A stretch of DNA of 64,000 nucleotides from positions 32,337,812 through 32,401,811 of the forward strand of contig CM037868.1 of NCBI GenBank assembly GCA_021292105.1, written 5' to 3'. Source of the DNA: Anadara kagoshimensis (lineage: Eukaryota > Mollusca > Bivalvia > Arcoida > Arcidae). A model generated the notes under the pieces. That model was given only the letters and a program-made list of their open reading frames with translations. It searched no databases and was not told where the DNA came from. The position numbers were made by a program, and so were the translations under genes. Position 1 is the first letter of the stretch, and the number at the start of each line of letters is the position of its first letter. Shown piece by piece: positions 1-64,000 of the stretch.

Positions 1-11
1 TGTACATAGAC

Positions 12-1540
12 ATGTATGTTTGTGATTGGCTTAGGGATTATGACTTGAACAGGAAACGGTATGTTTGTGATTGGCTTAGGGATTATGACTTGAACAGGAA
101 ACGGTATGTTTGTGATTGGCTTAGGGATTATGACTTGAACAGGAAACGGTATGTTTGTGATTGGCTTAGGGATTATGACTTGAACAGGAAACGGTATGTT
201 TGTGATTGGCTTAGGGATTATGACTTGAACAGTAAACGGTATGTTTGTGATTGGCTTAGGGATTGTGACATGAACAGGAAACGGTATGTTTGTGATTGGC
301 TTAGGAATTATGACATGAACAGGAAACGGTATGTTTGTGATTGGCTTAGGGATTATGACTTGAACAGGAAACGGTATGTTTGTGATTGGCTTAGGGATTA
401 TGACTTGAACAGGAAACGGTATGTTTGTGATTGGCTTAGGGACTGTGACATGAACAGGAAACGGTATGTTTGTGATTGGCTTATGGACTGTGACTTGAAC
501 AGGAAACGGTATGTTTGTGATTGGCTTAGGAATTATGACTTGAACAGTAAACGGTATGTTTGTGATTGGCTTAGGGATTATGACATGAACAGTAAACGGA
601 ATGTTTGTGATTGGCTTAGGGATTATGACTTGAACAGGAAACGGTATGTTTGTGATTGGCTTAGGGATTATGACTTGAACAGGAAACGGTATGTTTGTGA
701 TTGGCTTAGGGATTATGACTTGAACAGGAAACGGTATGTTTGTGATTGGCTTAGGGATTATGACTTGAACAGGAAACGGTATGTTTGTGATTGGCTTAGG
801 GATTATGACTTGAACAGTAAACGGTATGTTTGTGATTGGCTTAGGGACTGTGACATGAACAAGAAACGGTATGTTTGTGATTGGCTTAGGGACTGTGACA
901 TGAACAGGAAAAGGTATGTTTGTGATTGGCTTAGGGATTATGACATGAACAGGAAACGGTATGTTTGTGATTGGCTTAGGGATTATGACATGAACAGGAA
1001 ACGGTATGTTTGTGATTGGCTTAGGGATGGATTATGACATGAACAGCAAACGGTATGTTTGTGATTGGCTTAGGGACTGTGACTTGAACAGGAAACGGTA
1101 TGTTTGTGATTGGCTTAGGGATTGTGACTTGAACAGGAAACGGTATGTTTGTGATTGGCTCAGGGATTGTGACTTGAACAGGAAACGGTATGTTTGTGAT
1201 TGGCTTAGGGACTGTGACTTGAACAGGAAACGGTATGTTTGTGATTGGCTTAGGGACTGTGACTTGAACAGCAAACGGTATGTTTGTGATTGGCTTAGGG
1301 ACTGTGACTTGAACAGGAAACGGTATGTTTGTGATTAGCTTAGGAATTATGACATGAACAGGAAACGGTATGTTTGTGATTGGCTTAGGGATTATGACTT
1401 GAACAGGAAACGGTATGTTTGTGATTAGCTTAGGAATTATGACTTGAACAGGAAACGGTATGTTTGTGATTGGCTTAGGGATTGTGACTTGAATAGGAAA
1501 CGGTATGTTTGTGATTGGCTTAGGGACTGTGATCTAAACC
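12..1540 (+). repeat. 45-bp minisatellite array, about 34 units
   Basis: Head-to-tail units of 45 bp beginning TATGTTTGTGATTGGCTTAG and ending in GAACAGGAAACGG. Because 45 is a multiple of three, long ORFs run through it on both strands (15-residue period), but there is no start context, splice signal or codon bias to suggest translation. A 4-bp insertion near 1026 breaks the period. Units to its left are mostly GATTATGAC variants and those to its right mostly GACTGTGAC variants, so the array has at least two expansion histories. The unit is homologous to the retroelement tail and the 39-bp satellite described below. Confidence 0.95.
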
Positions 1541-1599
1541 ATTGTACCCTATTACTTAGTTCTATTCGTCTTGAATTAACAAGTATAATATTATATCAA

Positions 1600-2300
1600 T
1601 CAAAACAACAAACATACGGGATCATGTTCAAATGACAGTCCAAAAAATCAACTACAAACACACCGTTTCATGTTCAAATCGCAACCCAAAATCCTAACCA
1701 GAAACATATGTTGAAATCATAATCCAAAAGCCAACGACAAATACGCCAATCAATGTCCAAATCACAATCCCAAAAGCTACCCACAAACACACCGGTCAAT
1801 GTCTAAATCACAATCCCAAAAGCTGCCCACAAACATACCGTTCCATGTTAAAGGAACAATCGCAAAAGCCTAAAACAAACATAACGGTTAATATTCAAAT
1901 CATAATTCCAAAAGCCACTTATAAACATACTAATTGATGTTATAATCCAATAAAGTCAAACACAAACATACTGGTCCGTGTTCAAATCACAATCCTAAAA
2001 GTCAACCACAAACATACTGGTCCATGTCCAAATCACAATCCTTAAAGTCAACCACAAACATACCGGTCCATATTAAAAAAGTCAACCACACACATGCTGG
2101 TCCATGTTCAAATTACAATCCAAAAAGTCAACCACAAACATACTGGTCTATGTTCAAAACACAAATCAAAAAGTCAACCACAAACATACTGAACTACGTT
2201 CAAAACGCAATCATAAAAGTCAACCACAAACATACTGGTCTATGTTCAAATTACAATCCAAAAAGTCAACCACAAACATACTGGTCTATGTTTAAAGCAC
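1600..2300 (-). repeat. Decayed array of the same motif, opposite orientation
   Basis: Read on the minus strand, this stretch is a run of diverged 40-50 bp units of the type AGTATGTTTGTGGTTGACTT followed by a TTGTGATTTGAACATGGACC-like half. It is the same motif as in the upstream array but inverted and much more degraded. The 60 bases between 1540 and 1600 mark the inversion boundary and look unrelated. Confidence 0.75.
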
Positions 2301-2479
2301 AATTTAAAACCAAAACACATCCATACCATATTTCTGAGTGGTTTTACATTTACTATATTCGCAGTCGAACTACGTCCAGGTTTCTAAGTTGAAATGTTAC
2401 AGTATACTGGAGTACACGAAAAAAACCGCAAACCCTCTTTAAATTAGGACCTACCCTAATTAGATCCGAAATTACCGCT

Positions 2480-2620
2480 AGGCTATAAACAAAATTGAGA
2501 CCAAACAACGACCGATTATTTTCCTTTGGACTAAGAATTATCGACCTTGATACCTTATCTTTATACATGACGTTAAACCAGTGTCGTTGTTTATTTCTAT
2601 TGTATCATTACAATTGACGT
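2480..2620 (-). pseudogene. Broken partial duplicate of the secreted-protein last exon
   Basis: On the minus strand the sequence encoding NDTIEINNDTG, then (in another frame) YKDKVSRSIILSP, matches NETVERNNDTW...DKDKVSRTLTLY of the intact exon at 2722-3098. Nucleotide identity is obvious over 2536-2613 and fades toward 2480. A small deletion at the NNDTG point shifts the frame, and a block corresponding to the YKHD residues is missing. The 5' half of the exon is not duplicated. This is a tandem, truncated, frameshifted copy lying just downstream of the real exon in gene orientation. Confidence 0.6.
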
Positions 2621-2721
2621 TTCGCCGACCACGCCCCCAATTAATATTCCGACACTGGTCGCCATCACGGCACCAAAGCAGCGTCAAGGCAACTAATGAC
2701 GTACTAGTGTCAGTGACGTCA

Positions 2722-3098
2722 CTAAACGGCACAATTCAGGCCGATTTTAATTCTTTTTGCGTCTAATTCAAGCATGTCGGGCCTTTGTCGGAACATTGTG
2801 GGCGTGACCGGCGATACGTCAATTAAGAAAGCGACATACAATTTGTACGGGTTGGAGTTGAAAGCGGCCGATTCATAAAGAGTTAACGTTCTTGATACCT
2901 TATCTTTATCATGTTTATATGTAACGTTAAACCATGTGTCGTTGTTTCTTTCTACTGTTTCATTAGAGTTAAGATGTGGACATTCGATGTAATTCCTACA
3001 TATTGGTAACTCTCCGATAACATTTTCTTCTGTCCTCTTCGGTTCCCGATATAACGTTTCTGTTTTGAACAAATATAAGCAGTTCACAATCGCACTAC
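2722..3098 (-). CDS. Terminal exon of a probable secreted glycoprotein
   Basis: A good acceptor (TTTTGTTTTACAG, minus strand) opens a 377-nt exon that ends at a TAG at 2722-2724. The frame needs one base from the preceding exon, then reads SAIVNCLYLFKTETLYREP and ends RIKIGLNCAV. Five cysteines and possible N-glycosylation sites (NET, NDT, NVT) suit an extracellular domain, but I do not recognise a family. The signal-peptide exon at 6731-6955 ends in phase 0, so the two cannot be joined directly without hitting a stop. Either a small exon between them is unseen or was lost to the insertions in the intron, or the locus is decayed. The partial duplicate downstream supports this being a genuine older exon. 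Confidence 0.5.
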
Positions 3099-3116
3099 CT
3101 GTAAAACAAAAAAATC

Positions 3117-3317
3117 AATGGGGTTAGCCGCTGTACCACGTGATCAATACCCCTTAACGTTTGTGCGGAACGTTTTAGAAAACGTCAACGTCACAGATTC
3201 CCGGAATGACGTCGTTTTCGCGGAAAAACGTTAACTCATGCGATTCCACATCCATTGGAAATACGTGTCCCGCATAAACGTAAGTGGGTATCACCTGGTA
3301 CAGCGGCGAACTCCATT
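3117..3317. mobile_element. ~200-bp palindromic MITE, copy 1
   Basis: Inverted ends AATGGGGTTAGCCGCTGTAC (left) and the complement of a GTACAGCGGCGAACTCCATT right end enclose a CG-containing core with AACGT motifs. It lies less than 20 bp from the splice acceptor of the exon at 2722-3098. A second copy is at 26132-26344. Confidence 0.8.
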
Positions 3318-3349
3318 ACAAATGGTAATGCATTTTTTCAAGAAAATAT

Positions 3350-3655
3350 CTCCTGTAAACAATTTATCTTCCTTTTACTGAAGAATGGTATTGTTGATAA
3401 GTTTGATGTTTCTGTGTCCAGGATTGCCCTGGATATATTTGACGTCCCATAGTTCAATGTTTCTTTCACACAATTTCGATTACACACGTGGCGGGTGTAG
3501 CTAGCTTAACAGGAGGTGCTTACCCTTCCGGAGCAACCGGACTCACTTCCCTGGTGGAAGTTCACTGTCTAACCTAACTTGTCAGTTGCAAAGTTTTCAC
3601 TTTTCTTCTGGATTGTGTTTCGGACATGGATTAGTATGTTTGTTTTTTATTGCAT
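3350..3655 (+). mobile_element. Retroelement 3' end: RT C-terminus plus tail
   Basis: The reading frame ends [17 protein letters not shown]-stop, the last residues of the reverse-transcriptase-like ORF seen more fully at 4338 and 21610. The 3' UTR follows (TGGCGGGTGTAGCTAGC, GGAGCAACCGGACTCACTTC), then the tail GTTTTCACTTTTCTTCTGG...GGATTAGTATGTTTG. It is 5' truncated. A shorter second tail piece (GTGAGACTAGCTAAAC to CACCTGGTCTCACTTC) follows at 3660-3725. Confidence 0.7.
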
Positions 3656-3962
3656 AGTTTGGTGGGTGAGACTAGCTAAACATAAGACAGTTAACTTTCA
3701 AGAGCACCTGGTCTCACTTCACTGATCCGCGCGAATAATTTAATTTGCCATTTTTAATGGTTTACACCAAAGGCAAGACTGTCACTTTTTTCGTGGTTGC
3801 ATATTATGGTCTGGTGGTGTAGAGGGCAGTAATGGTGTCATTATTTCCTGTCAAGATCTTTTATATCGAGGCTATCAGTTTGTGGATGGTGTAGGAAACA
3901 AGGTGTAAGGAGAAAACAACGTACCTAGAGTAAGGGAATTGAAAACTTTTTTTTCAAAATAG

Positions 3963-4052
3963 GATCGGTCTGGGTTAGATTCGAACCTCGGCTATTAGGA
4001 ACGTCGTGATCTATTTAAGCGTGATTTTAACCACTTGGCCACCGATGTTCCT
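3963..4052 (-). mobile_element. tRNA-like SINE head (family D)
   Basis: On the minus strand the A box GTGGCCAAGTGGTT and B box GGTTCGAATCT are about 45 bases apart, as in a tRNA-derived Pol III promoter. The same head occurs at 12225-12315. No cloverleaf good enough for a functional tRNA is seen. Confidence 0.5.
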
Positions 4053-4337
4053 ATTGTAAGAATGATGTCACAAAGTATATCTTAGTGATTCGTTTCCTCT
4101 CTAATGTTTATACATTTACTGTTCAAATCATGGTGTTCGTGACAGTGAGTTATAATATTATATGCTTATTTCCTTTAGAAAATCCAATAAAAGGAGGTTG
4201 TGTGCTATGGGCCCTTCCCGGCACCATAATTTTCATAACTTTTGAAGGGGAGAATATCTTAGATATGTTACCGAACACATTGCCAATCACTAAAGTACAT
4301 GGTGTTTGTCCAATTTTCAAAACTCTTAATTTTTATG

Positions 4338-4775
4338 TTTTACAAAGACTACACCTGCTTATGGTGTATTTGTTTCCCAATTAATACGCTATGGTAGAGC
4401 TTGTTCCATTACTTTGTAAAACAAAATAGGCTGTTTGGAAATAAATTGTTGACTCAGTGATATTGCAAGCCTAGGCTTATCAAGGCCCTAAAAGGTTTTA
4501 TGGCCGTCATTACAGTATTGTTGACAAGTTTGATGTCTCTGTGTCCAGGATTGCCTTGGATATATTTGACGCCTCAAAGCTCCATGTTCTTGATTACACA
4601 CGTGGCGGGTGTAGCTAGCAAAACAGTAGGTACTTATCCGTCCGGAGCACCCGGCCTCACTTCCCTGGTGGAAGTTCACGTCTCTAACCTAACTTGTCAG
4701 TTCCAAAGTTTTTACTTTGCTTCTGGATTGTGATTTGGACATGGATTAGTATGTTTGTTTTTGACTAAATTCTAC
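4338..4775 (+). mobile_element. Retroelement 3' end with longest RT remnant
   Basis: Frame pieces read [18 protein letters not shown], which corresponds to the (S)PAYGVYISQLIRYAR-type motif near the C-terminus of retroelement reverse transcriptases. Remnants of the NKLL...K.R(L)IKAL.KFYDRH segment and the FDVS...ALDIFD end follow, interrupted by frameshifts. The 3' UTR with GGCGGGTGTAGCTAGC and the CACCCGGCCTCACTTCCCTG block leads into the tail TTTTTACTTTGCTTCTGGAT and ends TTAGTATGTTTGTTTTT. A non-LTR or Penelope-like origin is inferred; the upstream part is not present. Confidence 0.65.
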
Positions 4776-4856
4776 AGAAAAAATCATTATATTCTGGTAA
4801 AGGGCCAAAAATGGCCTATGGTGCACAGCCTCTTTTGAATAATGGTCAATACTGTT

Positions 4857-5139
4857 TACTTACCTGGGTCTAGTCGTAATCGAAAATATGTATGCGCATC
4901 CGTGATTGTCATGAAATAGGAAAATTTTGGCGCTATGGGGATTTAACATGACCAAAATGACCATGTTTACACCGGAAGTTATGCTTTTAGTGACGCGAAA
5001 AAGGATCCGCCATTTGCCTGGTTTTTCAACATGTAAACTCCCCATAGCGTCAAACGTTTTACTCTCTGATGAACTATTATTATACGCTAATCGCAGATGC
5101 ACATACAGATTTCCTGTCACGACTACGTACAAGTAAGTG
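4857..5139. mobile_element. Foldback element, ~110-bp imperfect arms
   Basis: The left arm from CTTACCTGGGTCTAGTCGTA to GCGCTATGGGGATTTAACAT pairs, with small gaps, with the right arm from CATGTAAACTCCCCATAGCG to GACTACGTACAAGTAAG. The loop is about 70 bp. No coding content; short ORFs on both strands are consequences of the palindrome. Confidence 0.75.
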
Positions 5140-6450
5140 AATAATATCAATCTTCATTCAGGTTTATAGGATTTTCTATGGAAATAAAGCTTAATTCATT
5201 TTCATAGAAAAGGTGATTCGAACAGTGGTCATACCGTCATCAATATCTCTGATTGGATTAGAACAGTTCTCTAAATGGGGCTGATCAAAATTTTCTTTCA
5301 TCCAAAACCAGCCGGCCTGAAAAATACATTGACAAAGAAGTTGGCACATGATATAAATTTTGAATAACAACTCGTGAACATATTAATCAATGAGATTAAA
5401 CCTTCGAGAGCACCCGGTCTCATTTCCCTAGTGGAAGTTTGCATATTTCACTAAAAATGACAGTTTTTAAAGTATTTTGCCTTGGTTTTTTTCAAGGTGA
5501 TTTCATCATGGATCGGTACTTTTAAAATAATTTTCAAATTGTTGAAAAAACGTTGGTGCAATGTAAAACAATATTTAAGAAAAAATAATTGGTTGATATG
5601 GCGCCCAACACCCCCCCCACCCCACCCCCAAAAAAAAACCAACAACAACAACAAAAAAAAACATAACAAAAAAATACATACGGATCATCGATTAGACAAA
5701 AATCAGCGAGGAACTTCCGAAAAAAACGTTTTATAGAGCCACAGCTTCCGGTTTGATAAAGCAGGATTTGGTTACTCGAAATTTACAGTTACGAATACAT
5801 TACGCAATTTTGACCAGAACCCAGAGCTAATAATTGAAACCAAGTAGCTAACAATCCAAGGTTCGATAGATAAAACCCATATCCGAAAATGTGCATAAAA
5901 TACTATTGTATATCCATAAATGGAGTGCACATGGTTTTTTTACTTTTGGACAACCCGATTACCTGTGTCAGAATAGATATGGCAGGCTAAATCACCTACC
6001 CTTATATTACACATCCAAACGCACTGTAAAGTTTAAAATTGCTGCCAATGAACTAAAGCCCTGTTCATGCGTATGTGTATATATACTACCTCAGTAAAGT
6101 TGCTCATGTATGCAAATGTGGCACATGAACGCAAATACACACGTGTGTAATTTTACTTATGGAGTAAATTTGCATTGTCTTTGGAGGTAGTGCTAAAGTA
6201 TATTTACACACAATGCAGGCATTCATACTAAGCATGCAAATGCTGCACATGAACGCACAGCAAATTTACACATGTTAATAAACTGACACTGTGCGCCTCT
6301 AATGGTGCCTTGGTTGGTTTACGAGCCCCATCCACAGCGCCACCACAGTAATGGAATCCCCATCTCTTTCAGATACATTTTTAAACTTTAAAAAAAAGAA
6401 AAGTCTTTTTTCAATTTTTTCTTAATAACTAGCAGAAACGTTTTAAGTGG
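5140..6450. other. Non-coding intronic stretch, few recognisable parts
   Basis: AT-rich sequence between the two exons of the minus-strand secreted-protein locus. It holds a fragment of the retroelement 3' UTR (GAGCACCCGGTCTCATTTCC at 5409-5428), a homopurine/homopyrimidine patch at 5605-5680 (C-runs, then A-runs), and 5990-6320. The last of these contains TATGCAAAT...CATGAACGCA repeats resembling the inner part of the Harbinger-like element at 29573. I see no coding exon, although a small missing exon of the secreted protein could be here. Confidence 0.45.
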
Positions 6451-6454
6451 TATG

Positions 6455-6720
6455 ATAATAATGCTTACCCAACCGGAGCACCCGATCTCACTTCCCTGGT
6501 GGAAGTTTACGTGTCTAACCTAATTTGTCAGTTCCAAAGTTTTTACTTTGCTTCTGGATTGTGATTTAGACATGGATTAGTATGTTTGTTTTTGACTAAA
6601 TTCTACAGAAAAATCATTATATTTTGGTAAAGGGCCAAAAAATGGCCTATGGTGCACAACCTTCAAAGTTTTTACTTTGCTTCTGGATTGTGAATCGGAC
6701 ATGGATCCGTATGTTTTTAA
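6455..6720 (+). mobile_element. Retroelement 3' UTR/tail plus extra tail unit
   Basis: Starts in the GCTTACCCAACCGGAGCACC block and runs through the usual tail. The sequence after the tail (6590-6660, ending ATGGCCTATGGTGCACA) is nearly identical to that following the copy at 4338-4775 (4765-4828), so these two loci share a 3' flank. A second tail unit (AGTTTTTACTTTGCTTCTGG to GGATCCGTATGTTT) follows at 6662-6718 and stops 13 bp short of a splice donor. Confidence 0.7.
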
Positions 6721-6730
6721 TACAACTTAC

Positions 6731-6955
6731 TTTCTCTTTCAAATGGGTTTTAAAGAATTTTTCACCTCCAATGAAGAACGTTCCATCGTAGAAAAAGCAG
6801 TCACGGTAATATGCCACACCGAGGTTATTTCTTATTTTAGGGTTAGGTTCGGCCATTATGACGTATGCTACTCCGTTATTACAGATGCATTCATACGCAC
6901 CAACGGGTAACAGACAAAGTTGCGCGGCAAAAAGTAAATTGTGTAATTTGAACAT
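6731..6955 (-). CDS. Signal-peptide exon of a probable secreted protein
   Basis: A 75-codon exon starting MFKLHNLLFAAQLCLLPVGA, a classical signal peptide with predicted cleavage near VGA-YE, then YECICNNGVAYVIMAEPNP with an early CxC and a third cysteine in YRDCFFYDG. It ends HLKEK followed by the donor GTAAGT in phase 0. A TTTATTTCAG acceptor lies 8-9 nt upstream of the ATG, so a non-coding first exon is likely. The family is not recognised; the small Cys-rich N-terminus suggests an extracellular ligand-binding or structural protein. Its partner exon is probably 2722-3098, but the phases do not match directly. Transcript evidence would settle whether an exon is missing. Confidence 0.55.
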
Positions 6956-7215
6956 GCTTCAGCTGAAATAAAAGAAAAAACTTATTAACATACATGAAAA
7001 TAACGTTAAGAATGTGCAACGAAGCACAAAATTGTAATTATTTATTTAGCGTTACCAAGACTGCCCTCCTCGATTTTAGTAAATAAAAAAATCGATTTAA
7101 TTACTTATTTATTTATTATTTCGGATACAGGTGATTTATATAGTATGGAGAGGGATACCTGTTTTATCTTGAGTGCTAATGCAAATTGTAAATCAAACAG
7201 ACGCTACAGGCACAT

Positions 7216-7254
7216 ACAGTATATAAGCCATCTATTTTATTTATTTATTTATTT

Positions 7255-7298
<44 letters not shown>

Positions 7299-7300
7299 TT
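7216..7300 (+). repeat. (TTTA)n microsatellite
   Basis: About 20 TTTA units, one interrupted. Related shorter runs occur at 8037-8063 and 16829-16850. Confidence 0.95.
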
Positions 7301-7631
7301 GAAAATAGAATATTGTTCCAAGAACTGCCTGTCTCAATATCAATGAAGAACTAAATTATGTTTATTTATTTATTTTTTTTATTTAGCGTTACCAGGACTA
7401 CCTACATGTGTACCTTTCCTCTCCGTCCCTGGTGGGACATAAGGCCCTCCAAGTTGGAGTGTTAGGCATGAGGTTAACTGCCTCATCCTGTTAAAAAGTT
7501 TTAGTTACAGAAACCACAGTTACCAGGACTGTCCTCCTCGATATTAGTAAATAAAAAATCGATTTATATATTTATTTATTTATGTATCTATCTATTTAGT
7601 AAAAATAGAATAATATTATGTTTCAAGAACT

Positions 7632-7789
7632 ACTTCTATATAAAGGCCACCTGCTTATAAAAGCCAGTAGAATTATATCCCAGTTGTTCTTTGTTTATAT
7701 TATTTTAACCTGTATATAAAGGCCACCTGCCCATAAAGGCCACTTTTAATATTTCCGTTGGGTGGCCATTATAGACAGGTTTGACTGTA
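7632..7789 (+). mobile_element. 'cagtccaacctgtc' MITE, copy 1 (5' end decayed)
   Basis: Contains the family hallmarks ATATAAAGGCCACCTGC twice, an inner CTTGGGTGGCC-like block, and the intact right end ATAGACAGGTTTGACTGTA. A reverse-orientation half copy follows at 7800-7888 and ends AGCTGGACTGTA. Confidence 0.7.
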
Positions 7790-8210
7790 AATAAATAAAT
7801 TGTTTTTCATTGATATAATTCTACTGGCCTTTATAAGCAGATGATCCTTATATAGGGGTGGCCTTTAACTCAAGCTGGACTGTATGCTGAGGTTTTCCTT
7901 ATACGTTATTAAGCACTTAAGAACTGATCCCCTCGATAAACTGAAAACGATTTTTACTGGGACAAACCAATGTTCAAAATCACAATCTCAAAAGTAATGC
8001 TCTCAGAACTGCCTGTCTCGATATTTATAAAAAACTATTTATTTATTTATTTATTTATTTATTTTGAAGTATGCTTTATAATTATATTATAAACTATTTA
8101 TTAGAACTGATCCCCTCGATAAACCGAAACAATCTTTACTGGGACAAACCAATGTTCAAAATCACAATCTCAAAAGTAATGCTCACAGAACTGCTGGCCT
8201 CGATATTAAC

Positions 8211-9335
8211 AAGAGGCCCAGGGGCCACATCGCTCACCTGAGCAACTTGCTAGGTAGAAGCCGAAATGAGTTCAGTATTGAAGTGAGTGCAGGGGAGGGA
8301 GGTTTTGTACAAACTGAAATCTATACTTCCTACCGATGCTTTTCACTAAACAATTTGTAAGTATTTCTATGTACCGTAAAAGGTTGATGTTTCGACAAGC
8401 CTCGGCTTATTCCGTTACCTTTTTCTTACAGCATTTCAACCAATGAAATAATTTTAAAAAAAATTTTCATCATGCAATCTACCAATCTCAAAAGAGAGAA
8501 AATGCATAGGCCGAATACTGTAATCGGGAAATGGCAAATAGAAATTATAGAATACAGCAGGATTTACATTAAAAATTAGCTTTTAAATACAAGTACAATT
8601 AATATATTTCTCATGAACAATATATTTAACTTTATATCAAAATACTTATATAAAAGAATACAGCATGGAAAATACACTATTATTTAACCATGATTTGAAC
8701 AAACTTGAATCTACACTACCTGAGGATGCTTCCATTTTAATTTGAGCTTTCCTGGCCTAATAGTTTTTGAGGAGAAGATTTTTAAAGATTCTCTCTATAT
8801 ATTCATGTGTAAAACTTGACCCCCCTTTTGTGGCCCCACCATACCCCCAGGGACTATGATTTGAACAAACTTGAATCTACACTACCTCAGGATGCTTCCA
8901 TTTTAATTTGAGCTTTTCTGGCCTAATAGTTTTTGAGAAAAAGATTTTTAAAAATTTTCTTTATATATTCCTATGTAAAACTTGATCCCCCTCTTGTGAC
9001 CCCTCCCTACCCCCGGGGACCATGATTTGAACAAACTTGAATCTACACTACCTCAGGATGCTTCCATTTTAATTTGAGCTTTTCAGGCCTAATAGTTTTT
9101 GAGAAGAAGATTTTTAAAGATTTTCTCTATATACTCCTATGTAAAACTTGATCCCCCTCTTGTGGCCCCTCCCTACCCCCGGGGACCATGATTTGAACAA
9201 ACTTGAATCTACACTTCCTAAGGATGCCTCCACAAAAGTTTAAGCTTTACAGGCCGAATAGTTTTTGCGAAGAAGATTTTTGAAAAATACCAACAAAGTT
9301 TCAATAATTCTCAATTATCTCCCCTTTAAAGAGGG

Positions 9336-9374
<39 letters not shown>

Positions 9375-9422
9375 TAGTGGTGCTTTGTGCCAAATTTGGT
9401 TGAAATCTGCCCAGTGGTTCGT

Positions 9423-9461
<39 letters not shown>

Positions 9462-9481
9462 GACGACGACAGACAACGGAC

Positions 9482-9513
<32 letters not shown>

Positions 9514-9530
9514 TGGCTCAGGTGAGCTAA
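8211..9530 (+). mobile_element. 1.3-kb bivalve-type repeat with 166-bp internal tandem units
   Basis: Begins AGAGGCCCAGGGGCCACATC and ends TTTGGCTCAGGTGAGCT; the terminal GCTCACCTGAG and CTCAGGTGAGC are inverted. Internally the sequence starting CCATGATTTGAACAAACTTG is repeated at about 8688, 8854, 9021 and 9186 (period ~166 bp). Next come AATCTGCCCAGTGGTTCGTGA and a (GAC)n stretch at 9454. It sits exactly within a CGATATTAA|AATAAAAAAC target that is uninterrupted in neighbouring units. No ORF. Confidence 0.7.
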
Positions 9531-9763
9531 TAAAAAACAATTTATTTATTCTGAAGTATTCTTTATAATTATATTATAAACTATTTATTAGAACTGATCC
9601 CCTCGATAAACCGAAAACAATCTTTACTGGGACAAACCAATGCTCAAAATTACAATCTCAAAAGTAAAAACCAAAACTTGCAAACTCAGGTAAATCGCAA
9701 ACCAAAAATAATGAAAAAACTTTGATAACTGGCAAGTTATGGTAAACCCGTTAATATCCACCA

Positions 9764-10018
9764 GACCCGGTTTCACAATCATTTCTTAACTTAAGATTTT
9801 CCTGAACTTAAATTTGGCAAATTAAAAACCTTTATAATTTTGTTAATTGTTAAGATATTAGGACATTTAAGATGCATGTAAGATTATATAAAGCTTATTA
9901 CGCCTGCATTTAGTTTTGACAAAAAATTTTTATTCATATTTCCAAACAAAGATGGTCAAAATTTGCTAAATTTAAGTTAACGAAATTCTTAGTTAAGAAA
10001 TGATTGTGAAACCGGGCC
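9764..10018. mobile_element. MITE with 30-bp inverted ends
   Basis: Left ACCCGGTTTCACAATCATTT and right end complementary to it (GAAATGATTGTGAAACCGGG) enclose ~190 bp of AT-rich DNA. An ~25-base G run (10018-10042) abuts the right end. A more decayed, nested copy occupies 12301-12760. Confidence 0.8.
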
Positions 10019-10206
10019 GGGGGGGGGGGGGGGGGGGGGGGGTTAAGCCCCTCTAGCTAGCCACACTCGTTAATTAATATTTTTATATACAATGCATAAG
10101 TAATTTAATCTACTTACTTTAACGTTGACACAATCCTCTTCCTGATCACAAATTTCAATAACAGATGGCAATGTGTACCATGAAAATATATATTCGTTTT
10201 TATCTA

Positions 10207-10628
10207 CAGTACAGACCTGTTAAATGTTTAACACTGAGCTTACGAATTGAATGTTTGTCGAATCGACAGCTCATGTTGATCCATAACTAGCTACCTGTAC
10301 AATTAAGAAGAAATGTTCGCACAAAGAGAAAATATTCGCTATTTTCACGGTGACTCTTGTACCGCGGATATATCTTCTCAGCAAAAATGTCTTTCCCTTG
10401 GAACACTTTAACTACAGTCAGAACCGTGAACATTTCTTGCCGCCAAAAAGTTAAAAGGATCAAAACCGCGAAATTTTCCTACCGCTAATGTTTCTTTTTA
10501 TAGAGTATATCTCGACAAACCTTTCGATAGCTGCTATCTATACAGATCGCTGCAGCTTATCTGTAAAAAAAACTATCTATATTCAAGCCACTCTCCAGCC
10601 TAAATTCGACTGCTTTTCGTTAGCTGTC
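10207..10628. mobile_element. 'cagtacagacctgtc' MITE, copy 1, truncated
   Basis: Left terminus CAGTACAGACCTGTTAAATG follows a TA. The internal TCGAATCGACAGCTCATG block is present, but the right end is lost at a family A SINE. Confidence 0.6.
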
Positions 10629-10632
10629 GAAC

Positions 10633-10980
10633 CATTGCGGTAGCTCAGTTGGTAGAGTGCTCGCTCCGTAAGTGGGAGGTCGTGGGTTCGAAACCCGGCC
10701 GGGTCTAACCCAAGACTTAAAAGTGGGTAGTGACTGTTCTTCCGTCAAGCACTCGGCATCACGAAATGAAAGTCACGATTCTTTCGGATGGGAACTTAGA
10801 ATAAACGAGGCCCCGTGTCTTGGTAGGCTTGGCACGATAAAGAACCCTACTGTATAATGCCATCAGCGCAACGCAAACGCACAGGAAAAATTTCTGCACC
10901 TTCGCCTATAGTTGGCAACGTCTTGATATAAGTCAAATATTCTTTTCTGGAACGATAAACACCATTACTCAACTCTCTTT
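10633..10980 (+). mobile_element. tRNA-derived SINE family A, near full length
   Basis: Head GCGGTAGCTCAGTTGGTAGA (A box) and GGTTCGAAACC (B box) give a tRNA-like Pol III promoter. The body has the conserved blocks AAGCACTCGGCATCACGAAA, TTCTTTCGGATGGGAACTTA and CTTGGTAGGCTTGGCACGAT. The tail is CTGCACCTTCGCCTATAGTT...AACACCATTACTCAACTC. This is the best copy of the commonest SINE in the window; a MetaSINE or RUDI-like bivalve family is possible but was not compared. Confidence 0.8.
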
Positions 10981-11004
10981 ACCCATGAACTGTACATTTA
11001 GCTA

Positions 11005-11184
11005 CAGTACAGACCTGTCAAAAGTTTAACGCTAGTTTATCGAATTTATGCCGAATAGCAGCTGATCTAATGCTATCTATCTCTAGGTAGCATTTCTTTA
11101 ACAAACTTTCCATATTCAAGCCGCTCTCCAGCCGAGATTAGACTCATTTCAGCTCAGTGATAAATTTTCGACAGGTCTGTACTG
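11005..11184. mobile_element. 'cagtacagacctgtc' MITE, copy 2
   Basis: Complete copy with left CAGTACAGACCTGTCAAAAG and right CGACAGGTCTGTACTG. It is short (180 bp) through loss of the middle. It abuts copy 3 directly. Confidence 0.75.
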
Positions 11185-11390
11185 CACCTGTCGAAAGTTA
11201 AACACTTAGCTAACGAATTGGTACATAATTGACACCTCATATCAGCCACTTTTTAGCGATTGTATCTGGACAACAACTTTTCGGCGAATGTTATCGATCT
11301 TTCGGCAGGTTGTTTGGTTATCTAAATATCGAACCGAGTTTCGACCTTTTTTCGTCAGCTCAGTGTTAAACTTTCGACAGGTCTGTACTT
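11185..11390. mobile_element. 'cagtacagacctgtc' MITE, copy 3
   Basis: Starts CACCTGTCGAAAGTTAAACA, missing the first few terminal bases, and ends TTTCGACAGGTCTGTACT. Internal palindromic TCGAC-rich sequence. Confidence 0.7.
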
Positions 11391-11546
11391 GTAAAAATTC
11401 GATAATTAATTACTACTTGCCATTCAGGTTACGGAGTACCCAGGTCTTTAACAAGGAAGTCATGAAATATTAAAACTCGCTGTACGATAGATAAGATAAT
11501 CTCGGGAACATCATGTGACCTTATTAAAGATTTTGCAGTCTACATA

Positions 11547-12183
11547 CAGTACAGATCTGTCGAAAGTTTAACAATGCGCTAACGAAAAGGAGTCGAAGCT
11601 CGACTGATGAGTGACCAAGATAAAGATAGTTAGTGTTAGCGACCGGAAAATTGCTAAAAGCTATAAATAGCACAGATGCCCAAAACCTGTTAAAAGTTTA
11701 CCAATGAGCTAACAAAAAGGAGTCGAGGCTCGGCTGATAAGTGACCGAGATACGGATAGTTAGCGACCGAGGACTTGTCTATAGCTATAAACAGTTCAGC
11801 TGCCGAGCTATAGCTAACGAAGGGGTCGAGATGAGCCTGCGATTCAACACTAATTCGTATGCTAACGAATTTAGCAAGGTAAACAGCGAGCTGGGTTGAG
11901 TAATGTTGTTAAACGCCCAAGTCAATAATATTTGACTTGTATCGAGACGTCGCAAGATGTAATCGAAGGTGCAGAAATTTTACTGCTATTAAATAAGAGT
12001 CCGAGACGCTACGCTGGCAAGACGTAAATAAAACGTAAATAAGAGTAGGATAGTTAGTGGCAGTAGATAGCCAAGATGCCAAAAAGCTGTCAAGATATTC
12101 GTTACAAACGGGGGAGGCAGTTGAGCTGTCGATTCGACACCAATTTGTTAGCTTAATGTTAGAATTTCGACGTGACTGTACTG
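11547..12183. mobile_element. 'cagtacagacctgtc' MITE, copy 4, with SINE A piece inside
   Basis: Both ends are intact and flanked by TA (11545-11546 and 12184-12185), as expected for a Tc1/mariner-type element. An internal duplication of the GGAGTCGA(A/G)GCTCG(A/G)CTGA block is visible at 11587 and 11721. A minus-strand SINE A tail (11896-12015) is embedded. Confidence 0.75.
11896..12015 (-). mobile_element. SINE A tail fragment within a MITE
   Basis: GGTTGAGTAATGTTGTTAAACGCCC to GTGCAGAAATTTTACTGC, the SINE 3' end read backwards. The same fragment with the same truncation point and the same downstream GAGTCCGAGACGC sequence is in the MITE at 13458. Confidence 0.7.
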
Positions 12184-12224
12184 TATATGGCTTTAAATTT
12201 TAATTTTTATTCTGTATTCACACT

Positions 12225-12315
12225 TTGGGCGCCGGTAGCCAGGTGGTTAAAATGAGCACTTACAGATCACACGCCTCTCGTCGCTTGGGTTTGAATTGAG
12301 CTCGGGTTAGTTTAA
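12225..12315 (+). mobile_element. tRNA-like SINE head (family D)
   Basis: A box GTAGCCAGGTGGTTAAAATG and B-box-like GGGTTTGAATTGAGC. The body is cut off by MITE sequence at about 12305. Confidence 0.45.
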
Positions 12316-12344
12316 GTTTCACAATCATTCCTTAACCATGTTTA

Positions 12345-12452
12345 CCAAGATCTCCCTTTTTTGACAATTTCTCGTGTTTAACATAACTTGTCAGTTTCAA
12401 AGTTTTTACTTTGCTTCTGGATTGTGATTCGAACATGGACTAATTTGTTTGA
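12345..12452 (+). mobile_element. Retroelement tail fragment
   Basis: Only the last part: GTGTTTAACATAACTTGTCA, then AGTTTTTACTTTGCTTCTGG and GGACTAATTTGTTTG. Confidence 0.65.
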
Positions 12453-12464
12453 CAATGTTTTATG

Positions 12465-12569
12465 TAGTCCGACTAATCAGACCACTAACCCCCCATTTTA
12501 ATTTTTGACTTGTTAGAGCAACAAGTAAAAAAATAAAATAGAGGTTTAGTGGTCTGATAAGCCGGACTA
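12465..12569. mobile_element. Foldback MITE 'tagtccgactaatcag', copy 1
   Basis: A 105-bp near-perfect hairpin from TAGTCCGACTAATCAGACCA to its complement, flanked by a clean 9-bp direct repeat TGTTTTATG (12456-12464 and 12570-12578). Other copies at 32109 and 33266. Confidence 0.9.
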
Positions 12570-12889
12570 TGTTTTATGGTAATTTAAATAAAAGGTGTCT
12601 TCAAGATTAGAAAATAGCTGTTATAACGTAACGTAAAGGGATGTTTAAAATATCAATAATATCTTAAAACTTAAAATTATTGAGATTATGTCAGATTTAA
12701 GTTAAGGAAAAAAATAATTATATAATTAGTTAAGAGTTGATTGTAAAACTGGGGCCTGATCCTAGTACAAGGACCTTTGCCATGATCAGTTTACCTGTCG
12801 AAGGTGGGTGGTTTTCTACGGGGACTCTGGTTTCCCCCGCTCTTCCAGCTCGATATAATTGAAAACTCTATACAGGTGTGTTAAGCATC

Positions 12890-13015
12890 ATTAATTTCTG
12901 TATTCTGTCTTTCATGAATTGACGGTCTCGATATACATTCAAGTAAAGAAAATCACCGGGCGGTGAAATACACCCAAATTGACTGCCTCGATATAAGTAA
13001 CAGAAGCTGGGGTCC
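12890..13015. repeat. 'tctcgatata' repeat units
   Basis: Two units of the block seen in bulk at 15480-16620: AATTGACGGTCTCGATATAC and AATTGACTGCCTCGATATAA. Confidence 0.5.
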
Positions 13016-13052
13016 TAAACTGAGGAAAGAAAATTTTCAATTAAAAAACTAT

Positions 13053-13236
13053 GTACTGTCCAACCTGCCATAAACAACAACCTCTATATAAGGGCCACCT
13101 GCTAATAAAGGTCAGTAGAACTATATCCTAATCGTCTTTGTTCATATTATTTTAACCTGTATATAAAGGCCACCTGCCCATAAAGGCCACTTTTATTGGT
13201 TCCCTTGGGTGGCTGTTATAAACAGGTTTGACTGTA
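13053..13236 (+). mobile_element. 'cagtccaacctgtc' MITE, copy 2
   Basis: Left TACTGTCCAACCTGCCATAA, two ATATAAAGGCCACCTGC-type blocks, right AAACAGGTTTGACTGTA. About 184 bp. Confidence 0.75.
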
Positions 13237-13457
13237 CTTGGCAACAGCCAACAAAACCTAGAACATGACACAAAACAAGTCAATGATATAACAGTCAATT
13301 ATGGAATATGCAAGAAAAAGACCAACTGGGACCACTTATTATAAAACTCCCCGACTTTTGACAGACAATGGAAAAAGTAATAATAAATGACTCTGTTACT
13401 AGTATATAAGTTTTGGTATTTAATTTAGAAATAAAATTTATTAAATGTTACGTCACA

Positions 13458-13845
13458 CAGTTACAGACCTGACGAAAGTTAAACACTGAGTTGAGTTGAG
13501 TAATGTTGTTTAACGTCCAAGTCAATAACATTTTACTTATAGCGAGACGTCGCCAGATGTAATCGGAGGTGCAGAAATTTTACTGCTATTAAATAAGAAT
13601 CCGAGACGCAACGCTGAAAAGACTTTCATGCATCGCCGGACGACGGCACAATTAAAAAAAGTCTTGATATCGTCTGGGACTCTTGTTTAATAGCCGTAGG
13701 GTAGTTAGTGACCAACAATTGCCGTAGATAGCCAAGATGCCAAAAAGCTGTCGAGATATTCCTTACAAACGGGGGAGGAGGGGGCAGTTGAGCTGTCGAT
13801 TTGACACCAATTTGTTAGCTTAGTGGTAACATTTCGTACATAGTG
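13458..13845. mobile_element. 'cagtacagacctgtc' MITE, copy 5, with the same SINE piece
   Basis: Left end CAGTTACAGACCTGACGAAA, then within 30 bp a minus-strand SINE A tail (13488-13612). This is followed by GAGACGCAACGCTG and the MITE right half GATAGCCAAGATGCCAAAAA to TTAGTGGTAACATTTCGTAC. Shares the SINE junction with copy 4. Confidence 0.65.
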
Positions 13846-14019
13846 ATAACCAGGATGATATGTATGCCCTGTATGTACACATTATAATTATTGTTATGTT
13901 ACACACTGTGCATTTTAAATAATATTAAATAATTTTGATAAATTGGTGATAATAAACAATATTATAATAATCATACTTCTATTTTTTTTTACGACATTGA
14001 TCAGCGTACATTTTTCTAC

Positions 14020-15476
14020 TCTCTCTCCCCCTCTCTCTCTCACTCTCTCTCTCTCGTTACTTTAAGACAATGATCAGAGTGTAAATTGTACTCCATATCC
14101 TCACACACACTCTTTCAAGACAATGATCAGAGTGTAAATTGTACTCCATATCCTCACACACTCTCTCTCTCAAGACAATGATCAGAGTGTAAATTGTACT
14201 CCATATCCTCACACACACTCTTTCAAGACAATGATCAGAGTGTAAATTGTACTCCATATCCTCACACACACACACACACTCTCTCTCTCTCTCTCAAGAC
14301 AATGATCAGAGTGTAAATTGTACTCCATATCCACACACACACACTCTCTCTCTCTCAAGACAATGATCAGAGTGTAAATTGTACTCCATATCCTCACACA
14401 CACTCTCTCTCTCAAGACAATGATCAGAGTGTAAATTGTACTCCATATCCTCACACACACTCTTTCAAGACAATGATCAGAGTGTAAATTGTACTCCATA
14501 TCCTCACACACACACTCTCTCTCTCTCTCAAGACAATGATCAGAGTGTAAATTGTACTCCATATCCTCACACACACTCTCTCTTTCTCAAGACAATGATC
14601 AGAGTGTAAATTGTACTCCATATCCTCACACACACACTCTCTCTCTCTCTCTCAAGACAATGATCAGAGTGTAAATTGTACTCCATATCCTCACACACAC
14701 ACTCTCTCTCTCTCTCTCAAGACAATGATCAGAGTGTAAATTGTACTCCATATCCTCACACACTCTTTCAAGACAATGATCAGAGTGTAAATTGTACTCC
14801 ATATCCTCACACACTCTCTCTCTCTCTCTCAAGACAATGATCAGAGTGTAAATTGTACTCCATATCCACACACACACACTCTCTCTCTCTCTCAAGACAA
14901 TGATCAGAGTGTAAATTGTACTCCATATCCTCACACACACTCTCTCTCTCAAGACAATGATCAGAGTGTAAATTGTACTCCATATCCTCACACACACTCT
15001 TTCAAGACAATGATCAAAGTGTTAATTGTACTCCATATCCTCACACACCCTCTCTCTCTCTCAAGACAATGATCAGAGTGTAAATTGTACTTCATATCCT
15101 CACACACACTCTCTCTCTCTCTCTCTCTCAAGACAATGATCAGAGTGTAAATTGTACTCCATATCCTCACACACTCTTTTAAGACAATGATCAGAGTGTA
15201 AATTGTACTCCATATCCTCACACACACACTCTTTCTCTAAAGACAATGATCAGAGTGTAAATTGTACTCCATATCCTCACACACCCTCTCTCTCTCAAGA
15301 CAATGATCAGAGTGTAAATTGTACTTCATATCCTCACACACACTCTCTCTCTCTCTCTCTCTCAAGACAATGATCAGAGTGTAAATTGTACTCCATATCC
15401 ACACACACACTCTCTCTCTCTCAAGACAATGATCAGAGTGTAAATTGTACTCCATATCCTTACACTCTTTCTCTCT
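14020..15476 (+). repeat. 24-copy minisatellite linked to (CA)n and (CT)n
   Basis: Unit core AAGACAATGATCAGAGTGTA plus AATTGTACTCCATATCC(T), each followed by a variable (CA)n(CT)n spacer, giving periods of about 43-72 bp. I count about 24 cores. Cores are nearly invariant while spacer lengths differ between neighbours, as expected if slippage acts on the dinucleotides and unequal exchange spreads the cores. Minus-strand ORFs through it are artefacts. Confidence 0.95.
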
Positions 15477-15479
15477 GTC

Positions 15480-16620
15480 TTGTTTCAATGGAAACACTGA
15501 TTTTCTCCACCATCCCAAAACTGTCCGTCCCGATATATGATTGAAAAATCTTGATTGGGAATAAAACTCCATTACTCCACCATTCCAGAACTGTTTGTCC
15601 AGATATATAATTGAAAGAATCTTGACTGAAATCAAACTTCCCTTCTTCAGGTTCATCTCAGGACAACCCCTAATGTAAGAAACTTTGTCTGTTTGCTGAC
15701 CCGTTTATTCTTCAGTGCATCCCGGTTTCCTCCACCATCCATGAATTGACAGTCTTGATGTATGTGGAAGAATCTTGACTGTTGAATCAAACAAAATGAC
15801 TCTACTTTCCTTCTTCAGGTTCATCTCAGGACAACTCCTAGTGTAAGAAACTTTGTCTGTTTGCTGATCCGTTGGTTTTTTCATGCACTCCGGTTTTCTC
15901 CACCATCCATACATTGACCGTCTTGATGTATGTGGATGAATCTTGACTGAGGCGTAAACCTTCATTACTTCACCATCCTAGAACTGTCAGTCCAGATATA
16001 TAATTGAAAGAATCTTGACTGTAGAATCAAACTAAATTGTTCTACTCTCCTTCTTCAGGTTCATCTACGGAAAATTCCTAGTGTAAGAAAGTTTGTCTGT
16101 TTGTTGACTTACTTGACTCGTAAAGAAAATCGGACCATTCACAAGTTCTCTCCATTTTCCTCTCTGTGTTCTACTTTTGTTACTTCAGTCCATGAGTTGT
16201 AACCTAGTTCCTTACGTTCTCTTTCAATGGTCCTTCTCCAGGTCTCTTTTGGGTCTTCCTCTTTTCCTCTTCCCCCCTTCTGTTTGCTGATCCGTTGGTT
16301 TTTCCATGCACTCCGGTTTTCTCCACCATCCATGAATTGACCGTCTTGATGTATGTGGATGATCATGAATCTTGACTGGGGCGTAAAACTTAATTACTGC
16401 ACTCCCTTCAGGTAAATCTCAGGACCAATGCATATGACAGATATTTAGGTTCGCCATTCCACTTGTCGAAGGTTGGAACTGTTCTCTAAGCAAACCAGTT
16501 TCTCCCCCATTCATGAACTGACTGTCTCGATATAAGTTAAAAATCTTGACTCCATTATTACTCCACTCCCAATACGGAAAACAACGTAATTCACAATTAT
16601 GATTTTTAATAATTTGATTT
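15480..16620. repeat. Diverged repeat block, 80-170 bp units
   Basis: Units combine TTTTCTCCACCATCC, (A)ACTGTC(C/A)GTC, CGATATA or TTGATGTATGTGGA, GAATCTTGACTG and AAACTCCATTACTCCAC. They recur at 15500, 15580, 15730, 15890, 15970, 16310 and 16490. Longer shared segments (CTTCCTTCTTCAGGTTCATC through CTTTGTCTGTTTGCTGA at 15635, 15807 and 16047) show higher-order duplication. A further run is at 24260-24660. Confidence 0.7.
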
Positions 16621-16659
16621 TTCATTCTCTGTAATAACCAAGATTTAAATATGTCTGGC

Positions 16660-16799
16660 CTAAAGATGTCTACTTAACAAACTGGCTTCAAACTCCTCCT
16701 TTATTTGTGTCAGAAGGGCGGGGTTTGTGTAAATGTCGATGGCTGTCATGGCCATCGCTTTAGCTGTAGACAGCGTATAGGACTGCGCTTTCTCTTCTC
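16660..16799 (-). CDS. PM20D2: M20 peptidase exon 6 (stop codon)
   Basis: 140 nt; acceptor TTACTTGCAG in the correct phase. Encodes [20 protein letters not shown] to LLSRHL then TAG at 16660-16662. It lies 5.3 kb from exon 5 because of the transposon in intron 5, but the [19 protein letters not shown] helix is characteristic of the family C-terminus. Confidence 0.85.
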
Positions 16800-19700
16800 C
16801 TGCAAGTAAAATGAATTAGGGATTATCTATTTATTTATTTATTTATTTAATTATTTACAAACCATCTCTGATGCCTTCTTGCAGCCCATTGCAGTATTTC
16901 TCTTTTCAATACTGCATTTTGATTTTTGTTTATTTATTTACAATAAAACCTGTCTATAAAGACCACCCCAGGGAAACAATAAAAGTTTTTTTTTTCAGTA
17001 GTTGACCCTTACATAGAGGTTCAAATCATAAGATGAATAAAGAGCAATTAAGATACACGTTAACTGACCTTCAATAACAGGTGTCCTTTATATAGAGCTG
17101 ACATTCAATTTAAGGCAGGTTCTACTATTAATGTATTTATTACGAAAGCCTACCAGGCTCATGAATAAAAACAAATCAAAAGGCGTAATAACGCGAAACA
17201 AAGGCGTAATAACGCGAAACAAAGGCGTAATAATGCGAAATAAAGTCGTAATAATGCGAAATGAAAGGCGTTATAACGCGAATTGAATGGCGTTATAACG
17301 CGAATTGAAAGGCGGTATAGCGAGTTGTACATATTGCGAGATGAAAGCGTAATACACCCATTCTCAGTAATAAGGCCCAAATAGTGTTATATTACAGTAT
17401 AATGAATTGGCTTTGGAAAAGACCAAAGAATAAATCTACACATTATATCTACAATAATCAATCACAGTTTTCTAGTTAATCCATGTATTTGATTATTTTC
17501 CAATCTCATAAACCTTCAAAATGATACAAACGTTACTGTTACCGGGTAAGGTTTTTATGTTTTAAATCGCCAAATCTTCAATATTTGGAAAGTAACAAAA
17601 ATTTAAAGAATTGCTTTTGTTAATGCTGCATTGTTGTCATATCTAAAACTGGTTTCTGATGACAATGCAAGCTATTGGTAAAATCTGGTGCCAAATAAAG
17701 ATGTGTTACCAGCTGTCGGATACAAACGTTACCACATATAAAACTGTCTCCATGGTTATCATATATTAATGTCATACTTACCACTGACGTGGGCAAATTG
17801 AAGCTTATCTTACGCATACTTAACGGAACAATAAAATTTTCAACTTAACAGTCGCTATTGGGCCTGAACAAGCATGACACAAAATTGAATGGAAGGTTTT
17901 ATTTTCATCAATACTTACGTTACGTCATTCATATGGTTAAATATTTTATCCAAGTCAAAATTAATATATTGTCAAACGAAGTACTTTGATATAATATTTA
18001 AAATATATCATCTTTATTCCGCACAAGTTCCTATTATTTAAACCACATATTGTAACAGTTGAAAAAAATACATACGTTACCGATACATACGTGATAACAT
18101 CATTTGAAAATACACCTAAATCACGTCAAGTGACCACTATAATTTGTATAGTTCTAGATTTAAATTATAGAAGTGTGCATGTGAAGTTTTAACCACATCG
18201 ATTGTTGTTAAAATAAAAATTCTCAAGCAAAAGTGAAACAGTCGAAGGTGACCTCTTTGGATGGCAAGAATCCATTCAAAAATTTCAATTTGAAATAATA
18301 CATCTGACTATATAGATAATAAACCTTGTCATTTCCATCAAACCCATGATGGTATGTCTACCCTTGATCCATAGTCTGGAATTCATTTTCCAAAAAATGA
18401 TATATACGTTACTATAGGTAACGTATGTAATTAACACAAGTAACGTATGTATCAGTACTTTCATTTCAATTACAATGAAATAGTTAAGCAAACTGTCATT
18501 AGATACAACAATAAAAACACTTAAAGTTTCTAGTTTAGTTACGTGTAGAGAAATTAAACAATTTTCAACTTCAAATTGGATTTTGAAACGATAGATGTCA
18601 CTGTCTAATTTATTTGGATAATTTTCTCATAGATTTGAATACAACATTGTTCATTTTAATATTTGTTATACATACAAATCAAATACCTGCAATTTCATAA
18701 ATTCTGATTATGAAAGTGTAAATGCAGCGTAAAACAAAACTTCAATGGTCAAATGGGTGGTCAATATACATCCATATATCTGCAGACCCCCAGGTAACGT
18801 AAGTATTGGTATCTACGTTACTGGTCTGAATTACAAACACAGTTGCTGTCTAATGTTTCATGATGGATAAATCATGTCTTGAAATTCAGTCAAATTACAG
18901 AGATAAAGAAAATGGGATATGATCGGAGTTCTAAATTGAGAGAAACTAAGAATTAAACTGAAAAAACAAACCTACTATTCCATGTGTCCGAATCACAAAT
19001 CCAGAAGCAAAGTGAAAACTTTGAAACTGACAAGTTAAGTTAAACACATGAACTTCCAGAACAGATAGCCGCCAAGGATGTTTCAGATAGTGGTTATGTC
19101 TCTTTGGAACCAGTCCCTGTTACGTCATTAACAACAGTGGTCATACTCTTCTTAGTTTTAGGTTACCTTCTATTTAAACTAGGGGTAAAAACTATACAAG
19201 TTCTGACAAGAAGCTAAGAGGGAAGCTTAATGTAATGTATCTAAAGACGTTAAAATTTTAAAAGATAAATCATGAGAAAGAAATTTCAGATAGAAAACTT
19301 TCATATTAGAAAGGATAAAAGAGTTACATTTTCAAATGAGAAGTTAACATTATGAAAGCAAACAGAAAGTGATGTATCCATTATTGACTTGACACCCAAC
19401 AAGCGAAGCTCAGCAAGAAAAAGTTCTTCTTGGTAACACCTTATTGACAAATATTAAATACATGTATAGTGATAGAAGCAACAACAAAATATGAGTGATT
19501 TTGAAAGACACCATATACATGTTATGTTTAGCGATATAATTTTCCAACAATAATCGGTAATGGGCCCAAACTGTGCATCATTGTTGGCTGATTGATTTCA
19601 TATTGCAGCAGAATTTATGTAAAACCGTTTTTAACTTGAAGGATGACTGTAAAAAAAAACTATTTAACTCCACATATACACAGATACATGATGTCTGGTA

Positions 19701-22700
19701 TAGGATTTTATAATTCTAAATTCGAAGGCTTTTGTGAATGTCATCTATCTTAAGGATATTGAAATAAAAGATACAACTGATCCTTCATGTTCTGCTTCAT
19801 ATTGGGACGTGTACCTCAACTATGGCACCCACGTGGACTTTATAAAACGAAGCAAACCGCTCGATTACTAATACCAAAATACAATGGACATTGTTGATTT
19901 GTTCTCACTTTCCTGGTGAAAGTTCGTGTGTTTAACTTTATTTGCAAATTTTCAACCTTTGTTCTCTACTTTGGGATTATGAAATTGGCATGGATCGATA
20001 TGAGAGACATTTTAAGTCACATGATTGATTAAAAGATAATTAGAAGAAAAAGAGATCGACTTTAAATAAATTGACTGGTATAGACAGTAAATGTTTGTAA
20101 AAGGCACATAGCATGTAAGATTTTTCAGTCTATCCTGAATTTAGAATCAGTATAACCAATCGGGTGGAGAAAAAAGTTGTTAGAAATAAAGGATAAGTCC
20201 AGATTTCAGGTTTAAATACTAAATATGAAAAGTACTACTGGAGAGAAAAATACAGACAGTGGTTCCTTTAAAGATATAACATTTTAATCAGCAATTAAGA
20301 CTTTCACATTCCATTAGCCTTGTTTTTTAGAATGTAACTCGAGTATATTTTATTGAATTTCTTTAAAGGGGGACATGTCACTGAGTGAAGAAGTTTTAAA
20401 CCCCAGTATGTAATTGTTACATACGTGACTAAACAGTTACATACGTTACTTACTTAAATCATTATATTTGTCACTAGAAAAGTGAACATTTACATCGTGA
20501 TAATTAATAATTTTAAAAGCTTTATATCTCGCGTTGTCTTAATTAAGAAATGAAGACTTCATTGTAAACGACACCATGTACATAATCTTATTATCGGTTA
20601 AACTGTTACATACGTTACCGATAAATAGTTTTTGTCATTTCGCTAGAAAAGTGAACAGATATACCAATATCATGTGTTCTATTGATAAGTTTTACAATTT
20701 TATTATGGAAAACAAGAGTTAATAATTTGTAATATAATATAATTTAGCTGTCTTTATATTGACTCAAAGTCATCTAGAGGTGCTACATACGTTACCGAAT
20801 ACACTGTTTCCTTAAGTGAAAATTATCTTGAAGATAATAAGTTTTGTACAGTTCTTTTAGTTAGCAATTTCATCAAGACATATTTGCATTTTGATTTGGG
20901 TGTTGATTAATGACTACCTGTTTGAAACTTTGTTTCTGTTACCAACTTGAGAATACAGAAATAAATTTATTTTATTTTTGCGTAAAAATACTTTAATTTC
21001 TGTAGACTACAAACATCGTCATTATCATTTCGATATGCCGAAGTGGTTTCAAGGCACATTTTTAAATTAATAACAATGTAACCTAATGTTCAAGCATAAT
21101 AAACATAAAAATACTACTACCTGGTAAGAATATGATGAACTTTAACTACGGTCACGTAAATATCAACTCATTTAAATACAAATGGTATGTATGTACAATA
21201 AAGTGAAATTACAACCAAAATAATCAATTGGTGTTAATAATTTTGTTGTTTCTGAATCCTCTGATATGTCAAGTCTCTGAAAATACCAGAAGTTCATTGC
21301 TTGTAAGACTTTTATTTTTCATCATCTTGAAATAGTGAATTGGGCCTTATTACTGAGAATGGGTGAATAACGCGAATTTAAAGGCGTTTAAGGGCGCATG
21401 TCCGTCTTGTCACCTTTCCGAATACCGTGTCCACTCCATATCTTCCATGTCTATGGATTGATTTTGATCAAACTTAGCACAAATGTAAACAAACATGAGA
21501 TGATGTGTGGCATACCAAATTTATATGCATAGGTCAAAGGTCAATGTCACAAGGTCAAATTTAAGGAATAACATCGCAGCAATGTTGGGGACAAGAGGTA
21601 TTTGAAATTCAAGAGACTTATCTTGTTAAATCAAAAACAAACATACTAATCCATTTTCGAATCACAGTATAGAAGCAAAGTAAAAACTTGGAACTGGAAA
21701 GTTACGTAAGACACGTAAACTTCCACCAGGGAAGTGAGGCCGGGCGCTTCGGAAGGGTAAGCACCTCCTGTTTAGCTAGCTACGCCCGCCACGTGTGTAA
21801 TCAAAATTGTGTGTGAAACGAACATGGAACTAGGGGACGTCAAATATATCCAGGGCAATCCTGGACACAGAAACATCAAACTTATTTACAATACTATGAT
21901 GACGGTCATAAAACTTGTTGAGAGCCTTGATAAGCCTAGGCTTGCAATATCCGTGAGTCAACAATTTATTTGCAAGCAGCTTGCTTCGTTGTACAAAGTC
22001 CCTGTACAAAGTGGGAAAAAGCTCTACCATAGCGTATTAATTGGAAAACATGTTAAACATATATAAGGTTATGGTATTTTACCTGCGGCTACGGCAAATC
22101 CTTGTGTATGGCTATTGTAACCGGAACCTATATGGAACTCTGGGTGAATTGTGGGTAAAACGTGTGACACGTTCCCCATGTCCGTTGATCCTCCAAATTT
22201 CTTGGTAATTTTTTCATCTCGTTCGAATTCCATACCAAAAGTGTGTCCATTGGTTTCATACAGCTTGATCATTGTTTCGTTTGTCATCAGGTTTTCGTAG
22301 TGAGTGCCACGCGTGATGTTGACCTGATTAGAAAGAAAGAGTAGAGTTAAGTTGAGTTATGGTGTTTAACGTCCCAGTCAAAGAATATTTCACTTATATT
22401 GTGACGTCGCCAGCTATAGGCGAAGGGTGCAGAAATTTTCCCTGTGCGTTGCACTGATGGCATTATACAGCAGGGTTCTTTAATGTGCCAAGCCTACCTT
22501 GACACGGGACCTCGTTTATTTTAAGTTTCCATCCAAAAGAACCGTGACTTTCATTTTGTAATGCTGAGTGCTTAGCGAAAGAACAGTCACTTCTTAAGAT
22601 GTTGAGATAGTGCTGACGAGGATCCGAGTTTTAGCACAAATTCGTTAGCTTAGTGTTAAACGTTCGACAGGTCTGTAATGTGTTACACCTAAAAAGTTTT

Positions 22701-23973
22701 TTATTTCGATTTTTATCGCATTGGATTTTTTTCAATCAGTTTTTAATTAGAAATGACTTTGTACCCTATATAGGCTCACCTTACATCCCGTTGCTATGGC
22801 AGCACCTTGAGCACAGCACGTGACTTTAGCATCCAACTCATCTAGCTCCTTATTATTTGGACTTCGGATGTAAAACTCCAGGCTAGCTTTTCCTGGAATG
22901 ATGTTGGGACGAGCACCGCCATTTTTAACTATACCTGCAACATGAAGAGTGAAAATATGGTGTTCCGTTAGTGCCAAAATTACCATTATCGCCCATAATT
23001 CGCTTGAACGCGAAGTTGTGAAGTTTTGAAGGCGAAGTTGCGATGCCATAGCTCCTTCACCGTCGTGTCTTGACTGCTTCGCTATCGTATTTTTGCTCCT
23101 TCGCCATAGAATCTCGGCCTCTTCACAATTCGCAACTTCGCTCCTTCGCCATTGTATCTTCGCAACTGCAATCCTTTGTCATCGTATCTTGGCTCCTTCG
23201 CCATCTTATCTTTGCTCCTTAGCCAACGTAACTTTGCAACTTCGCTCCTTCGACATCGTATCTTGGCTAAACATTTTGCAAATTTTTAATTTTGACACGA
23301 TTCATTTGCATTGACTGTAATCTGATGACACAAATATAAAATGACGCCAATAACATGAAATGTACTTTCGAGCGAAAAAAAATTGATGCGTAAATTTCTC
23401 GATTTACATCTGTACCTCATCCTGGTGTCAGTAACGTGAAACGTCGGCTCCACCGTGTGGGAAAAGGCGGCCGAATAAGAAAAAACAAATGATAAAATTT
23501 CTCCGAGAAATTTACCTCCAGTTCAGACTCATACAATGTCATATACTAGTAATGTATTCCAAGTTTAGCGATACTATCTTTAAAAGTATTGCAGTTGAGT
23601 TGAGTAATGGTGTTTAACGTCCCAGTGAAGAATATTTCACTTATACCGAGACGTCTCAAAGCTATAGGCGAAGGTGCTGAAATTCAACTTACGGAGCGAG
23701 CACTCTACCAACTGAGTGAGCTATCTTCAATAGTGCCGAATTAACAAATATTACGGACAGATAAAAAGTACCGTTTCTAAAAAAAATGGAAAAAAAACAT
23801 ACCATGAACCATACCACCTGGTTTCATCTGTTGTCTTAGGCACGATATATTCTGGTAACACAGCATGACAGCGTCGAGGGCGTTTTTACCCTCCCATGGA
23901 TATTCCGCGGCATGTGATTCCTCTCCCGTGAATTCTATGGTCAATCTAAATAATATGTACATGCATGATCTAT

Positions 23974-24032
<59 letters not shown>

Positions 24033-26731
24033 CATCATCCTTAATCTGACATAATCGATATAAGTGAAAAAAATATCGGGCGCGTGCGGATCCAGACGGG
24101 GGCACACCCCGGCCTGTGCCCACCCCCCCCCCTCCTAAAATTTTCGCAGCCTCTTCACCACATGGGGTAGGGACTGCTCTATATAGCTTTTGTCCCCAAA
24201 CACAAATTAGAAATTTGTCAGTGTGCCCCTCTAACATAGAATCCTGAATCCGCCACTGGGGCGTAAAAGAACAATGCTCCACTCTACGCCACCATCCACG
24301 GATTAACTTCTCGATATATGTGAAAAATATCGGAACTAGGGCGTTAAACTCCATTGCTCCATTCTACCACCACAGAACTGACCGGCTTGGTATAAATGCA
24401 AGAATCTCGATCGTGGTATTAAATGCCATTACTTTACTCAACTTAATGTCGCAAAACTCACGACCTCCATACAAGTAAAACAATGTCGACTTGAACGTAA
24501 AACCCCATTTCTACAAGTCACCGCATCGTCCCAGCAATGGCCACCTCCATATTTAAGTGAAATAATCCTAAGTGGGTCATAAAACTCAATTTTCCCACTC
24601 GTCTACACCATTCCTGTATTGGCCGACTTGTAACAACTCCTTACAAAATCTGGGCTTCATTAGGTTGGTTGGTTGAATGTTGCTTAACGTCGCATCAGCG
24701 ATTTTTCAGCTATTGGCGACGAGAACTATTTTATTAATTTCTATGGGTTAATCTATGAACAATTTTGTGTATGCATGTGAAGTGCGAGTGTGTTGTATGG
24801 TCTGCCTTGTAATAGCGCGCATTTAGGGCGACTTTAACGTGCTTTCTTACAGACAAGCGTACCACTCCCCCAGTCCATTATACTGATACCAGGTGAATCA
24901 GTAAAGGCCAACAGCAAAGAAAATTCACTTTCCCACATGTGGTTCGAGCGGGACTGGAACTCACAGCAGTGAGAGACCCTTGATTTGAAGACTGGCGTCT
25001 TATCCATTAGGCCACCGCGGCCTCCCTGTACTTCATTAAACGTTGGACTTGATTACGAGTTGCTACACCCACTCGGTATAAGTAAAACCATCTAGACCGG
25101 AGAGTGGTCTTTTTTACAACAAAACCATTACTTACTGATTTATAGCCACGTAATTTGGTCTTAGTAAGGAGTATTTAGAAGGATGTGCCATCATTGCTAC
25201 GTCATAATCTTTGTATACGCCCGCTTTGAGTAAATCCACCTTGCCACCACCCGATTCTTCCGCTGGAGTCCCAAGAACGGTTACCTACGAAAAGATTTAT
25301 TGATTGATTGATGTTTTATATCCCAATCAAGATGATTTTACTTATATCGACACGTCACCAGCTATAAATGAAGAGACACTTTTTTATCTTTGCATGCGCA
25401 GTGCATTCGGAGCAACGTACAGGGATGTTTTTAATAGGCCTGTCGTGATAGGGGTCATCGATTTCTAAGGTCTTATACGTAGTCCCCTTGACTTTCATTT
25501 CTAATTGCCGAGTGTTTGGCAAAAGAACAGTCACTACATATTTACAAGTCTTGGTTAGATTCGACCGGGGTTCGACCCCACGAATGATATAAATGGAATT
25601 GATGAAGTTTTGATATGATTTACAGACAAAAACTTCTTAAATTCTTAATTGAATTTTTTTGCTTGTGCTCTTCTGAGAGTTGTTTAATGAAATTTACAAG
25701 TTTTATGTAGAATCTGCAGTATAAACTTGTCTAAAAGTTTATACTGAACAAACGAAAATAGTCTGCCTGCAGATCGTCAAAGTTACTCAAAGTAAAATTC
25801 CGAAAAGGTGCTGAGAAATAGATAACAAGTTATCGAGTCTGCACAAGTTCGTTAGCTTTAACCTTTCGGAGTTTAGTTGAGTAGATGAGTAATGGTGTTT
25901 CACGTCCCAGTCAAGTTATATCGAAACGTCGCCAGCTATAGGCGTAGTGCAGAAATTTTTGCCTGTGCGTTGCGCAGTTGCGTTGTTCTTTATCGTGCCA
26001 AGCCTACCGTGATACGGGACCTCATTTCAAAATCCCATTCCCTAGAATTTTCCAAAGGAAAAAAATTCTACCCTGAAATTTCCAAGCGCAAAAAATAAAT
26101 ATTATTTATGAAATTACATAAATAGAAAATGAATGGGGTTAGCCGCTGTACACACCACGTGATACCCTCTAACGATTGTGCAGAACACTTATTACCAACG
26201 AACATGGACTCACATAGGATGACATTTTCCCATAAAAAACGACGTTATTCCGGGAATTGGTGACGTTGACGGTTTCCAAAACGTCCTGCATTTAAACGTT
26301 AAGAGGTACATGATCATATGGTACAGCGAGCGGCGAACCCCATTGTGTAAACTCACTTTTCCTAACTTAGTTTTGCTGCTTTCTAATGCCGCTTTCAATC
26401 CAATACCAACAGCAAGACCAACTTCCGCAATGAGGTTATGTCCGCATGCGTGTCGAATTTCCGGAAGTGCGTCATATTCACACATCACTGCTATATGCGG
26501 CCCATCACTTTTTTCTCCGTAAGAGGCACAGAAAGCTGTCTCCGTATGGTACTGTCTAGTGACATTTTCAAATTTCTTTTCTTCAAGGAATTTTGTCAGA
26601 ATGTCATGAGCGTAATACTCTTTGTAGGCAAGCTCCGGATTTCCCCACAGTTGTTTGCTTGCGTCGTGTAAGTCTTTTGCCGCCTTGTCTATGGCGTCAC
26701 ATGCAATCTGTTTTAGTTTTTCACAACTCAT
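16660..26731 (-). CDS. PM20D2: M20 family peptidase, PM20D2-like (Xaa-Arg / beta-alanyl-lysine dipeptidase type)
   Basis: Six coding exons with matching phases give a 400-residue protein. This is close to the 400-440 of the family. Exon 1 carries [19 protein letters not shown], the metal-binding motif of M20D peptidases (Cys96, His98). Exon 2 has [15 protein letters not shown] (Glu134/Glu135, catalytic base and metal ligand) and VAMMAHPS (His159). Exon 3 has [19 protein letters not shown], the lid/dimerisation domain. Exon 4 has [16 protein letters not shown]. Exon 5 has [10 protein letters not shown], whose His346 should be the last metal ligand. Exon 6 has [12 protein letters not shown]. 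All expected metal ligands are present. Family members hydrolyse dipeptides with basic C-terminal residues in the cytosol, for which no signal peptide fits. One oddity: EIR replaces the usual GIG before HACGHN. Assignment to PM20D2 rather than a sister M20D paralogue is likely, not proven. Confidence 0.9.
16939..17129 (-). mobile_element. 'cagtccaacctgtc' MITE, copy 3
   Basis: Reverse copy from AAACCTGTCTATAAAGACCA to AATTTAAGGCAGGTTCTACT, within intron 5 of the M20 gene. Confidence 0.7.
17165..17354 (+). repeat. ~20-bp array, interrupted by a transposon
   Basis: Units of the type GGCGTAATAACGCGAAAC / GGCGTTATAACGCGAATTGAA, about nine copies. The array resumes in the same orientation at 21366-21395 on the far side of the 4-kb element, so the element inserted into it. 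Confidence 0.85.
18970..19060 (-). mobile_element. Retroelement tail fragment inside the 4-kb element
   Basis: Reverse of the usual tail: ACAAATCCAGAAGCAAAGTG, CTGACAAGTTAAGTTAAACA, GAACTTCCAGAACAG. Confidence 0.6.
19905..20000 (+). mobile_element. Diverged retroelement tail inside the 4-kb element
   Basis: CTCACTTTCCTGGTGAAAGT, then TTTGGGATTATGAAATTGGC and ATGGATCGATATG. Confidence 0.55.
21395..21610. repeat. Bivalve-type non-coding repeat
   Basis: CACTCCATATCTTCCATGTC, then TTTTGATCAAACTTAGCACA and AAGGTCAATGTCACAAGGTC. Related sequence lies in reverse at 60895-60985 inside the CACAGTG element. No coding potential seen. Confidence 0.5.
21610..22062 (-). mobile_element. Retroelement 3' end, best-preserved RT C-terminus
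   Basis: On the minus strand one frame reads [15 protein letters not shown]; after a frameshift, [20 protein letters not shown] and [20 protein letters not shown] follow, ending ALDIFDVP-stop. Next are the TAGTTCCATGTTCG and TGGCGGGCGTAGCTAGC 3' UTR blocks, and the tail ends ATTAGTATGTTTGTTTTTGA. The order RYGRA-(x)n-NKLL..GY.K.RLI..L.KFY.RH is typical of the region downstream of the RT palm in several animal retroelements. It lies in intron 5, 20 bp from exon 5. Confidence 0.7.
22083..22323 (-). CDS. PM20D2: M20 peptidase exon 5
   Basis: 241 nt; acceptor CTAATCAG, donor GTAAAA. Encodes [20 protein letters not shown] to [11 protein letters not shown]. Returns to the catalytic domain and supplies the C-terminal metal-binding His. 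Confidence 0.88.
22352..22620 (-). mobile_element. SINE A, headless copy
   Basis: GTTTAACGTCCCAGTCAAAG, GACGTCGCCAGCTATAGGCG and TTTCCATCCAAAAGAACCGT in reverse; the tRNA head is replaced by MITE sequence at about 22610. Confidence 0.75.
22615..22682. mobile_element. 'cagtacagacctgtc' MITE right-end fragment
   Basis: TTCGTTAGCTTAGTGTTAAA then CGTTCGACAGGTCTGTAATG, within intron 4 of the M20 gene. Confidence 0.6.
22780..22934 (-). CDS. PM20D2: M20 peptidase exon 4
   Basis: 155 nt; acceptor TGTTGCAG, donor GTGAGC. Encodes [20 protein letters not shown] to GAAIATGCK, the rest of the lid domain. Confidence 0.9.
22985..23275 (+). repeat. Minisatellite in M20 intron 3
   Basis: Variable 15-40 bp units of CTCCTTCGCCAT(C)GTATCTT and CGCAACTTCG, starting about 50 bp upstream of exon 4 and extending 280 bp. 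Confidence 0.8.
23592..23728 (-). mobile_element. SINE A with internal deletion
   Basis: Keeps both ends: the 3' tail (TGGTGTTTAACGTCCCAGTG, CGAGACGTCTCAAAGC) joins directly to the tRNA head (ACGGAGCGAGCACTCTACCA in reverse). The ~200-bp body is missing. Confidence 0.75.
23803..23945 (-). CDS. PM20D2: M20 peptidase exon 3
   Basis: 143 nt; acceptor TTATTTAG, donor GTATGT. Encodes [20 protein letters not shown] to MKPGGMVH, the start of the small lid domain. Confidence 0.9.
23973..24026 (+). repeat. (CT)n microsatellite
   Basis: About 27 CT units, immediately upstream of a short (ATC)n run, 30 bp from exon 3. Confidence 0.95.
24078..24262. mobile_element. Small inverted-end repeat (ggatccag ... 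cctgaatccgcc)
   Basis: GTGCGGATCCAGACGGGGGC at the left and GAATCCTGAATCCGCCACTG at the right are imperfect inverted ends, resembling hAT-type CAGTGGCGGATTCAG termini. No clear target duplication. Confidence 0.4.
24262..24655. repeat. Second block of the 'ctcgatat / ccattgctcca' repeat
   Basis: GGATTAACTTCTCGATATAT, AGGGCGTTAAACTCCATTGC, CAGAACTGACCGGCTTGGTA and similar units, strongly diverged from the 15480-16620 block. Confidence 0.5.
24660..25025 (-). mobile_element. tRNA-derived SINE family C, full length
   Basis: In reverse the head reads GGCCGCGGTGGCCTAATGGA (A box) and GTGAGTTCCAGTCCCGCT (B box). The body has TACCTGGTATCAGTATAATG and CGCTATTACAAGGCAGACCA, and the tail ends GCTGATGCGACGTTAAGC. 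The tail motif (…GACGTTAAGCAACA) resembles that of family A, suggesting related 3' ends on different heads. Partial relatives at 29030-29225 and 29815-30115. Confidence 0.75.
25136..25284 (-). CDS. PM20D2: M20 peptidase exon 2
   Basis: 149 nt; acceptor ends ...CGTAG, donor GTAAGT. Encodes [19 protein letters not shown] to LRPNYVAIN plus two bases. Adds the Glu pair and the His of the metal site. Confidence 0.9.
25300..25592 (-). mobile_element. SINE A, diverged full-length copy
   Basis: Reverse copy from GATGTTTTATATCCCAATCA to TTAGATTCGACCGGGGTTCG, the last being the decayed B box. It starts 16 bp from exon 2 of the M20 gene. Confidence 0.65.
25722..25865. mobile_element. Diverged 'cagtacagacctgtc' MITE
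   Basis: GTATAAACTTGTCTAAAAGT at the left and CGTTAGCTTTAACCTTTCGG at the right preserve the family layout in decayed form. Confidence 0.4.
25868..26020 (-). mobile_element. SINE A 3' fragment
   Basis: GAGTAATGGTGTTTCACGTC, AACGTCGCCAGCTATAGGCG and CTACCGTGATACGGGACCTC in reverse. Confidence 0.7.
26132..26344. mobile_element. ~200-bp palindromic MITE, copy 2
   Basis: Same ends as the copy at 3117 (AATGGGGTTAGCCGCTGTAC ... GGCGAACCCCATT). It lies in intron 1 of the M20 gene with its right end only 12 bp beyond the exon 1 boundary, just past the splice donor. Confidence 0.8.
26357..26731 (-). CDS. PM20D2: M20 peptidase exon 1 (start codon)
   Basis: 125 codons from the ATG at 26731, [20 protein letters not shown] onward. 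It ends [10 protein letters not shown] with donor GTGAGT in phase 0. The start is chosen because it is the first ATG and residues 20-40 ([19 protein letters not shown]) already match the conserved N-terminal helix of the family. Confidence 0.9.
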
Positions 26732-26851
26732 TTTAACTGTCCAAGAAACGTGTTTCTTCGGTAAAATTATCTAATGAATAAATCAATTAATTAATTAAAA
26801 TATATTTTTAATTGTATAAATAATCAAATTTTACCAGAACCAGGAGTGTAC

Positions 26852-26965
26852 AGTACAAGCCTGTCGAAAGTTTAACACCAAGCTAACGAATTGGTGCTAA
26901 ATTAAAACCTCATTTTAGTCACTCATTACCTACAACTCTAATGATTATCGGCAGTTGCTATCTCT
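26852..26965. mobile_element. 'cagtacagacctgtc' MITE left-end fragment
   Basis: ACAGTACAAGCCTGTCGAAA through AAGCTAACGAATTGGTGCTA; the right half is missing. It is 120 bp upstream of the M20 start codon. Confidence 0.55.
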
Positions 26966-26989
26966 GCAAGCTTTAGCCATCTAAGCTCA

Positions 26990-27260
26990 TGGCATGGTGA
27001 AGCGTGCGTGCGTCCGTAAACTTTGATCTCCTTAGAAACCATTGGCCCAAATGAAACCAAATTTGGAGTGGAAGGTCACTGGATGGGGTAGATCAAAGTA
27101 TAAATACAAGAAGATCATGCACTATATCCAAGATGGCCGCCCATACTATAAATAGCAAATGCACTAAAATTGTCATTGCGGATTCAATTTTCTTGTAATC
27201 ATGAGGTCAAATTTTGCCAGTTGTGCATCAAAGACCCTATTTGGAGTCTTGTTGTTATTA
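26990..27260. repeat. Non-coding repeat resembling the 8211-9530 family interior
   Basis: GTCCGTAAACTTTGATCTCC, AACCAAATTTGGAGTGGAAG and ATCCAAGATGGCCGCC. This type of sequence is common in bivalve repeats. Nothing coding. Confidence 0.4.
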
Positions 27261-27574
27261 ACTATCCGTATCGCTTCCGCTAGAAAGTCGACTTCTTTTT
27301 GTAAAATCACCTCAAGCATTGAACTTTTATATTAATATATTGAAAAATGTTTATTTGTAACTAGTTCAACTTGAAAAAATGTTGCCAAAATTTCCTTAAT
27401 TTAAGATAAGGAAAATCTTAGTTAGATTGTGAAATTTGTACCTGCTTACTTACCTAGCTTCAGAATAAGAAACCGATGCGGTAGGTAGAGGCCGTTGACT
27501 CTAAGGGCTAACCTTTGAAAAATCACTTCAGTTTTATGCTAGTAAAATTATGGACACACCAATAAACACCTTGA

Positions 27575-27845
27575 CAGTACAGACCTATCAAAAATTTAAC
27601 AATATGCTAACGAATTAGTACCGAAACGGCTACTTATCTTCGCTATATCTCGACAGCTTTTCGACTGCCGAGTTGCCGAGATATGGATAGCAAGTCGCCG
27701 AGAAGTTGTCGAAAGAAAGGTTGCAGATATCGAAATATAGCTAACGGGGTGGGGGTGGGTCGGCGTGCGAATCGAGATGATCATGAGCTGTCGATTCGGC
27801 ACAAATTCGTTAGCTTGGTGTTAAATGTTCGACAGGTCCGTACTG
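27575..27845. mobile_element. 'cagtacagacctgtc' MITE, most complete copy
   Basis: 271 bp from CAGTACAGACCTATCAAAAA to TCGACAGGTCCGTACTG, with long internal self-complementarity (TATCTCGACAGC ... GCCGAGATATGG). Use this as the family reference; no SINE insert. Confidence 0.8.
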
Positions 27846-27849
27846 TTAT

Positions 27850-28401
27850 AAAGTATGATACGCATAAAGTAAACCGTATTCATTACTACTAAAATCCCCG
27901 TTTTTCAGAGAAAAAAATTCTAGCGGCATCATTTTATTTATATACAATGGCCAACTCTGCTCAAAATTTATTTAAGTCTGCACACTCCGTAATTTTACAG
28001 TTACACTTCAAACTGAAAAAATGTCTATGTCCAACAGCTCCGCCTTTTTATTATGAAAATAGACATAGAAATTTTTAAGTTTAAAGCAAATTTGAATTTG
28101 TTTTACTAGGTGTGCAGTTTTTTTAAATACAATTTTGACCGGAGACTGATATTATACACTAGGCCACTTCCAAAGAAAACGATGGCACCGGAAAAATAGT
28201 GAATGTTTGTATAAAATGTGGCTTCAATCTCTGAAAAACGTGGGTTTATAGTAATAATGAATAAGGTTTAGTCACCTGTTAAAATTCACCTGGTCTGGAC
28301 ATTAACAATTCAAATTGGAGAAAACTATGTCAAGAACATGCTTATTAATAAACAAATAGATAAGGTGAATACTGTAAGATAATAAGACCTCCACCCCCCC
28401 C

Positions 28402-28449
<48 letters not shown>

Positions 28450-29025
28450 TACACACATATCATATACACCCTAAGAACCAATGCCACATCTAAAGGCAGG
28501 CGTGGTACGCTCTCTCTCTCTCACACACACATACATACACCTTAGGAACAAATGCCTAATGTAATGGCAGGCGTGGTACGCTCTCTTTTTTATTTTAAAC
28601 AGTGTAAAGTAGGGACAGAAAACATTATTCTGCTAAACGAAAGACCTTTTTACAAGGTACAATTCCGTATAAGATTCATCAAATAATTCTCTACACAGTT
28701 TTAAAGATTGTCGTTTTTTTAATCTTGAGGAGAAATTGAATTTTATTAAGAAAACAGAAAAATTGTAACAGTAAAAATTATAACCGTATCGTATCGCTAA
28801 GTTCGAAATGAAATATCAAACTTCGGCATATAATTCAAAGGTTTCGAAGATACATTTTACTTTATGATGTTCTGCTATGGGTTTAAAGACGGGAGTCTTT
28901 TTTAGCTCCGAGACACCTGTCAAAAATTAATTCCAAATTTTCAAACGGCGGAAGGTTACAAAATTGTAAACAGAAACACAATTTGTGGGAAATGCCACTT
29001 GGCGTTCCGAGTGTATAGATTTCAC
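27850..29025. other. Mostly unannotated AT-rich DNA
   Basis: No gene or clear transposon end. It contains a C-run plus (CT)n at 28384-28440. A ~75-bp tandem duplication (CTCTCTCACACACACATAC ... GGCAGGCGTGGTACGCTCTC) lies at 28425-28585. Confidence 0.5.
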
Positions 29026-29029
29026 AACA

Positions 29030-29225
29030 CTATTTAAAAAAACCTTGAGCTAGCGCCTTAAAATCACCCTTATGCGCGCTAATACAAGGCAGACTATAAA
29101 ACATCCTTGTGTACCTCTCACGCATACATGAAAATGTTCTTGTATTAATTGTTAGTGAATAATAAAATTGTTCTTGTAGCGAATAGCTGAAAAATTGTTG
29201 ATGCGATGTTAAACACTACAACATG
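29030..29225 (+). mobile_element. SINE C 3' part
   Basis: CCTTATGCGCGCTAATACAA, AAGGCAGACTATAAAACATC and TGTTGATGCGATGTTAAACA match the reverse of 24660-24850. Confidence 0.65.
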
Positions 29226-29517
29226 ACTGGTCCTCTAATTGTGACGTCACAGGCAGCCTTCTCAAAAATAGCTTTGTCCCGTCTGCCGCCTATAAAAGAT
29301 TGATTTGTGGAGTCAAAATTAACCGATTGCGAATAATCAAAGCTGTCATTGAATCTGAAATTCAACTGGTGTGTCTGCAAGATGGAGTCCATGACGTGTT
29401 CCCTGGAGGAAATCCATGAAGTGTTCTATGGAGGACAGAAAATTCTAGTAAACGAAGCTAATGAAAGACTACATTTGAATGCGATGACTTCCATTTTTAA
29501 CTTCCTTTTCTGTGCAG

Positions 29518-29572
29518 CAATATACCTGCTTCTCCTGCTTTTGGTGCATTTGTTTCACAATTACTTCACTAT
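29518..29572 (+). mobile_element. RT fragment, left half of a split retroelement
   Basis: Reads NIPASPAFGAFVSQLLHY in one open frame and stops at the inserted Harbinger-like element. The RT text resumes at 31083 (GRVCCHNG...). A (29,290) TATAAAAG box and (29,240) TGACGTCA site upstream are noted without a gene to assign them to. Confidence 0.65.
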
Positions 29573-31082
29573 AGCCCCATTTATACGGCGAGAATTGCAT
29601 ACCTAAGTAATTTTTACTCATATGTAAATTTACTCACATATGCAAATTGTGTCGTATGAACAACTTTGCATATACGCAAATTTTACTCATGTAAGTAAAT
29701 TTGCACCTAGTAGGGACCAAGTGCAAATTTGCTATAGTATGTGAGTATTTTATACTAAGGTATGCACATTTTGCTACAATGTCGTATGAACGCACAGTAA
29801 TATTTACTCACATGGGCTTATGCCAGGTTATTTATCTCTATAGGTAAATGTCCATTCGGGTCCATGTGGTGCAGGAGTGAATATGGGTGTTTGTAATCTG
29901 CCTTGTACCAGAAAAAATGTTTAATAGTGTTGTCTTATGATATACGATGTCACAAATTAACATTACATACATCCTATTGTATTAACATCGAGCTAACCAA
30001 CAGGTGCCAAGTGTAAGGGAAACCCACTCACCACATATGGTGTTACAATTGGGGATCTAACTCATAGCGGTTTAGGAAAGCCAACCACTATTAACCACCA
30101 CTGCCCTCAATGATTTGTAATAATTATCAAATAAAGATCAAAAGTTGTAATTGAAATAGATTTATTTAACAAAAGCACAAAAACTAGTGACAAACTGTAA
30201 CCAAAATTTGACGTTTTACTAGTTTTCAAAGAGAAAGTGCTTGAGCAACAAAAGCCAACCACAGAATGTAAAGAAAATTTACTTTTACAAATTTGCAGGA
30301 GTAAATTTGGAATTGTCCATGAAAGGAGATGCCATGTCGCCACGAAGTGTTTTGGGAGAACAAATATTACAAGCATCATCATCTTCGAACATCACTAAAA
30401 TAATTTTCACCATCAAGTTCAATAAAATCATTCGACGGATCCCTAAAAAATTATTTGCAGCTTGCCAGCTTCATATACTGGGATGAAGCTTAACTATTTT
30501 GAGTTAGGGGTCCAGCTCAGTTAAAAAAGAAGTTTTAATGTAAGAAATAGCTCAAATGTGTAAACATTTTTGGGCCCAGACTGGGTTTTAGGAGACATGG
30601 GATAATTTAAATACCTGATATATGTTATGAGGAACAACACAAGCTCCTTTTACAGAACAAGCAAACACGACATGGACATCAATCCTTATTGCAAACATCA
30701 CAATAGGCATTTCAATGCTTCAGAAAACAAGTCTTTAAAGGATATGTCACATAACATTTTTAATATATTTTATGATTAAATTCAAAAACTGGTATATGAC
30801 AGATATGCTGGATCACCAAGTAGAACTGCTCCTTTGTCATTATAATAGCTCAGTATCAAATCAGTGCTGAAATTGTAAGGAAAAGTTCTTAGCTGATTAT
30901 CAAGTCTAAACTGTTCAATTTTCAGAATGAAAATTATCCAAAATTGGTTGAAAACTGTAAATTTACTTATGGTACAAAAATTATGTATGAACGCAAAGCA
31001 AAATATACTTTTGCTTACATGAGTAAATTTACATATGAGTAAAAATACTTAGGTATGCAATTCTCGCCGTATAAATGGGGCT
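29573..31082. mobile_element. 1.5-kb Harbinger-like element with >60-bp inverted ends
   Basis: Left AGCCCCATTTATACGGCGAG and right CGCCGTATAAATGGGGCT are inverted and stay matched for at least 64 bp (through ATGCATACCTAAGTA and TTACTCATATGTAAATTTAC). The 3-bp flanks TAT and TAA are compatible with the TWA duplications of PIF/Harbinger elements. It interrupts a retroelement RT fragment. It carries a decayed SINE C at 29815-30115 and no recognisable transposase; the plus ORF at 30241-30486 has no domain I know. Confidence 0.7.
29815..30115 (-). mobile_element. Decayed SINE C nested in the Harbinger-like element
   Basis: GTTTGTAATCTGCCTTGTAC, GAAACCCACTCACCACATAT and ATCTAACTCATAGCGGTTTA mirror 24800-25010 at low identity. 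Confidence 0.5.
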
Positions 31083-31490
31083 TAAGGTAGAGTTTGCTGC
31101 CACAACGGGACCTTAATACTCGTACAACGAAGCAAGCTGTTTACAAATAAATTGTCGACGCAGTGATATTGCAAATTAAGGCTTTTCGAAGCTCTCGAAA
31201 AGTTTTATGACCGTCTGTTAACAATATTGTTAGCAAGTATTATGTCTATCCTGGGTATTTTTGACGTCCCTTATCTGGGTATTTTTGACGTCCCTTATTT
31301 TCATGTTCCTTTCATTCTCAATTTTGATTTCACACCTGGCGGGTGAAGCTAGCTAAACAGGAGGTGCTTACCCTTTCGAAGCACCCGGCCTCACTTCCTT
31401 GGAAGTTCACGTGTTTAACCCGACTTGTCAGTTTCAAAGTATAACTTTACTTTGGAATTTTGATTTAGACCAGGATTGGTATGTTTGATT
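31083..31490 (+). mobile_element. Right half of the split retroelement, with 3' UTR and tail
   Basis: Continues the RT text (GRVCCHNG, then KLEKFYDR-like remnants), with a local duplication of CTGGGTATTTTTGACGTCCC at 31250 and 31276. The 3' UTR has GGCGGGTGAAGCTAGC and CACCCGGCCTCACTTCC, and the tail ends GGATTGGTATGTTTGATT. Confidence 0.7.
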
Positions 31491-31519
31491 ACAGCATGGA
31501 TCTTTTTTGCTTTATATGC

Positions 31520-31640
31520 AATAGTTGAGTTGGTTAATGGTCCCAGTCAAGAATATTTCACTTATTTCGAGACGTCGCCAGCTATATGCGAAGTTGCAGA
31601 AATTTCGCCTGCGGGTTGCCAAACGTGCAACACCTTCCGT
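31520..31640 (-). mobile_element. SINE A 3' fragment
   Basis: ATGGTCCCAGTCAAGAATAT, GAGACGTCGCCAGCTATATG and GCAGAAATTTCGCCTGCGGG. Confidence 0.7.
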
Positions 31641-31667
31641 GAATGCAATGTTTTACTGATATTGTTA

Positions 31668-31912
31668 TACCCCTGCTTAAAAAGTGGGGGGTATATAGTG
31701 ATAGGGGTGTCCGTTCGTCCTTCCGTTACACCTTAGGGTACCCATCTTTTAACCGCAACTCCTCCTAAACCCTTCAATGGATTTTTATGAAACTTTCACA
31801 CAATCTTTGTGATACAATGTAGATATGCACCTCGTATTTAAAAATTTGATCCGATGGATTTTTGGGAGCGGGGGATATTTTTGGGAGCTTTTGGCTCACA
31901 GTTTTTCTAGTT
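31668..31912 (+). repeat. 'tatacccc...ggggtata' bivalve repeat
   Basis: TATACCCCTGCTTAAAAAGT with GGGGGGTATATAGTGATAGG is an inverted start. CCTTCAATGGATTTTTATGA and TTTTTGGGAGCGGGGGATAT follow. Fragments of related G- or C-run elements lie at 51300, 54145 and 61010. Confidence 0.5.
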
Positions 31913-32108
31913 ACTATATAAACTTTTACAAAATGATAGAAGCTTTAGCTTGTATCACTGTGACATACCTATAGGCGGATAAGTCGGTGTTTTAGGAATC
32001 ATCCTTAGGCAAACTTGTATCAGGGAAGTGTGGTCAGGTGCTGCAGAAAGGTTAGAAAGTAAATTGAATATGTATTTTCATTGACTAACGATATGATATG
32101 CCCTACAC

Positions 32109-32233
32109 TAGTCCGACTAATCAGACCACTAAACCCCCATTTTAATTTTTGACTTCTTGGAGGTTTGTGTCCACAAACCCCCAAAAAGTCAAAAAATTAA
32201 AATGGGGGTTTAGTGGCCCGATTAGTCGGACTA
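32109..32233. mobile_element. Foldback MITE 'tagtccgactaatcag', copy 2
   Basis: 125-bp hairpin with flanking 9-mers GCCCTACAC and ACCCTACAC (8 of 9 identical). The loop contains a second small inverted repeat GGAGGTTTGTGTCCACAAAC. Confidence 0.9.
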
Positions 32234-32239
32234 ACCCTA

Positions 32240-32835
32240 CACATGTGTCTCATGTTTATGTATTCATTCAGGGATTAAACATATTCAGTGATTTCCCTAA
32301 AATTATAGCAGGAGATATATTGACTAATCCAACAGGCCAGGGGTCAATGGGGCCACCTAGGCTGAAATGGATTTCCATGTCTTCTGAAGGCAATTTATGA
32401 ATTCCAACTTGCCAATTTCGGGTTTTAGGTGGTCTAATCTGCCTGTTGTTGGCTCTTAAGGAATACACTGATCATATACCCCCTACGCCCTTCATTTCAT
32501 ATGAATAAACATTTGTTTGAGAAACATTTCCCCCTTTTTAATGCAACACAGCTTGCATGAGCATGCAGGGTTTCAACCCATTTTTTTTTACCTTGATTAA
32601 ATTTAAAATATATCTAGACAGACTCGATTGTGGACATGTAATTGATAAAATGGCAAATTAAATTTTTTTAATCTATGTTTTGGTTTAAGGTTTGGAGAGT
32701 GTGGCAAGCTGAACAGAGGGTTCTTGTCCTTCCGGGGCACCTGACATGATTTCCTGGAGGAAGCTCATGTTTAATATATAATTTAGAGTTTAAACACCAT
32801 GACATTCAGAATTTAACGACTATTTTGTGACTTTT
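32240..32835. other. No gene seen; one degraded retroelement UTR piece
   Basis: Apart from AAGCTGAACAGAGGGTTCTT...CTTCCGGGGCACCTGACATG at 32707-32755 (a relative of the retroelement 3' UTR), this AT-rich stretch has nothing I can identify. Confidence 0.5.
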
Positions 32836-32859
32836 CTAGGATATTTGAAGCATTTTCCG

Positions 32860-33110
32860 ATGTCAAAAGCTCGCATTGCCCTGGACACATTTGACGTCCC
32901 ATAGTTCCATGTTCCTTTCACACAATTTTGATTACACACGCGGCGGGTGTTGCTAGCTAACATGAGGTCCTTACCCTTCCGGAGCACCCGTCCTCACATC
33001 CCTGGTGGAACTTTACATGTCTAACCTAACTTGTCAGTTCCAACGTGTTTACTTTGCTTCTGGATTGTGATTCGGACATAGATTAGTATGTTTGTTTTTT
33101 ATTCAATTAC
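32860..33110 (+). mobile_element. Retroelement 3' end, upstream of the big satellite
   Basis: Begins at the last RT residues (ALDTFDVP in frame), with the 3' UTR GGCGGGTGTTGCTAGC and CACCCGTCCTCACATCC. The tail GTGTTTACTTTGCTTCTGGA ends GATTAGTATGTTTGTTTTTT. It is the nearest full tail to the 39-bp array, which begins about 105 bp later. Confidence 0.7.
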
Positions 33111-33214
33111 TTTTCCATGACTTTTTATAAATTTCCGTGATTTTTCAGTGCAAATGCTGAATTCCATGACTTTTCAAATTCTGTAATATGAAACCTGTAA
33201 TTTGTCAGTTTTTT

Positions 33215-36200
33215 AGAGTTTTTACTTTGCTTTTGGGATTGTGATTTGGGCATGCAGTTTTCACTTAGTTTAATTCATCAGACCACTTAACCCCTACTTA
33301 AATTTTTGATTTGTTGGGGGTTACAAGACAAAAATTAAAATGGGGGTTTAGTGGACTGATTAGTCAGACTATTTTTACTTTGCTTTTGGGATTGTGATTT
33401 AGACATGGAGTTTTTACTTTGCTTTTTGGGATTGTAATTTGGACATTAGGTTTTACTTTGCTTTTGGGATTGTGATTTAGACATGGAGTTTTTACTTTGC
33501 TTTTTGGGATTGTGATTTAGACATGGAGTTTTTACTTTGCTTTTTGGGATGTGATTTAGACATGGAGTTTTTACTTTGCTTTTGGGATTGTGATTTAGAC
33601 ATGGAGTTTTTACTTTGGCTTTTGGATTGTGATTTAGACATGGAGTTTTTACTTTGCTTTTTGGTTGTGATTTTGACATCGAGTTTTTACTTTGCTTTTT
33701 GGGATTGTGATTTAGACATGGAGTTTTTACTTTGCTTTTTGGGATTGTGATTTAAACATGGAGTTTTTACTTTGCTTTTTGGGATTGTGATTTAGACATG
33801 GAGTTTTTACTTTGCTTTTTGGGATTGTGATTTAGACATGGAGTTTTTACTTTGCTTTTGGATTGTGATTTAAACATGGAGTTTTTACTTTGCTTTTTGG
33901 GATTGTGATTTAGACATGGAGTTTTTACTTTGCTTTTTGGGATTGTGATTTAGACATGGAGTTTTTACTTTGCTTTTGGGATTGTGATTTAAACATGGAG
34001 TTTTTACTTTGCTTTTTGGGATTGTGATTTAGACATGGAGTTTTTACTTTGCTTTTGGGATTGTGATTTAAACATGGAGTTTTTACTTTGCTTTTTGGGA
34101 TTGTGATTTAGACATGGAGTTTTTACTTTGCTTTTTGGGATTGTGATTTAGACATGGAGTTTTCACTTTGCCTTTGGCATTGTGATTTAGACATGGAGTT
34201 TTTACTTTGCTTTTGGGATTGTGATTTAGACATGGAGTTTTTACTTTGCTTTTTGGGATTGTGATTTAGACATGGAGTTTTTTACTTTGCTTTTTGGGAT
34301 TGTGATTTAGACATGGAGTTTTTACTTTGCTTTTTGGGATTGTGATTTAAACATGGAGTTTTTACTTTGCTTTTTGGGATTGTGATTTAGACATGGAGTT
34401 TTTACTTTGCTTTTTGGGATTGTGATTTAGACATGGAGTTTTACTTTGCTTTTTGGGATTGTAATTTAGACATGGAGTTTTCACTTTGCCTTTGGGATTG
34501 TGATTTAGACTGGAGTTTTTACTTTGCTTTTGGGATTGTGATTTAGACATGGAGTTTTTACTTTGCTTTTTGGGATTGTGATTTAGACATGGAGTTTTCA
34601 CTTTACTTTTGGATTGTGATTAAGGCACGGAGTTTTATTTTGCTTTTGGGATTGTGAATGATTTAGACATGAGTTTTTACTTTGCCTTTTGGGGTTGTGA
34701 TTTAGACATGGAGTTTTACTTTGCTTTTGGGATTGTGATTTAGACATGGAGTTTTTACTTTGCTTTTGGGATTGTGATTTAGACATGGAGTTTTTACTTT
34801 GCTTTTGGGATTGTGATTTAGACATGGAGTTTTTTACTTTGCTTTTTGGATTGTGATTTAGACATGGAGTTTTTACTTTGCTTTTGGGATTGTGATTTAG
34901 ACATGGAGTTTTTCACTTTCTTTTGGGATTGTGATTTAGACATGGAGTTTTTACTTTGCTTTTTGGGATTGTGATTTTGACATGGAGTTTTCACTTTGCC
35001 TTTGGGATTGTGATTTAGACATGGAGTTTTTACTTTGGCTTTTGGGATTGTGATTTTGACATGGAGTTTTTACTTTGCCTTTGGATTGTGATTTAGACAT
35101 GGAGTTTTCACTTTACTTTTGGGATTGTGATTTAGACATGGAGTTTTTACTTTGCTTTTGGATTGTGATTTAGACATGGAGTTTTCACTTTGCTTTTGGA
35201 TTGTGATTTAGACATGGAGTTTTTACTTTGGCTTTTGGGATTGTGATTTAGACATGGAGTTTTTACTTTGCCTTTGGGATTGTGATTTAGACATGGAGTT
35301 TTTACTTTGCTTTTGGGATTGTGATTTAGACATGGAGTTTTTACTTTGCTTTTGGGATTGTGATTTAGACATGGAGTTTTTACTTTGCTTTGGTTGTGAT
35401 TTAGACATGGAGTTTTTACTTTGCTTTTGGGATTGTGATTTAGACATGGAGTTTTTACTTTGCTTTTGGGATTGTGATTTAGACATGGAGTTTTCACTTT
35501 ACTTTTGGATTGTGATTTAGACATGGAGTTTTTACTTTGCTTTTGGATTGATTTTGACATGGAGTTTTCACTTTGCCTTTGGGATTGTGATTTAGACATG
35601 GAGTTTTTACTTTGGCTTTTGGATTGTGATTTTGACATGGAGTTTTTACTTTGCCTTTGGGATTGTGATTTAGACATGGAGTTTTCACTTTACTTTTGGG
35701 ATTGTGATTTAGACATGGAGTTTTTACTTTGCTTTTTGGGATTGTGATTTAGACATGGAGTTTTTCACTTTGCTTTTGGGATTGTGATTTAGACATGGAG
35801 TTTTTACTTTGGCTTTTGGATTGTGATTTAGACATGGAGTTTTTACTTTGCCTTTGGGATTGTGATTTAGACATGGGAGTTTTTACTTTGCTTTTGGGAT
35901 TGTGATTTAGACATGGAGTTTTCACTTTGCCTTTGGGATTGTGATTTAGACATGGAGTTTTTACTTTGCTTTTTGGGATTGTGATTTAGACATGGAGTTT
36001 TTACTTTGGCTTTTGGCATTGTGATTTAAACATGGAGTTTTTACTTTGCTTTTGGGATTTTGATTAAGGCACGGAGTTTTTACTTTTCTTTTGGGATTGT
36101 GATTTAGACATGGAGTTTTCACTTTGCTTTTGGGGTTGTGATTTAGACATGGAGTTTTTACTTTGGCTTTGGGATTGTGATTTAGACATGGAGTTTTTAC

Positions 36201-39200
36201 TTTGGCTTTTGGGATTGTGATTTTGACATGGAGTTTTTACTTTGCCTTTGGGATTGTGATTTAGACATGGAGTTTTCACTTTACTTTTGGGATTGTGATT
36301 TAGACATGGAGTTTTTACTTTGCTTTTTAGGATTGTGATTTTGACATGGAGTTTTCACTTTGCCTTTGGGATTGTGATTTAGACATGGAGTTTTTACTTT
36401 GGCTTTTGGGATTGTGATTTGACATGGAGTTTTTACTTTGCCTTTGGGATTGTGATTTAGACATGGAGTTTTCACTTTACTTTTGGGATTGTGATTTAGA
36501 CATGGAGTTTTTACTTTGCTTTTTGGGATTGTGATTTAGACATGGAGTTTTCACTTTGCTTTTGGGATTGTGATTTAGACATGGAGTTTTCACTTTACTT
36601 TTGGGATTGTGATTTAAACATGGAGTTTTTACTTTGCTTTTTGGGATTGTGATTTAGACATGGAGTTTTTACTTTGCTTTTTGGGATTGTGATTTAGACA
36701 TGGAGTTTTTACTTTGCTTTTTGGGATTGTGATTTAAACATGGAGTTTTTACTTTGCTTTTGGGATTGTGATTTAGACATGGAGTTTTTACTTTGCTTTT
36801 TGGGATTGTGATTTACATGGGTTTTTACTTTGCTTTTGGGATTGTGATTTAAACATGGAGTTTTTACTTTGCTTTTGGGATTGTGATTTAGACATGAGTT
36901 TTTACTTTGCTTTTGGGATTGTGATTTAAACATGGAGTTTTTACTTTGCTTTTTGGGATTGTGATTTAGACATGGAGTTTTTACTTTGCTTTTTGGGATT
37001 GTGATTTAGACATGGAGTTTTCACTTTGCCTTTGGCATTGTGATTTAGACATGGAGTTTTTACTTTGCTTTTGGGATTGTGATTTAGACATGGAGTTTTT
37101 ACTTTGCTTTTTGGGATTGTGATTTAGACATGGAGTTTTCACTTTACTTTTGGGATTGTGATTAAGGCACGGAGTTTTTATTTTGCTTTTGGGATTGTGA
37201 ATGATTTAGACATGGAGTTTTTACTTTGCCTTTTGGGGTTGTGATTTAGACATGGAGTTTTTACTTTGCTTTTGGGATTGTGATTTAGACATGGAGTTTT
37301 TACTTTGCTTTTGGGATTGTGATTTAGACATGGAGTTTTTACTTTGCTTTTGGGATTGTGATTTAGACATGGAGTTTTTACTTTGCCTTTTGGGATTGTG
37401 ATTTAGACATGGAGTTTTTACTTTGCTTTTGGGATTGTGATTTAGACATGGAGTTTTTTACTTTGCCTTTTGGGATTGTGATTTAGACATGGAGTTTTTA
37501 CTTTGCTTTTGGGATTGTGATTTAGACATGGAGTTTTCACTTTACTTTTGGGATTGTGATTTAGACATGGAGTTTTTACTTTGCTTTTTGGGATTGTGAT
37601 TTTGACATGGAGTTTTCACTTTGCCTTTGGGATTGTGATTTAGACATGGAGTTTTTACTTTGGCTTTTGGGATTGTGATTTTGACATGGAGTTTTTACTT
37701 TGCCTTTGGGATTGTGATTTAGACATGGAGTTTTCACTTTACTTTTGGGATTGTGATTTAGACATGGAGTTTTTACTTTGCTTTTTGGGATTGTGATTTA
37801 GACATGGAGTTTTCACTTTGCTTTTGGGATTGTGATTTAGACATGGAGTTTTTACTTTGGCTTTTGGGATTGTGATTTAGACATGGAGTTTTTACTTTGC
37901 CTTTGGGATTGTGATTTAGACATGGAGTTTTTACTTTGCTTTTGGGATTGTGATTTAGACATGGAGTTTTTACTTTGCTTTTGGGATTGTGATTTAGACA
38001 TGGAGTTTTTACTTTGCTTTTGGGATTGTGATTTAGACATGGAGTTTTTACTTTGCTTTTGGGATTGTGATTTAGACATGGAGTTTTTACTTTGCTTTTG
38101 GGATTGTGATTTAGACATGGAGTTTTCACTTTACTTTTGGGATTGTGATTTAGACATGGAGTTTTTACTTTGCTTTTTGGGATTGTGATTTTGACATGGA
38201 GTTTTTACTTTGCTTTTTGGGATTGTGATTTAAACATGGAGTTTTTACTTTGCTTTTTGGGATTGTGATTTAGACATGGAGTTTTTACTTTGCTTTTTGG
38301 GATTGTGATTTAGACATGGAGTTTTTACTTTGCTTTTGGGATTGTGATTTAAACATGGAGTTTTTACTTTGCTTTTTGGGATTGTGATTTAGACATGGAG
38401 TTTTTACTTTGCTTTTGGGATTGTGATTTAAACATGGAGTTTTTACTTTGCTTTGGGATTGTGATTTAGACATGGAGTTTTTACTTTGCTTTTGGGATTG
38501 TGATTTAGACATGGAGTTTTTCACTTTGCCTTTGGCATTGTGATTTAGACATGGAGTTTTACTTTGCTTTTGGGATTGTGATTTAGACATGGAGTTTTTT
38601 ACTTTGCTTTTTGGATTGTGATTTAGACATGGAGTTTTCACTTTACTTTTGGGATTGTGATTAAGGCACGGAGTTTTTATTTTGCTTTTGGGATTGTGAA
38701 TGATTTAGACATGGAGTTTTTACTTTGCTTTTGGGGTTGTGATTTAGACATGGAGTTTTTACTTTGCCTTTTGGGGTTGTGATTTAGACATGGAGTTTTT
38801 ACTTTGCTTTTGGGATTGTGATTTAGACATGGAGTTTTTACTTTGCTTTTGGGATTGTGATTTAGACATGGAGTTTTTACTTTGCTTTTGGGATTGTGAT
38901 TTAGACATGGAGTTTTACTTTGCTTTTGGGATTGTGATTTAGACATGGAGTTTTCACTTTACTTTGGGATTGTGATTTAGACATGGAGTTTTTACTTTGC
39001 TTTTTGGGATTGTGATTTTGACATGGAGTTTTCACTTTGCCTTTGGGATTGTGATTTAGACATGGAGTTTTTACTTTGCTTTTGGGATTGTGATTTTGAC
39101 ATGGAGTTTTTACTTTGCCTTTGGGATTGTGATTTAGACATGGAGTTTTCACTTTACTTTTGGGATTGTGATTTAGACATGGAGTTTTTACTTTGCTTTT

Positions 39201-42200
39201 GGGATTGTGATTTAGACATGGAGTTTTCACTTTGCTTTTGGGATTGTGATTTAGACATGGAGTTTTTACTTTGCTTTTGGGATTGTGATTTAGACATGGA
39301 GTTTTTACTTTGCCTTTGGGATTGTGATTTAGACATGGAGTTTTTACTTTGCTTTTGGGATTGTGATTTAGACATGGAGTTTTTACTTTGCTTTTGGGAT
39401 TGTGATTTAGACATGGAGTTTTTACTTTGCTTTTGGGATTGTGATTTAGACATGGAGTTTTTACTTTGCTTTTGGGATTGTGATTTAGACATGGAGTTTT
39501 CACTTTACTTTTGGGATTGTGATTTAGACATGGAGTTTTTACTTTGCTTTTGGGATTGTGATTTTGACATGGAGTTTTCACTTTGCCTTTGGGATTGTGA
39601 TTTTGACATGGAGTTTTTACTTTGCCTTTGGGATTGTGATTTAGACATGGAGTTTTCACTTTGCCTTTGGGATTGATTTAGACATGGAGTTTTCACTTTA
39701 CTTTTGGGATTGTGATTTAGACATGGAGTTTTACTTTGCTTTTTGGGATTGTGATTTAGACATGGAGTTTTCACTTTGCTTTTGGGATTGTGATTTTTAC
39801 TTTGGCTTTTGGGATTGTGATTTAGACATGGAGTTTTTACTTTGCCTTTGGGATTGTGATTTAGACATGGAGTTTTTACTTTGCTTTTGGGATTGTGATT
39901 TAGACATGGAGTTTTCACTTTGCCTTTGGGATTGTGATTTAGACATGGAGTTTTTACTTTGCTTTTTGGGATTGTGATTTAGACATGGAGTTTTTACTTT
40001 GGCTTTTGGCATTGTGATTTAACATGGAGTTTTTACTTGCTTTTGGGATTTTGATTAAGGCACGGAGTTTTTACTTTTCTTTTTGGGATTGTGATTTAGA
40101 CATGGAGTTTTCACTTTGCTTTTGGGGTTGTGATTTAGACATGGAGTTTTTACTTTGGCTTTGGGATTGTGATTTAGACATGGAGTTTTTACTTTGGCTT
40201 TTGGGATTGTGATTTGACATGGAGTTTTTACTTTGCCTTTGGGATTGTGATTTAGACATGGAGTTTTCACTTTAATTTTGGGATTGTGATTTAGACATGG
40301 AGTTTTTACTTGCTTTTTGGGATTGTGATTTTGACATGGAGTTTTCACTTTGCCTTTGGGATGTGATTTAGACATGGAGTTTTTACTTTGGCTTTTGGGA
40401 TTGTGATTTTGACATGGAGTTTTTACTTTGCCTTTGGGATTGTGATTTAGACATGGAGTTTTCACTTTACTTTTGGGATTGTGATTTAGACATGGAGTTT
40501 TTACTTTGCTTTTGGGATTGTGATTTAGACATGGAGTTTTCACTTTGCTTTTGGGATTGTGATTTAGACATGGAGTTTTCACTTTACTTTTGGGATTGTG
40601 ATTTAGACATGGAGTTTTTACTTTGCTTTTTGGGATTGTGATTTAGACATGGAGTTTTTACTTTGCTTTTGGGATTGTGATTTAAACATGGAGTTTTTAC
40701 TTTGCTTTTGGGATTGTGATTTAGACATGGAGTTTTTACTTTGCCTTTTGGGATTGTGATTTAGACATGGAGTTTTTACTTTGCTTTTGGGATTGTGATT
40801 TAGACATCGAGTTTTCACTTTGCCTTTGGGATTGTGATTTAGACATGGAGTTTTTACTTTGCTTTTTGGGATTGTGATTTAGACATGGAGTTTTTACTTT
40901 GGCTTTTGGCATTGTGATTTAAACATGGAGTTTTTACTTTGCTTTTGGGATTTTGATTAAGGCACGGAGTTTTCACTTTGCTTTTGGGATTGTGATTTAG
41001 ACATGGAGTTTTTACTTTGCTTTTTGGGATTGTGATTTAGACATGGAGTTTTTACTTTGGCTTTTGGCATTGTGATTTAAACATGGAGTTTTTACTTTGC
41101 TTTTTGGGATTGTGATTCAGACATGGAGTTTTTACTTTGCTTCTCGGATTGTGATTTAGACATGTAGTTTTTACATTGCTTTTTGGATTGTGATTTAGAC
41201 ATGGAGTTTTCACTTTGCTTTTTGGGATTGTGATTTAGACATGGAGTTTTCACTTTGCCTTTGGGATTGTGATTTAGACATGGAGTTTTTACTTTGCTTT
41301 TTGGGATTGTGATTTAGACATGGAGTTTTTACTTTGCTTTTGGGATTTTGATTAAGGCACGGAGTTTTTACTTTGCTTTTGGGATTGTGATTTAGACATG
41401 GAGTTTTCACTTTGCCTTTGGGATTGTGATTTAGACTTGCTTTTTGGGATTGTGATTTAGACATGGAGTTTTTACTTTGCTTTTTGGGATTGTGATTTAG
41501 ACATGGAGTTTTTACTTTGCTTTTGGCATTGTGATTTAAACATGGAGTTTTTACTTTGCTTTTGGGATTTTGATTAAGACACAGAGTTTTTACTTTGCTT
41601 TTTGGGATTGTGATTTAGACATGGAGTTTTCACTTTGCTTTTGGGATTGTGATTTAAACATGGAGTTTTTACTTTGCTTTTGGATTGTGATTTGGACATT
41701 GATTTTTTACTTTGCTTTTGGGATTGTGATTTAGACATGGAGTTTTCACTTTGCTTTTGGGTTGTGATTTAGACATGGAGTTTTTACTTTGCTTTTGGGA
41801 TTGTGATTTAGACATGGAGTTTTTACTTTGCTTTTGGGATTGTGATTTAGACATGGAGTTTTTACTTTGCTTTTTGGGATTGTGATTTAGACATCAGTTT
41901 TTACTTTACTTTTGGGATTGTGATTTAGACATGGAGTTTTTACTTTGCTTTTGGGATTGTGATTTAGACATGGAGTTTTTACTTTACTTTTGGGATTGTG
42001 ATTTAGACATGGAGTTTTCACTTTGCTTTTGGGATTGTGATTTAGACATGGAGTTTTTACTTTGCTTTTGGGATTGAAATTTAGACATGGAGTTTTTACT
42101 TTGCTTTTGGGATTGTGATTTAGACATGGAGTTTTACTTTGCTTTTGGGATTTGATTTAGACATGGAGTTTTTACTTTGCTTTTGGGATTGTAATTTGGA

Positions 42201-44695
42201 CATTGATTTTTCACTTTGCTTTTGGGATTGTAATTTAGACATTGAGTTTTTACTTTGCTTTTTGGGATTGTGATTTAGACATGGAGTTTTTACTTTGGCT
42301 TTTGGGATTGTGATTTAGACATGGAGTTTTTACATTGCTTTTTGGGATTGTGATTTAGACATGGAGTTTTCACTTTGCTTTTGGGATTGTGATTTAGACA
42401 TGGAGTTTTCACTTTACTTTTGGGATTGTGATTTAGACATGGAGTTTTTGCTTTTTGGGATTGTGATTTAGACATGGAGTTTTTACTTTGCTTTTTGGGA
42501 TTGTGATTTAGACATGGAGTTTTCACTTTGCTTTTGGGATTGTAATTTGGACATTGATTTTTCACTTTGCTTTTGGGATTGTAATTTAGACATTGAGTTT
42601 TTACTTTGCTTTTTGGTATTGTGATTTAGACATGGAGTTTTTACTTTGGCTTTTGGGATTGTGATTTAGACATGGAGTTTTTACATTGCTTTTTGGGATT
42701 GTGATTTAGACATGGAGTTTTCACTTTACTTTTGGATTGTGATTTAGACATGGAGTTTTTACTTTGCTTTTTGGGATTGTGATTTAGACATTGAGTTTTT
42801 ACTTTGCTTTTTGGGATTGTGATTTAGACATGGAGTTTTTACTTTGGCTTTTGGGATTGTGATTTAGACATGGAGTTTTTACATTGCTTTTTGGGATTGT
42901 GATTTAGACATGGAGTTTTTACATTGCTTTTTGGGATTGTGATTTAGACATGGAGTTTTTACATTGCTTTTTGAAATTGTGATTTAGACATGGAGTTTTT
43001 ACTTTGGCTTTTGGGATTGTGATTTAGACATGGAGTTTTTACATTGCTTTTTGGGATTGTGATTTAGACATGGAGTTTTCACTTTGCTTTTGGGATTGTG
43101 ATTTAGACATGGAGTTTTCACTTTACTTTTGGGATTGTGATTTAGACATGGAGTTTTCACTTTACTTTTGGGATTGTGATTTAGACATGGAGTTTTTACA
43201 TTGCTTTTTGGGATTGTGATTTAGACATGGAGTTTTTACTTTGGCTTTTGGCATTGTGATTTAAACATGGAGTTTTTACTTTGCTTTTTGGGATTGTGAT
43301 TCAGACATGGAGTTTTTACTTTGCTTCTCGGATTGTGATTTAGACATGTAGTTTTTACATTGCTTTTTGGGATTGTGATTTAGACATGGAGTTTTTACTT
43401 TGCTTTTGGGATTTTGATTTAGACATGGAGTTTTTACTTTGCTTTTTGGGATTGTGATTTAGACATGGAGTTTTTACTTTGCTTTTTGGGATTGTGATTT
43501 AGACATGGAGTTTTTACTTTGCCTTTGGGATTGTGATTTAGACATGGAGTTTTTACTTTGCTTTTTGGGATTGTGATTTAGACATGGATTTTTACTTTGC
43601 CTTTGGGATTGTGATTTAGACATGGAGTTTTTACTTTGCCTTTGGGATTGTGATTTAGACATGGAGTTTTTACTTTGCTTTTTGGGATTGTGATTTAGAC
43701 ATGGAGTTTTTACTTTGCTTTTGGGATTGTGATTTAGACATGGAGTTTTTACTTTGCTTTTGGGATTGTGATTTAGACATGGAGTTTTCACTTTGCTTTT
43801 TGGGATTGTGATTTAGACATGGAGTTTTTACTTTGCTTTTGGGATTGTGATTTAGACATGGAGTTTTTACTTTGCTTTTTGGGATTGTGATTTAGACATG
43901 GAGTTTTTACTTTGCTTTTGGGATTGTGATTTAGACATGGAGTTTTTTAACTTTGCTTTTGGGATTGTGATTTAGACATGGAGTTTTTACTTTGCTTTTG
44001 GGATTGTGAATGATTTAGACATGGAGTTTTTACTTTGCTTTTGATTTAGACATGGAGTTTTTACTTTGCTTTTGGGATTTTGATTTAGACATGGAGTTTT
44101 TACTTTGCTTTTTGGGATTGTGATTTAGACATGGAGTTTTTTAACTTTGCTTTTGGGATTGTGATTTAGACACGGAGTTTTTTAACTTTGCTTTTGGGAT
44201 TGTGATTTAGACATGGAGTTTTTTAACTTTGCTTTTGGGATTGTGATTTAGACATGGAGTTTTTTAACTTTGCTTTTGGGATTGTGATTTAGACATGGAG
44301 TTTTTTACTTTGCTTTGGGATTGTGAATGATTTAGACATGGAGTTTTTACTTTGCTTTTGGGATTTTGATTTAGACATGGAGTTTTTACTTTGCTTTTGG
44401 GATTTTGATTTAGACATGGAGTTTTTTAACTTTGCTTTTGGGATTGTGATTTAGACATGGAGTTTTTACTTTGCTTTTGGGATTGTGAATGATTTAGACA
44501 TGGAGTTTTTACTTTGCTTTTGGGATTTTGATTTAGACATGGAGTTTTTACTTTGCTTTTGGGATTGTGATTTAGACATGGAGTTTTTACTTTGCCTTTG
44601 GGATTGTGATTTAGACATGGAGTTTTTACTTTGCTTTTGGGATTGTGATTTAGACATGGAGTTTTTACTTTGCTTTTGGGATTATGACTTAAAAC
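33215..44695 (+). repeat. 11.5-kb satellite, 39-bp unit, ~290 copies
   Basis: Unit: GTTTTTACTTTGCTTTTGGG plus ATTGTGATTTAGACATGGA, with 37-42 bp length variants. The first unit is separated from the rest by a foldback MITE. Variants with TCACTTTGCC, TCACTTTACT, ACTTTGGC, TTAAACATGG or GATTAAGGCACGG recur in blocks rather than at random, showing higher-order duplication. The 13-codon period (MEFLLCFWDCDLD on plus, KTPCLNHNPKSKV and related on minus) creates many long ORFs on both strands. None has independent evidence of translation. The array ends in a diverged ATTATGACTTAAAACATAAA unit. Confidence 0.97.
33266..33371. mobile_element. Foldback MITE 'tagtccgactaatcag', copy 3, inside the satellite
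   Basis: 106-bp hairpin whose flanks TTTTCACT and TTTTTACT come from the satellite unit itself, so it inserted after the first units existed. Confidence 0.85.
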
Positions 44696-44735
44696 ATAAA
44701 CATATGTTCTAACCAAACAGTAAATGCCTTTATAA

Positions 44736-44913
44736 TACAGTTGAACCTGCCCTAAAGGACACCTCTGTGTAAGGCCACCTGCTGTTAAATGCCAGAAGTT
44801 TTTTATTCGAATTGATTTTTATTAATGTTGAACCGGTGTCTTAGGGCCACCTGTCCATAAAGGCAACTTTTATTGGTTCCCTTGGATGGCCTTTATAGAA
44901 AGGTTTGACTGTA
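44736..44913 (+). mobile_element. 'cagtccaacctgtc' MITE, copy 4
   Basis: From ACAGTTGAACCTGCCCTAAA to TAGAAAGGTTTGACTGTA, 178 bp, directly after the satellite. Confidence 0.75.
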
Positions 44914-44949
44914 ATTAAAAGGTAAACAAATTCAGCAATTATATTATTA

Positions 44950-45085
44950 GTGTATCACTTTGTTGGATACAGATAAACTGAATGAGGCAGATCGTCACTG
45001 ATTTCACCATACTCCATGTATTTCAACTGAATTCCTCCTGCTCACTACCTGTCTGTTCTTGTATTTGCTCACTACCTATAGTCTG
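44950..45085 (-). pseudogene. Duplicated 3' end of the zinc-finger gene
   Basis: On the minus strand, EYGEISDDLPHSVYLYPTK-stop copies the true C-terminus EYGEISDNVPRLIYLYPTK-stop. It is preceded by two EQTIGS/EQTGSEQ units in a different frame. The terminal 20 codons are open, but a stop and frame change separate them from the repeat units. It lies immediately downstream of the real stop and looks like a tandem duplication of the last ~130 bp. Confidence 0.75.
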
Positions 45086-45090
45086 TTCCA

Positions 45091-48000
45091 TCATTTTGTT
45101 GGGTACAGATAAATTAAACGAGGCACATTGTCGCTGATTTCACCATACTCCGGTTGATATACAACATGTACTATTTCACTGTCTTGATTCAACTGAATAA
45201 TATCACCCACATCCTCCTCCTCAATACCAATAGTTTGTTCTTGTACTTGCAAACTACCTATAGTCTGTTCCTGTAAAGTGTCTATACACTGTTCTTCCAT
45301 TTCTATAGTTTGTTCCTGTAAAGTGTCTACACACTGTTCTTGCATTTCTATAGTTTGTTCACGTAAACTGTCTACACTTTGTTCTTGCACTTCTATAGTC
45401 TGTTTCTGTAAACTGTCCATGATTTGTTCTTGCACTGCTGTAGTCTGTTCCTGTAACTGAAAATTATCTATAGTTTGTTCTTGTAAGCAATCATTGTCTA
45501 TAGTCTGTTTCTGTATTTGTACACTGTCTATAGTCTGTTTCTGTACTTGTTCACTGTCTATAGTCTGTTCTTGTATTTGTATCACCTCTTCGTGCATTTG
45601 CACCACATTGTCACCAACTATTTCTTCTTCCATTTGAAATTCTATGTCATTTATTTGTTCTGTGGTTTGAAACTCAACCTCTTCAACATTTTTCATACTT
45701 CTTTGTAAATCTATCCCACTAGCTTGCAATGCGGACTTCTCCACATGGTGTCCACCATCTTGTAAATCTATTCCATCCTCAACCTGTTCATGTGTTTGTA
45801 TCACAATTCCATTGATGACATGCCCTTGTGATTGGTATACAATTCCATCTTGTCTAATTGTTTGTACTAGGTCTCCACCTATAACTAACTCCTGTGCTGG
45901 GAATTCAACTACATCTATCAACTGCTCTTCTTGTGGGTGTAATTCAACATCATTGTTGATCTGTTGTTGTTCATGAAGCCCAATTTTTTCCTCAACAATC
46001 TGTTCTTTGGGTTGAAATTTAGATTCACTCGCATGAGTCTCTGACTCAACATCATATTGCATTTGGGAATTAATTTTTGTAACTGAATCAGAATAGCCAT
46101 CACCAACCCCTTTTTCTATCCCACTAGCCATTTGCTCAAGAGGTTTTAAATGAATTTCATCTGCATCTAGGTTCTGTGTTTGGATTTGAATCACTTCTAT
46201 TACCTCTCTGCCAGATTCTGAATCATTTCCTGTACCAACATTATCTGACCCCTGTATTTGAGATTGCACACTAATATAGAATTTCTGTGAATTCAATTCA
46301 TTTTCTAATCTTCCTGGAGCATGATCTTGTAAACTGCTACCTTCTTGTATTGATAAATCCCTCCTTTTAATTTCTTCACCTTTAACTTGAAACTGATTGA
46401 CACAAGTTTTATTTACATTAATACTTTTGACTCCCACTCCATGTCTTTTTAAAATGATTTCTTCTTGTTCTTGTAAATCCTTTCCATTATTTTGAGAGCA
46501 CCATATTTGGGTTTTAGCACTATCTCCTTGTTGATTTACTGTCCCTGTTTGGTTGCTGATCTCTATTTCGTGATGAATTTTTATTTGTCCAGATAAAGAT
46601 GACTCATCAATGTAAAGACGACCTTCAGATATATCTTTTACATTTTCATTTTCTTCTCTCAAACTTGTTTTCCTCGCCTCTGCTTTTTGGTTAGGTTCTT
46701 CATTTCCGATATAACTTTGAATTTCTGTCCCTTCACTAATTGTTGAAGTTGCAGTGTGTCTAGCCAAATCTGTTCCATGTTCATCTGTGGGAAGTATTTG
46801 TATCACAATTCTGTTATTTGAATTTATTTCATTAAAAACATTTTCGGCATATATATTCTCACATTTATTCTCTATATCTTCCTTATTCTGATATCCTCTT
46901 CTCGGAATTCCATTATTATTATTTGTTACTTTCCTTTCAATTGATTTTCCTAAGGTTACCATGGTTACAGAATTATTAGAATTCATATCACACTCTTTAA
47001 ATTTTATCAAATCAACTTTTTCATTCTTAGCACTATTTGATTCATCATGTTCTCTTTTCTTGTGAACTCCTTTCATGTGTGACCTCATGTTTGAACTATG
47101 GGCAAATTTAATATCACAAATATCACAAGAAAATGCTTTAATACCCATATGTATATTTCGAACATGCGTTCTCATGTTTGAGGCTGTTGTGAAGCCTTTT
47201 CCACAGTCTGGACATCTATGAGGTTTCAATCCCGAGTGAACGATTTGGTGACGTTTTAACTTGTTCAACATTCTGAAAGACTTATGACATATACCACAAG
47301 AATAGGGTCTATTGTCAGTATGTATCAATTTATGCATGTTCAGCTCGGTTTTGCTCGCTGTTACTTTCCCGCATAAATCGCACATGTATGGTTTCTCGCC
47401 CGTGTGGTAACGCATGTGAATTCTTAATGGATAATTCTTACTGAAGATTTTACCACATATATTGCACTGGTGTTCTGTAGGAATACTCTTCCTCTGTTTC
47501 CATGTCCGAGGCTTATTTTCATGCCTACGACAATGAATATCAAAAATCTTTTTCCGACTAAACATTTTACCGCACTCAGTACATTTATGGTAATGTCTAT
47601 ACCTGTATCTGTGTTGTCCGAGTCCTTTCGTTGTTGAAAAACTTTCGTTACAAATCTCGCACTTAAATTTCTTTTCCATTTCATCACAGGCAACCTTTTT
47701 CTCTAAATTTCGTTTTTCTCTCTTATGTATTCTTTGATGTCTCCCAAAATCTTTCAGTCTAGTGAAATGTTTACCACAGATTTCACACTTTAAGTAATGT
47801 TGTAAATTATTCCTATGTTGACCAAGACTACGCATGTTGATGAACAACATATCGCAAACGTTACACTTTAAATTCTGGTCTTGTAAATGTTTTAAATTTC
47901 TAACATGGTCCTGGAAATCGGAAATTTGTCAAACTCTTCGTTACATATTTTACACACATATCCTTTCTTGGTCTTCCATTTACATTTCACACCTTTCATG

Positions 48001-48490
48001 TGAACAGAAACTTCCATCTTATTTTCTTTGTCCGTCTCTCTATCCGCATTATCCATTTCTACCATCTGTCTATCACTTTCCTTCTTGTTCTTCCTTTCCA
48101 TTATACTCTGACCTTCTTCCATCTTCTCTCTATCATATTCCCTTTTCTTGTCCTTAATTTCCCTTTTATTAACACCTTCATTTTTCTGTCTATCATGCTC
48201 TGTTTCTTTATTCATCTTTCCCTTTTTATTTGGATTTTGTCTCTTCTGTCTATCCATGTCGTTACTTTTTCTACCGACTCTAGATTTTTCATCTTTTTCC
48301 CTGACCTTTGTTGTTCTTTCATTGTTTGTTGTCTTTGTGTAGTTTGATCTTAATGACATTTTCTGAATTCTTGACTCTGAGCGTGTTATTCTTGGTGTTA
48401 TAGGAAATCTCATTTTGATTTCATTTTCCCTTTCTATCTTTCTTTGCTTTGCATTTTCTTTGATATTTTGCTTGTTGCAAATACTAACGT
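45091..48490 (-). CDS. Zinc-finger gene exon 5 (fingers and tail)
   Basis: Acceptor TTCAATTACAG at 48491, stop TGA at 45091-45093. Finger 1 is YVCKICNEEFDKF|DFQDHVRNLKH, where | marks the frame change at 47920. Fingers 2-10 run from LKCNVCDMLF to FSCDICDIKF...HMKGVH, all with intact Cys/His. From about 47040 to 45600 the product is Glu/Gln/Ser/Asn-rich without structure. From about 45600 to 45220 there are roughly a dozen short repeats of QEQTID(S/N) type with Leu/Gln/Val spacers. A conserved-looking end follows (VYQPEYGEISDNVPRLIYL). Confidence 0.85.
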
Positions 48491-51352
48491 CTGTAATTGA
48501 ATAAAAAATATTTTAAAGTATATGTATATAATACAGAGGGCACAAATTTACTTGAAATCTGAAATCATCATGAGTCTTATTCATTTATTTGCCATGATGT
48601 TTCATTGACTTTTTAACTGCAAACTTCTAGAATAGTCAAGATGCCCGAGCGGTCAATTGATTGATTGATTGATTAAATGATCGATTGATTGATTCAATGG
48701 GGTTTTACATCCCAGTCAAGAATATTTCCATTATATCTAGACATCACCAGTTATAGCTGAAGTGGCAGAATACTTACAATGCAGTGTGCTAAGGGGCATT
48801 GTGCAAGGTCCAAGGAGGATTCTTTAATGTGCCACACCTGCCAAGACACGGGACATCTGTTTTTAAGGTGTCTTCAGAACAACACCATGACTTTCATTCT
48901 TATAAGCAGAGTGCTTGGGGAAACAGCACTTGACATATCCAAACTCCAATTTGAAAATCAGTGGTCCCAATATCCGTTATCTTTTGTATAATGAACAGTT
49001 GTGTTTGGCTACTTTATCTTTAAATTGTATTGTTCATGTTCTTGGTTGTGTTGTCTGTTTTTTCATTAACTTGAATCATTTTGTGTTCACATGTGTGTTT
49101 GCTTTTGCCAAGTGAAGGTTTTAACCTTTCCTGAGCACCTTTAAGCTTACCTTAATTCCCTACTAAAAGTTCCCATGTATTAATATAATTTACCAGTTTT
49201 CAAATTTTTCACTTTGATTTTCCAGTTGTGATTTTGACATGGACTAGTATGTTTTAATTTGTGCAAATTTCCATAATCCGATTTTTAAGAATGCTAATAA
49301 TTTATCATAAAAGGGTTCAAAATTCCCTGAGTGTGAGGTCCAGGACCTTTTGAATTTACATTGGTACTCAATATTTAAACTGAAAAAGTATGGTGGACCT
49401 GTTGTTTTTAATTACAAGGACCCAATTTTCAGATTATTCTCGGATAGTATAATTGCACATGGATATTGGACTTTCAAAACTCAATGAGGAACCTGCCAAA
49501 AAACCCCAAAAAGTTTTGGCCCAGGGATTACTAACAATACAGTCCGACCTGTCTATAAAGGACCCCAAGGGAACAAGTAAAGTGGCCCTTATGGGCAGGT
49601 GACCTTTATATACAGGTTCAAATAATATGAATAAAGAATAATTGTGATACAATTCTACTGGCCTTTATAAGCAGGTGGCCCTTATATAGAGGTGGCCTTT
49701 GAGGCAGGTTGGTCTGTACTTAACTTAAGCAAAAACTTATTTTCGGGCCTGGACCTTCAATTATCTTACTAAATTTTGAACCCCTGACATACCTTTATCT
49801 TCCAGCTTTAGAGGAACACTATCATCTTCATAACTGTCATCTTTATCTACAGCATCAGAAACATCTGCAAATAAATGAATACAATAAATCTCTACATATT
49901 TAAGCTACCCACCAAGTTTGGTTGAAACTGACCCAGTAGTTCATGAGTAGAAGTTGAAAATGTGAAAAGTTTTTGTGTAGTGCATGCAAGACTATGTGTT
50001 GGTGACTGCTCCCAGGTCACAGGGTGGTGTATGTGAAGTAGTAGATCCGGTCTACTACCACTGGCTAGCTATTTATAGCGAAAAGAAAGCCGAGTGTGTA
50101 AGTCTTTCCGCCAGTGTACAACCTCTACACCATCAAGACTTCTACTGTGCCTCCCCGTGGCAACACACGGATACTTGGCTTCTGCAACTTCAAGCTGAAT
50201 AGTAGAGGATCTTGGAGCAGCAAGGACCCTAGAGATGCAGTGTGCAGGCCTACCGGCGCGTGTACACACCCTCGCACTCATCAACCTTGTCCCAGCTATG
50301 GGTTAATAGCCGGCCAGATAGGGCCGTTAGCCTAGCAAGGCAACTTATCTAGGAGAAGACAAACTCCAAACTCAAAATCTGGGTAAATTGGACTCGTCAG
50401 CTGTGGCAGGCAACTGAGATAAAGGATGGAAACCTTGAACACAAATTCCCTGGTCCTCCAGGTTGGGGGTTTTGCACAGGGTTAGCAGCCCAGTCATGGA
50501 AAAAAATCTACATTGCTACCGAATCCACATCAGCAGGCATGCAAGACCATGTTGACAATAAACAAACAACAATTGCAACTATGCATAGCTAACTTAAAAA
50601 TATTACACAAATAGATTTATAGGTTTAGAAAGATGTCAAAATTAATGAGGAACATTTTGGGGAGGTTTGCTTTGCTGTTTAAAGAGTTATCATATGGTCG
50701 TATCACTTTTTTTCATATCATACCCCAAATTGGACAAGCACATACATATCACCCTGAAGAACTGGGTACGGTTGCACAAAGCTTGGTTAGTTTAATCAGT
50801 TGATTAGTCAAAATTTGAATTTCACATAATTTCAGATCCGTTGGGAAGTTAGAGTTGAAAATGTTGAAAGTAAATAGAATTCCATCAATTCTAACTATAT
50901 GATTATAAAACTTTACGTTTTATAATGCTATTTTGATTCTTATTGCCTTTTTAGATTTTTGTTAATCATTGATTAAACTAATCAGACTTCGAACAACTGG
51001 GTCCTGAATTTTTTTATACATGTATTTAAACAATTAAATTCAGTGAATTAGGATCCCCTGCCAGCAGGTCCTTTTTGGTGATTACCAGTAGCGCTTATGT
51101 TCAAAGGGTAATTACTCCCAAGAAAATGAGCAAACCAACATGGGGTAACTTTATGCACATCTCCTATCAATGTTGATGCTTTGCACCGAATTTCATGAAA
51201 TCGTGCTTCATGGTTTTGGAGAATTTGCACATACAAGAACTTTGGAGGGACAGATGGACAGAAAAACAGAAAAAATGATGAACAGATGGACAAAACTAAG
51301 ATTTAATACCCCCCCCCCTCAATCTATGAAAGGCAGGGGATAAAAAGAAATA

Positions 51353-51390
<38 letters not shown>

Positions 51391-54300
51391 ACATGAGGAG
51401 AAAAAGATTGAAGATTTAATGGCCAACCTTTTTTAATTTCCTCAGTCTGTTCAATACAATTATTTTTCACTTTTTCAATCCAAGAAACAGATAAACCTCT
51501 GGCAGTGTATTCATCTATAAACACATAACAATAAAATACATGTATACTTAAGTGAACCTTGATATTCTGGGTCCTAAATGACTTTTATTAGCCCTCTTGC
51601 TGCCAAATTAATTTTCAACGCAGCATTGGTAGTGCCAAATTGAAGTTCACAATGCAAAATGATATGATGTCAACGATAGATTCTGACGTCAGACGCGCTT
51701 GTAGTCATATGACATCATTAGTTAATTGTAGATTAAAATCTCAAAAGTCAACATTTTGCATTTTTGCTTACTTTTCAAAAGATTATGAGTATCTCTTGAT
51801 ATTTTAACCAAGAGTTGTCTATTCCATTGAAAGGACATATGTGTCCGTATGGCAGGCTGTCGGTAGAGTACACATATGTCCGTTTGGCAGCGAGAAGATT
51901 AAAAGACCTCTCAACACTGGTGCTGGCCTGGGGACATTGGCATCTGATTAACATGCTTTTATTTATCTTAAAGTTTAGTATTATGTGCATTACTATTGGT
52001 CAATTTCTGATTAGGGTACATGGTATAAAACAATTCACAATAATTTGAAATACGGTAGCAGCCAACATTGCCGTGTGATATTGCAATGTTCACTACTAGG
52101 CAAGAAAACTCATGGAAACTACTGTGGTCCTACTTTTATCTATAAATTCCTGCATTTGGATTTGGAGCATCCAAACATCCTGTCCTGAATAATTCTTTTT
52201 TTTTTTTTTGTTAGTATGATAAAGTAAATAGTGTCTTTGGATAAGAGAAATATAGAGAATTGTCTCCCCTTGGGAAGCCCTGGTCCAGGACCTATTGTCT
52301 TTGTTTTGGCAGGTCCCACAATAAGTTTTTAAAGTCCAATATCTATTTTAAATTATTTTGTCAGAGTTTAATAATCTGAAAATGGTGTCCTTACAATTAA
52401 AAATGCCAGGTCTATTAAATTTTTTCAGTTTGAATATCAAGGGTCCCAATGTAAAATCAACAGGTTCAGGACCTCAGACTGTGGGAATTATGAACCACTG
52501 CCTTCAGTTCAGGTATCAGACAGGGGTTCAAAATTATCTTGGTCCAAGGTGCGGGGCCTATAGATTTTACATTGGAACCCTTGATATTAAATCAGGAAAA
52601 GTCCAATGGATATGCAATTTCATACTAGAAAAGCGCGTGGCCTAGTGGTTAAGGCGTTGGACTCATGATTCGAAGGTCGTGGGTTTGATCCCTGGACCGG
52701 GCGATGTGTTGTGTCCTTGAGCAAGACACTTAATTTCATGTTGTTCCAGTTCACTCAGCTGAAAAATAAATGAGTACCAGCAAAATGCTGGGGGTTAACC
52801 CTGCAATGGACCGGCGTCCCATTCAGGGGAGAGTCTTGTACTTTCAGGCGCTTAACGCCACTGAAACCGGGATAAGCTCCAGCCTGATGGGCCTAATGGC
52901 TCGGGACAGACTTTAACTAACTTAACTTAACTTAACTAGAAAAATACTAATTTATATATTGCAAATAAACCTTTCAATCAGACTTTCAGAACTTTTATTT
53001 TGATATGACAAAGTACAGTCAAAAGGTCCTGGACCTTCCAAACAAAAAATATTTTTGAACCCCTGATCAGAGCTTAGAACCTAATGTGTTAGGACAAACT
53101 ACATGATCTATAAGAATACCGTACCTTTACAAAATTTGTGGAATTTGTCTATCAAAAGTAAACGCTGTATGAATTCTAATCCAATTGATGAACCAGAGAA
53201 GCGATATGTTTCGTCTTTCAAATCAAGTGATATGAATAATGATTCCACTTCTTTCATTTCAAGTACCTGGCACTAAAATATAAAAATAAAAGCATATGAT
53301 CATTATTGCTAGCAATACTGTACAGTGTTCAGTAGTGTTGGACAGATTAATCGATTTAATCAATATCTAATCGTTTGAGTGTCTGATCAGTGATAATTGA
53401 TTCTAAAATCTAATAATCGATCAATTTCGATTACGGTATTTACTGAAGTTTGTTACGGTTCGTTTGAAGTTTGTGTGTTAAATAAGTATGAAATTGTAGC
53501 TGAAATAAGTGTACTTGGAAAAGAAAACTAACACAAATGTAAAGAAGAGTAAATGATCAGAAAAATAGAGGATATTTTAAGTCTTAACTGAGATACAAAT
53601 TAATATCTTGCAGATATTATCAAGTCCAAAAATTAGAATTTAATCTAATTTTATTTTGTAATTTCTGCTTCAATTTATTAACCGATTATAATCTGAAAAT
53701 CGATCCAAATCATCTTCCGATTAAAACCGATTAATCGAATGTGAAAATGCAACCGATTCCCATCACTAGTGTTCAGTCCAGGAAAGTATTTTGTGGGGTC
53801 ATCTAGGCCAGGCCTTGGAAAGCAGGGACCTTGTTTTTAAAAGTTTAATACACAATAGAACATACATGTACTTGTGATTCATTGGATTTTTTTTTAAAAG
53901 ATTTGTATTATGTCAAAGAAAAACTAAAACTGTCTCTTAAGAGCCAATTAAATACCCCCGCCCCAACATTTAATGTTTTCCCAAGACCTTGACCTTTCTG
54001 ATATGACCTTGATTCAAGGTCATGACACACCTCTGAACCATGAAGATTATCCATGTGAAGTTTTATGAAGTCCTCCAAAGCAGCTATGAGATATGGCCCG
54101 GTACATGATTTTTCTAGGTCGGACAGACAGACATGGTGATTCTTATTTACCCCTCTCAAACTAGTTTGTGAGGGTATAAATATAGATGAGAAAGACGTAG
54201 AACTGGATTTTTTCAAAACTTGAATATTAAGACAAAATGGATGGGCAAAAGTTGGACCACGGACAATATTTTTGTGGGACAAAATCATTCTTTAAGTGTC

Positions 54301-55378
54301 AATGGAGCTTGGCCCCTTCTAGATTGAACACTGAATATGCAGGGATTTTTCTGAACTTTTTGGGAAAAGGACCTTGGGATGAAATTGGGAAAATGCTCAA
54401 CAAAAATGTAATTTTGGGGAAAATCACAACAACATATTAGAAATTCTAGACCACTAGAATACTGGTAATTGAACAAATTATATCGGTTTCACAGCAAAAT
54501 AGCGCTGTCTCTTTTGTCAGCTCTATATAAATCATCTAGCAAATGGAAATTTTTACTACAAAATTGGGAAAAATGTATGTTTTTTTGCATTGGGAATGGG
54601 TCCCTTTACCGGACCCTGTGGATACCCAGAAAAATCCCTGATATGTGTCCCCTGCCAGTGAAAAGGTGAGATGTTAAAAAATTGAACATGTACACAAATA
54701 ATGTTCAATATTAGCTATGCAAGTATATACATTACATAAGGCCAACTGTTCATTAGTGATGAAAAGATTATGATCAACAAGTGAAAAATCATTGTTAAAG
54801 GCAAAACTATTTGGATCATTGATATAAAGTTGCCCATTTTGATTATCGGCAAACAATGTACGCTGCCAAAAAAAAGTGCTCCAATTGTAGAAGGAAATAC
54901 AGATCAACACCAAAAAACTCTGCAACGTTGTGAGTTATATATTGTTCTGTATGTAAATACAGTCCAACCTGTCTTACAGGTCACCTCTATATAAAGGCCA
55001 CCTGCATTTAAAGGCCAGTAGGATTATATCCAAATTGTACTTTATTCATATTATTTCTACCTGTATAAAAAGGCCACCTGCCCATAAAGACTACATTTAC
55101 TGGTTCTCTTGGGTGGACATTATAGACAGGTTTGACTGTACACTCTATGATAGAAGAAAAATATGCTAAAATATCAACTTTCAATAAATCATCCTTTAAT
55201 TGCTATTTTGTCCACTGATAATTTTTTTTAAATTCTTTGACAATTCCCTGACCTTGAAAAAAAATAAAAGCTGATTTACAGTGATGTGCGAGAACAATAA
55301 ATTACATACGATTCTCTTTGCTTCTTTGATTAGTGTAACCGTGGAAACATCATTTTCATTTTCCGTTAAATCCTCCAT
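45091..55378 (-). CDS. C2H2 zinc-finger protein, five exons, with an apparent frameshift
   Basis: Exons 55310-55378, 53125-53272, 51428-51514, 49793-49864 and 45091-48490 join with consistent phases. The N-terminus (MEDLTENENDVSTVTLIKEA...) has no KRAB, BTB, SCAN or ZAD domain that I recognise. Exon 5 begins with ~190 lysine/glutamate-rich residues, followed by ten C2H2 fingers and a long acidic, Gln-rich tail with EQTIDS-type repeats. Without the indel near 47920 the protein would be about 1,260 residues; as written it stops at residue ~324, inside finger 1. Fingers with the TGEKP-type linker (HTGEKPYMC) suggest a nuclear DNA-binding role, and the Gln/Glu-rich tail could act in activation. 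The indel may be an assembly error, since both flanking frames are well kept. The orthologue cannot be named. Confidence 0.8.
48690..48985 (-). mobile_element. SINE A, diverged, in zinc-finger intron 4
   Basis: GTTTTACATCCCAGTCAAGA, TAGACATCACCAGTTATAGC, CAAGACACGGGACATCTGTT. The head is lost or unrecognisable. Confidence 0.65.
49120..49258 (+). mobile_element. Retroelement tail fragment
   Basis: CCTTTCCTGAGCACC, then AAATTTTTCACTTTGATTTT and ATGGACTAGTATGTTTTAAT. Confidence 0.6.
49310..49785. mobile_element. 'caggggttcaaaa' DNA element, copy 1, with a nested MITE
   Basis: Left AAAGGGTTCAAAATTCCCTG and right ACTAAATTTTGAACCCCTGA are inverted ends. The inner GTCCAGGACCTTTTGA and GGGCCTGGACCTTCAA are also inverted. 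A minus-oriented 'cagtccaacctgtc' MITE is nested at 49540-49719. Ends 8 bp from a zinc-finger exon boundary. Confidence 0.6.
49540..49719 (-). mobile_element. 'cagtccaacctgtc' MITE, copy 5
   Basis: TACAGTCCGACCTGTCTATA to AGGCAGGTTGGTCTGTA; both ends intact and inverted. Confidence 0.8.
49793..49864 (-). CDS. Zinc-finger gene exon 4
   Basis: 72 nt; acceptor TTATTTGCAG, donor GTATGT. Acidic: VSDAVDKDDSYEDDSVPLKL EDK. Confidence 0.75.
49985..50560 (+). mobile_element. LINE 5' region fragment (probable)
   Basis: Stretches such as CGGCCAGATAGGGCCGTTAG, GGAGAAGACAAACTCCAAAC and CAGGTTGGGGGTTTTGCACA are of the kind that precede the endonuclease ORF in some invertebrate non-LTR elements. ATGCAAGAC(TA/CA)TG occurs near both limits (49984 and 50538). 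No intact ORF. Confidence 0.4.
50760..51004. mobile_element. MITE with 'ggttgcacaaag' ends
   Basis: AACTGGGTACGGTTGCACAA and TTAGTTTAATCAGTTGATTA at the left pair with TTAATCATTGATTAAACTAA and CGAACAACTGGGTCC at the right. Confidence 0.7.
51356..51390 (+). repeat. (GA)n microsatellite
   Basis: About 17 GA units, ~40 bp from the 3' side of zinc-finger exon 3. Confidence 0.95.
51428..51514 (-). CDS. Zinc-finger gene exon 3
   Basis: 87 nt; acceptor TGTTTATAG, donor GTTGGC (weak). EYTARGLSVSWIEKVKNNC to TEEIKK. Phase agreement on both sides supports it despite the donor. Confidence 0.65.
52521..53065. mobile_element. 'caggggttcaaaa' DNA element, copy 2, with nested SINE
   Basis: CAGGGGTTCAAAATTATCTT to ATATTTTTGAACCCCTG, flanked by the 6-bp direct repeat ATCAGA (52515-52520 and 53066-53071). 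A SINE B is nested at 52629-52935. A third, headless relative lies at 52275-52500 (CCTGGTCCAGGACCTATTG). Confidence 0.65.
52629..52935 (+). mobile_element. tRNA-derived SINE family B, full length
   Basis: Head GCGCGTGGCCTAGTGGTTAA (A box) and GGTCGTGGGTTTGATCCCTG (B box). The body has TGTCCTTGAGCAAGACACTT (a V-SINE-like motif), AATGGACCGGCGTCCCATTC and GAAACCGGGATAAGCTCCAG. Ends in (CTTAA)n. The only copy of this family here. Confidence 0.8.
53125..53272 (-). CDS. Zinc-finger gene exon 2
   Basis: 148 nt; acceptor TATATTTTAG, donor GTACGG. CQVLEMKEVESLFISLDLK to LLLIDKFHKFCK; hydrophobic and possibly a small helical interaction domain. Confidence 0.75.
53333..53768. mobile_element. 436-bp hAT-like element with 8-bp target duplication
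   Basis: Ends TAGTGTTGGACAGATTAATC and, reversed, TAGTGATGGGAATCGGTT. Subterminal ATTAATCGATT motifs occur at both ends. Flanked by a perfect 8-bp direct repeat GTGTTCAG (53325-53332 and 53769-53776). Located in zinc-finger intron 1. Confidence 0.85.
53777..54955. other. Intron sequence with unidentified repeats
   Basis: Includes a minus-oriented bivalve repeat at 53950-54180 (CATGGTGATTCTTATTTACCCC end). A stretch follows with repeated GGGAAAA and AAAATTGGGAAAA wording (54345-54580). No gene recognised. Confidence 0.4.
54958..55140 (+). mobile_element. 'cagtccaacctgtc' MITE, copy 6, best preserved
   Basis: 183 bp, TACAGTCCAACCTGTCTTAC to ATAGACAGGTTTGACTGTA, flanked by TA-type ends. Suitable as the family reference. 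Confidence 0.85.
55310..55378 (-). CDS. Zinc-finger gene exon 1
   Basis: MEDLTENENDVSTVTLIKEA KRI, 23 codons, donor GTATGT, phase 0. The start is the first ATG of the frame. Confidence 0.7.
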
Positions 55379-55439
55379 ATCGTTGATTGTTTATGTGGTT
55401 AAGATCATTACTTCAATTTCAACTGAAAAAAATAAAGAG

Positions 55440-55505
55440 ATATTGTCTAAGTATGTCTCTGTATGCAAAATTGCCCTGGATAAACTTTTCTTGCACCCCA
55501 GATAG
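55440..55505 (+). mobile_element. RT terminal fragment, left part of a split retroelement end
   Basis: GTATGTCTCTGTATGCAAAATTGCCCTGGAT corresponds to the last RT codons before the 3' UTR; the UTR resumes at 55806. Confidence 0.5.
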
Positions 55506-55668
55506 AAAATTCATAAAAAGACAGGTGCAAGATATCTCCATCTTGTACCCCCCTGTGCAAGATAGCCTACACACCGTTTTTCCCGCAAAATTTTATCAAC
55601 AAAATCAGAGGTGTATCGAAGGTTGAAATTGATTTTAAATTGAAAAATTTTACTTTTTGATGCAAGCA

Positions 55669-55805
55669 ATAGAATCAATCACTACTTGTAGTGCCAGATA
55701 AGGAAATCTCAACCCTCAATCTAATATATTTCGTCCAGAACCAAATATATTAGAACTTGGGTTGAGATTTTCCTATCTAGCACCACAAGTTGTGATAGAT
55801 TCTAT
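55669..55805. mobile_element. 137-bp foldback element
   Basis: ATAGAATCAATCACTACTTG and AAGGAAATCTCAACCCT pair with GGGTTGAGATTTTCCT and CACAAGTTGTGATAGATTCTAT; the loop is under 20 bp. Sits between two parts of a retroelement end. Confidence 0.85.
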
Positions 55806-56000
55806 TAGTCTTCCCATTGTTTCATGTTCCTTTCAATCTGATTTCGCAGGTGCAACTAGCTAAACAATAATGCTTACCCTTCCAGAGCACTGGCCTCATT
55901 TCTCTGGTGGAAATTCTTGCTTATTAGCCAGTTTTCTGTGTGTGTGTGTGGTTTTTTTTAATTTTTTTTTTTTTTAATTTGAACATGGACTTGTATGTTT
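55806..56000 (+). mobile_element. Retroelement 3' UTR and tail after the foldback
   Basis: GTTTCATGTTCCTTTCAATC, CAGGTGCAACTAGCTAAACA, GAGCACTGGCCTCATTTCTC, then GAACATGGACTTGTATGTTT. A T-run with (GT)n replaces the middle of the tail. Confidence 0.6.
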
Positions 56001-56164
56001 TTTCATTTTCCCCTACCATAATAAACAGAATACAAAAAAAAATCATTTTAATTTGGTCTTGGAAAGGACCCTATTTTGAACCTACCCGAGATGCTGAAGG
56101 TTTTCAAAAACATTTCAAAAATTCTACATATGCATCTAATCATTCTAATGGGACAGGTTATTCA

Positions 56165-56430
56165 ATGATTGAATTATTGAAGGAGGTTTTATGTCCTAGT
56201 TAAGAATATTTCACTCATATTGAGACATCCCTTGTTATAGGTGAAGTGGCACAATCTTTTGCAATGCATTCAGGGCAATGTGCCGGAAAGGTTCTTGGAA
56301 CATGTCATGCCTGTCCGACAAGGGACATTGTTTTTTAAGGTCTCTACCAATGGATCCCATGACTTTTAATTTTAAATGACAAATTCTTTTCGAAAGATAA
56401 GTCACTGCCTAACAGTCTTGGTCACACTCA
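56165..56430 (-). mobile_element. SINE A, diverged
   Basis: GTTTTATGTCCTAGTTAAGA, GAGACATCCCTTGTTATAGG, TTTAAGGTCTCTACCAATGG in reverse. Confidence 0.6.
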
Positions 56431-56735
56431 GAAGGGTACCATCTTCTGTTTCAGCATGTAAATGGGGACAGAGACCCCTGGTCTGTAATGAATGTGATAC
56501 TTGGTACCATTTGGAGTGTATGGGCATGACTAGCTCAATGTACAACCAGCTGGGCTCAACTTCAATATCTTGGTATTGTACATCATGCTATCAACCAAAT
56601 CACAATTAATACAACTGTTTATGAAACATATGTATCTCTCTCTAACAGCTACTCTGAAATATCCAACTTGTATCATTCTGATAATGAAAGTTCGTTTTGG
56701 AGTCTTAAAGCTATATCTTCGCCCATACAAAACAC
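56430..56735 (+). pseudogene. LINE ORF fragment with PHD-type zinc finger
   Basis: CKWGQRPLVCNECDTWYHLE followed by CMGMTSSMYNQLGS and WYCTSCYQPNHN is a PHD-finger-like Cys/His array of the sort found in the 5' ORF of some animal LINEs. After a stop and frame change, NSYSEISNLYHSDNESSFWS and LKAISSPIQNT continue the same protein type. Both ends are missing; it is a dead fragment of a non-LTR element, not a host gene. Confidence 0.55.
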
Positions 56736-57059
56736 TTGAGCTGAATTTTTCATACATCAACTCCATATCAGAGGAACTGAAAAAATGGTTGAAATCATAT
56801 AAATATTCTGTGTTTACTGTGGGATTATTTTATAGAGATTTAAAAAGTTTTCGATTTGAGGCTGCCTTTACCTGAGATCACCTTCCATTTAAGTACATGT
56901 GTTCATTTTCTCCTTTTGGTCACACAAACTGCTGTGAGCTGGTGAGTCTACACACAGTTAATCACAGATGTTTGCGGAAGTATACATCGCAACCTAATTT
57001 CTATGTAGAAAACGATCGATCCCGGATTATCTTTAATAGCTAGACTACATGTAGCTTTG

Positions 57060-57155
57060 TGATAAATAAACAAATAAATATATATATAAATAAATAGATA
57101 AAATGTATCAAAATCAAATAAATAAACAAATAAATAAATAAATAAATAAATACAA
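57060..57155 (-). repeat. (TTTA)n-type microsatellite
   Basis: Two AAATA runs flanking a short duplicate TAAAATGTATCAAAATCAA / TACAATGTATCAAAATCAA. Confidence 0.85.
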
Positions 57156-57245
57156 TGTATCAAAATCAAGTTCAAAAATCAAGAATTTTAATTCCACATC
57201 ATCAACTGCTATACACGGGAGCTTGTAGTTCATGGTGCTGGTAAC

Positions 57246-57418
57246 CACTGCGATGGGCCGATTGGTAGAGTGCTCGCTCCGTCACGCAGGAGGCCGTTGG
57301 TTCAATACCCGGCCGGGTCTGACCCAAGACTTGAACGTGGGTAGTGACTGACTTGCGTTCGCCAAGCACTCGGCATTACGAAATGTCATGGTTCTTTCGG
57401 ATGGGAACTAAAAATAAA
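57246..57418 (+). mobile_element. SINE A 5' half
   Basis: Head GCGATGGGCCGATTGGTAGA, B box GGTTCAATACC, then CGCCAAGCACTCGGCATTAC and TTTCGGATGGGAACTAAAAA. Cut off where a LINE fragment begins. Confidence 0.75.
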
Positions 57419-57790
57419 TGAAGATTTTTCGGGTAATAAAGATAACGTGTCGCTCTGAGGAAACATTAAACTGGGGCCTGTTGTCCATTTGTAAAGAAGT
57501 GCAATGGGAAGTTGCAATTCAAATTCATTTGGACAAACCAATAGTATATAAAATTTACATAACTAGAATACGACTATCTTCACATAACTTATCAAAAGAA
57601 ACCGGAAGGTATGATAAAATTGACAGAGACCTTAGAGTGTGTGTAATGTAAAGCGGACGTCATTGAAGACAAATATCATTTCATCTTAGTGTGTGCATTT
57701 TACAAAACATTGCGAATAAAGTACATAAAAAAATACTTTTACAAACATCCATCTGTATACAAACACATCCAGTTATATATATAATTACTT
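57419..57790 (+). pseudogene. LINE C-terminal fragment with frameshift
   Basis: One frame reads WEVAIQIHLDKPIVYKIYIT and RIRLSSHNLSKETGRYDKID, then RDLRVCVM-stop. Two bases appear lost, and the next frame continues KADVIEDKYHFILVCAFYKT and LRIKYIKKYFYKHPSVYK. The order (R)LSSH.L..E.GR(Y) - VCxxC-like - EDEYHF - C..Y is typical of the end of many animal LINE ORF2 proteins. Broken, truncated, and without a complete 3' end. Confidence 0.7.
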
Positions 57791-57799
57791 CAAACTAAA

Positions 57800-58298
57800 A
57801 ATATCATATATAACATATACTGGCCAGGTATTGTTACTTCTGTAGAAATCCGTGTACACACGGCGTGAATGCCTCATAGCCAATCGTGATTATAATATGA
57901 ATAACTTATGTGAATAAAGCTGTGTGATACATTTAAAAATACCACAAAGAGTTTTTTATTATTATTATTATGCTTTAATTATCATCTGGCCTGCAATTTC
58001 AGGAAACCATTCCATTTTGTTATCATCGGAATTTTCTCCCATTATTTGAAACTTCAGTGAATATTTCAAATTTAACAATATCGATAGAAAACTTGATTTT
58101 TTAACGCTTATCTTTTAGAATAACCAAATTAAAGGCAGTATTCTATTCAAAAAGTGTCGCCTGCATTCAATTCTTGAATAGTTCTTTTCTTAAGTAGTAT
58201 TTTGTAATGAAATCTTAGACATCATGGCCATTGGGAATTATTTTTACTGTTGATAAAATTCAGAAGGCATTAAGTCATTACAACAACTATAATAATAA

Positions 58299-58300
<2 letters not shown>
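57800..58300. other. No recognised feature
   Basis: AT-rich DNA after the LINE fragment; nothing coding or repeated found by eye apart from a short ATT run at 57957. Confidence 0.5.
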
Positions 58301-58332
<32 letters not shown>

Positions 58333-58356
58333 AAATAAATAAATAAATAAATAAAA
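58292..58356 (+). repeat. (AAAT)n microsatellite
   Basis: About 14 AAAT units with one interruption. Confidence 0.95.
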
Positions 58357-58594
58357 ACGGAACGTCTATGTCTAGAAAGACCACCAGAGAAACCATCCGA
58401 TGAGATACAATGTATGTCCAAGTTGGATTTTGATGAGTACAATCACGGAAGTCATTGAAAGTAACCTTTATCTGTTTATCAGTTTATGGGCAGGTGGCTA
58501 TAATGCCCAGTCTCAGACAACAATAGCTATATTGCTGTGGAGGATTTAAGGGGAGGGTTGCGGGGGTTGCAACCCCCCCTCCCTTTGAAAAAAT

Positions 58595-58602
<8 letters not shown>

Positions 58603-58642
<40 letters not shown>
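58603..58642 (+). repeat. (AG)n microsatellite
   Basis: About 20 AG units following a C-rich GGTTGCAACCCCCCC element. Confidence 0.95.
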
Positions 58643-58645
<3 letters not shown>

Positions 58646-58795
58646 ATTGACCGATGTGACCCCCATATGTTAATGTAACAATCCATTTCTGTATACGTGT
58701 TGTTCCGGATCGCGTTTACTAGAGTACCCCATGTCATGGAAACTCGCGCCTTCGGCGCTCGCACCTAGCATTGATATACTAGTAATGCTCAACCC

Positions 58796-61594
58796 CACAG
58801 TGTGGGAACGGAAGTTGAGTCAAACTGTACAGTTGTCGGTAGCTCTGTTTATCGAAGCGAGGAATGAAAACAGTGGAGTCAAACGTAAGTAAAAATATGT
58901 AAAATTATTGTTGTTATGAAGTGTTGTGAGATTTTTCATAGGTACATGGATATCACTATGTTAATGCAATTTTTAATTATCCAACACATTTTGTGAAAAA
59001 TCAAGCCTAAAACTTTTATTCGTTTGTTGAACATGATAGATCACAGCGGAATTTTCATGAATCCACGATTCATTCTCAATTTTCTCTATATTACTATTCT
59101 ATTTAATACCATTCTGAAGACAGTTTGCAAGCTATGAATGTTAAAAACAACTTGTGGCTTATTACAGTACTTAGAAGTTTGGAGAAAACTTCAAAACACG
59201 ATTTTATTGGACTGTGTGGTTTTCTGTTTACTGTACAGGTAGCTCACATTTTATGAAATTGTACTGTACAGGTAGCTCGCAACTGGCATTCAAATTCAAA
59301 GTATAGAAAGTATAAGGAACGCTTTCATTTAATAGAAATGCATGTATCCATGTATCACGATTAATTTAAAAAAAAACAAGGTTTGATTTTTTGTATTTGG
59401 GTTTCAGGGGTATAAACGTAGGGTTGCTATCTAAAATGCGTGTATTAGGCGTGACATTCATATTCTAAGGTCATCAACGATCTAAAATACATCAAGTCAT
59501 AAAAAGGACATGGTCAGACAATACTGTTCTATGTAAATTAAGGCTAATATTGTTTATTATGAACAATATACAACTGAATACTATTATGTCTCTAAAATAG
59601 TAAAAGGATATAGATATAATCATAGAATGTGAAGAATCACGCCTGGGTAACGCAGTTTTAGAAGGCTCTATGGCATAAATTGTCTAAATATCATAAAGCC
59701 TCAAATTTGTTTAAAACAAAATAAACAACGTTTACGTTCTAGACTGTTCATTTGGTCATTGATTGGTAAATATCGTTCAGCTTTCATACCTAAACCGGTT
59801 TTTCCGCGATGGAACTCATGGTATTTTACATCTTTCATAATGATGCAACACAGAAAAGGCCATTGTAACTTAATTCTCATGGTCCAGTGATTTTCTTTGA
59901 TCATATAAAGTTTAACAAGACAATTTTGCTGAAACTTGATTTGTAAGTACAACTTTTAGATGCTTTATGTATTTCAACACAAAGCAATTCATTGTGACAA
60001 ATTTTTATGACTCAGTGACTTTTAGATGATTTTTAAAGTAATAAAACAATTCTTATTAAACCTGATTTTAGGTACAATTTGGGATGCTTTACATATGACA
60101 ACACAAAGTTGGTCTTTGTGACCTAGTTTTTCATGGTCATGTGATTTTGTTAGATAGCTTTTATAGTAGTTTGATGATTTTGATCAACATTGATCGCATA
60201 TCAAGTCAAAGAAATTTATAAAGTTGCAGAGGATGAATGTCAAAGTCTTCTACATGTAACAATAATGTTATCAATTAAAGTTATTTATGTTGCCTTTTGC
60301 ATTTTCCTGAAGGTTGTAGTAAATAGTAAAACATTTAACACGTCTGGTTATTAATGTGCAAATGAAAAAGGTCATAATTATATAGCATCTGTGCAGAAAA
60401 ATAACAATTTCCGGAAGTTGTTACACTTTCATCTTCATTCAAATGCATCCATCATTGCAACTATTAACACTATCAATTATTTTCTAATGTAAACGTTTGC
60501 CACCATTGAGGGTGGTGACTTACCCAGCGATTGAGCCCTGCTCAAACGCAATGTCTTGTTCCAAAATAGTTTTATATATGAAAATATTAAGGAATTTTTT
60601 TCTCTGCTGAAACCTGTTAATCCCTTAATGATCGGGTCCAGAACATATACCTCAGTTGATTCGTTTGGTATAAGAATTGTGTTGTCTTTCTCGTATTCCC
60701 TTGGGATGATGTGGAAATTTTTTAATTCGAATATCTCCTTGATTGAGGTCTGTTTTATTAAATTTCAGTTCCAAATCCTTGTGAAATATTATACAATGGT
60801 CGACAACCTCAGAAAAATTAATTTTGCTTTACTTTTGCAGTATAAACAATGGAATCGTTTCGGTGTTCTTTTAACATTTGAAAATTAAGAAAATCCATCG
60901 ATAGACATGGAAGATATGGAGAGGACACGATATTGAGACAGACAACCAGACGGATGCACGAACGGGCGAATAGACTGACGGACAGACAGGGTGATTTCTA
61001 TATACCCCTGAACTTCGTTTGCGGGGGGGGGGGGGTATAATAATGCATTAAACCTTGAATTATTTTGTTTTAATTTTAAGCTACCTGTACAGAAAAATTA
61101 CAGATATTTAGAGCTACCTGTACAGTATTTTTCGAGCTACCTGTACAGTAAACAATCTCCAAGGTGCGAAGAAAAATCTTATTTATAACAATAACCATTT
61201 AAAGGAGGGTGATGTCATCTTAATATATGTGTAACTTTATATTAAAAGTTGTCTTAAGTATTGTTTGTTACACTAGAAAATCCATCACGCTAGAGAATTT
61301 ACGCATTTTTCACTACAAGTCGATGTATTTTATCCAACTGTCTCGTGTTCAAGTGTTATTATTGTCGAGTGTATAAAGATATAAATGACAACGAATTCTT
61401 AAAATGGTAAATAATTTTCATCGTCAAATTTCTCCATTTAAATTTCTATCCAGATCTTGCATTATGTGCTTAATACAAGTTAAAAAGTACCCACCAACCG
61501 TTTCAGACATATTGTTTTTATTTCTTCTCTCGCTTCGATGAACAGAGCTACCGAAAACTGTACAGTTTGACTCAACTTCCGTTCCCACACTGTG
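58796..61594. mobile_element. 2,799-bp element with CACAGTG termini: Transib/RAG-like, non-autonomous
   Basis: Terminal inverted repeats of 66 bp with 2 mismatches begin CACAGTGTGGGAACGGAAGT on both sides. A perfect 5-bp target duplication AACCC lies at 58791-58795 and 61595-61599. The terminal heptamer CACAGTG is identical to the canonical V(D)J recombination signal heptamer and fits the Transib terminal consensus; both Transib and RAG make GC-biased 5-bp duplications. Further in, ACTGTACAGGTAGCTC-type motifs occur twice on the left (59235 and 59266) and, inverted, three times on the right (61079, 61111, 61135). They resemble TIR positions ~30-50. No transposase-like ORF; the longest is a 110-codon plus ORF at 60556 without recognisable domain. 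It includes a bivalve repeat at 60890-61035. Confidence 0.8.
61021..61033 (+). repeat. G homopolymer
   Basis: 12-13 G residues within a 'tatacccc/ggggtata' repeat. Confidence 0.9.
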
Positions 61595-61908
61595 AACCCC
61601 CCTTTCAAAAAATCCTGTATCCGTCCCTGTATTGGGTTAAAATTTTACTGGCTGTTAATATATAGAGGTGGTCTAAAGGCAGGTTCGAATGTAATGTACA
61701 TTTTAGAAGATGCCACTTATCAGCTGCTTGTTATAATTCTATGCATTTATTATTTTACCTCAAATTATTTCTTATAATTTTTTCTCATTGTGATGACGTA
61801 AGTCTACTGTTTATTATCAACTAAAAAATGTATATTTCAGGACATCGCACACAAATTCAACGTTGTTAACCCCTTTATGAACCCCCAAGTTTCAAAGTGA
61901 AAGAAGGC

Positions 61909-62002
61909 ATGGCGCAGGCGCAAACGGAACTGGCGGTATGTTTGGATTCTGTCATGGCGGATGACATCTCGTCAGATATCAATGCATTTTGGTCTAAAAT
62001 AG
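61909..62002 (+). CDS. Candidate first coding exon of a gene leaving the window
   Basis: After a TATATTTCAG acceptor at 61841, ATG opens MAQAQTELAVCLDSVMADDI and SSDINAFWSKI, followed by G and the donor GTTTGT (phase 1). The region is richer in CG than its surroundings (ATGGCGCAGGCGCAAACGG, ATGGCGGATGACATC), as at the 5' end of many genes. I do not recognise the protein. The next exon would be beyond or within the element starting at 62461. The donor is not ideal, and an alternative is that this is chance coding. Confidence 0.35.
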
Positions 62003-62379
62003 GTTTGTAAATTTTGTAATTGTCACAAAATGGCGGGCTTCTTAATTGCAGGATATAAATACAGCATTTACCTAGTATTGTTTTTGCAGTAGTCTGTTTA
62101 ATGCCATTTTAATTATCGGCGGAAACGATAACATGGACCTTTCTCGTGTCTGAACATGTTTTTCTTACTTTGCCCAGTTTCAATCGTTTGTGGTTGTAGG
62201 CGTCCTCTGTAGCAGCCACTAGTAGTCTACTCTTTTTCGACCTCTCAGTAGGTGTCTTTAGCTTGCATTGAGACACGGAAACTGGGTTCTGAGTCTCATC
62301 AAAAAGACTACGTTAGTATCGAACTTTTCACAGCTCTAGTATGGACAGGAGATGAAAATCACCTCGGAACATTTCCAAG

Positions 62380-62452
62380 TCCGGATTGAGGTTTTAATCC
62401 ACAACCCTTGACTTTGGAAGCCAGTGACAGTACCACTCTGCCATGTCCACCC
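62380..62452 (-). mobile_element. tRNA-like SINE head
   Basis: In reverse, GGTGGACATGGCAGAGTGGT (A box) and GGGTTGTGGATTAAAACC (B box) are spaced as in a tRNA gene. It abuts the inverted repeat at 62461. Confidence 0.45.
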
Positions 62453-62460
62453 ATCAGGTC

Positions 62461-62908
62461 TGGGATCAGCCCGAAACGGGGGATCTCCCGATCGGGGGAC
62501 ATTCAAAGGGAGGTAATTCTCCCGGATGTTAAACGCGAGTACACAGGAGAGTTCCACTGATCGCGAGTAATACTACCTTATGTAAACTTCCAGTAGATTA
62601 TGCATATAAACTAGTGGTTGTCAATAAAGCTAACTGTTGTTTTTTATCCGAATTATCTGGCTTTATTTTACAGATTTTAACTTTTACCCCCCCCCCCCCC
62701 CCCCTATAATTAAACTTAAAAACCAATTCTTGTGGTTGCAAATGAACTGTTACAAACGTTTTTGTGCCTTTTTTAAAATTTATATAAAATCGGTTATGCC
62801 AATTGATTTTTTTTTTATTAAATACACTAATGTGAATAGAGTAACACAATCAGAAGCCCTCGGCCAACTAAAAATTAAAGCAATAGGTTCCTATTGTGTA
62901 ACAATTAC

Positions 62909-62940
<32 letters not shown>

Positions 62941-64000
62941 TATGATAATAATAAAAATATTAATAAATTTTATTATAGTCTCATCATGATATATACAACA
63001 TATAGAACATTATTAGCACACATAAAATATAAATATGTCACTCTTAAAAGAGTTATACGCGACTGTAATTATAGAAACTTTAAAACAAAAAACCTTATTA
63101 AAAACATGTCATGTACATGTAATTACAGGTGTGAGATGGTTTAGATGGGTTTAGCTTGGAGTGTCTCTGTTGTGTTTCCTAGGTCTACTTTCGTTGATGG
63201 CTTCTATGCGAAAGTTTTTTTTGACAACTGGCCAGCTGTTAAAACGTTTTAATAATATTTTGTTGTAATATAATTTTGTTATATGTGTACCGCCATTGTA
63301 TATAGATATATATTGTATAGTTTAACCTCTAATAACACCTCCGTGGTACAGAGTGTAATAAAGAATCTTGAATCTTAAAACAACTACTCAGTTCGGAGTC
63401 ATTATAAAGCATTTTGATGCGATAATTAAACCTGATTAACTTCCACTATTCTGTTGTTTCGTTATTGTTTGTGCTTACTGCAATTCTTTCAGTTCTTGAT
63501 TTTTTAGATGGGCTAGCCATATTTTGTACATCATTCTCCAAATTTAAACATGTTTAAAAGTTCGTCCTATCATTTTGTAATATTTACGATAATTAACTTT
63601 GATTGTACCTCCCATCACACATCTGTACAAGGTAAAACAACAATCCTTTCAGTAATTCTGTACCCGTAACTACGGTGTAATTTTATCTGTAGTTTTTCAA
63701 CCCGAAGTACGTTTTTGAGAGTCTATAACTTTCGTTCCGCACGATAAATTTTTTTTCTGCACGACAGATCGTTAGAAAAATATGTTTACTATTACTCCTC
63801 AAAATTTCAAGCCCCCGAACGTAGAAATGAAACCCCGCGGCCGTTTTTAAGAAAGGTATATCATTTTAGGTCGATTTTCAGCCCGTTTCTATGCAAACAA
63901 ATGTAATGCGCATGCGCGATGTTATAGTCACAGAAACGCTTAGACGCTTTATCCCCCGAACGGGCGATTTCAATTTATCCCCCGTTTCGGGCTGATCCCA
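62461..64000. mobile_element. Inverted-repeat element reaching the window edge (>=1,540 bp)
   Basis: TGGGATCAGCCCGAAACGGG at 62461 is repeated, inverted, at the last bases of the window. The match is 24 bp perfect (62461-62484 against 63977-64000) and then continues with a 10-bp gap through a second CCCG(A/T)TCGGGGGA block. The interior has a C-run at 62688-62704 and an (AAT)n at 62910. LINE-like 3' sequence ending TAATAAAGAATCTTGAATCT lies at 62940-63380. The true right limit and target duplication lie outside. Confidence 0.6.
62940..63380 (+). mobile_element. Probable LINE 3' end
   Basis: AT-rich sequence ending GTACAGAGTGTAATAAAGAA TCTTGAATCTT, the short A/T-rich direct-repeat terminus common in CR1/RTE-like elements. 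No coding remnant visible upstream. Confidence 0.4.

Follow-up and report, generated by a model that had tools for sequence, protein, structure and literature searches.

The locus at 58796-61594 of the window (the whole 64,000-nucleotide stretch of Anadara kagoshimensis DNA that was analyzed) raises the question of which transposase moves an element that ends in an RSS-like CACAGTG heptamer and is flanked by a 5-bp duplication (TSD). The preliminary description of this element ascribed its movement to a Transib or RAG-like transposase acting in trans.

Anatomy of the element

The element was a non-autonomous transposon of 2,799 bp, bounded by 74-nt inverted repeats (TIRs) starting with CACAGTG, with the following features (positions, strand, description and evidence):

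58791..58795, unstranded: left TSD AACCC (window sequence; other copies; uninterrupted paralogous sites)
58796..58869, + strand: 5' TIR, 74 nt, starting CACAGTGTGGGAACGGAAG (arm comparison; boundary common to other copies)
58796..58802, + strand: RSS-like terminal heptamer CACAGTG (window sequence and ends of other copies)
58825..58832, + strand: CTGTACAG block within the TIR, candidate transposase site (TIR alignment; putative function)
59233..59245, + strand: subterminal motif GTACAGGTAGCTC, copy 1 (array kept in 19/19 copies)
59266..59278, + strand: subterminal motif GTACAGGTAGCTC, copy 2 (window sequence and copies)
60651..60869, - strand: degenerate remnant derived from the zinc-finger N-terminus of a P-like transposase (two frames; match to the L023 remnant)
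61078..61090, - strand: inverted subterminal motif, copy 3, one mismatch (window sequence and copies)
61111..61123, - strand: inverted subterminal motif, copy 4 (window sequence and copies)
61134..61146, - strand: inverted subterminal motif, copy 5 (window sequence and copies)
61521..61594, - strand: 3' TIR, ending ..CCCACACTGTG (arm comparison)
61595..61599, unstranded: right TSD AACCC (window sequence and copies)

The TIR arms (58796-58869 and 61521-61594) were 93% complementary, with the outer end reading CACAGTGTGGGAACGG, and the GTACAGGTAGCTC array of the window copy comprised two forward and three inverted motifs at about 420-520 bp from the element ends. The inverted repeats starting with CACAGTG that had been noticed earlier were borne out, their arms now measuring 74 nt; the AACCC duplication was exact at both edges (58791-58795 and 61595-61599), and the 2 + 3 arrangement of the subterminal motif also held, with a single mismatch in one inverted copy. 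The earlier observation of an element with these ends, TSD and array was confirmed.

Copies, target sites and mobility

A search of the genome (1.115 Gb, 36 contigs) with a 211-bp probe from the 5' end yielded one partial match and at least 40 matches at 98-100% identity, the window copy included, with 40 of the 518 candidates scored. The match started at query base 7, corresponding to 58796, in 31 of the 40 and at bases 1-6 in the other nine, and this boundary, shared by matches of 98-100% identity, indicates that the element is not a product of chance. Twenty copies were fetched, of which 19 had two ends and kept the 2 + 3 motif array at no more than one mismatch, while L015, which showed no second end within 4.5 kb, was left out of the TSD count. 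Among the 29 distinct copies with both ends (one-end loci and duplicates of the same copy excluded), the TSD measured 5 bp in 25, 6 bp in two and 7 bp in one (L034, in which chance matches may have extended a 5-bp TSD), and was missing in one; the TSDs were AT-rich, with a GC content of 24% vs 36% for the window. The terminal heptamers of the 58 ends were CACAGTG (47), CACTGTG (10) and CACAGTA (1), i.e., all 58 started with CAC and 57 read CACWGTG. In addition, 15 window-type copies had a mean pairwise identity of 98.2% and diverged by 1.0% from their majority, reflecting a recent burst. The copy without TSD, L038 (C18:38398081 region), measured 3,254 bp, and its outer flanks form an inverted repeat (gtcatcttgcatagt / actgtgcaagatgac).

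Empty sites were detected as well. When joined, the flanks of the window element aligned over their full length, at 95% identity, to an uninterrupted paralogous site (C12:31824715), and the junction was crossed in 38 of the 40 scored places (1,932 candidates), the remaining two being the window's own flanks. Inspection of four junctions revealed that L069 and L071 read CTCAACCCCCCTTT exactly, with one AACCC each, and that L070 carried a substitution and L066 small indels. The flanks themselves (58676-58795 and 61600-61719) are another abundant repeat, with 1,932 first-look candidates, which served as host of the window insertion. The preliminary description had proposed searching the genome for other copies and empty sites; both were found, and its view of a mobile, non-autonomous element moved in trans proved right.

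Coding remnants and fuller relatives

The variant copies L023 and L024 had the same ends and enclosed minus-strand coding remnants. A 129-aa remnant used as the query matched at least 150 places (150 scored of 258 candidates). Among them were C12:32398459-32398680, which belongs to the window copy, and, at 39% identity, a 446-codon open frame on C5. The window remnant aligned to that of L023 with E 5e-18, at 79% across 38 aa and at 52% across 77 columns. C5 ORF1 gave several separate matches of 35-75% identity to L023 (joint E 2e-51) and to L024 (joint E 2e-46), the longest good match to L023 being 63% over 76 aa. Since the direct match of the window copy to C5 ORF1 was weak (E 0.02), the two were tied through the variants, and on these alignments the C5 element is a cousin of the window family. 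The relatives with defined ends were as follows:

C5:1817684-1825944, 8,261 bp: C5 element, TSD AGGAT, TIRs CACAGTGTATGAACGGAACTGTACGC / CACAGTGTGTGAACGGAACTGTACGC
C2, 8,307 bp: relative with CACTGTG ends and a 6-bp TSD, ATATAT
C14, 3.5 kb: deleted relative with CACTGTG ends and TSD ATAAC

The C5 TIR, which is shorter by 11 bp of the window TIR, aligned to the latter about 8 s.d. above shuffles (0/500 as good), and the C5 subterminal motif CTGTACCGGTAGT/C was present in three copies at the end where the gene starts and in two inverted copies at the opposite end. Beyond the heptamer, the C14 and C2 ends were weakly similar to the window TIR (2.9 s.d.; matched or exceeded by 5 and 4 of 500 shuffles, respectively). 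A 220-codon minus-strand C2H2-finger frame was convergent with the C5 transposase gene, and a convergent C2H2-finger frame was also present in the C2 relative (PF00096, 3e-20). The C5 frames were split, by introns or decay, and were read unmended.

It could be argued that an element of a still unrecognized superfamily had merely taken up part of a P-like transposase gene, given that many TIR elements capture gene pieces and that the genome search with C5 ORF1 (96 scored of 296 candidates) turned up no intact autonomous copy carrying exactly the TIR of the window type. Capture is nevertheless very unlikely, as the TIR, the subterminal array, the TSD size and the gene orientation are all common to C5, well beyond the gene fragment.

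The 5' ends of relatives at 11 further loci were also scanned, with clear CACNGTG in six (L055, L058, L059, L060, L062, and L063), weak CACNGTG in L056 and L061, and no CACNGTG ends in L053, L054 and L057. L054 (C1:25758600-25766900; frame 944-4978) contained a single 1,345-codon frame in which D1, YqaJ, D2 and a late E were recognized by eye, possibly representing an intron-less intact or domesticated copy; TIR/TSD scans around this C1 relative and the one on C15, both intact, found no convincing TIR/TSD pair. Many of the named transposase relatives were bivalve proteins. Three relatives (P0028, P0042, and P0071) were labelled as bacterial MAGs (Sedimenticola, Thiodiazotropha), probably owing to host-animal contamination of symbiont assemblies.

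Predicted fold and domains of the transposase

The Pfam scan of C5 ORF2 revealed a YqaJ domain (3.7e-7) and a sub-threshold match to the P-type RNase H (PF21787, 0.0016). The best E value for PF21787 was 7.5e-5 and the scores seen were 16-20 bits, below the cut-off of 24.6; by sequence alone, the relation to P is marginal. Comparison of the structure model of the homologue P0018 gave 30.5 for P, 13.2 for HzTransib and 11.9 for RAG1, with the order reversed in a RAG1-like control. A P-type RNase H core with DDE is present in the transposase lineage, as modelled for a homologue and not for the element's own protein, and the P-element fold of the transposase is a prediction. In the P0018 model, 324 residues aligned within chain numbers 200-569, suggesting that part of the GTP-binding insertion domain (between beta5 and alpha4) matches. 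The Foldseek list for P0018 held three rows with E up to 0.001, and most of its rows, e.g., kinases, were dismissed as chance. Moreover, YqaJ was located between D1 and D2 in all 38 homologues with all three motifs. A C-x2-C..H-x3-5-H finger was identified by pattern near the transposase N-terminus, and the Pfam scans of the C5 ORFs and homologues gave no match to the THAP domain. The PDB sequence search with C5 ORF2 returned no match; a 65-row profile retrieved four exonuclease rows and one glycoprotein row, the latter (E 0.049) looking like chance.

The YqaJ domain also brings to mind an ISL2EU (PHIS) transposon, in which a second gene encodes YqaJ. The exonuclease domain is the only likeness: ISL2EU elements have AT dinucleotide TSDs, usually GG ends and a separate YqaJ ORF, as given in the accessible part of the source (PMC4482050), whereas here the TSD is 5 bp, the ends are CAC and YqaJ is embedded in the P-like transposase. 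An ISL2EU origin is refuted on TSD and ends, leaving it a negligible probability. IS481EU, raised by the variable TSDs, was also dropped, its ends being TNT..AYA in the accessible part of its source (PMC10045372).

Relation to P elements

An ordinary P element, with the 5-bp TSDs as a sampling quirk, would account for the fold and the subterminal inverted repeats, both of which are shared with the Drosophila P element and zebrafish Pdre2/THAP9. The Drosophila P element, however, ends in CATGA, and the window family starts with CAC, has a TSD of exactly 5 bp in 25 of 29 copies and of 8 bp in none, and gave no THAP match, making this reading exceedingly unlikely. As far as the consulted parts of the literature go, P elements are characterized by a THAP domain, ends starting with CAT and TSDs of 8 bp (PMC7776569, PMC10983969), the zebrafish ends being CATAC, different from the CACNGTG found here, and the subterminal repeat spacing of about 400 bp in the zebrafish P-type element being similar (PMC10983969). 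Further differences are the inserted YqaJ, the C2H2-like finger in place of a recognizable THAP and the second, convergent zinc-finger gene. Because the fold and the subterminal repeats are common to P, but 8-bp TSDs, THAP and CAT ends are features of P, the lineage is P-related but distinct and not the P element proper.

The Transib and RAG reading

The window family shares the CAC heptamer and the 5-bp TSD with Transib/HzTransib and RAGL/ProtoRAG, and the fuller elements share two convergent genes with the latter. Moreover, a genome search with the RAG1 profile PF12940 found one match, on C8 (30.8 bits; cut-off 25), where an open frame of 832 codons encodes a diverged member of the RAG1 superfamily. 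These features would fit movement of the element in trans by a Transib or RAG-like transposase. However, the P-like character of the coding remnants and of the homologous, fuller elements speaks against it. A nuclease insert and a subterminal array set them apart from Transib, and C5 and C2 carry a P-like/YqaJ transposase and a C2H2 zinc-finger ORF instead of RAG1L and RAG2L. The AT-rich TSDs also differ from those of ProtoRAG, Transib and RAG, which lean to GC according to the part of the source available (PMC8289069). Furthermore, the 9.5 kb of sequence surrounding the C8 RAG1-like gene showed no matching TIR, window-type end or subterminal motif, and the protostome RAGL TIR consensus CACTWMCAAACKTYKBB, as printed in the accessible part of its source (PMC7204232), misfits CACAGTGTGGGAACGG, the window end CACAGTGTGGGAACGGA differing by eye. 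TIR/TSD pairs around the C8 gene were AT-rich only, looked like chance and were rejected.

A Transib or RAG-like mover is therefore highly unlikely. The preliminary description had named an autonomous relative with a transposase of another superfamily as what would speak against its reading, and the fuller relatives, encoding a transposase with a P-like fold and YqaJ, are of that kind. The subterminal repeats, which it had considered non-standard for Transib, are real, and such repeats are a P-element feature in the consulted parts of two papers (PMC7776569, PMC10983969). The earlier interpretation as a whole is partly supported.

Proposed origin and mechanism

The window element is, with a probability of about 90%, a non-autonomous, internally deleted derivative of a P-related cut-and-paste transposon lineage. 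Its anatomy, boundaries, TSDs, empty sites, remnants and homologous ends are read from the sequence, and the P-like/YqaJ transposase, or an unseen close relative, would move the window family. The fuller relatives (about 8.3 kb) encode a large transposase with a C2H2-like finger near its N-terminus and an RNase H-type DDE core of predicted P fold. In this core a lambda-exonuclease/YqaJ domain separates the first catalytic Asp from the second, and the catalytic Glu follows only after a long stretch; a C2H2 zinc-finger gene is convergent with the transposase gene. According to the consulted part of a review (PMC7776569), the transposase of P elements binds close to the TIRs and pairs the ends; after cutting, the element is inserted with a stagger of 8 bp. 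By analogy, the transposase here may recognize both the subterminal GTACAGGTAGCTC motifs and the CTGTACAG block within the TIR, bring the two ends together, cleave next to CACNGTG and insert the element into AT-rich targets at a stagger of 5 bp. The exonuclease-type domain might serve end processing or gap repair, which is a guess.

The spacing between heptamer and inner block deserves mention in this context. In the window element, 22 bp separate the heptamer from the CTGTACAG block at either end (58796-58832 at the 5' end). The corresponding spacer is 11 bp at both C5 ends and, with the block reading GTGCAC, at the single C3 end seen, so that the sister families differ by one helical turn (22 vs 11 bp). 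The same review, in its accessible part, likens the 9/21-bp spacing of P ends to the 12/23 RSS spacing (PMC7776569). The parallel of 11/22 to P 9/21 and RSS 12/23 is only a lead, because both ends of one element have one spacer, without a 12/23-like asymmetry.

Novelty and implications

A superfamily-level lineage not yet described, defined by CACNGTG ends, a 5-bp TSD, a P-like transposase with an embedded exonuclease-type domain and a convergent zinc-finger partner, has a little less than an even chance of being the correct classification. A search of the open literature, with Repbase and subscription journals outside its scope, found no description of a transposon that combines a P-like transposase, YqaJ and TSDs of 5 bp, and the accessible part of a 2023 TCR-alpha paper describes no element of such kind (PMC10322711); novelty is provisional. 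In the parts of two papers that were available, bivalve YqaJ gene families are counted as recombinases (PMC10225492) and as endogenous viral elements (PMC7826175), and some of these genes may be parts of such P-like/YqaJ transposons.

A CACAGTG end next to a 5-bp duplication suggests Transib or RAG to an observer who has just the ends to go by, as happened with this element. RSS-like ends and a 5-bp duplication alone do not point to a RAG or Transib origin, and since the CACAGTG and 5-bp signature comes with a P-like transposase here, claims based on ends need a transposase. If the lineage is indeed undescribed, its RSS-like ends and 5-bp stagger would have arisen by independent convergence on the signature of RAG and Transib, or else have been inherited from an ancestor common to the P and RAG transposase families, with the 11 vs 22 bp spacing as a further parallel. 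The element also allows a natural comparison of the ways in which a CAC heptamer is recognized and a 5-bp stagger made by a transposase from another family, and the presence of an exonuclease-type domain within a DDE transposase fold poses a question about end processing or repair that can be tested.
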